The position numbers were made by a program, and so were the translations under genes. The notes below the pieces were generated by a model. That model was not told the origin of the DNA, did not search any database, and saw only the letters and a program-made list of their open reading frames with translations. From Diphasiastrum complanatum (lineage: Eukaryota > Streptophyta > Lycopodiopsida > Lycopodiales > Lycopodiaceae): 64,000 nt of DNA. The DNA lies in assembly GCA_029204225.1 (NCBI GenBank), contig CM055109.1:33573963-33637962 (forward strand). Direction: 5' to 3'. Of this stretch, positions 1 through 64,000 are shown piece after piece; within the stretch, counting starts at the first letter, position 1; every line of letters starts with the position of its first letter.

Positions 1-331
1 ATTGTACACCAATTGCATCATCACATTTAGAGCTTACATAAAATGTATATCAGATTAACTAGTATGGTTAACTTCAGACAATAGTTAGTTTAGCATGAGA
101 TGTAATAACTTCTTTATATGCTCGCTCCAAAGTTCGGGACTAGAGCTTTAAGACTGAAAATCTTGGTGTGCTGAATGCAAAAACTGAAGCGGGAGAGGCA
201 AAACTTTTGAAATCATTGTATGCTTATAGTGAAATATAAGGTGGGATGATTTTTCAATGCGATATAAACATTACAAAAATAATGAATGCTAGATCTATTC
301 ATATTGATTTATTGTAGGTAGATTCATTTAC
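1..331 (+). repeat. 5' flank of transposase-like copy A
   Basis: No long ORF is visible. The stretch is near-identical, inverted, to about 44787-45119, so the duplicated unit extends to or past the left edge of the window. It should hold the promoter side of the transposase-like gene. No TATA box or terminal inverted repeat could be assigned. Confidence 0.6.
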
Positions 332-2953
332 ATGATTGTAGCTTTAACAATGGCAATGTTCCATTTGCATGTTGCTCTTCCAATGGAATGCACTCCAATT
401 ATTAAGAAAAATGTGAAAGTTGTAGAGAATGTTGCAGTAATAATTAGAGAATTGAGAATGAATAATCATATGAATATAGATTTGTGAGTGGATGGATCAA
501 TTTATCCTAATCATCCAGCTACCAATTTGTGTCCAGATTTTAAGTCCATAACTCATCTTCTCAGATATGTATGTGAAGGAAATAGCGGATTACTTGGATA
601 TTGTCAAAGGTTGCATGATATTGGAATGCATAGCATTTCTTGTCTGAATCAACAATTACAGTTTGCTAATCAACACAAATCAACAATTGCTTCATTATGT
701 GCAACACACTAGTACTGAAAACAATGCACTCGAGAATGCTATGTACTCTTCGAGGATCAAACCAAGAAATGTTAGAATCCATGGAAAAGTTGCAATCTGA
801 GAGTTTAAAATCTGCCGTTGATCTAAAAGTTATCAGTAAGGCAATGATGAAGATGAAAAGAAAGAGAGTACCGATGAAGAATATTGATGACCTATCTACA
901 CATAGCGGCAATCAGAAAAAAAGAATCCGAGCATTCAAGTATGTTGTCATCTAAACTATTTATTTGATTTGTATATGTCATTGTTTGATTTGCACTTGAT
1001 AACATGAATTATTTATTTATTAAACATAATTTGAGTTTCATATGTTTGTTGCAGATCATGTTTGGTGGCAAAGAACTATCTAATAGATCGTTCATGCATT
1101 GGATCATCTTTAAGTCATGTTTTACCAAGAAAGTCAGCAAAGGAAATGATAAAAAATGCTCGGTTTGAAAAATTGAAAATGAAATTGTAATGACTATTTT
1201 GATTAAGGTTCAATTATATTTGGATGCGAATGTGATACAAGGTGCATGTGATGTATCTGGAATTAGCAGAAATGCTTATTCTACTTTTTTTAGAATAGTT
1301 AAAGAAGCTTTCTCCCAAGTGATGGTGAAGATAATTAATCTTCCACGTCCATATCGGGTAAAATTAGCTAGAAATTTTTATAATGACAGAATGTTCAAAG
1401 TAGTTGGCCAACCACTTCATATAACTGAATTATACAAATCAGAATATGGTGAGCTCAATTACAACGATTGCAATTATATTTTCCTTGATATTGAAAATGT
1501 TCTAAAATACATTATTCGATTCTATAAACTAGACGAACATCAAGTAAATGGAAAGATCATTATTGTAATAAAATTTGATGAATCTGAAATAATCAAGGGT
1601 TAGAAGTTGGAACGTGTGAGTGTCACTTTGATGAACAAAATTTCAGATATAGATGATTGAACGTTTAGTGTTCAATCGGAAAATTACATATGGTGGTTGG
1701 CGGCATTCCAGGTATACATTTCAATTTTCATTTAGAATATCTATATAAACGATTCATACCTTGCCAGTTTTTATTGACATGTCATGCATTACTTGTTTCT
1801 CTACAGGTCTTGAAAGAGAACCATAAAATACTATCATGGATAATTTCAAGAACAAATTATGGCAAGATTATAAAGAGACATTTGGAGGGTGAGAAATCTA
1901 CAATCGAAAACCATGGAGGTTTTTAAATTCAATGGCGGCTTGCAGGGGATTTGAAAACATTAAAATGTATGTATAATGTCTCGCATAGGGCAACATCAAA
2001 CCATCCATGTCTTTATTGCATGAAGGATTGCTACAATATGAATTTGGGACGATCAACAAACACTGGCTCAACACGAACAGCTGAAGATGCAAATATGAAA
2101 AGTGCTCTGCCAATTCCATTAAAATATGTTCACATATGCACATTGCATGCTGAGGTTCGTATTATTGAAAAACTAATTTACCTGCATATTCTACTAGCAT
2201 GGAATCAGAAACCAGAGCCAATGGCTAAAGCAACAATTAGGAGGTTGGAAATAGTTTTGTCAAATGCAGGACTACATAAAGGAAATGTCACGATTGAAAA
2301 CACTCTCCGGGAAAAAAAGGAAACATTCCTAATAAGCCATCAATTGGAGGTGCTAAAGCAAGAAGAATCCAATCACACATGCAAAGAATCAAGTGTCAGA
2401 TACGAAATATCGAAAGAAATTGTTCAAGCCACACGAACACTGGAAGGAAGTAATTGAGTAGAAAAGGGACAAGTGTGGACCAATTTAGACAAACTCATAA
2501 GTGTTATTAGGAAAGAAAACCTATCATCAGAAGATATGAGGATTTGCAAAATCATTGCACCACATTTGTAAAATATGTACATGATTGTTGGGAAAAACAC
2601 AACGTTACTCATTACATGGTCCTAATCTATATCATTATCTAGTAATTTTCTCATTCAGGCTTATATTTTTTTCTACTGATGTAACTAATCAAAACTATTG
2701 TTTGCAGGACATCCTTCTTCATCATGCAACTTATTTTGCAAAGGAATATGGGAGCTTAAGTATCTGGTCATCACAAGACATGGAAAAATCTCATTGGCAA
2801 GCAAGGGGAGCATTTCATAGAGCAACAAATCATGGAGGACACAATTCAAGAAATAAATATTTAGTTCAACTTTTTCAGTGGTTTTACAGAAGAGCACAAT
2901 TTAGATATCAAGCTAAAAACTCGCCAAGTATTACGATATTCCAGTTGGTTTGA
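332..2953 (+). pseudogene. Transposase-like multi-exon gene, copy A (decayed)
   Basis: Protein pieces follow in order: an N-terminal frame (332-712, broken by an in-frame TGA at 485-487), a Lys-rich piece (697-938), a piece starting at 1055, a central piece 1190-1603 ending FDESEIIKG, a piece around 1690-1926, and a piece 1951-2457. That last piece has HPCLYC and a Pro-Ile-Pro-Leu stretch followed by a Leu/Ile-rich helix. The last exon (2708-2950) has YGSLSIWSSQDMEKSHW. GT-AG introns fit at 939-1054, 1712-1806 and 2642-2707. In-frame stops lie at 485, 1601, 1658 and 1924, and frameshifts near 700, 1180 and 2460. The layout (acidic motif, a CxxC in a 'HPCxYC' context, late EKxxW) recalls large transposase-like proteins of animal and oomycete transposons; that assignment is inference. 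Copy B shares every stop, so decay preceded the duplication. Confidence 0.6.
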
Positions 2954-4137
2954 CAACCCAGTCTAGATTCGAATTTCCTTCATGCTGTCAAAGGTAGCAA
3001 GAAAACGATAAGTTTTGAGGTCATATACGCAAATAGATGCTCATAACAACGTAGGCATTCTCCAACCTCCATTGACATTGCTGGTGCTGCCAAGGTTTTA
3101 TAGATTCTAATTTTATTATAACTTAGATTGCAAAAGACGTCAATCTATAAACAAATAGAAATTAAGAGCACAACAAGATAGTAGCACACTTCAGACAGAC
3201 CATGTCTATTCTTGTATTAGGTTTCTCTGGCTAAAAATCCTTTACTTGATGCAAGTTGCAGCAGCGGATTTGCTATTTGTTTTATGCTAAGTCCATGTCC
3301 AGTGTAATTCGAATGGAAAAACAAAGACAGACCATTAGCCTGCAGATTGCACGTGTAACGATCGCAAGACATACTCACCTAATTAAGACGTATTGGGGAT
3401 GTGGACATTACCTGACTTTTGGGTGGAATGACAACACAGCGGCTGAGTGAAAAAAGAGAGCCACACTTTGTTAAACGCATCGAATGACACAGGCTATCGG
3501 CAGTTGACAACACATGACAAAGATACAAGGATCATTTACAGCTAGGTAGGCAACTTAGGCGGCGTAAATAGGATGCTAGACAGCAAGACAGGAAGAAGTC
3601 CTGAGCTGTACTGTGGAAGCCAGCAACGACTGTGCCAGCGGAGCTTGAGAGGTCGTTGTGTGGCAAAAGAAGGAATGCGAATTCAGTTTAGATTTTTGTA
3701 ATATGTAATTTAATATTCCAAAATCTCGAGCAGAACTCAGATTATGACACTTTAGCTATGCAATCGAAAGAATTAGCGGAGAAAGAAGGTTTAGCCTTAC
3801 GTCCAAGTTCAATTTCCAAGTCCATATCTCCAGGTTGGCTGCCTGCAATGTCTTGTGAAATCACAGATGTATTCGGTTTGTTCATTTGCAGTTAAATTAT
3901 ATAATGTCTTTTGAAATCACAGATGTATTCGGTTTGTTCATTTGCAGTGAAATTATACGACCAACTGAGACCACTGCGCACCACATGGACGCCCAAAGAT
4001 TTAGTCCCATCTGAACAACTCGCTGTTATGAAATCACATAGGTTTGTTACGCTAAAGCAAGCGCCTAGAGACGAAGCGAAAGACACCTGAAGTAGAAACA
4101 AGGTGGCAAACATAGAGAAAAAGTGAATGATCGCCAT
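2941..4137 (-). pseudogene. S1-family (S-protein homologue) secreted protein, pseudogene copy 1
   Basis: The start at 4137 gives MAIIHFFSMFATLFLLQ, a clear signal peptide. It is followed by FSVTNLCDFITASC, SLGVHVVRSGLSWSYNF and TEYICDF, which is the order of the plant self-incompatibility S1 domain (N-terminal strand, Cys, L-G-x-H-V, W-x-Y-x-F, C-x-F). S1 proteins are small secreted plant proteins; the founding member is the poppy stigma determinant. The reading frame ends early here because of a 56-bp tandem duplication (3847-3902 and 3903-3958). A downstream exon-like piece (2990-2941), read as HEGNPNLDWVVKPT after an AG, could be the C-terminal part; its start CATGAAGG is shared by all copies. 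One Asp of the NLCDDF motif is also missing. Confidence 0.7.
3847..3958. repeat. 56-bp tandem duplication in S1 pseudogene
   Basis: Two near-identical 56-bp units begin at 3847 and 3903 (AATGTCTTGTGAAATC and AATGTCTTTTGAAATC). The other two S1 copies have a single unit, so this is a private event of copy 1 that truncates the protein. Confidence 0.85.
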
Positions 4138-4218
4138 AGGGAGAGACAGAGAGAGCGCGACACATAGCGAGCGAGAGAGAGAGACAGACAGACAGCGAGC
4201 GAGAGAGAGAGAGAGACA
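4138..4218. repeat. GA-rich degenerate microsatellite upstream of S1 copy 1
   Basis: GAGAGA and GACAGACA tracts lie directly before the S1 start codon. Read on the coding strand this is a (CT)n tract in the presumed 5' leader. Copies 2 and 3 have the same arrangement, copy 3 with the longest tract. Confidence 0.75.
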
Positions 4219-5250
4219 GCGGGAGTATTCGAATAAGAAAGCACTAATTCTTAGTTCCTGCTACTTTAGCCATTAGCGAGAAAAGTACATCAAATAATTT
4301 ATATTTCTTAGTGTTTACTTGTGTTCTTTACACTAATACAATGATTAAACTATGCATGTTTACTATTGTTATGATTTAATCAGAATCAATCACAATTGCA
4401 TGCATCCTCATGCTAGACGGCTTTATGTGCAAAGCCCATAATAGCCTTGGCCTATTGAAAGAAAGTTCTAACTTTTACATCGGATCCACTGCACAGAGCC
4501 ATGGCTCTAAATCTAGAAAGCCCTTGATAATTATTATCTAAAGTGTCAACAAATACAATAATATCACATGTCAACAAGGCCTACATAAACACTCCTTCTT
4601 TAATATGATGTTAGGGTTCTTGAGCCAAGTACACAAATGAAAAGGCCTATGCATCTTTTTTCCCTACTTATTAAATTCTAAAATGGCACATAGCATATCT
4701 AAATAGTACCATATGATTGGGAAGAGTTTCCTTATGACCATATGCTTGTGTGGGAAAGCTTCTAAGACTTACCACGTGACCAACATAGAAATTCCTTCTT
4801 TTTTGGATAGGACGGAGGTTACAGTAAAAATAATTAAACAGCAACATCACAAGGGGCAACAAGCCACATTTCTTTTTTGCAATTTTGGGGTGCACATAGT
4901 TCTATTTGTTTGCAATAGCTTATGGATGCAATTTGTGATTTATCACTAAATTCACTGCACGTGTCCAATGAGTTAATTCGTGTAGTATGATAGTCCTTTT
5001 ATAACTCATCGCATATTGTAGAGATCCAGCGTAGGTCATTTTTTGCGTGTTTAGATTCTTTCCACGCATATTCATCTATGTTTACCTATTTATTTGTTTA
5101 CTTTTTTAATTTGGAATTGGATAGAGTTGGTGTTTTTTGTTGCCAACCTTTTAACGATTGCCAGGTTTATGACTTAATCTTCAAAGTTTAGATTTTAGTT
5201 GTTAAGGTTTAGGAAATACAAACTTTTGATGACTCGATATTAATTTTGAA

Positions 5251-5689
5251 TGGTTCTCATGGGTTTTTATTCATCCCCAAAGGAATCCTCATAGAAGTCC
5301 CAAACCTGCAAATTTTTACATTCATTTTGTTTGATTGTTCTTTCGTTCTTTAATCTTATTTTGAATGCAAATTGTTCTAGGATAGGCATCTAAGTGATGG
5401 TGCAATTTTTCAGAATCTCAAATTCAACAAGAATTCTTTTAATGAATCTAAATTGATAAGGGAATAGGCCAATTATATCATTAAACATTAATTTCTATTT
5501 CATCCTAAATGCCATTCTATTTCATTGTAAATGACAAATTAATGGCAAATTAAAGAATGATTGTGAATTACAAAGTGTGTGGAGCCCTACTTTATAATAG
5601 ATTATACATTTAATGTGCAGGTCAGATTTTTTGTAGATGATGTAGAAGTTTAAATGAGCTAACTTTGTCCGATGTATTAAAATTGACAT
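5251..5689. other. Non-coding AT-rich stretch
   Basis: No gene, structured RNA or strong repeat was recognised. The ORFs here are short and lack family features. Confidence 0.5.
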
Positions 5690-7112
5690 CGTAAAGGCAA
5701 ATTCTATTGATTGGGGCCAAACTATTATGAAGATGTAGATATGTAATGATGTAAATTCAACCAAGTGACTGGTCATGTTAACATCCAATGTCTACAAACC
5801 TCTATGCACTATAACTAGGTGAGAGTGTGTCATTTTATGTCATGTTAACAGCCATGTTACTTTTGAAGCTGCATCTACAAACCGCTTTGCACTATAACTA
5901 GCTGAGAGTGTGTCATTTGATGTATGAGTTTTACAATAAGTAATCAATAGATTGATCTATCTGTTATGTAGACGTTCTTCTTATCTTTCTTCCAACACAT
6001 GTTCAATATGTTAGAATTTTCATATTTTTTATTGATTACTATTAATTGAATTCTGATCTCATAGGGCAAATATAACATTGTCCAAACAGTTACGGAACTT
6101 AAGAGACCGACTATAACTTAAAGGTATTTACGTCGATTAGACCAAGGAAATGTAAAAATTATTGAGGGTCTTTGCCATGTTCAGTCTTAGTGCTCTAAGA
6201 TTCTTGGCTACAATTACTAAAATAAAACATATACACTTCTAACTCTGAATTGGTATCAATAATGTCTGTAACAACTATATTGTCGCCAGTACGATATTAC
6301 CAAAACCTTTGATGTAACCAGATGTCAAAGTAAAATGAAAATATCAGTTGATAACCAGTACGTTTACAACAAAGTACCCCCAATCAACTTATTATGAAGT
6401 TTTTAGCACCCTACAAGATCTTTATGGGGTGTTGTGTTTGCACGAGAATGATCAAAGAACAGTTTAGTTGGAAAATCCAAGGCAAGAGCACAATGGCATA
6501 CCACAGACCGGAAAAACCAACTCTTTACTATGATAGATAGCTATCAGAAATAATTCTAAGTGCTCATTATGGGGAAAAGAGGCTGCTCTCGGGTAGCGAG
6601 ATAAAATGATAACCAAAAAACTCGGGTAGAGAGTGAGCCCAAAACACCAAAATCACAATATGGCAAAAGAAGCCATAGTTTTCCTACATCAATGAGGCTT
6701 GAGTTCCTATAGTGGATTTGCATGGAATGTCCACATCTTCCAGTTAACTCATATATCATAGATCCACATGTAAAACTGCATGCATAGATATTGCATGGAT
6801 TGCATGTCAGCTCCCTAAGCTACCTAGACATGTGTAGATTATGTAAACTGATATGCATGTTGCATGCACTAATTGCATGTCAGCTCCCTAAGCTACCTAG
6901 ACATGTGTAGATTATGTAAACTAATTTGCATTTTGCATGCATACATTATGACTAACATTGCATGTCATCTCATATTTTGTATGGCATCATAATTGAATCT
7001 ACCTAACTCAAATTCAACCTATTCTAGAAGGTTATGTGTTCACATACCTTAATGTACAATAAAATATTTACAAGAAATAAGGTGAGCATAGCCCCCAAAG
7101 TCAACACATGAA
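5690..7112 (-). mobile_element. LTR-like region at the 3' side of copia element 1
   Basis: This non-coding block follows the minus-strand copia RNase H and is repeated directly at about 14958-16206. The stretch with two GGGTAG(A/C)GAG motifs at 6590-6640 resembles a probable solo LTR at 48763-49430, supporting LTR identity. Exact LTR ends could not be fixed. A 73-bp tandem duplication (6801-6946) is private to this copy, while an older, degenerate duplication of about 80 bp (5790-5930) is shared with the second copy. Confidence 0.45.
6801..6946. repeat. 73-bp tandem duplication
   Basis: Two units begin TGCATGTCAGCTCCCTAAGC at 6801 and 6874. The paralogous block near 16050 has one unit only. 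Confidence 0.85.
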
Positions 7113-7153
7113 GATATGTTTTACGACTTTTCACACTTCTCCTTGAAATATAT

Positions 7154-9483
7154 CTACCTATTCACCATAGACTTTGAGATTAAGCCAACATTAGATCTCA
7201 TCTTGACAAATGCATTCTTGAGCAATGGCTTGGTGAGAAGATCTACAACACAATTTGAAAATCCAAGATGCTCCAATAAGATCTCTCTCCCAATTACTTT
7301 ATCTCTTACAAGGTGATGAGCTACCTCGATGTGTTTGCTCCTTGCATTGAATACAAGATTGTTTGCAAGAGCGTGAGCCGAAATGTTATCATTATTGATA
7401 ATTGGAAGGTCTTCATCTCCATAACACTTTAGCTCCATAAGTAGCCTCTTGATCCATAAAACTTCCTTAGTTATGGTTGTAAGAGCTTTGTACTCAGCTT
7501 CACAAGATGACAAGGATATAGTTGCTTGCTTCTTTGATAGCCAAAAAATTAGATTCCCTCCAATGAAAACGGTGTAATCACTTGTGGATTTTCTATCCAC
7601 TCCGTCTCTTGCAAAATACGAGTATGAAAATGCAACAAAATTTAGATCACCTCTTTTATAGATCAATCCATAGTCTAAGGTAGAAGATACATATCTCAAG
7701 ATTCTCTTTGCCAATTTCCATTGACATATCTTTAGATCCTACATGTATTGGCTTAATCTGTGCACAATAAAACTTAGATCAGGCCTAGTGACTCCTAATC
7801 AAATAAGAGAGCCAATAAGACTCCTATGAAGAGTGAACTCCTTGAAGGATCTTTTATCCTCTTTTATAGAAACTTTTACAATTTGCTTCATTTTAGTATC
7901 TATGCCTTTACAGTTTTCCATTTGAAATTTCTTAAGCATGGAAAGAGCATAACCACTTTGACTTATGAAAGCATGACCTTTCCAAAAGTCAATTTCTAGG
8001 CCTAAAATGTAGTGAAGAACTCCTAGATTTTGCATCTTAAATTCACTACCAAGTGCACATTTCGTTTCTTCAAGTAGCTCCTCATTATTTCCACTAGAAA
8101 TGATATCATTTACATAGATGAGAAGAATAACTACAAAGTTATTTACAAACTTAATGTACAATGAAGGGTTGTATTCACTAAGATGAAATCCGAGTGATAT
8201 GAGAAAGGAGTTGAGCCTTGAATACCAAGACCTCATGGTGCTTGTTTTAGTCCATAGAGACTTCTGAAGAAAAGACAAAGTTTTGTTTCTTTAACAACCT
8301 TCACAAATCCAAGTCGTTGCTCCATATAAATCTTCTCCTCAAGGTAACCATTGAGGAAGGCATTAGAGTCATCAAGTTGAAACATCCTCCAATTGCCATA
8401 ACATGCAAGAGAAATGAGAATTCTTATAGTTACCATTTTTGCAATATGTGCAAAAGTGTCTTCATAGTCAGGACCTTTGATTTGAGAGTGGCACAAAGTC
8501 TTGCTTTGAATTTGTTGATGGATCCATCGTTGTTGTACTTGATTCAGAATACCCATTTGCATCCAATGACATGCATCTTGCTAGGTGGCTCCACAAGCTC
8601 CCATGTATTGTTTGACATCAAGGCTTCAAACTATTGGGTCATTGCTTCAACCCACTCCTTGGATTGAAGTGCTTCTTGGACATCTTTAGGCTCTTCATCT
8701 GATATGAAGAATGCACGATAGGAAGTTTCACCTTCCACTTGCCTTCCTTCTTCATTATATGTGAGCCTTTTTGGCTCGGATCTTTCTCTTGTGGATATAC
8801 TAGGTGTAGGTGCATGAAGTTGCTCCTCCTCAAAGACTCGGCCTCGCCACATCTTGAACAACATCAAGATTGATGACTATACATCCTTCATGAGATTCCT
8901 TGATCTTTGCCTCATCCAAGTTAAACTTCTGATCTTCATGGAAGTCAATTTTCTACTTACAACATTCTTGTTAGTAGAGGGAACATGAATTTTGTATGCT
9001 TTCCTTATAAGATGCATATCCAACAAAAATACCTTTAATAGCACTAGGATCATCCTTTTTACTAGTCTCTAAAGGAACATGCACATAGCATAAGCAGCCA
9101 AAGATCATAAGATGATCTACCTTAGGCTTTTTCTTGTACAACATTTTAAATAGTGTTCTTCCTTCTATAGCAAGATTAGGATGCCTATTACAAAGATTAT
9201 TTGCACATGCAACTGCTTCTCTCCAAACTTCTTTAGGTAGATATGCTTCTAGCATGATAGCTTTTGCATATTCACACAATGTTCTACTTTTTCTTTTAGC
9301 AACTGTATTTTGTTGAGAAATATAAGAACAAGAAAAAGCTCCCTGTGTTCCTCTTGCCCACAATCGTTTTTAAACTTATTAGAGGTGTATTCACCTCCAC
9401 CGTCACTTCTCAAAGCTTTTAACTTAAAAGAAAACTGCTTTTCTACATAAGCTTTGAAAGTAAGGAAGACATCATAAACCATG
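7154..9483 (-). pseudogene. Ty1-copia pol remnant: integrase, RT, RNase H
   Basis: Read from 9483 downward: integrase core (9482-8971, with LRSDGGGEYTS, SQQNTVAKRKS and LCNRHPNLA), a linker with SKEWVEAM (8867-8639), reverse transcriptase (8562-7799, with QLDDSNAFLNGYLEE and SLYGLKQAP), and RNase H (7714-7154, with RKSTSDYTVF, SSCEAEYKAL and LTKPL). The order integrase-RT-RNase H defines Ty1-copia. The RT catalytic box reads YVND at 8105-8116 instead of YVDD, so the enzyme was already inactive or has mutated since. Several frameshifts separate the pieces. Gag, protease and the first integrase Asp are absent; the element is cut upstream by a MITE, with only a few integrase codons beyond it (9861-9887). 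Confidence 0.9.
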
Positions 9484-9860
9484 CATTAGGGGAGTTTTGA
9501 GCTCCAGAAAGACCCTTTAAGAATTCATGCAAGATGTAGATTATATTATTAAAATATTAGAACACTAAGACTTTTGACTTGCCATAACTTTATTATTGTA
9601 GCTCTGAAGTATGTCATGTAACATATCATTGGAAACCCTTGTTGAGTGCTATCCAATGCACCAAACTTTGCTAAATTCAGAATTACCACTAAAAAGTTAT
9701 GTCATTTTTAGTGTGGAATCAAAATGTGGACTCAAAAAGTTACGTTACATAGATTTCAAATTTGAGTGTTTTGATTGGTCCAAGTGTAAGAAAAAATTGA
9801 GAAAAAGTATAAAAAGGATCTTTACAAAGGGTCTTTTTTGGATATAGAACTCCTCTAATG
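9484..9860 (-). mobile_element. 377-bp MITE, copy 1 (in copia integrase)
   Basis: The ends are CATTAGRGGAGTT and its inverse, giving imperfect terminal inverted repeats of about 35 bp that include AAAGACCCTTT. It has no coding capacity. It sits at exactly the same integrase codon as MITE copy 2 (18395-18771), so both copia pieces descend from one MITE-bearing element. No convincing target-site duplication was found. Confidence 0.75.
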
Positions 9861-9887
9861 GCTTTAGAAGATAGCACATAGATCCTT
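9861..9887 (-). pseudogene. Residual copia integrase codons
   Basis: These 27 bp match the integrase codons on the 5' side of MITE copy 2 (WIYVLSSKA). Similarity then stops and the En/Spm-like arm begins, marking a rearrangement junction near 9888. Confidence 0.7.
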
Positions 9888-9907
9888 CACGAAATGGAAA
9901 ATCAAAT

Positions 9908-11068
9908 CTAGGAAGTAATAGTAGGCTTCTTAGTCTTCACTATCTTCTCCCTCATCGTTGTCCGAAGCCGAATATTGTCCTTCATCTTTGCCTTCGTCCT
10001 CTTCATCTTCATTCCCTTCTTATCTTGGTTTCCTCCCGTACTTTCTTCCACAAAGGAAGCGGATGCCCACTACATACACATTCACAAAACAAATTAATAA
10101 TTATTAGCCAAACACTTGTCATAAAATTGAAATGAAATATAAATTGTGTATCAAAACTAAGAGAAATACAAATTATGTAACAAAATTTACCCTTGGATGT
10201 ACGCCTTGTGCCGCAAGATGATCAACCAAGGCACTATAGACTTGGCGATATCCAATATTGTACTTGGCATTTGTATACTTACACCCATAACCTTCAACCT
10301 ACATCAACACAAATCGATGATTAGAAAAAAGCAAAAAATTATTGTTAAACAATAAACATATGAAATGCAATTAGCTAAAAGAGAATTGCGTACAAATTGG
10401 GCATGCATACTGGCCTTGGCTCCCAATCCAAGGTGAGATTGGCCTAAAAGATTAAGCCTTGATTTTGTTGACTGTCTTTGTTGTTTAAAGCGCTCAGAAT
10501 TAGGATGCTTGGATTTATAAACAATTTTTCTCCAATCTTTTTTAGATGCCCATCCCGGCCTCTTCTTGCCTTTACTACATAATCGTCTTAATGATTGGCG
10601 CTTATGACGAATATGCATACACATACTCGTCTTTGCCCATTTCTCATTAAATCGATTTGGTTGTGGAAACTCATGGTACAATATATCAAGTATCTTGTCT
10701 TTGTCCCCTTGGTCTTGTTGCTCTCAAGGGTTAAACAAATTGTGACCAAAGTATTTAAGAGTAAAGTCGTGCAATCTATTGATAATGAGCTTATCCCTAA
10801 TGTCCATGATGATGGAACCATCCTCATCAAGGTCATAGAAAATATTCATGGATTCTTTCCAGGGCATCTCTGTCGAAACAAATCCACGATCTTGTTGATC
10901 GGATTCTCCTTCAGAAAGACAAAGGGCTTTCATTCTTTGCCTTTCCTCGGGAGATAGCATAGTATAAAAATCTCGTACTCAATCGAAATCTGATCCTGAG
11001 GCTTCTCCTCTTCAACCGGAAGAGGATCTTGGCCTCCTCCTTGATACTTCGATATCGCTAGTAGACAT
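9908..11068 (-). pseudogene. En/Spm (Ptta)-like transposase gene, copy 1
   Basis: From ATG at 11068 the frames read MSTSDIEVSRRRPRS, then YTMLSPEERQRMKAL after a frameshift, then an acidic stretch (IFYDLDEDGS). After one in-frame TGA comes a basic region: SLRRLCSKGKKRPGWASKKDW, then NSERFKQQRQSTKSRLNLLG and a Gly-rich end. This pattern (basic helix, W, K/R-N-R-K spacing, G-S-G) resembles the plant Ptta/En/Spm transposase domain; the match is by eye. Two further exons (VEDYGCKYTNAKYN..., then WASASFVEES) follow GT-AG introns and end in an acidic tail at 9908. Copies at 28755 and 49736 share the TGA. Function as a transposase or accessory protein is inference. Confidence 0.5.
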
Positions 11069-11135
11069 GACTATTGAGAGAGAGATATGAAGTTGTGAAA
11101 AGAACTTGGAAAGAAATCAAATGTGAAAAATAAAA

Positions 11136-11283
<148 letters not shown>

Positions 11284-11436
11284 TGTGAGAGAGTAAAAAA
11301 GCAAAGCAAACTTTTAAATGTGTGAAAAATGAAAAGGAGGTATGAAAGAGTGTGTGAGAGAGAAAGAGAGATTGGAGATTGGAGAGTGAAAGATGTGTGT
11401 CTGTGAGAGAGATAAAGAGAGATTGGAGAGTGAAAG

Positions 11437-12430
<994 letters not shown>

Positions 12431-12888
12431 CTAATAGATTTCGAGGAACATGGTTGTGTGTTGTGCGGTAAAAGCCAGTTGAAGGAAGATTAAGGATAGA
12501 AGAGATCTGAAATTTCTGTGGGTGGAATCCGAGGAGGGATTGGAGGTGGGTTTTGTTGTGAAAGGATTGATGGGAGCAATTGACAAGAGCACAGGAGAAT
12601 GTGTTGGAGTATTTTTGGACTTTGTGTTGAGTGAATGGAAATGAAATAACTCGACGAACGTTGTTAGACGATGGCTAGCGTTGAGAAATGGATCAAACAT
12701 CCTTGTTTGTGAAATCCTTGGTTGTGGTCTTGTGCAAAGGTACTTCCAGCAATGCTAAGAGGATCGCCAGGACTAATTGATTGTATCACACTCAAATTTG
12801 ATTTCAGAGGATCATTGAGAGCGTAAAATGGGTTTTTCTTGAGATGGTGATGGGGGACAAGAAAAAATTGAGCATTTGCAATGTCCAT
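12431..12888 (-). other. Unknown conserved ORF pair in inverted-repeat arm (left)
   Basis: Two overlapping minus-strand frames encode a 74-residue piece starting MDIANAQFFLVPHHHL and an 89-residue piece starting MFDPFLNASHRLTTFVELF. Both are kept nearly unchanged in the other arm (27184-27602). Similar spacing suggests a single gene with a frameshift near 12690. No family recognised; there is no signal peptide or metal-binding pattern beyond a His triplet. It may be non-coding sequence conserved only because the duplication is young. Confidence 0.25.
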
Positions 12889-13915
12889 CTGTTGAAGTGC
12901 TCATGCTCCTACATTACATCTCTGCTACCGTAATCTCTTCTTAAAATAAAACTATTCCTCTCTTATCCTTCCAAGCAGCGGACTAATCATCCTACCCAAG
13001 GACTGGATTCAATTTATCAGGGGCCAAAATTGATTGTTCCAAATCATAGATTGACCAAGTTCAGTCACTCGAACTTCTACGTCAAGTGATAAGGAGCAAG
13101 ATCTTGTATTGGACATTAGATTTGAACTATCTAAAGTGATGGGAATCGACTTTAATCTATTTCATGAGCACACAATTTCTCAAATTTGGTCACTTTATGA
13201 GAAACCTTTAGGGATATGCACCAAAAGTGAGCTATTCCAAAATATACACATCAAATTTAGTCATCTCATGTGATATGAGTCAATTTTGTTGACAATGGGT
13301 CAAGCTTGAGCTATCTTAGTATACTAGACTTGAGGTTGGTTGAGTCTGATCACTTTGATGAGCCATGTTGAGTGATAAGCAACAAAACCACACATAGACA
13401 TAAAATTTAAGTTATCACGTGTAATAGGGGTTTGACAAGGGGTTGAACTTGAGTTGTCTTAATATATTACTTGTTGAGTCTAGTCACTTGATAAAGCCAT
13501 GTCAAGTAATAAGCAACAAAATCATATGTTAGGTAGCAAATTTTGACTTCTTCGAGTGATAGAGACACCAAAATGGGGCTATTTACATTGATAGACACCA
13601 AGATTGAGCTAACTGATGTGATGTTGGTCAGTAATTAGGATGATGAGTAATTAGGACCAAAATTGAGTTGTCTCACATGTAAGCACAACATTAAAAGTTA
13701 CATGAATGTCATAAACTCAAAAGTACTCTAAGCCATTAGATCTCATTCATAGTAGATTCGAAACTAGTTGAGTCTAATCCCTTGATTAGCCATGTCGAGT
13801 GATCAGCATCAAAATCACATGCTAGGCATCGAAAACACACGCTAGGCATCAAAATTTTGAGCTTTTCCAAGTGATAGGTACCAAATTCAAGCTATTATGT
13901 AGTCAACATTTGGAT
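12889..13915. repeat. Degenerate tandem array, copy 1
   Basis: Loosely repeated words such as AAGTGATAAGCAACAAAA, AGTGATAGRKACCAAA and AGCTATCTYATGTGAT recur every 70-100 bp. On the other strand these read as TATCAC..GA...AGCTCAA..TTTGGT. The short ORFs are not conserved. Related arrays lie at 19137-19945 and 25780-27180. Confidence 0.6.
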
Positions 13916-13982
13916 TTGCAGCATTGTGTGTTGAATATAATTTTTTTTTTCTACGATTGTCTAAAGCACGACGCCTCCACAA

Positions 13983-14957
13983 GATAGCAAAAAGTTAAAG
14001 AAGATGCAATATTATTACAAAATGAAATCACGAAAAAGAGCACAAATGCTTGAGCAAAGACTTAGTGGAACATAATCGTTATCAAGTTCTGGTGCCCAGC
14101 CTCGACCTAAATCGCAGGTACTATATAATTATTTGTTTAAAACTTAGGACTGTATTTATACACATATAAATTAGCTTGTAACATTAAGCTAATCATTTTT
14201 GTAATTGAAAAATGAAATTAGTATCAACAGAGGTACAATGAAAAAATATATTGCGAGTGCAAACAATGCAAAGGATTGAAAATTCGAGAAAGACGAATAG
14301 TGGCGCAACATCTGTGGAAGTTTGGAAGGCACATTGAGGAGCCCGATGTGGATTTGGAGGTACATTATGACTATTTAGTACTGTCCTTATCATATGCATA
14401 TTTATAATTTAAAAATAAAAATAGAACTAATGCTTGTGTAATGTTTCACTCTTGCAAAATAATACATTGGTGTCAATGTCTTATAACACGTCGATTGACA
14501 ATCTTATCAACAAGATATGAAATATCGATTTTGGATCATCTTTGGCATTAGATCTCAAAAACCCATACTTAAATGATACTTATCACCTCTTTTTGACATG
14601 CTTGTAGTGGAATTCGTGTCGTTAATTTTCTTTAGCAAGGATGTGAGGTTCATTTATGGGTATTCAAGTCTATGTAACAAAAGGACTGCCATGGAAATTC
14701 TCCAATGATCTCCAAGGTGCATGGCCTTAGCATTGGTCCATGTTATGGTAAGTATTTATAGGTTATATGAAATTCAAATTTTTGACTTAATTTATTGTAT
14801 TATGTTTTTGTTAAGCTTTAACTAATGAAATTATTGACTCTTCAATTTAGATTTGTGAATTTGATTATATTCCAACATCACAATTAGATTTAGCCATTGG
14901 TGGAGGGCTCAATTATCCGAAATGAGAGTGAATCTGCATTAAAGAAAACAAGCACAT
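13983..14957 (+). pseudogene. X-repeat gene copy 1: Cys-rich exon and conserved exon-like block
   Basis: Exon a (13983-14117) is basic (KKLKKMQYYYKMKSRKRAQM) with an in-frame TAA at 14073. After a GT-AG intron, exon b (14231-14359, exactly 43 codons) reads YCECKQCKGLKIRERR then VAQHLWKFGRH, a C-x-C-x2-C plus H pattern like the N-terminal transposase-associated domain of plant CACTA elements. A following open stretch contains NIDFGSSLALDLKNPYLND. Next comes a block whose two alternative frames read IQVYVTKELPWKFFNDLQG (in other copies) or FIYGYSSLCNKRT, then an exon beginning ICEFDYIPTS. Which frame is used could not be settled. The block recurs at least six times in the window. Confidence 0.45.
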
Positions 14958-16206
14958 TCGGGCCAAACTATTTTGAAGATGTAGATATGTAATGATGTAA
15001 ATTCAACCAAGTGACTGGTCATGTTAACATCCAATGTCTACAACCCTCTATGCACTATAACTAGGTGAGAGTGTGTCATTTGATGTCATGTTAATAGCCA
15101 TGTTATTTTTGAAGCTGCATCTACAAACCGCTTTGCACTATAACTAGCTGAGAGTGTGTCATTTGATATATGAGTTTTACAATAAGTAATCAATAGTTTG
15201 ATCTATCTGCTATGTAGACTTTCTTCTTATCTTTCTTCCGACACATGTTCAATATGTTAGAATTTTCATATTTGTTATTGATTACTATTAATTGAATTCT
15301 GATCTCATAGGGCAAATATAACATTGTCCAAACAGTTACGAAACCTAAGAGACCAACTATAACTAAAAGGTATTTACGTCAATTAGACCAAGGAAATGTA
15401 AAAATTATTGATGGTCTTTGCCATGTTCAGTCTTAGTGCTCTAAGATTCTTGGCTACAATTACCAAAGTAAAACATATACACTTCTAATTCTGAATTGGT
15501 ATCAATAATGTTTGTGACAACTATATTGTCGCCAATACGATATTACCAAAACCTTTGATGTTACTAGATGTCAAAGTAAAACCAAAATATTAGTTGATAA
15601 CCAGTATGTTTACAACAAAGTACCCCCAATCAACTTATTATGAAGTTTTTAGCACCCTACAGGATCTTTATGGGGTGTTGTGTTTGCACGAGAATGATCC
15701 AAAAATAAATTAGTTGAAAAATCCAAGGCAAGAGCACAATGGCATACCACAGACTGAAAAAACTAACTCTTTACTATGATAGATAGCTATCAGAAGTAAT
15801 TCTAAGTGCTCATTATGGGGAAAAGAGGCTGCTCTCGGGTAGCGAGATAAAATGATAACCAAAAAACTCAGGTAGAGGGTGAGCCCAAAACACCAAAATC
15901 ACAATATAACAAAAGGGGCCATAGTTTCCCTACATCAATGAGGCTTGAGTTCCTACAGTGGATTTGCATGGAATGTCCACATCTTCCAGTTAACTCATAT
16001 ATCATAGATCCACATGTAAAACTGCATGCATGGATGTTGCATGGATTGCATGTCAAGTCCCTAAGCTACCTAGACATGTGTAGATTATGTAAACCGATTT
16101 GCATGTTGTATGCATGCATTCTAACTAACATTGCATGTCATCTAATATTTTGCATGCCATCATAATTGAATCTACCTAGCTCAAATTCAACCTATTCTAG
16201 AAGGTT
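14958..16206 (-). mobile_element. Second copy of the copia LTR-like region
   Basis: This is a direct repeat of about 5715-7035. Compared with that copy it lacks the 73-bp duplication and then jumps from the position equivalent to 7035 to the position equivalent to 8108, a deletion of about 1.07 kb. Non-coding. Confidence 0.7.
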
Positions 16207-16650
16207 ATGTCATTTCTACATAGATGAGAAGAATAACTACAAAGTTATTTACAAACTTAATGTACAATGAAGGGTCATATTCACTAAGATGAAATCCGAG
16301 TGATATGAGAAAGGAGTTGAGCCTTGCATACCAAGACCTCTTGGGTCCTGTTTTAGTCCATAGAGACTTCTGAAGAAAAGACAAAGTTTTGTTTCTTTAA
16401 CAACCTTCACGAATCCAAGTGGTTGCTCCATATAAATCTTCTCCTCAAGGTAACCATTGAGGAAGGCATTAGAGTCATCAAGTTGAAACATCCTCCAATT
16501 GTGATAACATGCAAGAGAAATGAGAATTCTTATAGTTACCATTTTTGGAATATGTGCAAAAGTGTCTTCGTAGTCAGGACCTTTGATTTGAGAGTGGCAC
16601 AAAGTCTTGCTTTGAATTTGTTGATGGATCCATCGTTGTTGTACTTGGTT
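16207..16650 (-). pseudogene. Copia reverse transcriptase fragment
   Basis: Minus-strand sequence repeats 8108-8555, with QLDDSNAFLNGYLEE and RSLYGLKQDP. It is fused at its 3' side to the LTR-like block by deletion of the YVDD region and all of RNase H, and at its 5' side (about 16650) to plus-strand gag sequence. It is a fragment only. Confidence 0.85.
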
Positions 16651-16738
16651 CTGATCTCACATATCGTTGCTAGATTCAATAGGTTGGATCAACATTATAA
16701 GTGTCAGATCTGAGGTTGAGATTGCTAGCAACATATTC

Positions 16739-19136
16739 ATCTCCATCTTTGGAATTTCTCATAGAGAACTTGCTTCAACTGATTCACATTTTTTGGAGCA
16801 TAGTGGGAGATTAAAATCTTCCAATTATGCAATGTGGAAGATAAGGATGGAATCATTATTTACAAGATGTAATGGACATTGTTAGTGGAGCCAAAAAAGA
16901 ACCTAGAACACCTAATGAAATTGCAGCATTCAAGAAGAGAACTAGAATTGGTCTTCATTTTATAAAAATGAATGTCACAAATGAAATGTTAAGGGAGATC
17001 AGTACATGCACTACCGCCAAGGAGGCTTGAGACACTCTTAAAACAATCTATGAAATTAAGAATACTTCAAGATTGCTTACACTTAGAAATCAGATCTTTC
17101 TAAGTTATCAAAGAGTAGATGAGAGTGCTTCAAATTATGTAATGAGAGTTAAAGATCTTCATCAAGAGTTAGTTGGTATTGGTGATTCTCTTAAGAACAC
17201 TAATCTTGTTCAAGTAGTCCTTAATGGACTAAGAGATGAGTACGACAATATTGTGCAGACTTATGTTGTTAGGGAGGAACTTCCATCTTTGGAGACTCTT
17301 CAAGGAGTTGTCATTGCTAAAGAAAGCAAACAAGAGAACAAGATGTCGAGGATCAACAGACTTTCATTGAAGGATGGTGCAGATGACAGAGCACATTTCA
17401 CCAAGGAGAAGTCAAGAGGCAAGGGAAAAGGTCAACAACACTTCAAGAAGGATAAACCCAAAGAAGGTGGTGAGGATCAATCCTCACATGCTGCAACATC
17501 TAGTGGCGAGAAGAAGCTGTCAAAGGTCAAATGTTTATTTTGTGGAAAAAAGAGCCACTATGCATCAAATTGTTTCAAGAAGAAGGCAAGCTAACCTTAC
17601 TAATGAGGAAGAGTGTGAGGGTAATGAGAGTGAAAGAGACGATTCTTTAATGATGTCTAGTTTTTCATCCTTTCCTTTCAAGAATGAACAAATATGGTGG
17701 ATAGATAGTGGGGCGAGTTCCCATATGTCTAGTTCAAGAAACTCTTTCACAAGTCTCATGCCATACGTAGGCACAAAAAGATCAATCTATATTGCTAATG
17801 ATGTAGAGTGTAGAATTGAAGGAATAGGGAGTATTCCACTGCATGCATCATCATCGAGATCGTTTTGTTTGCATGATGTGCTTTATGTGCCTAAACTAAC
17901 CAAGAACTCCATAAGTGTAGGACAATTGTTTGATAGTGGATTGGATGTCAAATTTCATGTTGACAAGTTTGTAATCTCAAGGGAGAGAGAAGTGATAGCT
18001 AGAGGATCTAGAGTTGGAAAGTTGTATAAGCTAGATTCTAGGGAAAGTGCTAACATTTTTGATGTTGCTTATGAGACCAAGGTTCATCAAGAGGATATAT
18101 GGCATAAAAAATTGGGTCATCCCAATTTCAAAGCCATGCAATCTATGATCAAGGAAGGAAAAGTTGTTAGATTACCAAAGACCCAGTCAAAGGAGCTTCG
18201 ACCCTGTGAAGCTTGTGTTTTGGCAAAATCACATAGAAGACCTTTTCCAAGATCCAGCATCAAGACTCAACAACCATTTAGCATGTTTATGTTCATTTCT
18301 CTTCTACTAAGAGCAAAGGAGGAGCAAATTGTTTTGTTTCTTTCATAGATGATTACAAAAGATATTCTTGGATCTATGTGCTATCTTCTAAAGCCATTAG
18401 AGGAGTTCTATATCCAAAAAAGACCCTTTGTAAAGATCCTTTTTATATTTTTTCTCAATTTTTTCTTACACATGGACCAATCAAAACACTGAAATTTGAA
18501 ATCTACGTAACGTAACTTTTTGAGTCCACATTTTTATTCCACACTAAAAATGGCATAACTTTTTAGTGGTAATTTTGAATTTAGCAAAGTTTGGTGAATT
18601 GGAAAGCACTCAACAAGGGTTTCCAATGATATGTTACATGACATACTTCTGAGCTACAATTAGAAAGTTATGGCAAGTCAAAAGTCTTACTGATATAATA
18701 TTTTAATAATATAATCTACATCTTGCATGAATTTTTAAAGGGTCTTTTTGGAGCTCAAAACTCCCCTAATGCATGGTTTATGATGTCTTCCTTACTTTCA
18801 AAGTTTATGTAGAAATGCAGTTTTCTTTCAAGTCAAAAGCTTTGAGAAGTGACGGTGGAGGTGAATACACCTCTAATAAGTTTAAAAACGATTGTGGGCA
18901 AGAGGGAACACAAGGAGCTTTTTCTTGTTCTTATACTCCTCAACAAAATACAGTTGCCAAAAGAAAAAGTATACATTGTGTGAATGTGCAAAAGCTATCA
19001 TGCTAGAAGCATATCTACCTAAAGAAGTTTGGAGAGAAGCAGTTGCATGTGCAAATAATCTTTGTAATAGGCATCCTAATCTTGCTATAGAAGGAAGAAC
19101 ACCATTTAAAATGTTGTACAAGAAAAAGCCTAAGGT
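16739..19136 (+). pseudogene. Ty1-copia gag-protease-integrase remnant, MITE-interrupted
   Basis: Gag runs from about 16739 to 17594 with one frameshift near 16858 and a TGA near 17028 in place of Trp. It ends in a zinc knuckle CLFCGKKSHYASNC. Protease follows in another frame with WIDSGASSHM (about 17698), then the pre-integrase zinc region (DIWHKKLGHPNFKAM, PCEACVLAKSHRRPF) and the integrase start FIDDYKRYSWIYVLSSKA. A MITE interrupts at 18395-18771. After it come LRSDGGGEYTS and, with another frameshift, EVWREAVACANNLCN. The element is cut at KKKPKV by a tandem array near 19136. It is the complementary half of the minus-strand remnant at 7154-9483. Confidence 0.9.
18395..18771 (+). mobile_element. 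377-bp MITE, copy 2
   Basis: Same ends as copy 1 (CATTAGAGGAGTT ... AACTCCCCTAATG). The internal motif GCATAACTTTTTAGTGG has an inverted partner near AAAGTTATGGCA, so the element can form a long hairpin. It splits integrase codons between SSKA and MVYDVF. Confidence 0.75.
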
Positions 19137-19945
19137 ATATGTCCATCTGTTGAAGTGCTCATGCTCCTATATTACATCTCTGCTACTGTAATCTCTTCTT
19201 GAAATATAACTATTGCTCTCTTGTCCTTCCAAGCAGCAGACTAATCATCCTACCCAAGGACTAGATTCAATTTATCAGGGGCCTAAATTGATTGTTCCAA
19301 ATCATAGATTGACCAAGTTTAGTCACTCGATCTTCTATGTCAAGTGATAAGGAGCAAGATCTTGTATTGGACATTAGATTTGAACTATCTAAAGTGATGG
19401 GAATCGACTTTAATCTATTTCATGAGCACACAATTTCTCGTATTTGGTCACTTTATGAGAAATCTTTAGGGATATGCACCAAAAGTGAGCTATTCCAAAA
19501 TATACACATCAAATTTTAGTTATCTCATGTGATATGAGTCAATTTTGTTGACAATGGGTCAAGCTTGAGCTATCTTAGTATACTAGACTTGAGGTTGGTT
19601 GAGTCTGATCAGTTTGATGAGCCATGTCAAGTGATAAGCAACAAACCCACACATAGACATAAAATTTAAGTTATCACGTGTAATAGGGGTTTGACAAGGG
19701 GTTGAACCTGAGTTGTCTTAATACATTACTTGTTGAGTCTAGTCACTTGATAAAGCCATGTCAAGTAATAAGCAACAAAATCATATGTTAGGTAGCAAAT
19801 TTTGACTTTTTCGAGTGATAGAGAGACCAAAATGGGGCTATTTACATTGATAGACACCAAGATTGAACTAACTGATGTGATGTTGGTCAATAATGATCAC
19901 TCAAAGAACAATGATGAGTAATTAGGACCAAAATTGGGTTGGCAC
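19137..19945. repeat. Degenerate tandem array, copy 2
   Basis: This near-identical direct copy of about 12889-13650 begins exactly where the copia integrase stops. It was therefore joined to copia after the element had decayed. No gene is seen. Confidence 0.65.
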
Positions 19946-20004
19946 TAGGTAATTGATCTTCTATTTCTTGTATTGATGTATCTTTTAAAGATAAAATAAT
20001 TTGT
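19946..20004. other. Junction between tandem array and gypsy remnant
   Basis: The array similarity ends near 19940 and gypsy coding similarity starts soon after. Gypsy gag and 5' LTR are absent, so the element is 5'-truncated. Confidence 0.5.
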
Positions 20005-23000
20005 ATGGATTGTTGTTTTAACACTATGATTTTTGGACCTCAAGACATCATTCGTATGAGTGGGTTCATAGGTACCCAACCCATGAGTGTTCTTTTTTAC
20101 AATGGTTCTACGCATAATTTTATTAATGCTAAGTTGGAGCAGAAGCTGCAGTTCGCAACCACACCAAGTGACCACAAGTACATGGTTAGGATGGCAGTTG
20201 GTGGAGAGCAGCAGGTCTGGGACCACTTTGTCCCCCACGTGCCATTGAGGATTCAAAACTATATAGATAGCTTATCTTTTTATGTTATGAATCTTGATTT
20301 TTTAATCCTAGGTAAAAAGTGGTTTTATTCTAGGAATGAGTCCTTAAAAAAGGATTATGTATCTCATAGTATTTCTTTCTTGCATAATGACTCGTTGGTT
20401 TGTCTTTAAGGAGATGAGCCTGATCTACCAATTGTAACCGCTCATGAGGCTAGTCATTGTATTTTGGATTCTGAGTATCATTCGTATTTATGTTATCTTA
20501 AAAATGAATCGTACATGGATGCTTTTAGAACTCATAATGACGTGTCATCTTTTCTTAGAGCATTGTCTTTTTCTGATGTTAATCTAGATTCTTCGCCTGA
20601 GAGCAAAATCTTTAAAAGAATTAGGGAGGAATATAATGATATATTCCTTGAGCAGTTGCCTGAGGGTCTTCCTCCCTCTCGGGGAGTGGACCATCACATA
20701 GATCCTCTTTCCGACAGCTCCCCTATCTCGCTTTTACCTTACAAGATGAGCCTAAAGGAAGAAGATAAAGTTGCTAGCCAACGTAAGGAGTTGTTACGTA
20801 GGTCCATATAAGGCCTAGTAAATCTCCTTGGGGAGCTTCTAGTTTGTTAACCGGCAAGAAAGACGGTGGTATTAACCTTTGTGTCGATTACAAAAAGCTT
20901 AATAAAATGACAATTAATAACCATTATCCCTTACCTCGGATGGTCGACTTAATGGACCCATTGAATGGTGGTAAGTATTTCACGAACTTGGACCTTGGGT
21001 CGGGGTACCGTCAAATTAGAACACACGAGGGGGATGTTTTCAAACCGGGTTCTTGTTCTAGGTATGACCATTACAATTTTTTAGTTTTACCATTTGGCTA
21101 ACTAATGCCCCGACATCCTTCCAACAAATGATGAACGATATTCTCCGTCCATATATGGGGAAGTTTCTCGTGGTATTTTTAGATGACATGTTGTTTGACA
21201 GTAAGACTCTTGAGGATCATGAGGCACATTTGCTTATAGTCTTAGATAATCTAAGACAGACAAAGCTTTATGCTAAGGAGTCTAAATGTGAGTTCTTTCA
21301 AACAAGACTCAAGTATTTAGGACATATCGTTTTCAATCGAGTTCTTGAGATTGAATACGATCAGGTCCAGAAAGTTCATGATTGGCCTATCCTGAAAACC
21401 ATTGGGGAAGTAAAAAAACATTTGGGCTTTACAGGTTTTTTTAACAAATTCATCAAAGACTATGTCTTAATTGCATTGCCTCTAACAAATCTTCTTAAGG
21501 GAGTGAAGAAAGCCAAAAGGAAAACTAAAAAGGGTAATAAGAAGAAGGCTAGAAGGCAATTGAAAATTAGTCCACCTATTGTCTGGACTGATGAACTTAA
21601 TCTAAGTTTTGATGCTTTGAAGATGTTAGTGTCTACGGCCCCTATTTTACACATAGTGGACCCTAGTGGATCTTTCTTTGTGGAAACAGATGCTAGTGAC
21701 TATGCAGTGGGCATAGTCCTTTACCAGGATAGTAGACCAGTGGCTTTCGAGAGCAACAAGTTGGACCCAGCTCAAAGTAGTTATTCTACTTATGAGAAAG
21801 AACATTTTACTTTCATCCATGCGTTAAAGATCTAGAAACATTATTTCTACGGATCTAAAATCGTGGTTATGACAGATCATGAGTCTCTTAAGTATATATG
21901 CGATGCCTTGGACCTTGTAAGGCTTGTTCGAGAGTTCAAATTCAACATTAAGTATCGTCAAGGTAAGTCGAATTGTGTCGCTGATGAGTTGAGCTGGATT
22001 GGAGAAGTTAATCAGTTATGCTTTGTTGAGTTCCAATCCGAGTTGTATCTTTCTCTACAAGATCTTTGTCGGACCGATGAGTGTTTCGGTCGTATTTGGC
22101 AAGAAGTCCTGGCAGAAAGCCCTATAGTGTAAAATAATCTTGGAAAGCAGGATTTCAAGAAGTCTCGCGAAGAGAAGATACTTGATGATTATTCCATTAG
22201 GAATTGTTTACTTTTCCATAGAGGAAAAGTTTGTGTACCAAATATTGCGGACATTAGGGCCCAAGTCCTGCATGAGTGCCACGATAGCCCCAGTGTGGGA
22301 CACTTTGGTATACAGAGGACATTTGACCTTGTTAGGAGAAAATTTTATTGGCCAAAAATGAAAGGTCATATCGAGGCATATGCTCAAAAGTGTGAACAGT
22401 GCCAAGTAAATAAAGCGGAAAGACTCAAAGCAACTGCTCTGTTGCATCTGTTGGAAATTCCAATCAAAAATTGAGAAAGTATTTTCATGGATATTGTGTT
22501 CGGACTTCCTAAGTCTGAGAAGGGTCACGATGCCATTTGGGTAGTAGTTGACAGACTAACCAAGATGGCGTAATTTATTCAAACAGAAATTACTGTCAAA
22601 GCTTCAGAACTTTCTCAAGTCTTCATTGAAAAGTTTTTCAGGTTGTATGGTTTGCCGAATAATATTGTTAGTGATCGTGATTCCGAGTTCACTAGCAGGT
22701 TCTGGCAGGCGGCCTTTGAGAGACTGAAAACTACTTTAAGTCTATCGTCTATAAATCACCCAGAAACCGATGGTCAAACCGACGTGTGAACCAATCGATG
22801 GAAGATATCCTTTGCGCATATGTTTCCAACCGACAATAGGATTGGAAAAAGTATCTCTCAATGGCTGTGTTCGCATACAATATTATGAAGCATTGTGCCA
22901 CTAGTTTTAGATTTTTTAAACTCTTGTATGGCTTTCAACCTCATTCCACTATCTCTGTTGGACTCAAAGGTCTCAAGGTTCAAGTTGCAGCAGATTTCTT

Positions 23001-23290
23001 GCATGATATGCAGGAAAGCATTGGATCGGCTTTGGATCCCCCAATTCTATGCTAATCGAAGCCATGCTCCTCGAAAATTTGAGATTGGTGATTGGGTGTA
23101 TCTTAGAATCCCAAAAGACTCTAAGACACTTTGAACAGGAAAATGTCCGAAGTTATCTGCACGTTATAGCGGTCCTTTCAAAGTTTTTAACAAGATTGGT
23201 AGGGCTGCTTATCGACTATAACTCCCTGTTGGAACTAAGCTTCATCTTGTATTCCATGATAGTCATTTAAAGGAACGACCTAGTTATTAT
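20005..23290 (+). pseudogene. Ty3-gypsy pol pseudogene
   Basis: Order: protease-like (20005-20409), RT (20464-about 21500), RNase H (about 21640-22010), integrase (about 22200-23290); integrase after RNase H defines gypsy. The protease site reads FYNGSTHNF where family members have a D-S/T-G, so the catalytic Asp is lost. RT shows LPEGLPPSRGVDHHI, KKDGGINLCVDYKKLN and FLDDM. RNase H shows VETDASDYAVGIVLY and YRQGKSNCVADELS. Integrase has a zinc finger (ECHDSPSVGHFG ... CEQC), DRLTKMA, VSDRDSEF and HPETDGQTD. In the last motif the usual catalytic Glu position is Asp and a frameshift follows. GPFKVFNKIGRAAYRL marks the C-terminal GPY/F module. Several stops and frameshifts are present. No flanking LTR was identified. 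Confidence 0.92.
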
Positions 23291-24295
23291 AGGTTGTAAT
23301 AGCTCAGCTATACTTGTTTGGCAGGTCTTATCACTACCATGATTGGATTTATGCCTTGAGTAAAGGAATACTCATCTGGATAATCAAACAAATGATTAGG
23401 TTTGCAGAGTTTTCAAAACACAAGATTCCTAGTTGGGTGTTGGGATTCATTTGTCTTCTCCTAATAAAACAAAAACCTTGTGGTATCAAAGGCCTTTCTA
23501 TAATGCTGAAATTGTCGGATTGATAAGAAAAAAAAAATTTATTACATTTTTATCTTCAAGATTCAGGCAACTGCATTTAGTAGCTTTCATGCTACAGAGG
23601 TAGTTATTTGTAAGTTTAGTTATGGTGAGATTCTTTTGTTTCTTTTAATGTTTTAAATTGCAAGAGCTTACACTACCACAAAAGTAGTTAACAATTTTTA
23701 TAGTTGTAGAGTTAAGATTGCACATAATAGGTGATCTTTATCTGATGATAGTTTATTACAAAGGGCTTTAATATTTGGCCACAAAAAATGTTCGTCATTT
23801 TGGAAATTTGGTCAAAAACAAACAAATTAAAAAAAGGCAGCTCAAGTGGGCAATGATCCTCTTATTCACAATAATCATGATCATAAGTACTCATAATATT
23901 TTAGTAGTCACGATCAGTATTCACAAGTATTCACGACCAATATTTATTATTATAATGATTAGTATTCACAATGATCTTGATTAATATTCAAGCTATTCAC
24001 TTTTTAGTATTCACAATTTTACATATTCTTTGCCAACCATCAAGCATGTAGACTTCAAGACGCATCATTGGAAACTCGATCAATTCTTCATCCAATATAG
24101 AAAACAACTTGGATACATCTTCCATAAGAAGACACTATCATAAACAATACAAATACATTTTCAAATACACTCAGTTGTCATATTTCTAGATTATAGCATG
24201 CAAGGGCACAATAGGAAGAAGAACTACGTGGAATCAAGCATGGACCAACGGAAAAAAATTGTTTGCTTTTTTTCATGCATGCTATGTGCGTGTTG
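23291..24295 (-). repeat. T-repeat copy 1 (inverted)
   Basis: Matches, inverted, 37590-38440, 47566-48420 and 60425-61280. It begins at ATAGGTTGTAATA, overlapping the last gypsy codons. It contains AT-rich CACAAT/ATTCAC runs (23860-24010). The last part (24130-24295) matches 60210-60425 and 61640-61855. No gene recognised. Confidence 0.65.
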
Positions 24296-25335
24296 TCTTT
24301 AATGCAGATTCACTCTCATTTCGGATAATTGAGCCCTCCACCAATGGCTAAATCTAATTGTGATGTTGGAATATAATCAAATTCACAAATCTAAATTGAA
24401 GAGTCAATAATTTCATTAGTTAAAGCTTAACAAAAACATAATACAATAAATTAAGTCAAAAATTTGAATTTCATATAACCTATAAATACTTACCATAACA
24501 TAGACCAATGCTAAGGCCATGCACCTTGGAGATCATTGGAGAATTTCCATGGCAGTCCTTTTGTTACATAGACTTGAATACCCATAAATGAACCTCACAT
24601 CCTTGCTAAAAAAAATTAACAACACGAATTCCACTACAGGCATGTCAAAAAGAGGTGATAAGTATCATTTAAGTATGGGTTTTGGAGATCTAATGCCAAA
24701 GATGATCCAAAATCGATATTTCTTATCTCGTTGATAAGATTGTCAATCGACGTGTTATAAGACATTGACACCAATGTATTATTTTGCAAGAGTGAAACAT
24801 TACACAAACATTAGTTCTATTTTTATTTTTAAATTATAAATATGCATATGATAAGGACAGTACTAAATAGTCATAATGTACCTCCAAATCCACATCGGGC
24901 TCCTCAATGTGCTTTCCAAACTTCCACAGATGTTGCGCCACTATTCGTCTTTCTCGAATTTTCAATCCTTTGCATTGTTTGCACTCGCAATATATCTTTT
25001 CATTGTACCTCTGTTGATACTAATTTCATTTTACAATTACAAAAATGATTAGCTTAATGTTACAAGATAATTTATATGTGTATAAATACAGTCCTAAGTT
25101 TTAAACAAATAATTATATAGTACCTGCAATTTAAGTCGAGGCTGGGCACCAGAACTTGATAACGATTATGTTCCACTAAGTCTTTGCTCAAGCATTTGTG
25201 CTCTTTTTCGTGATTTCATTTTGTAATAATATTGCATCTTCTTTAACTTTTTGCTATCTTGTGGAGGCGTCGTGCTTTAAACAATCGTAGAAAAAAAAAA
25301 TTATATTCAACACACAATGCTGCAAATCCAAATGT
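24296..25335 (-). pseudogene. X-repeat gene copy 2 (right inverted-repeat arm)
   Basis: Inverted copy of 13915-14957. The Cys-rich exon is at about 24879-25007 on the minus strand, again flanked by AG and GT. One difference matters: the codon that is TGA in copy 1 within NKI-stop-NIDFGSS is AGA here (NEIRNIDFGSS), which supports that stretch as former coding sequence. Confidence 0.5.
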
Positions 25336-26270
25336 TGGGTACATAGTATCTACTGTACATTTAAGAAATATACTTGTTTCGAGACATTTTCTTAATAGAA
25401 GACATTTTCGCTAATGAACAATTAAATTTTATCTGCAATTTTTTAACAAGAATGTTAATGATATTGACAAAATACACTTGTCAAAATACACAGTTAAAAT
25501 TGATATGTACAAAAAATTTAACAAGATCCACAAATATCTCTATCACTAAAACATTTAGATACCTTACCAATGTCAAGTTGCTTGAACGAATATGACATTG
25601 TCTAATTCATGAAGAAAAAAAACAGATTCAAGCAAATTATGAAATAGAAGTGTGATTTCTCTTAACTATTTTGAAAACTAAGCAGTAATTAATACATATT
25701 TGTCATTTTTTTTAAATCATCAAAATCTTCAAAATCCCGAGTTTGGAAAAATCAAGTAACTTGAATTTGATACTTACATGTGAAACAACTCTATTTTGGT
25801 CCCTATCGCTTGACATAGCCCATTGAATAATCATAATTAACCAGCATCACATGAGATAGCTCAAACAGCTTGATGTCTATCAATGTAAAAAGTCTCATTT
25901 TGGCACTCCTCACATGAGGCTTCTCATAGAGTGATCAACTTTGAGGGATTTCATCCAAATAGATTAAATTTGTTGCCTATCATTTGGGAATGCCAAAATT
26001 TGATGCCCAATGTGTAATTTTTTTTCTTATCACCCAACATGGCTCATCAAGTTATTAGACTCAACTGGTTTCAAATCTAGTATATTTTGTTGCACCAGTT
26101 ATTGTTGACATTTGATTCCTATCACATCAGATAGCCCAAATTTGCTATCTACCATTAAAGATAGTTTTATTTTTTTGCCTTTATCACTCGAGATTGTCTA
26201 TTGAGTGACGAAATCAATAGAATAGTGACTTCAAAAAAATTGAAATAGCTTGAATTTGGTACCTATCACT
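25336..26270. repeat. Arm-specific insert with degenerate array
   Basis: This stretch has no partner in the left arm. From about 25780 it carries the same degenerate words (TCACATGAGATAGCTCAAA, ATCACATCAGATAGCCCAAA). 25340-25780 is AT-rich with no gene seen. Confidence 0.5.
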
Positions 26271-27183
26271 TGGAAAAGCTCAAATTTGACTCAACTAGTT
26301 TCAAATCTACTATGAATGAGATCTAATGACTTAGAGTAATTTTGAGTTTATGACCTTCATGTAACTTTGAATGTTGTGCTTACATGTGAGACAACTCAAT
26401 TTTGGTCCTAATTACTCATCATTGTTCTTTGAGTAATCATTATTGACCAACATCACATCAGTTAGCTCAATCTTGGTGTCTATCAATGTAAATAGCCCCA
26501 TTTTGGTTCTCTATCACTCGAAAGAGTCAAAATTTGCTACCTAACATATGATTTTGTTGATTATTACTTTACATGGCTTTACCAAAAGACTAGACTCAAC
26601 AAGTAATATATTAAGACAACTCAAGTTCAACCCCTTGTCAAACCCCTATTACACGTGATAACTTATTTTATGTCTATGTGTGGTTTTGTTGCTTATCACT
26701 CGACATGGCTCATCAAAGTGATCAGACTCAACCAATCTCAAGTCTAGTATACTAAGATAGCTCAAGCTTGACCCATTGTCAACAAAATTGACTCATATCA
26801 CATGAGATGACTAAAATTTGATGTGTATATTTTGGAATAGCTCACTTTTGGTGCATATCCCTAAAGGTTTCTCATAAAGTGACCAAATTCGAGAAATTGT
26901 GTGCTCATGAAATAGATTAAAGTCGATTCTCATCACTTTAGATAGTTCAAATCTAATGTCCAATACAATATCTTGCTCCTTATCACTTGACATAGAAGTT
27001 CGAGTGACTGAACTTGGTCAATCTATGATTTGGAACAATCAATTTAGGCCCCTGATAAATTGAATCTAGTCCTTGGGTAGGATGATTAGTCTGCTGCTTG
27101 GAAGGACAAGAGAGGAATAGTTTTATTTTAAGAAGAGATTACGGTAGCAGAGATGTAATATAGGAGCATGAGCACTTCAACAG
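26271..27183. repeat. Degenerate tandem array, copy 3 (inverted)
   Basis: Inverted copy of about 12889-13900. Words such as ATCACATCAGTTAGCTCAA and CACTCGACATGGCTCATCAA recur. No coding frame is conserved. Confidence 0.6.
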
Positions 27184-27602
27184 ATGGACATTGCAAATGC
27201 TCAATTTTTTCTTGTCCCCCATCACCATCTCAAAAAAAACCCATTTTACGCTCTCAATGATCCTCTGAAATCAAATTTGAGTGTGATACAATCAATTAGT
27301 CCTGGCGATCCTCTTAGCATTGCTGGAAGTACCTTTGCACAAGACCACAGCCAAGGATTTCACAAACAAAGATGTTTGATCCACTTCTCAACGATAGCAA
27401 TCATCTAACAACGTTTGTGGAGTTATTTCATTTTCATCCACTCAACACAAAGTCCGAAAATACCCCAACACATTCCCCTGCACTCCTGTCAATTGCTCCC
27501 ATCTCCATCCATCAACAATCCCTCCTCGGATTCCACCCACAGAGCTTTCAGATCTCTTCTATCCTTAATCTTCCTTCAACTGGCTTTAACCGCTTCTCTT
27601 AA
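27184..27602 (+). other. Unknown conserved ORF pair in inverted-repeat arm (right)
   Basis: Plus-strand counterpart of 12431-12888: MDIANAQFFLVPHHHL then, in a shifted frame, MFDPLLNDSNHLTTFVELF. The second frame diverges from its partner after about 50 residues. No family recognised. Confidence 0.25.
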
Positions 27603-28374
<772 letters not shown>

Positions 28375-28527
28375 CTTTCACTCTCCAATCTCTCGTTATC
28401 TCTCTCACAGACACACATCTTTCACTCTCCAATTTCCAATCTCTCTTTCTCTCTCACACACTCTTTCATTCCTCCTTTTCATTTTTCACACATTTAAAAG
28501 TTTGCTTTTCTTTTTTACTCTCTCACA

Positions 28528-28689
<162 letters not shown>

Positions 28690-28754
28690 TTATTTTTCAC
28701 ATTTGATATCTTTTCAAGTTCTTTTCACAACTTTATATCTTTCTCTCAATAGTC

Positions 28755-29884
28755 ATGTCTACTAGCGATAGTAGAGCATCAAGGAGGAGGCCTCGGGATC
28801 AGATTCCGATTGAGTACGAGATTTTTATACTATGCTATCTCCCAAGGAAAGGCAAAGGATGAAAGCCTTTTGTCTTTCTGAAGGAGAATCCGATCAACAA
28901 GATCATGAATTTGTTTCGACAGAGATGTCGTTGGAAGAATCCACGAATATTTTCTATGACCTTGATGAGGATTGTTCCATCATCATGGACATTAGGGGTA
29001 AGCTCATTATCAATAGATTGCATGACCTTACTCTTAAATACTTTGGTCACAATTTGTTTAACCCTTGAGAGCAACAAGACCAAGGGGACAAAGACGAGAT
29101 ACTTGATATATTGTACCGTGAGTTTCCACAACCAAATCGATTTAATGACAAATGGGCAAAGACAAGTATGTGTACGCATATTCGTCATAAGCGCCAATCA
29201 TTAAGACGATTATGTAGTAAAGGCAAGAAGAGGCCGGGATGGGCATCTAAAAAAGATTGGAGAAAAATTGTTTATAAATGCAAGCGTCCTAATTCCAAGC
29301 GCTTTACACAACAAAGACAGGCAACAAAATCAAGGCTTAATCTTTTAGGCCATTCTCACATTGGATCGGGAGCCAAGGCCAATATGCATGTCCAATTTGT
29401 AAGCAATTCTCTTTTAGCTAATTGCATTTCATATGTTTATTGTTTACCAATAATGTTTTGCTTTTTTCTAATCATCGATTTGTGTTGATGTAGGTTGAAG
29501 ATTATGGGTGTAAGTATACAAATGCCAAGTACAATATTGGATATCGCCAAGGCTATAGTGTCTTGGTTGATCATCTTGCCGCACAAGGCGTACATCCAAG
29601 GGTAAATTTTTGTTACATAATTTGTATTTCTCCTAGTTTTGATACACAATTTGTATTTCATTTCAATTTTATGACAAGTGTTTGGCTAATAATTATTAAT
29701 TTGTTTTGTGAATGTGTATGTAGTGGGCATCCACTTCCTTTGTGGAAGAAAGTACGGGAGGAAACCAAGATAAGAAGGGAATGAAGATGAAGAGGACGAA
29801 GGCGAAGACGAAGGACAAGATTCGGCTTTGGACAACGATGAGGGAGAAGATAGTGAAACTAAGAAGCCTACTATTACTTCTTAG
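28755..29884 (+). pseudogene. En/Spm (Ptta)-like transposase gene, copy 2
   Basis: ATG at 28755 gives MSTSDSRASRRRPRDQIP. A frameshift leads to MLSPKERQRMKAFCLSEGE and on to 29068, where an in-frame TGA ends the first part. The second part continues in the same frame to about 29400 with SLRRLCSKGKKRPGWASKKDW and HSHIGSGAKANM. Two further exons (VEDYGCKYTNAKYNIGYRQ; WASTSFVEESTGG) are bounded by GT-AG. An acidic tail (EDEEDEGEDEGQ) reads in a shifted frame. It belongs to the E-unit, which is repeated directly at 49736. The shared TGA means all three copies descend from an already interrupted, or unusually spliced, parent. Confidence 0.5.
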
Positions 29885-30454
29885 ATTTGATGTATTTCTA
29901 GTATTTGCAAAAGTAAAAAAAAGAGGTATTAGTATCAATGCTCTTTTCATGAATTAGATGCGAATATGCACACTTTTTTGAATTATGAATATAAACTTTT
30001 GTATTTGATCATCTCTATCTCATTATGTATGGAATGATTGTTTATGTTTTATGTTTTTCTATTTCATCTTGTATAAATTTGTTGTAAATATATACAAACA
30101 AAAACATCAATTTAAGATGATAAAAACATACCTCATCTATTGTTTGAATGATCTTTAAGTCCTTCTAAGATGCATCTCTTTTTTTCTCTAAAAAGCAAAT
30201 AATGAAAATCAAATCATTGTTAGATTACATATCAAATAATCATTGTTAGATTACAAATCAATCAACAAAATGATATTTGTAAGAATACAAATCAAAGAAT
30301 CATTGTTAAATTAAAAATCATTAATCATTGTTACATCAATCTTACCAAGTTGAAGACACTATGAAAATGCACTTTATGACTCAAATGCAATCTACCAAAA
30401 TTAACAATGCATAATATAGCTCATGAATAAACAATGAAAAACTAAGAAACAAAA

Positions 30455-30597
<143 letters not shown>

Positions 30598-30766
30598 AAA
30601 AGCTTTTTTATTAAAATTTAGAATGCCTAACATACCTTATGCATTTGCTTGGATTGTCTCCTTTCCTTCAAAATTGCATAGCTTTTTTGTACAAAAGCCA
30701 ACAATGAACAATCATTCACTAACCAACCAATAAACAATTAAGAACTAACAAACAAAATTATCTTAC

Positions 30767-30889
<123 letters not shown>

Positions 30890-30989
30890 CAAAGCTTTTC
30901 TTTCAAAAGCTTCTCTTCATGAAATCTATTTGCAAATGCAGTCGAGGCCACCACCTTATCCATTTCGTGGGTTTTTTTTTTCTTAAAAT

Positions 30990-31345
30990 ATTTTTGCATG
31001 GCAGTGCTAGGCCCAAAAAAAAAAATTTGAAAAAACTTGCCACGACATGGCAAGTTTTTGATTGCTGGTACAATTTGCCACGCGTGGCAAACTTCAAAAA
31101 CTTTTTTAAGAATTTTGCCACGTGTGGCAAAATTCAGCATTCTGGAAAAAAATGCCACGCATGGCAAATCTCCAGAATTTCAAGCGTGGCAGTGCCACGC
31201 GAAATGAAAATTTGAATTGCCTTGAGCCCCCCCCCCCAAAAAAAAAAAAAATCCGTTCGAAAGAAGAGCCGGTGACGGAGTGGCAGTGCCACGTAGTTTG
31301 CCACACGATTGCCACGAACATTGCCACACAAGGGCCGTCAGGTCA
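30990..31345. repeat. Palindromic GCCACG array, copy 1
   Basis: The array holds many short inverted repeats of type TTGCCACGCGTGGCAAA, TGCCACGTGTGGCAAA and GCGTGGCAGTGCCACGC. It sits in both E-unit copies, and shorter versions lie at 11765 and 27940. It also contains a C9 and an A13 run. No coding potential is conserved; the apparent ORFs are by-products of the motif. Confidence 0.75.
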
Positions 31346-32890
31346 AATCTGGTCCCCGTCTTATGTGTGTGGCAATGGGCATGGCAATGGGCCTATATTT
31401 GTAGTTGTGATCCTATTGATACAACATCCATCCTGCGAAGAATTGTGGATCTCCCCAGATCCGAAACACTTGCACATGAAGACATTGGTGACGATTCTAC
31501 ACCTACATGTGGTAATTCTGCCCACAACTGAAAATTGTTTCTATCCAGATTACACAACCAACTAAATTCTGATTTGGCAACGGATCCATAAAGGTGTTAG
31601 GTAAATTGTGGTAAATTGCTAACATACCGAAAGTTCCTATCAGTAGATTGTCATAGAACAAATAACATAACTATAACTAATTAACCTGACATATCAATAT
31701 CTGACTAATAACCATTCACAAAGTGCAATAACATTGAATAACATGATTGCATTCCACATCTCTGTTACTACAATACAATACAACAAATTGGCAGAGTATA
31801 ACCATCACATAAACTAGAATTTCCATTATATCAAGGATCGTACCAAGGGAAAAGACATTACTCAAGTTACATTCCACCTTAACATTGAAATATACATACT
31901 TTAGATAGTGAAGGCAGTGACACAATTCTACACCAAAACTACACGAAAGGTCTTAAGCAAGGCACTCCTACTTGCAGCTTATAGCCCGACATAAACTTGT
32001 ATCACGACTCACAGAATGCTCAGTTCTAACCATTTTGACGCTTGATCACACTTTTGCTATCCAGTGTAAAACCAAGAGTCCCCTTTGCGACTACAAGTTC
32101 CATGTTTATACACTCCCGAACTCACCACAAGAGCCTTCCCATTTCTCCGCAAAAGACTGTCACTGTTTTGTATGCAGTTCTCTCGTGGTTGGTACAACTT
32201 CCATTGCTAAGACTGCAACAAGATCGCAATCGTCACACATGCGGTTTCTTTCGGTCTGTGCAACTTCCATTCCTCTTTACCCGAATATGATCTTTCCATT
32301 CTAAGTCAACAACCCTAAAAAGAATCTTTTTGATGCTTTTTTTCCTATCTACACATTACTGAACACACCCTAGTCATCCCTATAGCAACTTATCCTAATC
32401 CATCTACCTAACAACATTAATACAGCTAAAGGTCTAAGTAAATAAACAATCTTATACATACAAAATACCTTAAAATGGCCCGTCTAACAGGTAAGTTGGC
32501 TTATTTTGGCAACTCTAATAATGTTGTAGCAGACACAGTTGTGGGCGAAGCTATCCCACCCAAAACACTTCCAATTGGTGCCAATTCAAAATGTCGTAAT
32601 ACACGTAACAACAACTAATCCTTCTCATTCACAAATCTTGACACCAAATGAGGTGTTCGACCGGTCAGCATGATGTGATTCAAACATTCCTTGGTTAACA
32701 ATATATAATTGCTGGAGGGTTTACGGATATCAAGGAAACCCTAGCAAGGTTATTCATTTATAAGTGAGAGGGATTTCACACCTACGTGTGTAAGTCCAAC
32801 CCGATGATAACATAGTCATTTGATTAGTTAAAAGTTAATAACATCACTTGAGGCCTTTTTGCGGCAATTAAATGTTGTTAGGCCTCATAG
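31346..32890. repeat. E-unit distal non-coding region
   Basis: Repeated with few changes at about 52331-53880. It includes GAGGCCTTTTTGCGGCAATTAA near the end. ORFs in this stretch are not conserved between the two copies. No gene seen. Confidence 0.6.
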
Positions 32891-34030
32891 TCAAGTTAGT
32901 GAATAAAAAGATGTTCCCCCCAAATTTCAAATTTCAAATAATTTGGGAGGTGGAAACTGGTCAATAGGATGTGAAGCCAAAGCCCTAAAATCCACTATAT
33001 ATACTGGTACTTTGTGATTAGTTTTACATGTTTAATGTCAAATTAATTCAGCTGGAACCTCTATTGATTTTCAATTGGATGTCCTTGCTCTTCTTCTCCT
33101 TGCTCCATCTATCATATTTTCTTACTATCTTTATGTTTATTGGATATGGTAATTGTGGGATTTGATTATTGCTTTTATTTTTGTCATAGAAAAAGAGAGA
33201 TAGAGAAAAAAAAAAAAGTAAGCTTGATCTTTTGTTGGGGAAAATGAGTACAATAAGTTGTGGATCGAATCCACATACTCTAAGCAATTTTTGAGTGGCT
33301 AAAAGAAAGTTTGAATTAAGCACAATATTGATAAGCAGTGGCACAATAGCAATCTCTAAACAACTCTAAGAAGTGAGCTACAATACTCAAGAGTGTTCAA
33401 GCTCGCAGGCTTGAAAGAGAGAGCTAACTATTCAAAATCTTCTAATCATCTTAAAATTGTATAAATATGAACAGCTATTTATACTAAGAAATTAGGTCAT
33501 AAATTGCAATTGCCAATTGGCTGATCTCCGTTGGCATCCATTCGGTTCCTTGTCATTGATTGCTGATAAGCAGTGGGAATTAGTCGTAAAGCGTCTGTCT
33601 GCATAAATGAACCAAGCTGGCACTTCTGTTGAAATGAACTAAAGCAGCCATAGGCGACATTGTCACAAAATGCGACAGTGTCGGGATTTTGTGAAAAACT
33701 CGACAGTGTTTCAAAAACTAATTTAGGTTGCCCCACACATTGCTAGAGTCTATTTTTTAACATTTGAGACACTTTGGAAAAAGCAAAAAAATGCGATGCT
33801 GCATATTTGCTCACAAATCCTCATGACAGGTGAAAAATGCAAAAAAAGAGACTGCATTTTTCCACAAGATTCCTAACAGGCGAAAAATGTGACACTGTGG
33901 TTACACTCTGTGTAATTCTACAGATTGTGCAAAAACACTTGTAAAACTGCAGTCTGTGTAACTTTGTTTAGTTCTAGACACGTCATGGATAACCAAATCT
34001 ATAGAAATTCTCCTTAGAAACAGAGAACGA
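32891..34030. other. Non-coding stretch, possible LTR fragment
   Basis: No gene recognised. TGTTGGGGAAAATGAG near 33233 looks like an LTR-type start. A short palindrome, TGTGGATCGAATCCACA, follows at about 33260. 33640-33910 has repeated CGACAGTGT and GAAAAATGYR words. Not enough for an element call. Confidence 0.3.
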
Positions 34031-35465
34031 AATTTGTAATCTTGAGTCATGAATATGCACTCAAGTAAAACCAAAATATCAGCTGATAATTAGTATCTTT
34101 TCACATAACTATCCTTTTGCCTTTTGTATCATTAAATCATATGAATAGCACTGCTTCTCTCTCTTGGAGAATGATAATCATATATACTATAGTAATAAAT
34201 AAATCATAGATGAAGTTATCCCCAACAATGTGCATGATCTCTCTATAGTCAATTTTCTTGAAGCTAAGATTTTATCATATTTCAAAAATATTAATGAACG
34301 TTACATCAAATTTTGGCCTATGATGGCATTGCATTTGATGAACTGCTCAAAATAGAATTTCATATTCACAAAGGCAAGACTAGCCCCATGTCATGATATC
34401 TCATCACCCAAGCCTCTACTTGGCAAGAGACAAATGCAGACCAAGTCACAAGTGAAAGGTAGACATTCAAAAACATGTGTGACAATAGAGCAATTTAAGC
34501 AACAAATACTAAAGAGCTCAAACATGAAGCAAGAATCTCCAAGTACATCCAAGCCATTTCCTATGATTGATCATTGTGTGATGTACATTACATGATACAA
34601 AATCTCAAGATCTAGTATAAGGACACTACTTGTAGTGCTAACTTATTTTTGAATTGGATCATCTTCAACAAGAAATTCGCGACATAGACAAAGTGTGATT
34701 GATTTTGCATGAATTGTAGGATCATCATTTGATACATGAATACATCATACATGGTTAAAGGTTTTATAAATTTCTAACTTTCATGTTCAAACCTATAATA
34801 AATATATGATATTTATGCCTGTAAACATCCAATCGTATGGAAAATCAATTTTATTAATTAGGTTCAATTTTCTTTTTTGCTTATTAACAGAAGATACTTT
34901 TGATGGTAAGTTATATGTTTTAGTTCCAACCCGTAATAGAATTTAGGACTTAAGAAAATTATGGAGTGTGAATGCCTAGAAGTTCACATATTTTGAGAAA
35001 TGGGAACATGTTTAAAACTAGGGTCTATAACTAATCGCATCAATTACAAAATATGTATCAATGTATTGCATACAAATTTCTACATAAAAATTTCCGAAAG
35101 AACATATAATACAGTACAACTTCAAGGCATTTGCTATTGAAGGTCTTCTTGAGATCGACGCAAACGACAAACGGTAATATTATTGCTGGAAAGTTGTCCT
35201 TTTAATGACTTCTACCTCGTCTAACCACTAACCAACGTCATTGGCAAATGGGACACGTATACCACCTCGTTCTTAATTACTACTTAGTACTAGCACCCAT
35301 CGGCTCAACTTTTCTTTTAATGCTATCTTTTCTTATAATAATGCTATCACTTTGACCCCCTCCCATCATACATCCGAATTGGCTCGCAACACTGCAAAAC
35401 CGCAAAACACCACACAACTGCAACAAACCTGCTAATGTGCAACAGTATAGAAATGTCCTAGTTAC
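34031..35465. repeat. Q-repeat copy 1 with broken ORF
   Basis: Direct repeat of about 45640-47100. A frame from 34234 reads MHDLSIVNFLEAKILSYF but stops at an in-frame TAG after NCSK. The second copy is open at that codon. The rest is AT-rich. Confidence 0.6.
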
Positions 35466-36270
35466 CATAGTCAAACCAAAAAATCTATTATTGTTGCCCT
35501 TATAATCTATTTTTTGTTCCCTTCTTTCCCTTTCCCATGAAATTCCTCCTCGCTTTTTGTAAGAAACATTCCTAACTATGTATAGTATTTTGAATCAACA
35601 ACCATGTACACATACAATTGATTATCAACCGCATTTCATTCATCATATTTTGGTATTCAAAATGATGTCCAACTATAGCATAGTATTATTGTTTACAATT
35701 TAGTCATGCGTCTTCCACAACTGCTTGCTGCAGAAAGCAGACCATACAATATGAGTAGCCCAACAAAAATTCACAACATCATGTTGATGCCAAATAACTG
35801 GTACTCTGTGTTCTAGATTTTGAATTCTCGCATCTGTTGTCTTGCTCATTCCGCCATCTGTTGTTATCCTTTCCAAATCAATTATTGTAAATTTATCGGG
35901 TTGCCAAACTCCTCTTCAATGGTCGTGTCATTAGGCTATCTCCTGTGTCGCAGAGGTCTCCTTGGTATGTCCTTGTCAGCCATGTCTTCCTTACAACATT
36001 CATAACAATGGAACAACAAATTATCCCCACTCAACTTATAAGCTCCAACCCATGATCTTTACTTCACAATACATCAATACACTACAATTTCAATGCATCT
36101 GCTATCGAAGGTCTTCTTGAGATCGATGCAAATGGTAATATTATTGTTCCAAAGTTGACCTTTTAATGAGCTCTATCTCATCTAACCACTAACCAATGCC
36201 ATTGCTAAACGGCACACATATACCACCTCATTCTCAATTACTACTTAAAGGTAGCACCCGTCGGCTCATT
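35466..36270. other. Non-coding stretch
   Basis: Part of it (36070-36260) is a diverged copy of 35110-35310, so a short segment was duplicated locally. No gene was recognised. Confidence 0.4.
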
Positions 36271-37085
36271 TTGTGAGAGAGAAGGATGTCGAATTATGTT
36301 ACTACCGATAACATGTTGGCTGATATTCCAACAAAGCCTTTGCCAAAGGGTAAACACATTACCTTAGTTACTGTGTTATGATAGAGATTCCAAGGACTAT
36401 TTAGACTCATGTTGGGCTAGAGAAATGGATACTAGAAAATCCACCTTTGGCTACCTATGCTTTCTTGTAAGAGGACCAATTTCATGGAACAATCGAAAGC
36501 AAAAATTCATTTCCTTGTCCATTACCGAGTCCGAATATGTTGCAGGCTAAAAGCATTGTTTGGCGGTACAACATGGACTGTCAAGGACACTATCTTTTTT
36601 GGGTAGAAATGCACTCCAAAAAGGTTTATTGTTTAACATTCTAAAGTGGGTCCACTAGAGCTGAAGAGACTATGTGGACCCATCGTTACTAGGGATGCCT
36701 TAATTGCATTACTTCATGGATAGCCTCTATCAAGCTCCCTCCTAAATTCTTAAAAAGTGAAATGTACTACCAAAAGGTACAATGAAAAATGGGTTCTTTT
36801 TTTCTACCACCAATGATTACTCCAAGATTTGAAATTTCAGCAGATCAAAACAACAATACTACATTGCAACAATCAAACCTACTTTGTTTTTTTTTTTCTC
36901 AACCCACAAACTCACTAAACACATTGAAGTTCAATTTCATTTTCATAGAGAGAGTTTAGAATAAGGATGTCGAATTAAGTTACTATCATACCGATAACAT
37001 GTTGGCCGATATTCCAACAAAGTCTTTGCCAAAGGGTAAACACATTACCTTAGTTAGTATGTTAATTATTCATTCAGGTTTTTAG
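36271..37085 (+). pseudogene. Copia RNase H scraps, rearranged
   Basis: Three scraps are visible. 36271-36378 reads VREKDVELCYY then NMLADIPTKPLPKGKH in a shifted frame. 36379-36548 reads CYDRDSKD, RKSTFGYLCFL, ISWNNRKQ and SITESEYVAG, which is the normally upstream part. 36930-37075 repeats the C-terminal motif (NMLADIPTKSLPKGKH). Upstream and downstream parts are thus in swapped order. A purine-rich tract TAAGGGGGAG at 37093 fits a copia polypurine tract. 36560-36930 shows nothing recognisable. Confidence 0.75.
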
Positions 37086-37094
37086 TGGTAAGCT

Positions 37095-37590
37095 TAAGGG
37101 GGAGTATTGCACATTTTAAATACTCACTCTCTAGACACCCTACATAAATGATCTGTTACGTAAACCGATCTCCAATTTTAAAAGCATTTTTATCTGGCTT
37201 CACATTAGCCTAATAGGATTTGTGATCAACTTTAGTTCTCCAAAGCCCATACTTAAATGATACTTATCGCCTCTGTTTGACATGCCTTTAGTGGAATTCC
37301 TATTTTTAATTTTGTTTTAGCAAAGATGCGAGGTTCATTTATGGGTATTCAAGTCTATGTAACAAAAGAACTTCCATGGAAATTTTTCAATGATCTCCAA
37401 GGTGCTTGGCCTTATCATTGGTCTATTTTTTGATAAGTATTTAAAGGCTAGATGAAGTTCAAATTTTTGACTTAATTTTCTGTATTACATTTTTTTTAAG
37501 CTTTAACTAATTAAATTATTTCAATTTAGATTTGTGAATGTGATTATACTCCAATCTCAAAATTAGATTTAGCCATTGGTGGAGGATGTA
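37095..37590 (+). repeat. X-repeat fragment (exon-like block)
   Basis: Contains the block encoding IQVYVTKELPWKFFNDLQG and the following ICECDYTPISKLDLAIGGG-type exon, separated by an intron-like stretch. It starts with AAATACTCACTCTCTAGA, shared with 47105. The Cys-rich exon is absent. Confidence 0.55.
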
Positions 37591-38770
37591 TCCAAATTGT
37601 TTTCTATATTGGATGAAGAATTGATCAAGTTTCCAATGATGTGTCTTGAAGTCTACATGCTTGATGGTTGGCAAAGATTATCTAAAATTGTGAATAGTAA
37701 AAAGTGAATGGCTTTAATATTAATCATGATTATTGTGAATGCTAATCATTATTATAATAAGTATTCATCCTAATTAGTTGTGAATATTGATCGTGTTTAC
37801 TAAAATATTATGAGTACTTATCATTATTATTGTGAATATAAGAGTTGTGAATATTTGAGGATCATTGCCAACTTGAGCTGCCTTTTTGAAATTTGTTTCT
37901 TTTTGACCAAAATTCCAAAATGGCAAACATATTTTGTGGCCAAATATTTAACCCTTTGTAAGAAACTATCGTCAAACGAAGATCACCTATTACGTGCAAT
38001 CTTAACTCTACAATTGTAAAAACTGTTAACTACTTTTGTGGTAGTGGATGTGATAGTGTAAGCTCTTGCAACATAAAACGTTAAAAGAAACAAATGAATC
38101 TCACCATAATTGAACTTACCAATAACCACATGTTTAGCAAAAAAGCTTCTAAATGCATTTGTTTGTATCTCGAAGATAAAATTGTAATAAAAAAGATCTC
38201 CTTTATCAATCCAACAATTTCACCGGTATGGAAAAGGCCTTTGTGGTATGACACCACGAGGTTTTTGTTTTATTCGGAGAAGAAAAATGAATCCCAACAC
38301 CTAAATAGGAATCTCATGTTGTTAGAATTTCGTTAACCTAATCATTTGCTTGATTATCTGGATGAGTACTCGTTTACTCCAGGCGTAAATCCAATCATGG
38401 TAGCGATAAGACCTGCCAACAAACAAGTACAGCTAAGATATTACAACCTATGATATAAGCCTTGTGTCTAATTATATGCCAGGTTGAAATACGCACATAG
38501 CCAGATAAAAAGTTAGAACAACATTGCCGGTGAAATAGTTAAAAAAAGTATAGTCAATATGCAGAGAATGTACCAAGCAGGCAGTAGTGTTTACTCTATA
38601 CGCTAATAGTGATGTTAACCTTGATTGAACTGGGCTTTCTGTTCTTACAATGCTTACCTCAGAATCTTAACATTGAATATTGAATGGTACACTATCTACC
38701 TAAGGCACGCTGAGGACAAAAGGAACAACAGTTGTATAGTTTAACAGTACAAAAATAATATCACAAAGTT
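37591..38770 (+). repeat. T-repeat copy 2
   Basis: Direct repeats are at 47566 and 60425, and an inverted one at 23291. It contains AT-rich runs with GAATATTGATCG and GTGAATATAAG. Its right part (38440-38770) runs without a break into the S1 repeat, so on the minus strand it is the region downstream of the S1 pseudogene. Confidence 0.65.
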
Positions 38771-40059
38771 GAAGATCACCTTTGCATCGTCAACAATCGA
38801 CTTGTGCATCACATCCAAGGCACAAAACTTCCCCCCCTACCGTTTTTGTATAGTAACCAGATTCCAGTTGGTTTGACAACCCAGTCTAGATTCGGATTTC
38901 CTTCATGCTATCAAAGGTAGCAAGAAAACGATAAGTTTTGAGGACATATACGCAAAGAGATGCTCATAACAACATAGGCATTCTCCAACCTCCATTGACA
39001 TTGCTGGTACTGCCAAGGGTTTACAGATTCTAATTTTATTATAACTTAGATTGCAAAAGACGTCAATCTATAAATTAATAGAAATTAAGAGCACAACAAG
39101 ATAGTAGCACACTTCAGACAGACCATGTCTATTCTTGTATTAGGTTTCTCTGGCTAAAAATCCTTTACTTGATGCAAGTTGCAGCAGCGAATTTGCTATT
39201 TGTTTTATGCTAAGTCCATGTCCAGTGTAATTCGAATGGAAAAACAAAGACAGACCATTAGCCTGCAGATTGCACGTGTAACGATCGCAAGACATACTCA
39301 CCTAATTAAGATGTCTTGGGGATGTGGACATTACCTGACTTCTGGGTGGAATGACAACACAGCGGCTGAGTGAAAAAAGAGAGCCACACTTTGTTAAACG
39401 CATCGACTGAACGCTGGGATTGTAAGCTTCAATGACACAGGCTATCGGCAGTTGACAACACATGACAAAGATACAAGGATCATTTACAGCTAGGGAGGCA
39501 ACTTAGGAGGCGTAAATAGGATGCTGAACAGCAAGACAAGAAGAAGTCCTGAGCTGTACATTGAGAGTTCAGGAACACGAATGTCCTGTGGAAACCAGCA
39601 ACAACTGTGCCAGCGGAGCTTCAGAGGTCGTTGCGTGGCAAAAGAGGGAATGCGCATTCAGTTTAGATTTTTGCAATATGTAATTTAATATTCCAAAATC
39701 ACGAGCAGGACTCAGACCATGACACTTTAGCTATGCAATCGAAAGAATTAGCGGAGAAAGAAGGTTTAGCCTTACGTCCAAGTTCAATTTCCAAGTCCAT
39801 ATCTGCAGGTTGGCTGCCTGCAATGTCTTGTGAAATCACAGATGTATTCGGTTTGTTCATTTGCAGTGAAATTATACGACCAACTGAGACCACTGCGCAC
39901 CACATGGGCGCCCAAAGATTTAGTCCCATCTGAAGAACTCGCGGTTATGAAATCATCACATAGGTTTGTTACGCTAAAGCAAGCGTCTAGAAACGAAGCG
40001 AAAGACACCTGAAGTAGAAACAAGGTGGCAAACATAGAGAAAAATTGAATGATCGCCAT
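38771..40059 (-). pseudogene. S1-family secreted protein, pseudogene copy 2
   Basis: From ATG at 40059: MAIIQFFSMFATLFLLQ (signal peptide), FSVTNLCDDFITASS, SLGAHVVRSGLSWSYNF, TEYICDFTRHC. Compared with copy 3, a Cys is Ser in ITASS, one of the S1 domain's conserved cysteines. The frame ends at 39784. A downstream exon-like piece (CATGAAGGAAATCCG after an AG, about 38910-38780) encodes NPNLDWVVKPT and then loses frame. The WVV-x-G-Y pattern resembles the end of the S1 domain; that link is inference. Confidence 0.7.
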
Positions 40060-40089
40060 AGGGAGAGAGAGAGAGAGCGCGCGGCACAG

Positions 40090-40126
<37 letters not shown>

Positions 40127-41310
40127 GAGCGTGCTTTACCTTTGTGTACTTGCTTTATAAAGACACTAGAGACGACATTAGCTGAAGTAGAAAAATTTCA
40201 AACCAAAAGCGACGATGCTAAATTCCAAATGAGTAATTCCCCCTAAAACCAGTTCCAGCGGGAGTATTCGAATTAGAAAGCACTAATTCTTAGTTCCTGC
40301 TAATTTAGCCATTAGTGAGAAAAGTACATCAAATAATTTATATTTCTTAGTGTTTACTTGTGTTCTTTACACTATTATAATGATTAAACTATGCATGTTT
40401 ACTATTGTTATGATTTAATCAGAATCAATCACAATTGCATGCATCCTCATGCTAGACGGCTTTATGTGCAAAGCCCATAATAGCCTTGGCCTATTGAAAG
40501 AAAGTTCTAACTTTTACATAGGATCCACTGCACTTAGAGCCATGGCTCTAAAATCTAGAAAGCCCTTGATAATTATTATCTAAAGTGTCAACAAATACAA
40601 CAATATCACATGTCAACAAGGCCTAGATAAACACTCGTTCCTTAATATGATGTTAGGGTTCTTGAGCCAAGTACACAAATGAAAAGGCCTATGCATCTTT
40701 TTTCCCTACATATTAAATTCTAAAATGGCACATAGCATATTTAAATAGTACCATATGATTGGGAAGAGTTTCATTATGACTATATGCTTGTGTGGGAAAG
40801 CTTCACGTGACCAACATACAAATTCGTTCATTCTTTTTGGATAGGGCGGAGGTTACAGTAAAAATAATTAAACATCAACATCACAATGGGCAACAAGCCA
40901 CATTTCTTTTTTGCAATTTTGGGGTGCACATAGTTCTATTTGTTTGCAATAGCTTATGGATGCAATTTGTGGTTTATCACTAAATTCATTGCACGTGTCC
41001 AATGAGTTAGTTCATGTGGTAGGATAGTCCTTTTATAACTCATCACATATTGTAGAGATCCAACGTAGGTCATTTTTTTGGGTGTTTAGATTCTTTCCAC
41101 GCATATTCATCTGTGTTTACCTGTTTATTTGTTTATTTTTTTAATTTGGAAATGTTTGTTGAATATTTGGAATCTCACTACATAGGATAGAGTTGGTGTT
41201 TTTTGTGGCCAACCTTTTAACGATTGTCAGGTTTATGACTTAATCTTCAAAGTTTAGATTTTAGTTGTTAAGGTTTAGGAAATACAAACTTTTGATGACT
41301 CAATATTGAT
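38863..41310. repeat. SPH-repeat copy 2
   Basis: Same orientation as copy 1. It has 27 bp near 39410 and about 24 bp near 39560 that copy 1 lacks. The segment 40140-41310 is AT-rich with no gene seen. Confidence 0.8.
40063..40132. repeat. GA-rich microsatellite upstream of S1 copy 2
   Basis: GAGAGA tract with GCGCGCGGCACAGAGC inserted, directly upstream of the S1 start codon. Confidence 0.85.
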
Positions 41311-42105
41311 TTTTTGATGACCTTGAAAGTGAGATAGATTATGATGAAGATGATGATTGGAGATCTGGCAATGAGGCCTTGGAGGCCATGATTGAATAAT
41401 CTAAAGCCTATTAAAAAACTTTGCCTATAATGGAGGAATTTTTGGAATTTCAAAAAAGATATCCCCCTAGATCTAGATATAACCCCTCAGGAAATGTAGA
41501 GGCCATTGGAGGACATGACATCAACAGAACAAACGTCGTTGATTACGATGATTATGATATGGCAAGTAGATATTATATTGGTATTGATATTGTTCAACTT
41601 TCTTATTTCTTATTGGTATTGATATTGTTCAATTTTCTTATTGAGTTTGCAGTGTTATGTATCATTCTAAATTTATTTTCTTTTCTCGTTTACAGTATGC
41701 TATGAGGCATTTGAGGTGTATCAGCTGGGAGAAAAGATGTTTCTCTATCTAATTATTTGAAAAACTTTCAAAATAATGAGATTTGTATATATCATTCATC
41801 TTATAATCCATATGTAACCACTGTCATTATGACCATCAAATCATTATCAGTTTGTTTAGGAGGCCATAAGTACGCAAGAGAAACATATAAAATATTTTTT
41901 GTACAAGAGGGATTTGGCTATTAAGATATTGGGTTATACTCCCAATGAGACAACGAAAAGATCATCTACATTGGCCCTTTATTCGGGTTACATTGATATG
42001 AGCAAGAGGAAAAATTTAGAATTTTTGGATCCATATGAAAGGAGATTATTCCTTCATGACAATACCATCCGTCTGAATCTTGAAGAGGATGATGATGATA
42101 ATTAA
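41311..42105 (+). pseudogene. Unknown acidic protein gene fragments
   Basis: Coding-like pieces on the plus strand: DDLESEIDYDEDDDW at 41315, then (after two stops) MEEFLEFQKRYPPRSRYN, NVEAIGGHDINR and VVDYDDYDMA (41421-41560). After a gap come AIKILGYTPNET, YIDMSKRKNLEF, PYERRLFLHDN and an acidic end LEEDDDDN before a TAA at 42103. An end of this kind, closing on a natural stop, suggests the 3' half of a real gene. No family recognised. It converges on transposase copy B and is absent beside copy A, where the SPH-repeat cuts in. Confidence 0.4.
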
Positions 42106-42134
42106 ATACTTTTTTGTAATAGATTTTTGATATA

Positions 42135-44786
42135 TTACAAGGATCTCTCTTTTGTAATGAATTTGAATGCCTTTCGAAATATCGTAATACTTGGCGAGTT
42201 TTTAGCTTGATATCTAAATTGTGCTCTTCTGTAAAACCACTGAAAAAGTTGAACTAAATATTTATTTCTTGAATTGTGTCCTCCATGATTTGTTGTGCTA
42301 TGAAATGCTCCCCTTGCTTGCCAATGAGATTTTTCCATGTCTTGTGATGACCAGATACTTAAGCTCCCATATTCCTTTGCAAAATAAGTTGCATGATGAA
42401 GAAGGATGTCCTGCAAACAATAGTTTTGATTAGTTACATCAGTAGAAAAAAATATAAGCCTGAATGAGAAAATTACTAGATAATGATATAGATTAGGACC
42501 ATGTAATGAGTAACGTTGTGTTTTCCCCAACAATCATGTACATATTTTACAAATGTGGTGCAATGATTTTGCAAATCCTCATATCTTCTGATGATAGGTT
42601 TTCTTTCCTAATAACACTTATGAGTTTGTCTAAATTGGTCCACACTTGTCCCTTTTCCACTCAATTACTTCCTTCCAGTGTTCGTGTGGCTTGAACAATT
42701 TCTTTCGATATTTCGTATCTGACACTTGATTCTTTGCATGTGTGATTGGATTCTTCTTGCTTTAGCACCTCCAATTGATGGCTTATTAGGAATGTTTCTT
42801 TTTTTTCCCGGAGAGTGTTTTCAATCGTGACATTTCCTTTATGTAGTCCTGCATTTGACAAAACTATTTCCAACCTCCTAATTGTTGCTTTAGCCATTGG
42901 CTCTGGTTTCTGATTCCATGCTAGTAGAATATGCAGGTAAATTAGTTTTTCAATAATACGAACCTCAGCATGCAATGTGCATATGTGAACATATTTTAAT
43001 GGAATTGGCAGAGCACTTTTCATATTTGCATCTTCAGCTGCTCGTGTTGAGCCAGTGTTTGTTGATCGTTCCAAATTCATATTGTAGCAATCCTTCATGC
43101 AATAAAGACATGGATGCTTTGATGTTGCCCTGTGCGAGACATTATACATACATTTTATTGTTTTCAAATCTCCTGCAAGCCGCCATTGAATTTAAAAACT
43201 TCCATGGTTTTCGATTGTAGATTTCTCACCCTCCAAATGTCTCTTTATAATCTTGCCATAATTTGTTCTTGAAATTATCCATGATAGTATTTTATGGTTC
43301 TCTTTCAAGACCTGTAGAGAAACAAGTAATGCATGACATGTCAATAAAAACTGGCAAGGTATGAATCGTTTATATAGATATTCTAAATGAAAATTAAAAT
43401 GTATACTTGGAATGCCGCCAACCACCATATGTAATTTTCCGATTGAACACTAAACGTTCAATCATCTATATCTGAAAGTTTGTTCATCAAAGTGACACTC
43501 ACACGTTCCAACTTCTAACCCTTGATTATTTCAGATTCATCAAATTTTATTACAATAATGATCTTTCCATTTACTTGATGTTCGTCTAGTTTATAGAATC
43601 GAATAATGTATTTTAGAACATTTTCAATATCAAGGAAAATATTATTGCAATCGTTGTAATTGAGCTCACCATATTCTGATTTGTATAATTCAGTTATATG
43701 AAGTGGTTGGCCAACTACTTTGAACATTCTGTCATTATAAAAATTTCTAGCTAATTTTACCCGATATGGACGTGGAAGATTAATTATCTTCACCATCACT
43801 TGGGAGAAAGCTTCTTTAAATATTCTAAAAAAAGTAGAATAAGCATTTCTGCTAATTCCAGATACATCACATGCACCTTGTATCACATTCGCATACAAAT
43901 ATAATTGAACCTTAATCAAAATAGTCTCTACAATTTCATTTTCATTTTTTCAAACCGAGCATTTTTTATCATTTCCTTTGCTGACTTTCTTGGTAAAACA
44001 TGACTTAAAGATGATCCAATGCATGAACGATCTATTAGATAGTTCTTTGCCACCAAACATGATCTGCAACAAACATATGAAACTCAAATTATGTTTAATA
44101 AATAAATAATTCATGTTATCAAGTGCAAATCAAACAATGACATATACAAATCAAATAAACAGTTTAGATGACAACATACTTGAATGCTCGGATTCTTTTT
44201 TTCTGATTGCCGCTATGTGTAGATAGGTCATCAATATTCTTCATCGGTACTCTCTTTCTTTTCATCTTCATCATTGCCTTACTGATAACTTTTAGATCAA
44301 CGGCAGATTTTAAACTCTCGGATTGCAACTTTTCCATGGATTCTAACATTTCTTGGTTTGATCCTCGAAGAGTACATAGCATTCTCGAGTGCATTGTTTT
44401 CAGTACTAGTGTGTTGCACATAATGAAGCAATTGTTGATTTGTGTTGATTAGCAAACTGTAATTGTTGATTCAGACAAGAAATGCTATGCATTCCAATAT
44501 CATGCAACCTTTGACAATATCCAAGTAATCCGCTATTTCCTTCACATACATATCTGAGAAGATGAGTTATGGACTTAAAATCTGGACACAAATTGGTAGC
44601 TGGATGATTAGGATAAATTGATCCATCCACTCACAAATCTGTATTCATTTGATTATTCATTCTCAATTCTCTAATTATTACTGCAACATTCTCTACAACT
44701 TTCACATTTTTCTTAATAATTGGAGTGCATTCCATTGGAAGAGCAACATGCAAATGGAACATTGCCATTGTTAAAGCTACAATCAT
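42135..44786 (-). pseudogene. Transposase-like multi-exon gene, copy B (decayed)
   Basis: Inverted counterpart of 332-2953, beginning at ATG 44786. It shares the in-frame stops and frameshifts of copy A. Pieces: 44630-44406, 44421-44164, 43919-43515 (with FDESEIIKG), 43428-43192, 43167-42661 (with HPCLYC) and the last exon with YGSLSIWSSQDMEKSHW (about 42410-42170). Copy B extends about 40 bp further than A (frame ends RKAFKFITKERSL), so A lost its end to the SPH-repeat. Differences are mainly single substitutions (LDANV to LYANV; NHP to KHP), indicating a recent duplication. Confidence 0.6.
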
Positions 44787-45119
44787 GTAAATGAATCTAC
44801 CTACAATAAATCAATATGAATAGATCTAGCATTCATTATTTTTGTAATGTTTATATCGCATTGAAAAATCATCCCACCTTATATTTCACTATAAGCATAC
44901 AATGATTTCAAAAGTTTTGCCTCTCCCGCTTCAGTTTTTGCATTCAGCACACCAAGATTTTCAGTCTTAAAGCTCTAGTCCCGAATTTTGGAACGAGCAT
45001 ATAAAGAAGTTATTACATCTCATGCTAAACTAACTATTGTCTGAAGTTAACCATACTAGTTAATCTGATATATATTTTATGTAAGCTCTAAATGTGATGA
45101 TGCAATTGGTGTACAATTT
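44787..45119 (-). repeat. 5' flank of transposase-like copy B
   Basis: Inverted match to 1-331. Similarity ends with the window edge, so the full extent is unknown. Confidence 0.6.
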
Positions 45120-45600
45120 ATTTGGTTTATTGTATATGGTTGTGTTTGGGACGTGACCCGTCAGGATATATTGATTGGGCACTGAACCCGTAGCCGGGTA
45201 GCCACACGTAGGAAGAAAATAGCCTGTACAGTGATTTTGAGTTCATTATGCTATACTCAGGGGCATGTCCTGGGTTTGTCAGTATATGTGGCCGTATTGG
45301 GCCTAACTCTAGTTTGGCAGGTGGTAGGCCAGTTTAGTGACACCTGTTGAGCCCATGCAGTTTGGGGCTTTGCTATATGTATAGTGTTTCTTCATAAATA
45401 GACTTAACTTTTGTTGTGCCATGTTTGAGAGCTTGTGAGGAGTGGCTATGGTGATTGTGTGATGTGATTTGCATATTGCACTAGATCCTAACAAAATTTC
45501 AACTATTTCTAGATTATTTGATGGTGTATTTTATGTACTGAAATTAACAAATAATTTATTATCTATTATCAAGATCACAAATCAAGGCTAGAGAGCTTTG
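45120..45600. other. Single-copy stretch, less AT-rich
   Basis: Not seen elsewhere in the window. It is less AT-rich than its surroundings (for example GTAGCCGGGTAGCCACACG). No ORF of note and no RNA structure recognised; it may be an LTR piece. Confidence 0.35.
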
Positions 45601-45639
45601 TTTAATTCTAGACACATGTACCATCATGGATAACAAAAT

Positions 45640-47100
45640 CTATAGAAATTTTCCTTAGAAACAGAGAACGAAATTTGTAATCTTGAGTCATGAATATGCT
45701 CTCAAGTAAAACCAAAATATCAGTTGATAATTAGTATCTTTTCACATAACCATCATTTTGCCTTTCGTATCATTAAATCATATGAATAGCACTACTTCTC
45801 TCTCTTGGAGAATGATAATCATATATACTATATTAATAAATAAGTCATAGATGACGTTATCCCCAACAATGTGCATGATCTCTCTATAGTCAATTTTCTT
45901 GAAGCTAAGATTTTATCATATTTAAAAAATATTCATGAACATTACATCAATTTTTGGCCTATGATGGCATTGCATTTGATGAACTGCTCAAAATATAATG
46001 TCATATTCACAAAGGCAAGACTAGCCCCATGTCATGATATCTCATCACCCAAGCCTCCACTTGGCAAGAGACAAATGCAGACCAAGTCACAAGTGAAAGG
46101 TAGACATTCAAGAACATGTGTGACAATAGATCAATTTAAGCAACAAATACTAAAGAGCTCAACCATGAAGCAAGAATCTCCAAGTACATCCAAGCCATTT
46201 GCTATGATTGATCATTGTCTGATGTGCATTACATGATACAAAATCTCAAGATCTAGTATAAGGACACTACTTGTAGTGCTAACTTATTTTTGAATCGGAT
46301 CATCTTCAACAAGAGATTCCCGGCATAGATAAATTGTGATTGATATTGCATGAATTGTAGGATCATCATTTGATATATGAATACATCATACATGGTTAAA
46401 AGTTTTATAATTTTCTAACTTTCATGTTCAAACCTATATTAAATATATGATAATTATGCTTGTAAACATCCAATCGTATGGAAAATCAGTTTCATTAATT
46501 TGGTTCGATTTTCTTTTTTGCTTATTAACATAAGATACTTTTGATGGTAAGTTATATGTTTTAGTTCTAACCCATAATAGAATTTAGGACTTAATAAAAT
46601 TATGGAGTGTGAATGCCTAGAAGTTCACATGTTTTGACAAATGGGAACATGTTTAAAACTAGGGTCTATAACTAATCACATCAATTACAAAATATGTATC
46701 ACTGTATCGCATACAAATTTCTACATAAACATTTCAGAAAGAGCATATAATACACTAAAACTTCAATGCATTGGCTATTGAAGGTCTTCTTGAGATCGAC
46801 GCAAACGACAAACGGTAATATTATTGTTGGAAAGTTGTCCTTTTAATGATTTCTACCTCGTCTAACCACTAACCAACGTCATTGCTAAATGGGACATGTA
46901 TACCACGTCGTTCTTAATTACTACTTAGTACTAGCACCCGTCGGCTCAACTTTTCTTTTAATGCTATCTTTAATGACCATAATAATGCTATCACTTCGAC
47001 CCCCTCACATCATACATCCGAATTGGCTCGCAACACCGCAAATCGCAAAACACTGCACAATTGCAACAAACCTGCTAATGCGCAACAATATAGAAATGAC
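45640..47100. repeat. Q-repeat copy 2
   Basis: Direct repeat of 34031-35465. Includes an open 121-codon frame (listed separately), then AT-rich sequence without visible genes. Confidence 0.65.
45871..46236 (+). other. Unknown 121-codon ORF in Q-repeat
   Basis: The frame reads MHDLSIVNFLEAKILSYLKN, FWPMMALHLMN, then a basic Ser/Thr/Pro-rich part (KPPLGKRQMQTKSQVKGRHS) and ends LMCIT. The first copy of the repeat has a TAG after about 40 codons, so it is not clearly under constraint. The Lys/Gln-rich second half recalls linker regions of mobile-element proteins, but no family is recognised. Confidence 0.3.
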
Positions 47101-47104
47101 AATT

Positions 47105-47565
47105 TAAATACTCACTCTCTAGAACACCCTACATAAATGATCTGTTATGTAAACCAATCTCCAATTTTACAAGCATTTTTATTTGGCTTCACATTAGGCT
47201 AAAAGGATTTGTGATCAACTTTAGTTCTCCAAACCCCATACTTAAATGATACTTATCACCTCTTTTTGACGGAATTCCTATTTTTAATTTTGTTTTAGCA
47301 AGGATGTGAGGTTCATCTATGGGTATTCAAGTCTATGTAACAAAAGAACTTCCATGGAAATTTTTCAATGACCTCCAAGGTGCATGGCCATATCATTGGT
47401 CTATGTTCTGGTAAGTATTTATAGGTTAGATTAATTTCAAATTTTTGACTTAGTTTATTGTATTATGTTTTTGTTAAGCTTTAACTAATGAAATTATTGA
47501 CTTTTTAATTTAGATTTGTGAATTTGATTATACTCCAATCTCACAATTAGATTTAGCCATTAGTG
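47105..47565 (+). repeat. X-repeat fragment (exon-like block)
   Basis: Cleanest copy of the block: after RM-stop-GSS the frame reads MGIQVYVTKELPWKFFNDLQ and GAWPYHWSMF before a GTAAGT. The next exon reads ICEFDYTPISQLDLAISGG. It follows the Q-repeat directly. Confidence 0.55.
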
Positions 47566-48762
47566 GAGGATGTATCCAAATTGTTTTTTATATTGGATGA
47601 AGAATTGATCGAGTTTCCAATGATGTGTCTTGAAGTCTACATGCTTGATGGTTGGCAAAGATTATCTGAAATTGTGAATACTAAAAAGTGAATAGCTTTA
47701 ATATTAATCATGATTATTGTGAATGCTAATTGTTATTATAATAAGTATTGATCATGATTACTTGTGAATATTGATCGTGTTTACTAAAATATTATGAGTA
47801 CTTATCATTATTATTGTGAATATAAGAGTTGTGAATATTTGAGGATCATTGCCAACTTGAGCTTTCTTTTTTTAATTTTGTCTCTTTGACCAAAATTCCA
47901 AAATGGCGAACATATTTTGTGGCCAAATATTAAACCCTTTGTAAGAAACTATCGTCAAACGAAGATCACCTATTATTTGCAATCTTAACTCTACAATTGT
48001 AAAAACTGTTAACCACGGTTGTGGTAGTGGATGTGATAGTGTAAGCTCTTGCAACTTAAAACCTAAAAAAAAACAAACGAATCTCACCATAACTGAACTT
48101 ACCAATAACCACCTCTTTAGCAAAAAAGCTTCTAAATGCTTTTGTTTATATCTCAAAGATAAAATTGTAATAAAAAAGATCTCCTTTATCAATCCAACAA
48201 TTTCACCATTATGGGAAGGCCTTTGTGATATGATACCATGAGGTTTTTGTTCTATTTGGAGAAGACAAATGAATTCCAACACCTAAATAGGAATCTCATG
48301 TTCTTAGAATTTCGTTAACCTAATCATTTGTTTGATTATCTAGATGAGTACTCGTTTACTCCAGGCATAAATCCAATCTTGGTAGTGATAAGACCTGCCA
48401 ACAAACAAGTACAGCTAAGATATTACAACCTATGATATAGGCCTTGTGTCTAATTATATGCCAGGTTGAAATATGCACATAGCTAGATAAAAAGTTAGAA
48501 CAACATTGCCGGTGAAATAGTTAAGATAAGAATTGTCAATATGTAGAGAATCTACCAACAAGCAGGCAGTAGTGTTTACTCTATACGCTAATAGTGATGT
48601 TAACCTTGTCTGAACTGGGCTTTCTGGTTCTTATAATGCTTACCTCAGAATCCCAACATTGAATATTGAATGGTACACTATCTACCTAAGGCACGCTGAG
48701 GACAAAAAGAACAACAGTTGTATAGTTTAACTACACAAAAATAATATCACAAAGCTGAAGAT
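47566..48762 (+). repeat. T-repeat copy 3
   Basis: Direct copy of 37591-38770. It stops at AAGCTGAAGAT, exactly where a probable LTR begins. A minus-strand 136-codon frame (48282-47872) exists only in this copy and is not conserved. Confidence 0.65.
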
Positions 48763-49430
48763 TGTTGAATTCACACGTGTGGACTGTCCACTGCATGTAT
48801 TTGTCATCTCCTAAGGTGTGTGGATGCACCAAGATCAAGACTAGATTGAGATTCAAAATCTATCTTTGAATCTATGGCAAAAACACACTACTACATGCAT
48901 TCAATCACTTCCAACTCTCACTCACACGTGTTGGAAGTATTCAAAAAATAATCTAAGGAAAAACAAGCTGCTCTCCTTGGGTAGAGAGAGAAAAAGCATC
49001 ATGAGCTCTCGGGTAGAGAGAGAAAGCTAGAAATTCAATGACACTCAAAATCCACTCAATCTCAAAATCAATTAGATCCAAAATGAGGAGTACAACGATA
49101 CTAGTAGATTCATGAGCTACCACTATGCTTAACTATGATTGGATCCCACTTTGCCACCTCTTAATCCTATTGGACCATTGATCCATGCACCTCTAAATTC
49201 TATTGGACTATATTCAAGCACACCTCAAATTCCTATTGGACCACACATGGTTCCACCTCTAAAACCTATTGGACATCTTAAACTTCATCAAACAAAAGCA
49301 TTACACTTGTCTACACTCTAATTGGAACAAGTTTGGCCTCCTACTCTATTTTGGCTCAATAGTGGCATTACAAGTGGAAATGGATAATTTGCCATCTATG
49401 CCAAATTTGACCCTATCAACATCCTACACC
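48763..49430. mobile_element. Probable solo LTR with CCTATTGG array
   Basis: Begins TGTTGAATTCACACGTG at the break in the T-repeat and plausibly ends near CATCCTACA. It carries two GGGTAGAGAG motifs like the copia LTR region at 6590-6640. Between 49139 and 49330 are five copies of a motif close to CCTATTGGAC. No coding region accompanies it. Confidence 0.4.
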
Positions 49431-49452
49431 TAAATGCTTGACTATGAAATTC

Positions 49453-49566
49453 TAATGTATGTATAATGTCTCGCATAGGGCAACATCAAAGCATCCATGT
49501 CTTTATTGCATGAAGGATTGCTACAATATGAATTTGGGACGATCAACAAACACTGGCTCAACACGA
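49453..49566 (+). pseudogene. 114-bp fragment of the transposase-like gene
   Basis: Matches 1963-2076 almost perfectly, encoding the HPCLYCMKDCYNMNL region, and stops within ...NTGSTR. It is a third, very short copy that ends inside an exon, so it came from DNA-level rearrangement rather than transposition of the element. Confidence 0.85.
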
Positions 49567-49741
49567 GAAGGTGAAGATGCTCATAGATTTTGCACATTCA
49601 CATAGAGATCTATTCTTTCTCTCGGCCACTCCATTTTGAGATGGAGAGTAGGCACAAGAGAACTCTCTTTTGATGCCTTCAAGCTCACAAAAATCAGGAA
49701 ATTTATTGGAGATATATTTACCACCTCCATCACTTTTGTTT
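49567..49741 (-). pseudogene. Copia integrase fragment
   Basis: Minus strand reads KSDGGGKYISNKFPDFCELE, REFSCAYSPSQNGVAERKN and SLCECAK, the second half of a copia integrase core. It differs from the copia copies at 9 kb and 19 kb, so it is another family member. It is bounded on both sides by unrelated blocks. Confidence 0.85.
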
Positions 49742-50935
49742 AACCCTTGAGAGCAACAAGACCAAGGGGACAAAGACAAGATACTTGATATATTGTATCG
49801 TGAGTTTCCACAACCAAATCGATTTACTGACAAATGGGCAAAGATGAGTATGTGTATGCATACTCGTCATAAGCGCCAATCATTAAGACGATTATGTAGT
49901 AAAGGCAAGAAGAGGCCGGGATCGGCATCTAAAAAAGATTGGGGAAAAATTGTTTATGAATCCAAGCATCCTAATTTCGAGCGCTTTAAACAAGAAAGAC
50001 AGGCAACAAAATCAAGGCTTATCTTTTAGGCCAATCTCACCTGGGATCGGGAGGCAAGGCCAATATGCATGTCCAATTTGTCAGCAATTCCCTTTTAGCT
50101 AACTGCATTTCATATGTTTATTGTTTACCAATAATTTTTTGTTTTTTTCTAATCATCGATTTGTGTTGATGTAGGTTGAAGATTATGGGTGTAAGTATAT
50201 CATTAGAGGAGTTCCAAATCCAAAAAAGACCCTTTGTAAAGATTCTTTTTATATTTTTTCTCAAATTTTTCTTACACATGGACCAATCAAAACACTCAAA
50301 TTTGAAATCTACATAACATAACTTTTTGAGTCCACATTTTGATTCCATACTAAAAATGGCATAACTTTTTAGTGGTAAGTCCGAATTTAGAGAAGTTTAG
50401 TGCATTGGAAAGTGCTCAACAAGGGCTTTCCAATGATATGTTATATGACATACTTCTAAGCCACATTTAAAAAGTTATGGCAAGTCAAAAGTATTCGTGT
50501 TATAATATTTTAATAATAAAAAAGGCATCTTGCCCGAATTCTTAAAGGGTCTTTTTGGAACTCAAAACTCTTGTGATGAAATGTCGAGTACAATACTGGA
50601 TATCACCAAGGCTATAGTGCCTTGGTTGATCATCTTGCGGCACAAGGCGTACATCCAAGGGTAAATTTTTGTTACATAATTTGTATTTCATTTCAATTTT
50701 ATGACAAGTGTTTGGCTAATAATTATTAATTTGTTTTGTGAATGTGTATGTAGTGGGCATCTGCTTCCTTTGTGAAAGAAAGTATGGGAGGGAACCAAGG
50801 ATAAGAAGGGAATGAAGATGAAGAGGACGAAGGTGAAGACGAAGGACAAGATTTGGCTTTGGACAAGAAGATGAGGGAGAAGATAGTGAAGACGAAGAAG
50901 CCTACTATTACTTCTTAGATTTGATGTATTTCTAG
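49736..50935 (+). pseudogene. En/Spm (Ptta)-like gene, copy 3, 5'-truncated and MITE-split
   Basis: Starts at TTTAACCCTTGAGAGCAAC, the region of the shared TGA, so the first half is missing. It continues with SLRRLCSKGKKRPGSASKKDW and a one-base deletion near 50021 (SRLIF-stop). The next exon, beginning VEDYGCKY, is split at 50201-50578 by a MITE. The final exon keeps the acidic tail (EGNEDEEDEGEDEGQDLALD) in frame apart from one TAA. Confidence 0.55.
50201..50578 (+). mobile_element. MITE copy 3 (in En/Spm-like exon)
   Basis: About 378 bp; left end CATTAGAGGAGTTCC, right end diverged (CTCTTGTGATG). The empty site exists at 29515-29530 (GTAAGTATACAAATGCC), which proves insertion into this copy after the E-unit was duplicated. 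Comparison shows a base or two lost at the target and no simple duplication. Confidence 0.75.
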
Positions 50936-50938
50936 TAC

Positions 50939-51920
<982 letters not shown>

Positions 51921-51924
51921 TGTG

Positions 51925-52330
51925 TGGCACTGCCACGCGTGGCAGTGCCATGCCCAAAAAAAAAATTTCCAGAAAACTTGCCATGACATGGCAAGTTTTT
52001 GCTTGCTGGTAAAATTTGCCACGCGTGGCAAATTTCAAAAACTTTTTTAAAATTTTTGCCACGTGTGGCAAAATTCAGCATTCTGGAAAAATATGCCACG
52101 CGTGCCAAATTTCCAGAATTTCAAGCGTGGCAGTGCCACGCGTGGCGTTACCATGCATGGCAGTGCCACGCGAATTTAAAATTTGAATTGCTTTGAGCCA
52201 CCCCCCAAAAAAAAAGTCTGTTCGGAAGAAGAGCCGGTGACGAAAAACTTTGATGGCGTGCCAGTGCCACGCGTTCATTGCCACGTAGTTTGCCACGCAA
52301 TTGCCACGAACATTGCCACTCAAGGGCCGT
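51925..52330. repeat. Palindromic GCCACG array, copy 2
   Basis: Includes a perfect 24-bp palindrome at 52012-52035 (AAATTTGCCACG and its inverse) and many shorter ones (GCCACGCGTGGC, CCATGCATGG). It is about 50 bp longer than the 31-kb copy and better preserved: GCCACGCGTGGCAGTGCC at 51932 reads GCATGGCAGTGC in copy 1. Confidence 0.75.
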
Positions 52331-53880
52331 CGGGTCAAATCTGGTCCCCGTCTTATGTGTGTGGCAATGGGCCTATATTTGTAGTTGTGATCCTATTGAT
52401 ACAACATCCATCCCATGAAGAATTGTGGATCTCCCCATATCCGAAATACAAGCACATGAAGACATTGGTCACAATTCTACACTTACATATGGTAATTCTG
52501 CCTATAGCTGAAAAATGGTAATTCTGCCTATAGCTGAAAATTGTTTCTATCCAGATTACACAACCAACTAGAATCCGATTTGGCAACGGATCCATAAAGG
52601 TGTTAGGTAAATTGTGGTAAATGCTAATATACCAAAAGTTCCTATCAGTAGATTGTCATAGAACAAATAACAAAACTATAACAGATTAACCTGACATATC
52701 AAAATCTGACTAATAACCATTCACAAAGTGCAATGAAATTGAATAACATGATTGCATTCCACATCTCCGTTATTACAATACAATACAATAAAATGGCAGA
52801 GTATATCCATCACATAAACTAGAATTTCCATTACATCAAGGATCGTACCAAGGAAAAAGACATTACTCAAGTTACATTCCATCTTAACATTGAAATATAC
52901 ATGATTTGGACAGTGAAGGTAGTGACACAATTCTACACCAAAACTACTCGAAAGGTCTAAAGCAAGGCACTCCTACTTGCAGCCTACAGCTTGACATAAA
53001 CTTGTATCACAACTCACAGAATGCTCGGCTCTAACCCTTTTGACACTTGATCACACTTTTGCTATCCAGTGTAAAACCAAGAGTCCCCTTTGTGACTACA
53101 AGTTCCCTATTTATACAATCCTGAACTCACCGTTCCCACAACTCCGCAAAAGACCACCACTGTTTTGTATGTAGTTCTCTTGTAGTTGGTACAACTTCCA
53201 TTGCTAAGACCACATCAAGATTGCAATCGTCACACATGCGGTTTCTTCTGGTCCGTTCAACTTCCATTCCTCTTTACCCGCATATGATCTTTCCATTCTA
53301 AATCAACAACCCTAAAAACAATCTTTTTGGTGCTTTTTGTCCTATCTACACATTACTGAACACACCCTAGTCATCCCTATAGCAATTTACCCTAATCCAT
53401 CTACCTAACAACATTAATACGACTAGAGGTCTGAGCTCTTAAACAATCTTATACATACAAAATACCTTAAAATGGCCTATCTAATAGGGAAGTTGGCTTA
53501 TTTTGGCAACTCTAATAATGTTGTAGCAGACACAGTTGTAGGCGAAGTTATCTCACCCAAAACACTTCCAACTGGTGCCAATTCAAAATGTCATAATACA
53601 CGTAACAACAACTGATCCTTATCATTCACAAATCTTGACACCAAATGTGGTGTTCAACCGGTTAACATGATGTGATTCAAACATTGTTGGAGGGTTTACG
53701 GATATCGAGAAAACCTTAGCTAGATTATTCATTTATAAGTGAGAGGGATTTGACACCTGCGTGTGTAAGTCCAAGCCGATGATGAGATAGTTATTTGATT
53801 AGTTAAAAGCTAATAACATGACTTGAGGCCTTTTTGCGGCAATTAAATGTTGTTAGGCCTAATAGTCAAGCTAGTGAATA
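52331..53880. repeat. E-unit distal non-coding region, second copy
   Basis: Direct copy of 31346-32890, with a 27-bp tandem duplication near 52500 (TGGTAATTCTGCCTATAGCTGAAAA twice). Similarity ends near 53880. No gene is seen. Confidence 0.6.
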
Positions 53881-53884
53881 AAAA

Positions 53885-54134
53885 AATGCAGAATGGATAC
53901 CAAGAATATATCGAGAATATCAATGGATCTTGATGCATCCCTTTGCAAAAGACTCATTCCGAAACCGAAAAAGATCGGATGACATATAAAGAAGCTCTTG
54001 GAAAGGAAGGATAATGGATTTTAAAGTATCACCTGCCGGTCAATCTATCACGGAAGTTTTAGTTCAACATGCTTATCTTCACGATGAGCTCAACATTCAT
54101 GATCTGAATCCAAATGATGGAAGGAAATGCAACT
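53885..54134 (+). pseudogene. Unknown exon-like coding fragment
   Basis: One plus-strand frame runs AEWIPRIYREYQWILMHPFA, then RNRKRSDDI, one TAA, WKGRIMDFKVSPAGQSITEV, then LVQHAYLHDELNIHDLNPND and GRKCNC before GTAAGT at 54134. A single stop in over 80 codons and a donor at the end suggest a former exon. It lies beyond the 3' end of the CENH3-like/C48 gene on the opposite strand. No family recognised. Confidence 0.35.
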
Positions 54135-55160
54135 GTAAGTTTTTAGATTCAATTTCTTTAGATTTAGCATTTTATTTTGGGGAGATCTTCAGTCACTTCA
54201 ATTCCAAAGATCACTACAATCGACGCTTGCCCTTGTTGATGTCTCGTATATATTGGTTGTATTTTTTGTCTTCATTGCCTTGGTATGTATTGTCCTTGTC
54301 TTGGCATATTTGAATATGTTCAGAAAATGAACTGATGAAAGCTTTGTTGTAACAAAACTAAGTTTGTTGCATGTTTGGATTGGTCGTGGCAAAGATTCCA
54401 TCAGATCATCTTTCTGAACTTATCCAAAAAAAGACCATGGTAAAGGCAAGGCAGACCAAGGCTATGAAAAACAAACATGTCGAAAAACCATAGAAATTGA
54501 TGATGAATGAATCATAACCTGAATTAGTAACAGAAAAAAAAACAAGTCAGAACAACTATAGAAAAACTATAAATATATTTCTATTAAAAAATTTTGTACA
54601 TGTGTCTCATCCACATCATGTGAGACGAATATTTAATCAGTATCAACTATCTATGATATGAGTTTTCGATAACAAGATTCATTGTCTCCTACATGAAATG
54701 CACTATCTCCATTGGGGAGATCTTTCGTTACTTGAATTCCAGTGACTCTACAATCGATGCTTGCCCTTGTTGTATTTTTGGTCTTCATTGCCTTGGTCTG
54801 TATTGTCCTTTTCTTGGCATATTTGGACATGTTCAGATCATGATCTGATCAAAGCTGAGTTGCAACAAATCTAAGTGAACTAATGTTGCATGTTTGGATT
54901 GGTTGTGGCAAAGGCTCAATCAGATCATCATTCTGAACTTATCCAAAGAAGACCATGGTAAAGACAAGGCAGACCAAGGCTATGAAAAACAAACATGTTG
55001 AAAAACAGTACAAATTGAAGATGAATGAATCATAACTTGAATTGATAAGAGGAAAAAAAACAAGTAAGAACAACCATAGAGAAACTGTAAGTTTATTTCT
55101 ATTAAAGTTTTCAATACATGTTTCTCATCCACATCAAGTGAGACAAATATTTAATCAGTA
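54135..55160. repeat. Tandem partial duplications of the gene 3' end
   Basis: The segment after GGGGAGA(T/C)CTT occurs at 54178, 54714 and, as part of the last C48 exon, 55297. Units share CTTGCCCTTGTT, TTGGCATATTTG and GACCATGGTAAAG and end in the last exon plus 3' flank. The middle unit keeps a shortened last exon (about 54655-54730). So the 3' end of the minus-strand gene was copied about three times with unit lengths near 536 and 583 bp. Confidence 0.65.
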
Positions 55161-57124
55161 TCAACTATCTATGATCTCTAAATCCATTTCTCCAGTTGGA
55201 AGTAGCTTGGGTGGAGAACACTCGACCACTGCAATTGGATATGAATTTTCGATCACCAGCTTTATGGTCTCCTGCTTGAAGTGCATTATCTCCATTGGGG
55301 AGACCTTCGGGCATTTAAACTAAAAAAAAACATAAACACAGTTAAAGGTAATTAATTAAATATCAGATAATAGGAATTTGTATATGAAAAAAACAAAAAA
55401 ATAATTAAAAATAATTAAGCGAATATTACGCCTTCCAGATTTGGAAGTCCATCTTGTAATGCAAGCCAATTGAAAAAGTGTTTGGCATTGCATACAATAT
55501 ACCAACCACAGCTGACAGAATCAACCTGCTGGGAGGATGGTAGATCCAAATTGAACATTATGAGATATCAGATCAACGCGCAGGATGTAAGAATAAAATC
55601 TACAACGGAAACAAGCACGCGTCGAACTGATATCAAAAAAAAATTTAATTGAATACGAATCAGCGCTCACTTTATGAAAGTAAACCAATCAATAACTACA
55701 AGGGTGCATTGAACCGATATTGAAAAATTTATACCTCTGCATCAACCATTTTCAGCTTGGAATATGCTTTTGCATTTGGTACTGGAAAGAGTTCTAGTAT
55801 TTTTTGTATATAGTTCCTAGAAATTTTGTGTGTGTGTGTAATAGAGTTCATCTTTAAACAAATTGGATTACACAGACCCTCATCATTGATGTACAAGGAC
55901 AACACATATAAGCTACAATGATCACTAGAATCAAAAAACAATAAATTTATGAGAATCGATGTGAAATCAAAATTCATATAAAAAATTCAATAAAATAAAA
56001 TCAACACTTACTTTGTTATGTATGGCAACATGAGAATTGGAGTCCCCAGTCTGACGTATTGAAACATATCATCGTGCATACTTTTAAAATCAGGGAAATT
56101 AAATACAGTCATGAATTGAAGGGAAAACAATGGAACATCTATAAACAATGGGTTCTGGACAACCTCCATCTAGTACTGAATTGCCCCACCACCTAATGTC
56201 GCCTAGCATTTTATTCCTACTTTCTAATTCACCAGTATCTAAACTAGAAAGGGGGAGACCAACATTGGTCTTTGGCATCCTAAAACTGTATCAAGACCTA
56301 AACCTTTAAGATATGTGTTGAACAATTGGTCATACTGTACATATTGAGGAGTATTTACAAAGTCAAGTGTAGGGGGTGACAGAAGTAAAACTGATAAACC
56401 ACATAAAGATTTGTCATTCAAAATTGGTTCTACCTTTGCACTAAGAAAATCATCTGAATCACTTACAAGAACAGGAGGAGGGGAACTAATATTTATGGGT
56501 TTAGGATGAGGAGGAGATTTACAAGGTGGAGATTTATTAGGAGAGGAAGATTTAGCATGAGAAGTTAAAAATGGAGTGGAAGGAGAAGAATGCCTTGAAG
56601 AAAGAATAGTATTCAGAGGAGATGACTTGGAAAAATCCCTTGCTTTAGATAGAGGGTCAAGAGACCTCCTCTTCTTTGAAACACTCCCGTTCTGTATACG
56701 AATAACAAGCCAAGTTGGTTGCGATTCCTTTCGTTTTCTCCTCTCTGAATCTTGTTTTGGAGGAGATGAGGGAGCAGGTATTCAACAAACTTGTCATATG
56801 TGTCCCGAAGCCTGAACACAATTTTGAAATCCTTGGACATGATGGTCACCCTCTTGGCATGGACAGTTTGCAACAATAGTATCTGAAAAAAATTTCACCT
56901 GGAAATCCTCATATGCTGTGCAGCACCTCAATTGCCGTTACAGTCCATCTCACATATGCAAATAGACTTCTTGTAATGTCTCTGATGGATTTCTGTATGT
57001 GAGATTTTGGAATCAAAAGATTATTTGTCTTCTGAAACTTCCGAATATCTTTGAGCCAAGGTGCGTCTCTTCTTATGCCCCTTGGCCTAGGAGGTGGTGG
57101 TGGTGGACGAGGTGGGGATCCCAT
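55161..57124 (-). pseudogene. CENH3-like: CENH3-like histone fold plus Ulp1/C48-like protease module
   Basis: From ATG 57124: a short Pro-rich tail (MGSPPRPPPPPPRPRGIRRD), then the H3 fold: LKDIRKFQKTNNLLIP (alpha-N), IQKSIRDITRSLF (alpha-1), VRWTVTAIEVL (loop 1 and alpha-2), AYEDFQVKFFSD, then HAKRVTIMSKDFKIVFRL. RW in loop 1, FSD and KDF are typical of plant CENH3 rather than canonical H3. Two frameshifts lie inside the fold. Next comes an open frame (56781-56239), then protease exons ending at 56012, then 55924-55735, 55525-55430 and 55319-55161, joined by GT-AG introns. These read MLPYITNDHCSLYVL, KMNSI and VDSVSCGWYIVCNAKHFFNW: the His...Asp...Cys order of C48 proteases, with Asn at the Asp position. 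It ends at a TGA at 55161-55163. Joined, the last three exons stay in frame. Probably a pseudogene overall. Confidence 0.7.
56239..56781 (-). CDS. 180-codon Ser/Pro-rich open frame between the H3 fold and the protease
   Basis: The frame opens after a TGA at 56784-56782 and has no ATG at its start, so it is an internal exon or a frame-shifted continuation of the histone part. It starts IPAPSSPPKQDSERRKRK, continues with WLVIRIQNGSVSKKRRSLD, then a low-complexity Ser/Pro segment (SSPNKSPPCKSPPHPKP), an acidic spot (VSDSDDF) and a hydrophobic end (SLCGLSVLLLSPPTLDF). RKRK and KKRR look like nuclear localisation signals. A shifted frame (PKTNVGLPLSSLDTGELES) carries on toward the protease exons. 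No family recognised. Confidence 0.45.
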   Translation of the reverse strand: MPAPSSPPKQDSERRKRKESQPTWLVIRIQNGSVSKKRRSLDPLSKARDFSKSSPLNTILSSRHSSPSTPFLTSHAKSSSPNKSPPCKSPPHPKPINISSPPPVLVSDSDDFLSAKVEPILNDKSLCGLSVLLLSPPTLDFVNTPQYVQYDQLFNTYLKGLGLDTVLGCQRPMLVSPFLV

Positions 57125-57532
57125 GTAAAAGTTAGAACTTTATTTCAATAGGCCAAGGCTATTATGGGCTTTACCGCATAATGCCCTCTAGCATGAGGAT
57201 GCATGCAATTGTGATTGATTCTGATTAAATCATAACAATAGTAAACATGCATAGTTTAATCATTATACTAGTGTAAAGAACACAAGTAAACACTAAGAAA
57301 TATAAATTATTTGATGTACTTTTCTCACTAATGGCTAACGTAGCAGGAACTAAGAATTAGTGCTTTCTAATTCGAATACTCCCGCTGGAACTGGTTTTAG
57401 GGGGAATTACTCATTTGGAATTTAGGCACCGTCGCTTTTGGCTTGAAATTTTTCTACTCCAGGCTAATGTCGTCTCTAGTGTCTTTATAAATCAAGTACA
57501 AAAAGGTAAAGCACGCTCTCTTGTCTGTCTGT

Positions 57533-57726
<194 letters not shown>

Positions 57727-58984
57727 TATGGCGATCATTCACTTATTCTCTATGTTTGCCACCTTGTTTCTACTTCAGGTGTCTTTAGCTTCGTCTCTAG
57801 ACGCTTCCTTTAGCGTAACAAACCTATGTGATGATTTCATAACAGCGAGTTGTTCAGATGGGACTAAATCTTTGGGCGTCCATGTGGTGCGCAGTGGTCT
57901 CCGTTGGTCGTATAATTTCACTGCAACTGAACAAACCGAATATATCTGTGATTTCACAAGAAGGGAGGGCATTACATTGCAGGCAGCCAACCTGCAGATA
58001 TGGACTTGGAAATTGAACTTGGACGTAAGGCTAAACCTTCTTTCTCCGCTAATTCTTTTGATTGCATAGCTAAAGTGTCATGGTCTGAGACTTGCTCGTG
58101 ATTTTGGAATATTAAATTACAGATTGCAAAAATCTAAAATGAATGCGCATTCCCTCGTTTGCCACGCAAGGACCTCTGAAGCTCCGCTGGCACAGTCATT
58201 GCTGGCTTCCACTGGACATTCGTGCTCCTGAACTCTCGATGTACAGCTCAGGACTTCTTCCTGTCTTGCTGTCCAGCATCCTATTTACGCCTCCTAAGTT
58301 GCCTCCCTAGCTGTAAGTTGCCTGTGTCATTGAAGCTTATAATCCCAGCGTTCAGTCGATGCGTTTAACAAAGTGTGGCTCCCTTTTTTCACTCAGCCGC
58401 TGTGTTGTCATTCCACCCAGAAGTCAGGTAATGTCCACATCCCCAAGACGTCTTAATTAGGTAAGTATGTCTTGCGATTGTTACACGTGCAATCTGCAGG
58501 ATAATGGTATGTGTTTGCTTTTCGATTCTAGCATGGACTTGGACTTAGCATAAAACAAATAGAAAATCCGCTGCTGCAACTTGCATCAAGTAAAGGATTT
58601 TTAGCCAGAGAAACCTAATACAAGAATAGACATGGTCTGTCTGAAGTGTGCTACTAACTTGTCGTGCTCTTAATTTCTATATGTTTATAGATTGACATCT
58701 TTTGCAATCTAAGTTATGATAAAATTAGAATCTATAAAACCTTGGCAATACAGAAATGTCAATGGAGGTTGGAGAATGTCTACGTTGTTATGAGCATCTA
58801 TTTGCATATATGACCTCAAAACTTATCGTTTTCTTGCTACCTTTCACAGCATGAAGGAAATCCGAATCTAGACTGGGTTGTCAAACCAACTGAATCTGGT
58901 TACTATACAAAAACGGTAGGGAGGAGGCTTTGTGCCTTGGATGTGATACACAAGTCGATTGTTGACGATGCAAAGGTGATCTTC
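57727..58984 (+). pseudogene. S1-family secreted protein, copy 3 (best preserved)
   Basis: ATG at 57727: MAIIHLFSMFATLFLLQ signal peptide, cleavage probably after SLASSLDA, then FSVTNLCDDFITASC, SLGVHVVRSGLRWSYNF, TEYICDF. The first frame runs to 58069 but after CDF the sequence (EGITLQAANLQIWTWKL) does not resemble S1. A later exon-like stretch (58852-58984) after TTTCACAG encodes HEGNPNLDWVVKPTESGYY and CALDVIHKSIVDDAKVIFN and is open in this copy only. S1 genes usually have no introns and about 130-150 residues, so an intron-containing or fused derivative is possible. The secreted role (pollen-pistil or other signalling) is family knowledge. Confidence 0.65.
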
Positions 58985-58985
58985 A

Positions 58986-59320
58986 ACAATAAATTAAGTC
59001 AAAAATTTGAATTTCATATAACCTATAAATACTTACCATAACCTAGACCAATGATAAGGCCATGCACCTTGGAGATCATTGGAGAATTTCCATGGCAGTC
59101 CTTTTGTTACATAGACTTGAATACCCATAAATGAACCTCACATCCTTGCTAAAGAAAATTAACAACACGAATTCCACTACAGGCATGTCAAAAAGAGGTG
59201 ATAAGTATGATTTAAGAATGGGTTTTGGAGAACTAAAGTTCACCAAGCCATTTAGGCTAATGTCAAGGCCAAAAATAAATGCTTGTAAAATTGGAGATTG
59301 ATTTATATAATAGCTCATTT
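58986..59320 (-). repeat. X-repeat fragment (inverted)
   Basis: Minus-strand copy of the exon-like block, with KDVRFIYGYSSLCNKRT in one frame. Together with the plus-strand copy at 59790-60200 it forms an inverted pair around a copia scrap. Confidence 0.6.
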
Positions 59321-59455
59321 TTGTAGGGTGTTTCTAGAGAGTGAGTATATGAATTTAGGTCATGAGTAAGAATATGAAATCTAACTTAAATTTGTTTAGC
59401 GAGTTAGTGGGTTGAGATTGCAAATATTGGAGTTATCATCGAAGCCAAATAATGT

Positions 59456-59690
59456 CCTTTACTATACAGATGATGCAACAAATTCGAACTCAATAACGGA
59501 CAGGAAATGCATTCTTGCTTTTGATTGTTCCATGAAATTTGGTACTTACTCTACAAGAAAGCTCATGTAGCCAAAGTGCATTTTCTACTACTCTCCACTT
59601 TTCCAACCCAAACTGAGTCTGAAGTAGCATTTAGAATTGGTGCATTCTCGGAATCTCTATCATAACACAAATCATAGTGCTTTGTGGGCT
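59456..59690 (-). pseudogene. Copia RNase H scrap (minus strand)
   Basis: Minus-strand frames give CYDRDSENAPILN, DSVWVGKVESSRKCT, FGYMSFLVE and ISWNNQKQE with shifts, the same RNase H region as 36379-36548. 59321-59455 and 59691-59789 show no recognisable gene. Confidence 0.6.
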
Positions 59691-59789
59691 TGTATGTACA
59701 TCAAATGCTCTTTGTAGAACTTTCCAATGTGGTACTCATGTATTCAACATGTATTTGCAAACAATGTGTGCACTGTGTATGCAAGGCCA

Positions 59790-60424
59790 ATCTCCAATTT
59801 TACAAGCATTTTATTTGGCTTTAAATTAGCCTAAAAGGATTTGTGATCAACTTTAGCTCTCCAAAGCCCATACTTAAATGATACTTATCACCTCTTTTGA
59901 CATGCCTTTAGTGGAATTCTTGTTTTTAATTTTTTATAGCAAGGATGCGAGGTTCATTTATGGGCGTTCAAGTCTATATAACAAAAGAACTTCCATGGAA
60001 AATTTTCAATGATCTCCAAGTTGGCATGACCTTATCATTGGTCTATGTTCTGGTAAGTATTTATAGGTTAGATGAACTTCGAATTTTTTACTTAATTTAA
60101 TTGTCTTATGTATTTGTTAAGCCTTACTAATGAAATTATGACTTTTTCAATTTAGATTTGTGAATTTGATTATACTCCAATCTCACAATTAGATTTAGGC
60201 CATTGGTGGAGGGCTCAATTATGCAACATGGAAATGAGTCTGCATTCACGAAAACAAGAACGTAGCATGCATGCTTGATAAAAGGCAAAAACAATTTTTT
60301 TTCCATTGGGGCCTGCTTTGATTCCACAATGTTGTCTCTTATTGTACCCTTGCAATGCTCGAATCTAGAAAAATGACAACCGAATTTCCCGAGGATCTAT
60401 TTGTATGGTATATGATAGTGTCTT
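59790..60424 (+). repeat. X-repeat fragment plus linker
   Basis: Plus-strand exon-like block (59940-60050) and following exon ICEFDYTPISQLDL, then 60210-60424, which matches 61640-61855 and, inverted, 24130-24295. One extra G in TTTAGGCC shifts the frame. Confidence 0.6.
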
Positions 60425-61540
60425 CTTATGGAGGATGTATCCAAATTGTTTTCTATATTAGATGAAGAATTGATCGAGTTTCCAATGATGTGTCTTGAAG
60501 TCTACATGCTTGATGGTTGGCACTAATTATCTAAAATTGTGAATACTAAAAAGTGAATAGCTTTAATATTAATCATGATTATTGTGAATGCTAATCGTTA
60601 TTATAATAATATTGATCTTGATTACTTGTGAATACTGATCGTTTACTAAAATATTATGAGTACTTATCATTATATTGTGAATAAGAGTTGTCAATATTTG
60701 AGGATCATTGCCAACTTGAGCTGACTTTTTGAAATTTGTTTCTTTTTGACCAAAATTCCAAAACGGTGAACATATTTAGTGGCCAACTATTAAACCCTTT
60801 GTAAGAAATTATCATCAAAGATCACCTATTATGTGCAATCTTAACTGTACAATTGTAAAAACTGTTATTTACTTTTGTGATAGTGGATGTGATAGTGTAA
60901 CCTCTTGCAACTTAAAACGTTAAAAGAAACAAACGAATCTCACCATAACTGAACTTATCAATAACCACCTCTTTAGCAAAAAAGCTTCTAAATGCATTTG
61001 TTTGTATCTCGAAGATAAAATTGTAATAAAAAAGATCTCCTTTATCAATCCAACAATTTCACCATTATGGAAAGGCCGTTGTGGTATGATACCATGAGGT
61101 TTTTGTTTTATTCGGAGAAGACAAATGAATTCCAACACCTAAATAGGAATCTCATGTTCTTAGAATCCGTTAACCTAATCATTTGTTTGATTATCTAGAT
61201 AAGTACTCGTTTACTCCAGGCGTAAATCCAATCATGGTAGGGATAAGACCTGCCAATAAACAAGTACAGCTGGATATTACAACCTATCATATAGGCCTTG
61301 TGTCTAATTATATGCCAGGTTTAAAATACGCACATAGCCAGATAAAAAGTTAGAACAACATTGCCTGTGAAATAGTTAAGAAAAGAATTGTCAATATGCA
61401 GAGAATGTACCAAGCAGGCAGTAGTGTTTACTCTATACGCTAATAGTGATATTAACCTTGATTGAACTGGGCTTTCTTACAGTGCTTACCTCAGAATCTT
61501 AACATTGAATATTGAATGGTACACTATCTAATGCTTATTA
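60425..61540 (+). repeat. T-repeat copy 4
   Basis: Direct copy of 37591-38700, with small deletions. No gene recognised. Confidence 0.65.
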
Positions 61541-61860
61541 TGTTTTTGTTAAGCTTTAACTAATGAAATTATTGACTCTTCAATATAGATTTGAATTTGA
61601 TTATATTCCAACATCACAATTAGATTTAGCCATCGGTGGAGGGCTCAATTATCCAAAATGAGAGTGAATCTACACTAAAGAAAACAAGCACATAGCATGC
61701 ATGAAAAAAGGCAAACCATTTTTTTTTCCGTGGTCCATGCCTGATTCCACGTAGTTCTTCTTCCTATTGTGCCCTTGCATGCTAGAATCTAGAAACATGA
61801 CAACTGAATTTATTTGAAAATGTAATTGTATTGTTTATGACAGTGTCTTCTTATGGAGGA
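61530..61860 (+). repeat. X-repeat 3' fragment, interrupted by copia
   Basis: Matches 14790-14940 and 60150-60424. The last bases TTCTTATGGAGGA are followed at 60412-60424 by TGTATCC in the uninterrupted copy, but here by an LTR. Confidence 0.65.
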
Positions 61861-62120
61861 TGAGTTAGAATTAAAGTTAGAATCACTGTGTTATTGTAGC
61901 CTATCAGTGGATAAGGATCAGTTGGCCTCGCCACAAGGCAAGTCAACGGGACACGCGTCTCGCCAACAGCAACCTGGGTCATGCATGGGTTGCCTAAGTG
62001 AACAACTATATGTACAGCGTAATTTCATTTGAGAAATACAGTTGCTATGTGAGCTTGCTGAGGAGAGTGATTTTTTGTCTGTGTTACTGTGTAGCATGAT
62101 CTGTGTTCCTGTGCAAAGCA
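61861..62120 (+). mobile_element. Copia 5' LTR
   Basis: The start at TGAGTTAGAATTAAAG is fixed by the empty-site comparison with 60412-60430. It ends near GTGCAAAGCA, giving TG...CA ends and about 260 bp. CAACTATATGTACAG at about 62002 is a plausible TATA region. GAGGA before the LTR is the expected 5-bp target duplication; its partner lies outside the window. Confidence 0.7.
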
Positions 62121-62130
62121 AATTCTAAGT

Positions 62131-62142
62131 TGGTATCAGAGC
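62131..62142 (+). promoter_or_regulatory. Primer binding site, initiator-Met tRNA
   Basis: TGGTATCAGAGC is the standard plant copia primer site, complementary to the 3' end of initiator methionine tRNA. It lies just after the LTR. Confidence 0.85.
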
Positions 62143-63433
62143 CGTACAGGGAGTGTACACAGTACAGTGTCGTCGTTGAAGAGAGCTTCGGGAGAACTGT
62201 CTTCTGAGAGTTCGGGATTTACGGTAGGTTGAAGACGGAAAGAGAAGCAGTGGTGCACGGTTTCTAATTTACAGAGGCTTGTTGAGCTCAACAGAGGATT
62301 ATTAGACTGTGGATAGCATTAGACGGAAAAATTTGGTGAAAAATTGACAATTTTGAAGCCAACTAAAAATTGAAACCGGACTTGGGTAACGGATTTTATA
62401 CATAACTGGTGATTTCTTCGCTGTTTGTGCACCATTTTCGATGCCTAAGGACAGGAATAAAGCTAATCACAATTTCAATCAACCATGGAGAGATTCTGAG
62501 GTTTATGTCAGAGATTTGTCTCCAGACAGTTAATCTAGCAGATTTGCGGTAAAAAGGTGAAAAAGCCACTTTGTCAAGTTGAGCTAAAAATCACCATTTC
62601 TCCACGGAATTTTCTGACTGAACATTTTATAGTCATGGATTCAGAAGGGCAACCCTGCTCCAGGCCTCCAATCGTGCTCAAAACGATCCACAGCAAAGCT
62701 TGATCTGATTTTTTTGAGAAAAGGAGGCACGGCAGCAGGCAAAGAGGTCGCAGGCAGTTCGCACGCCCAACGCAATGGAGAACTCAGTGTATCTAAGTTC
62801 TTAGCGTATGCAGGAGTCCGGTTCGATGCCCAAATGTACTTTGAACCTTTAGATGAGGTGTCAAGTGAATCAACGGTCCAGAATATGTGATGGGAGAGCA
62901 ATCTGAACCACAATATTTGGTTCACCATTGGATGAGTTTTAGACAGGGTCCCGAAGAATTAAAGTGCATTCTGGCCTTCAACTTCATAAAAAATTTTCAT
63001 AATGAAAGTTGAGTTGGGTCCCTTCACAAGTGAAGAGTGAAGTTTTCTTCAAAGTGAAGAAACAGTTCAAAAGCTAGAAAAGTCCCTATTTTTGGGTCCT
63101 TTGCACGTTTTGACCCAAACGAAAGGCTATAACCTCCAAACGAAGGGCACCCGGACTGTACCTGCAAGTATAGTACAGCAAAACAGAGCGGTTGCAACAG
63201 AGAAAGTGTTTAATGTACACCAGAAGTAGTTTCGCCATTCCACTGGCACGTTGTGGGAGTTGACGACTGAGTGCATTTCGGAAGGCGACATCGATTTGGC
63301 TTTCAAATTGGTGGAAAAGCGGCGAGTGGCCTGGTAAGGAAAAAAGTGCAGGTCATTATTTTCAACTTTTGACATCACGGTTGGCCTCGACATACTGTTC
63401 TTAGCCTAAGCAGAAGTTTCAAGCAGTTTTGCG
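62143..63433 (+). mobile_element. Copia untranslated leader
   Basis: About 1.3 kb between the primer site and gag, long for a copia element, with no convincing plus-strand ORF. Minus-strand ORFs at 62641-62928 and 63127-63393 look incidental. It would carry packaging signals if the element is functional. Confidence 0.6.
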
Positions 63434-64000
63434 ATGGCAAACATGGGAGAGTCCATTTTGAGTGAAAGTAGCAAATTGGACGGGATTTCCAACTATGCAG
63501 TGTGGAAATTCAAAATGAAAAATATACGGATGGAGAAAGATGTGGGGAAGCCATCACAGGTGATGAGAGAAGGCCGCCAAATGAAGCAGACATCAAAGTG
63601 TTCGACAAAAAGATGAGGAAAGCTTTGACCTTCATTAACTTGTCAGTGAAGGATCACATCATTACCCACATTTGTGATGCTATTACACCCAGGCAGGCAT
63701 GGGATGTGCTAAAGGAGCAGTTCGAGACGTCAAATCCGTCAAGAATCATGTTTTTGAAGTCAAAGTTGAATAGTGCGTGCATGGAGCAAGGAGAGCACAT
63801 TCAGACGTACATGACCAGAATCAAGACAATGAGAGATGAACTGCATTCTATTGGAGAGTGCATATGTGATGTGGAGCTAGTGCATAATGCATTATGCGGC
63901 ATTGCAGAACCCTATCAGATGTTTGTGAGCGGAATAGCATCAAGAGAAAGATTGCCAACCTTTGACGAGCTCACAAGAATCTTCATGCAGGAAGAGCAAC
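63434..64000 (+). pseudogene. Copia gag, 5' part, one frameshift, runs off window
   Basis: ATG at 63434 gives MANMGESILSESSKLDGISN then YAVWKFKMKNIRMEKDV, the gag N-terminal pattern (L-x-G-x-N-Y-x-x-W). Near 63545 one base appears missing. The frame beginning ...GDERRPPNEADIKVFDKKM is then open to the window end, with ALTFINLSVKDHII, AWDVLKEQFET, YMTRIKTMRDEL and LPTFDELTRIF. These are hallmarks of the UBN2-type copia gag. With a single lesion it is the youngest element in the window. Confidence 0.85.

Follow-up and report, generated by a model that had tools for sequence, protein, structure and literature searches.

The 64,000-nucleotide stretch of Diphasiastrum complanatum DNA analysed here (the window) contains, from position 57,115 down to 53,880 on the minus strand, a truncated and frame-broken copy of a high-copy repeat. 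In the better-preserved copies of this repeat, one protein combines a histone-H3-like module with a SUMO-protease-like module. The best explanation, and a probable one, is an old plant mobile element that is present in many copies and carries a histone-C48 gene; the window would contain a dead and truncated example of it. Mobility is inferred from the copy number, the dispersal, a shared terminus and the collinear genes of this repeat.

The histone-C48 gene in better-preserved copies

The protein of the better copies starts with an H3-type N-terminus, followed by a Pro-rich stretch, a complete H3 fold, a Ser/Pro linker and a Ulp1/SENP-type cysteine protease. The Pfam Histone profile matches copies L033 (3.1e-20; 73 bits, cut-off 26.4) and L032 (3.5e-14), with ORFs of 417 and 427 aa, and a PDB search gives an H3 match at 5.3e-19. 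Among the three subfamilies, the peptidase C48 profile PF02902 scores above its cut-off in subfamily 2 (1.3e-6) and subfamily 3 (2.6e-5), and detects neither subfamily 1, which includes the window copy, nor the protease pieces of the window copy itself. With a family profile, SENP2 is matched at 3.2e-7 over most of its catalytic domain; in this profile alignment the His, Gln and Cys blocks align, and an Asn stands where SENP2 has the catalytic Asp. His-Trp, Gln-Gln and Gly-Trp are invariant in five rows from the three subfamilies, and the Cys is found in four of the five. Protease activity is uncertain because of this Asn, and because the window copy has His-Cys instead of His-Trp. Many copies are broken: the fold is uninterrupted in 25 of 44 stretches (22 of 40 distinct places), and the whole gene is open in few.

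A high-copy repeat with collinear genes

Exact histone signatures occur at 1,745 places genome-wide and exact protease signatures at 774, with 0 in the controls for each; 152 and 150 copies of the two modules were scored, on many contigs, and the family comprises at least three subfamilies. An earlier note on this DNA had proposed either the fusion of two genes by rearrangement or a C48-bearing mobile element that had captured a CENH3 copy. The first proposal is contradicted by the 1,745 places and by the subfamilies, while the second holds in that the repeat bears the marks of a mobile element, and fails in that there was no single capture at this locus. The genome search for further two-module copies that the note had recommended found the modules together elsewhere, the opposite of modules that always lie apart. 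As a separate candidate, a one-off fusion is ruled out by the collinear modules of copies elsewhere.

The better copies share a fixed gene order: gene A (plus strand), gene B (minus), the histone-C48 gene (plus) and gene D (minus). Three lists of 150 typed places each, with the window copy and assembly duplicates included, were compared. The protease follows the histone fold on the same strand in 19 pairs, at a median of 1,180 bp, and on the opposite strand in one; gene A is followed by the histone fold in 15 pairs (median 3,720 bp) and by the protease in 17; same-strand controls in reversed order gave 0 pairs. Gene B was present in 14 of the 20 stretches examined and gene D in 10 of 20, on the minus strand in all of them and additionally on the plus strand in one (L045). 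Gene A is transposase-like, judging by its putative D-D-E-like motifs. Pfam found nothing above cut-off in genes A, B and D, and no transposase; the matches below cut-off (BLYB at 0.0056 and 0.014, KshA_C at 0.036) were taken as chance.

Several copies end in one common right terminus, present at 922 places (control 0), and past it the flanks differ among the eight stretches seen. No terminal inverted repeats and no left end matching the right terminus were found, and the window has no copy of this terminus. An 18-base version of it formed a single inward-facing pair within 20 kb among 100 listed of 566 places. The MULE transposase profile PF10551, for which 99 of 99 candidates were scored, matches the genome at 32 places. 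By eye, none of these lies inside the 20 stretches of 10 kb, which extend further than about 4 kb upstream of the histone gene in few copies only. With the same 5' limit, PF14214 (Helitron_like_N) gave, by eye, 0 matches in the 20 stretches among the 150 of 1,332 candidates scored. PF18758 (KDZ) matched nowhere in the genome, and the control genomes were likewise without a match.

The copy in the window

The features of the window copy, and of two further element fragments in the window, are as follows.

53,880-57,115, minus strand: whole homologous stretch, a truncated element fragment (blastn of family copies L030, L034, L036 and L044 against the window)
56,912-57,115, minus strand: H3-like fold part 1, a Pro-rich lead and then NLLIPKS ... 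VRW (family HMM 7.7e-26, ORF 56,912-57,139; Pfam Histone 5.3e-5, below cut-off)
56,797-56,937, minus strand: ORF in a second frame, fold part 2, AYEDFQVKFFSDTIVA (family HMM 4.1e-5)
56,616-56,894, minus strand: ORF in a third frame, fold part 3, TVHAKRVTIMSKDFKIVFRLRDTYDKF (family HMM 2.8e-13; Pfam Histone 0.0034, below cut-off)
56,242-56,781, minus strand: Ser/Pro/Lys-rich linker ORF of 180 aa, a linker shared by relatives
56,011-56,290, minus strand: end of exon 1, with the N-terminal half of the C48-like domain split between two frames (family HMM 2.8e-10 and 1.8e-6)
55,925-56,011, minus strand: intron 1, GT-AG (alignment with relatives)
55,735-55,924, minus strand: exon 2 with the His block DHCSLYVLSLY, in relatives DHWSLYVLSLY (family HMM 1.2e-29; tblastn 5.7e-36), and with KMNS at the position of SENP2 LDS in the profile alignment
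55,430-55,537, minus strand: exon 3, QQVDSVSCGWYIV, the Gln and catalytic Cys block (family HMM 6.3e-17; tblastn)
55,161-55,319, minus strand: last exon (FKCPKVSPMEIMHFKQETIKL...EIIDS stop), AG before it (ORF; exon shared by relatives)
54,177-55,321, minus strand: two to three diverged tandem units of about 520-580 bp in the 3' non-coding part of the element (repeat search D3-D8), also seen as off-diagonal matches within relatives
1,607-2,940, plus strand: copy of the left part of the element, gene A, transposase-like by motif (blastn/tblastn)
41,315-43,511, minus strand: second left-part copy, with gene A and, on the strand opposite to it, the last part of gene B (blastn/tblastn)

The motifs reported in the earlier note (NLLIPKS, VRW, FFSDT and SKDF, then HCSLYVL and SVSCGWYIV) lie on the minus strand in the order and interval that it gave. 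Its histone and C48 assignments are borne out by family HMMs, which were built without the window copy and match three window ORFs each, at best with 8e-26 and 1e-29, respectively, against 0.034 for the best match of four HMMs to the reversed window; HMMs from two distant subfamilies alone still match the window at 2.1e-14 and 1.3e-10. The fusion proposed there is one gene in the better copies. In the window copy the histone fold runs across three reading frames, and therefore no intact fusion is encoded. Of the GT-AG introns proposed, both GT donors (56,011 and 55,734) and the AG closing intron 1 are present; intron 2 ends in CTACCA, as against CTGCAG in most relatives, with an alternative in-frame AG 9 bases downstream.

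At its 5' end the window copy breaks off upstream of the Pro-rich stretch, at about 57,115, so that the ATG at 57,123 is part of the flank, and it lacks the H3-type tail start; at its 3' end it is truncated at about 53,880. Copies L002, L004 and L005 are 98-99% identical to it over about 2.9 kb. The window is rich in duplicated repeats, and its positions 1-2,940 and 42,178-45,117 are inverted copies at 99%.

Histone H3 or CENH3

The fold resembles canonical histone H3 in its tail start, in the whole fold and in the KRVTIMPKD segment. An N-terminal start of the A-R-T-K-Q-T-A-R type is found in subfamilies 1 and 3, frequently with single changes, and subfamily 2 starts with M-D-R-R-K-Q-T-R-R. 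In contrast to canonical H3, lysine 9 is missing from all 36 of 36 readable tails, a Pro-rich stretch replaces the rest of the tail, the fold is two residues short before alpha-N with a W at the alpha-N start, and a C-terminal extension of several hundred residues follows. Human CENP-A likewise has W-L before IRK.

The earlier note had described the fold as CENH3-like. That an element took up the host CENH3 rather than H3, and gains access to centromeric chromatin through it, is a somewhat unlikely reading, and the CENH3 identity is not established. In its favour, comparison with plant CENH3/CENP-A sequences shows LLIP, RW (subfamilies 1 and 3), FSD (subfamily 1) and KDF (subfamilies 1 and 2) in common. 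Furthermore, the element folds, which form one clade across subfamilies (98/94, starred), group with plant CENH3 in the best tree at 77/93 (unstarred), and together with the CENP-A rows they stand opposite the H3 clade (98/97, starred). This tree rests on 97 alignment columns with little signal, and several of the shared features may be convergent; grouping the elements with canonical H3 is not rejected (p-AU 0.161). Moreover, subfamilies 1 and 3 differ from plant CENH3/CENP-A in their H3-type tail start and in a loop 1 of canonical H3 length, whereas the CENH3/CENP-A references have one to six extra residues in this loop; subfamily 2 has one, like rice CENH3. The segment HAKRVTIMPKD is as in H3, and the fused protease is a further difference from CENH3. 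A genome search with an Arabidopsis CENH3 fold did not identify the CENH3 of the host, whose gene is presumably interrupted by introns; among the matches listed were 13 intronless H3-like places at 59%, followed by 137 others at 47-56%.

Selection and proposed function

The histone folds and exons 2 and 3 show signs of purifying selection. dN/dS is 0.31 for the folds of subfamily 1 (dN < dS in 115 of 120 pairs) and 0.11 for those of subfamily 2 (6 of 6 pairs), values in which dN is lowered because the folds had been searched for at the protein level and only uninterrupted ones were admitted. The eight copies behind an earlier figure for exon 2 had been listed by exon 2 itself, and the exon was therefore recounted: its first 30 codons, in eight copies chosen independently of it, give a pN/pS of 0.23 (26 of 28 pairs), and exon 3 gives 0.36 (6 of 6). 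The 100 codons upstream of donor 1 give 0.59, against 0.68 in the frame +1 control.

Plant transposons are silenced by H3K9 methylation. The histone-C48 protein could be an accessory factor with a trans-acting role at chromatin. Since the fold retains residues that make H3-H3' and DNA contacts in H3 (R83, H113, K115, R116, T118, D123 and R129), it may become part of nucleosomes or associate with H3 chaperones. The protease would thereby be carried to chromatin and might there remove SUMO from proteins of silencing or repair at copies of the element. Such chromatin docking with deSUMOylation opposing silencing is put forward tentatively. The tail has no K9 and therefore could not itself bear H3K9 methylation. 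A stronger version, rather unlikely in our view, is an anti-silencing histone: an H3 variant of the element's own, lacking K9 and fused to a SUMO protease, would be put into nucleosomes at element copies, whose chromatin would then be unmarkable by H3K9 methylation and locally deSUMOylated.

Alternatively, the fold could be a decoy that interferes with H3 chaperones or with nucleosome assembly at the element, by poisoning or sequestration, with a protease that serves self-processing at most. The Pro-rich replacement of the rest of the H3 tail and the Asn for the catalytic Asp would suit such a role, but the constraint on exons 2 and 3 and the conserved His-Trp, Gln-Gln, Gly-Trp and Cys residues speak against the decoy, which is rather unlikely.

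Alternative origins of the locus

Some large DNA viruses and Polinton-like elements also carry cysteine proteases of this clan. A relic of such a virus in endogenous form, or of a Polinton-like element, would account for multiple genes on both strands, among them a protease, and for the lack of a recognised transposase. This origin is very unlikely given the D-D-E-like motifs that suggest a transposase in gene A; two scans of viral contigs, sensitive to close relatives only, found no related locus. Still less probable is a dispersed host family of histone-protease genes, spread by segmental duplication and not mobile: the signs of purifying selection, the duplicated region in which the window lies and the flank that copy L003 shares with the window copy at 99.9% would fit, whereas the many contigs and 1,745 signature places, the terminus with its differing flanks and the collinear genes A, B and D do not. 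Finally, a CENH3 or H3 pseudogene beside an unrelated C48 transposon fragment, a reading that the broken frames and the many duplicated repeats of the window might invite, has a negligible probability and is refuted by the order and spacing of the two modules, which recur elsewhere and in three subfamilies: of 38 protease places on contig C1, 9 follow one of its 95 histone places at a distance of 986-1,410 bp, with 0 in reversed order and 0.03 expected by chance.

Relation to known systems

Transposons carry captured gene pieces, and plant transposons also carry Ulp1 domains. The closest comparison is with the KIU/VANC-Ulp1 genes of VANDAL-type non-TIR MULEs, described in Arabidopsis, with similar ones in melon, rice and grapevine (PMC13317346, PMC5735166). 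According to these sources, KIU/VANC-Ulp1 shares with the present element a multi-gene plant DNA element, an accessory gene with an Ulp1 domain and long conservation. Its VANC proteins are described with DUF1985 and DUF287 (PMC5735166), whereas an H3 fold is N-terminal here, and PF10551, expected from VANDAL/KIU MULEs, was not seen within the 20 stretches of 10 kb. A target-site duplication of 8-11 bp is given for these MULEs in PMC6446971. The likeness to VANC of VANDAL would be functional, with a histone in place of a sequence-specific DNA binder.

SENP2 and Ulp1 (peptidase C48) share the catalytic-domain profile match and the His-Trp, Gln and Cys blocks, and differ in the catalytic Asp, here an Asn, and in having no histone fold fused to them. 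Ginger1 and Mutator elements are DNA transposons with Ulp1 domains; in Ginger1 the domain sits on the transposase itself, and the word "histone" does not occur in the text of this source (PMC2836005). No description of a transposon-encoded histone H3, or of such a module joined to a SUMO protease, was found in the open-licence PMC literature, covered by titles and the starts of abstracts.

An H3-type fold that is preserved under constraint within an element's own protein, across at least three divergent subfamilies, would give a selfish element direct access to nucleosomes, and it can now be tested whether elements evade H3K9-based silencing, or reach special chromatin, with a histone of their own. 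Searches for H3 or CENH3 in such genomes call for caution, as they can yield thousands of element-derived matches.

Architecture of the histone-C48 gene

The motifs that the earlier note had taken for a CENH3-like fold joined to a C48 (Ulp1/SENP-type) protease are all present on the minus strand within 55,161–57,124, where they belong to a truncated, frame-broken copy of an element found repeatedly in this genome. In better copies, exon 1 begins with M-(A/V)-(R/Q)-T-K-Q-T-(A/T)-R and runs from this N-terminus through a Pro-rich stretch, the H3 fold and a Ser/Pro/Lys linker into the first half of the protease. The block N-D-H-W-S-L-Y-V-L lies in exon 2 and Q-Q-V-D-S-V-S-C-G-W-Y in exon 3, and a last exon follows. 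None of the fetched copies was seen to be open across all four exons.

On the 417-aa ORF of L033, one of these copies, Pfam Histone scores 3.1e-20, and the best PDB match to 146 of its residues is a histone H3 variant (5.3e-19, residues 1–131). PF02902 lies above cut-off in subfamilies 2 and 3 but not in subfamily 1, which includes the window copy. A profile of five protease modules matched SENP2 at 3.2e-7 across the catalytic domain, with agreement at His-Trp, Gln and Cys; the catalytic Asp of SENP2 is aligned to the Asn of K-M-N, invariant in all five rows, and the Cys is retained in four.

The copy in the window

The features of the window are as follows:
57,115–53,880 (limits approximate), minus strand: histone-C48 copy, cut off at both ends
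54,177–55,321: diverged tandem units of about 520–580 bp, element's 3' part
1–2,940 and 42,178–45,117: inverted 2.9-kb repeat (99%) holding gene A, a transposase-like gene of the same element family
57,728–58,066: ORF like plant self-incompatibility protein S1 (PF05938, 9e-4, below the curated cut-off); a long run of (CT)n precedes it

The histone fold is detected by profiles but is split over three frames in this copy, and Pfam matches to its pieces are weak (5e-5 and 0.003). The window has 2,018 ORFs, among which HMMs built from other copies gave 7.7e-26, 2.8e-13 and 4.1e-5 for the histone and 1.2e-29, 6.3e-17 and 2.8e-10 for C48. Both pieces were still matched by HMMs from two distant subfamilies alone (2.1e-14 and 1.3e-10, respectively), and the best match of the reversed window across all four HMMs was 0.034. 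Where relatives have His-Trp in exon 2 this copy has His-Cys, and the end of its intron 2 deviates as well. Because L003, a stretch of contig C19, matches it at 99.9% across 3.26 kb with the flank included, the copy and its surroundings were later duplicated together.

Two copies of the element's left part, with gene A, lie inside the window, a mosaic whose segments are duplicated and inverted. Stretches related to the S1-like ORF lie at 3.1–4.4 kb and 39–40.5 kb, and parts of its region (57.2–58.8 kb) recur inverted elsewhere in the window.

Copies across the genome

The assembly searched comprises 1.74 Gb in 5,176 contigs, and features such as the S1-like homologue point to a plant. A search with the His-block exon found 152 matches, of which the window and three more reach 100%. 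With the first histone piece as query, 150 of 5,071 candidates were scored, and many of these lie within open frames of 200–430 aa. Further copies with both modules, which the earlier note had proposed to look for, were found from either side. The histone is present in 6/7 non-window stretches fetched by protease exon (exception L007), and protease exons lie 0.7–1.2 kb downstream on the same strand in 18 of 20 10-kb stretches fetched by histone (exceptions L039 and L048); nine of these 20 were chosen knowing of an adjacent protease match, and the remaining 11 have the protease in nine.

In lists of 150 places apiece for the histone, the protease and gene A, at least 19 pairs have the protease after the histone on the same strand and no more than 3 kb away, with one such pair on the opposite strand; at distances of up to 12 kb, gene A precedes the histone at least 15 times and the protease at least 17 times. 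Reversed pairs never occur on the same strand, and once on opposite strands. These counts, typed by hand, are lower bounds and take in the window copy as well as assembly duplicates that are nearly identical.

Genome-wide, KRVTIMPKDF in any coding has 1,745 exact places and QQ(V/N)DS(V/F)SCGWY has 774 (control 0 for each); canonical H3, as seen in the PDB match, has KDI in place of KDF. Contig C1 has 38 protease places and 95 histone places; nine of the former lie 986–1,410 bp after one of the latter, against an expectation of 0.03, and none in the wrong order. Most exact signatures of either module have no exact partner alongside, as expected because copies have decayed, and some copies may carry one module only.

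Structure and classification of the element

Homology extends past the histone-C48 gene on both sides, with gene A (+) and gene B (-) upstream and gene D (-) downstream. Among 20 stretches, gene A is found in six (most end short of it), gene B in 14 and gene D in 10. The motif order of gene A, in the window K-F-D-E-S, A-G-D-L-K and S-Q-D-M-E-K-S-H-W (elsewhere S-Q-G-M-E), suggests a D-D-E transposase; Pfam gave no support for gene A as a transposase. A right terminus that ends near CCCCTAAT is common to eight stretches, and the flanks beyond it differ. Its 44-base form has 922 places at ≤3 mismatches (control 0) and an 18-base version 566, with one inward pair within 20 kb among 100 places listed.

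Membership of the MULE/VANDAL elements failed on the single domain tested, PF10551, with 32 genome places, none of which on visual inspection falls inside the 20 stretches fetched. For PF14214 (Helitron_like_N), 150 of 1,332 candidates were scored, and none of those scored lies inside these stretches by the same check. With that many candidates the domain is plentiful in the genome, once in a 3,591-aa open frame at C19:33997427. Coding sequence that by eye resembles copia lies at L035 94–600 and L033 7,350–9,999, beside or inside element copies.

H3 or CENH3 ancestry

The tree (22 rows, 97 columns) places the 12 element folds in one clade (98/94*) and the four H3 rows in another (98/97*); the six CENP-A/CENH3 rows form no single clade. 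A grouping of elements and plant CENH3, the origin favored by the earlier note, has 77/93 (unstarred), and the test does not reject one of elements and H3 (p-AU 0.161). The fold is therefore best described as H3-like, with either H3 or CENH3 as its possible source. Two residues before alpha-N are absent from all 12 element folds and, in the alignment, from human CENP-A.

Selection

In subfamily 1, 16 uninterrupted folds gave a mean dN of 0.078 and dS of 0.247 (ratio 0.31; dN<dS in 115/120 pairs), and four folds of subfamily 2 gave 0.11 (6/6 pairs), ratios biased downward, since protein searches with this very region supplied the copies and the folds had to be uninterrupted. A first count on exon 2 (0.28, 28/28 pairs, eight copies) was biased likewise; since all eight copies were listed as matches to exon 2 itself, it was recounted on others. 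In eight copies selected independently of exon 2, its first 30 codons gave a pooled pN/pS of 0.23 (26/28 pairs), and exon 3, never a query, gave 0.36 in four copies (6/6 pairs). The 100 codons preceding donor 1 gave 0.59, barely under the frame +1 control (0.68). Past selection on the protease blocks thus appears well supported by these codon counts, and is proposed with more caution for the histone fold.

Possible mode of action

The architecture recurs in many copies, across subfamilies and with signs of constraint, and we infer that the element is mobile. Its fold, which retains key residues in H3 numbering, could still pair with H4 and contact DNA; the protease might act on SUMO or a relative, and the protein might aid element copies against silencing or during insertion. 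The described functional model that comes closest is VANC, known from VANDAL elements; Ulp1 occurs on some of these (KIU). The histone-C48 element may be likened to VANC at most by analogy. According to one study, VANC targets tandem repeats in VANDAL elements (PMC5735166), and a review gives the function of the KIU Ulp1 domain as unknown (PMC13317346).

Subfamilies and the histone tail

An Arabidopsis CENH3 fold used as query found 13 places at 59% resembling H3 genes, then 137 at 47–56% in frames of up to 434 aa. The 13 are intronless, score nearly equally against the query and are presumably canonical H3 genes; nine lie on C11 (about 30.7–31.0 and 50.4–51.8 Mb), three on C5 and one on C23. 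Five loci from this query were fetched, L049–L051 and L053 being subfamily 2 (M-D-R-R-K-...) and L052 subfamily 3 (M-A-R-T-K-Q-T-A-R-L...), and all five have C48 blocks downstream.

Tail position 9 is legible at 36 loci (15 of L011–L027, 16 of L029–L048 and the five above, same-place repeats left out), some of them near-identical assembly copies. It is mostly G, otherwise V, S, L, D or E, and K at none of the 36. Copies retrieved by the K-Q-T pattern are unusable as proof of K4 conservation; among copies found otherwise, three close relatives (L011–L013) have E at position 4.
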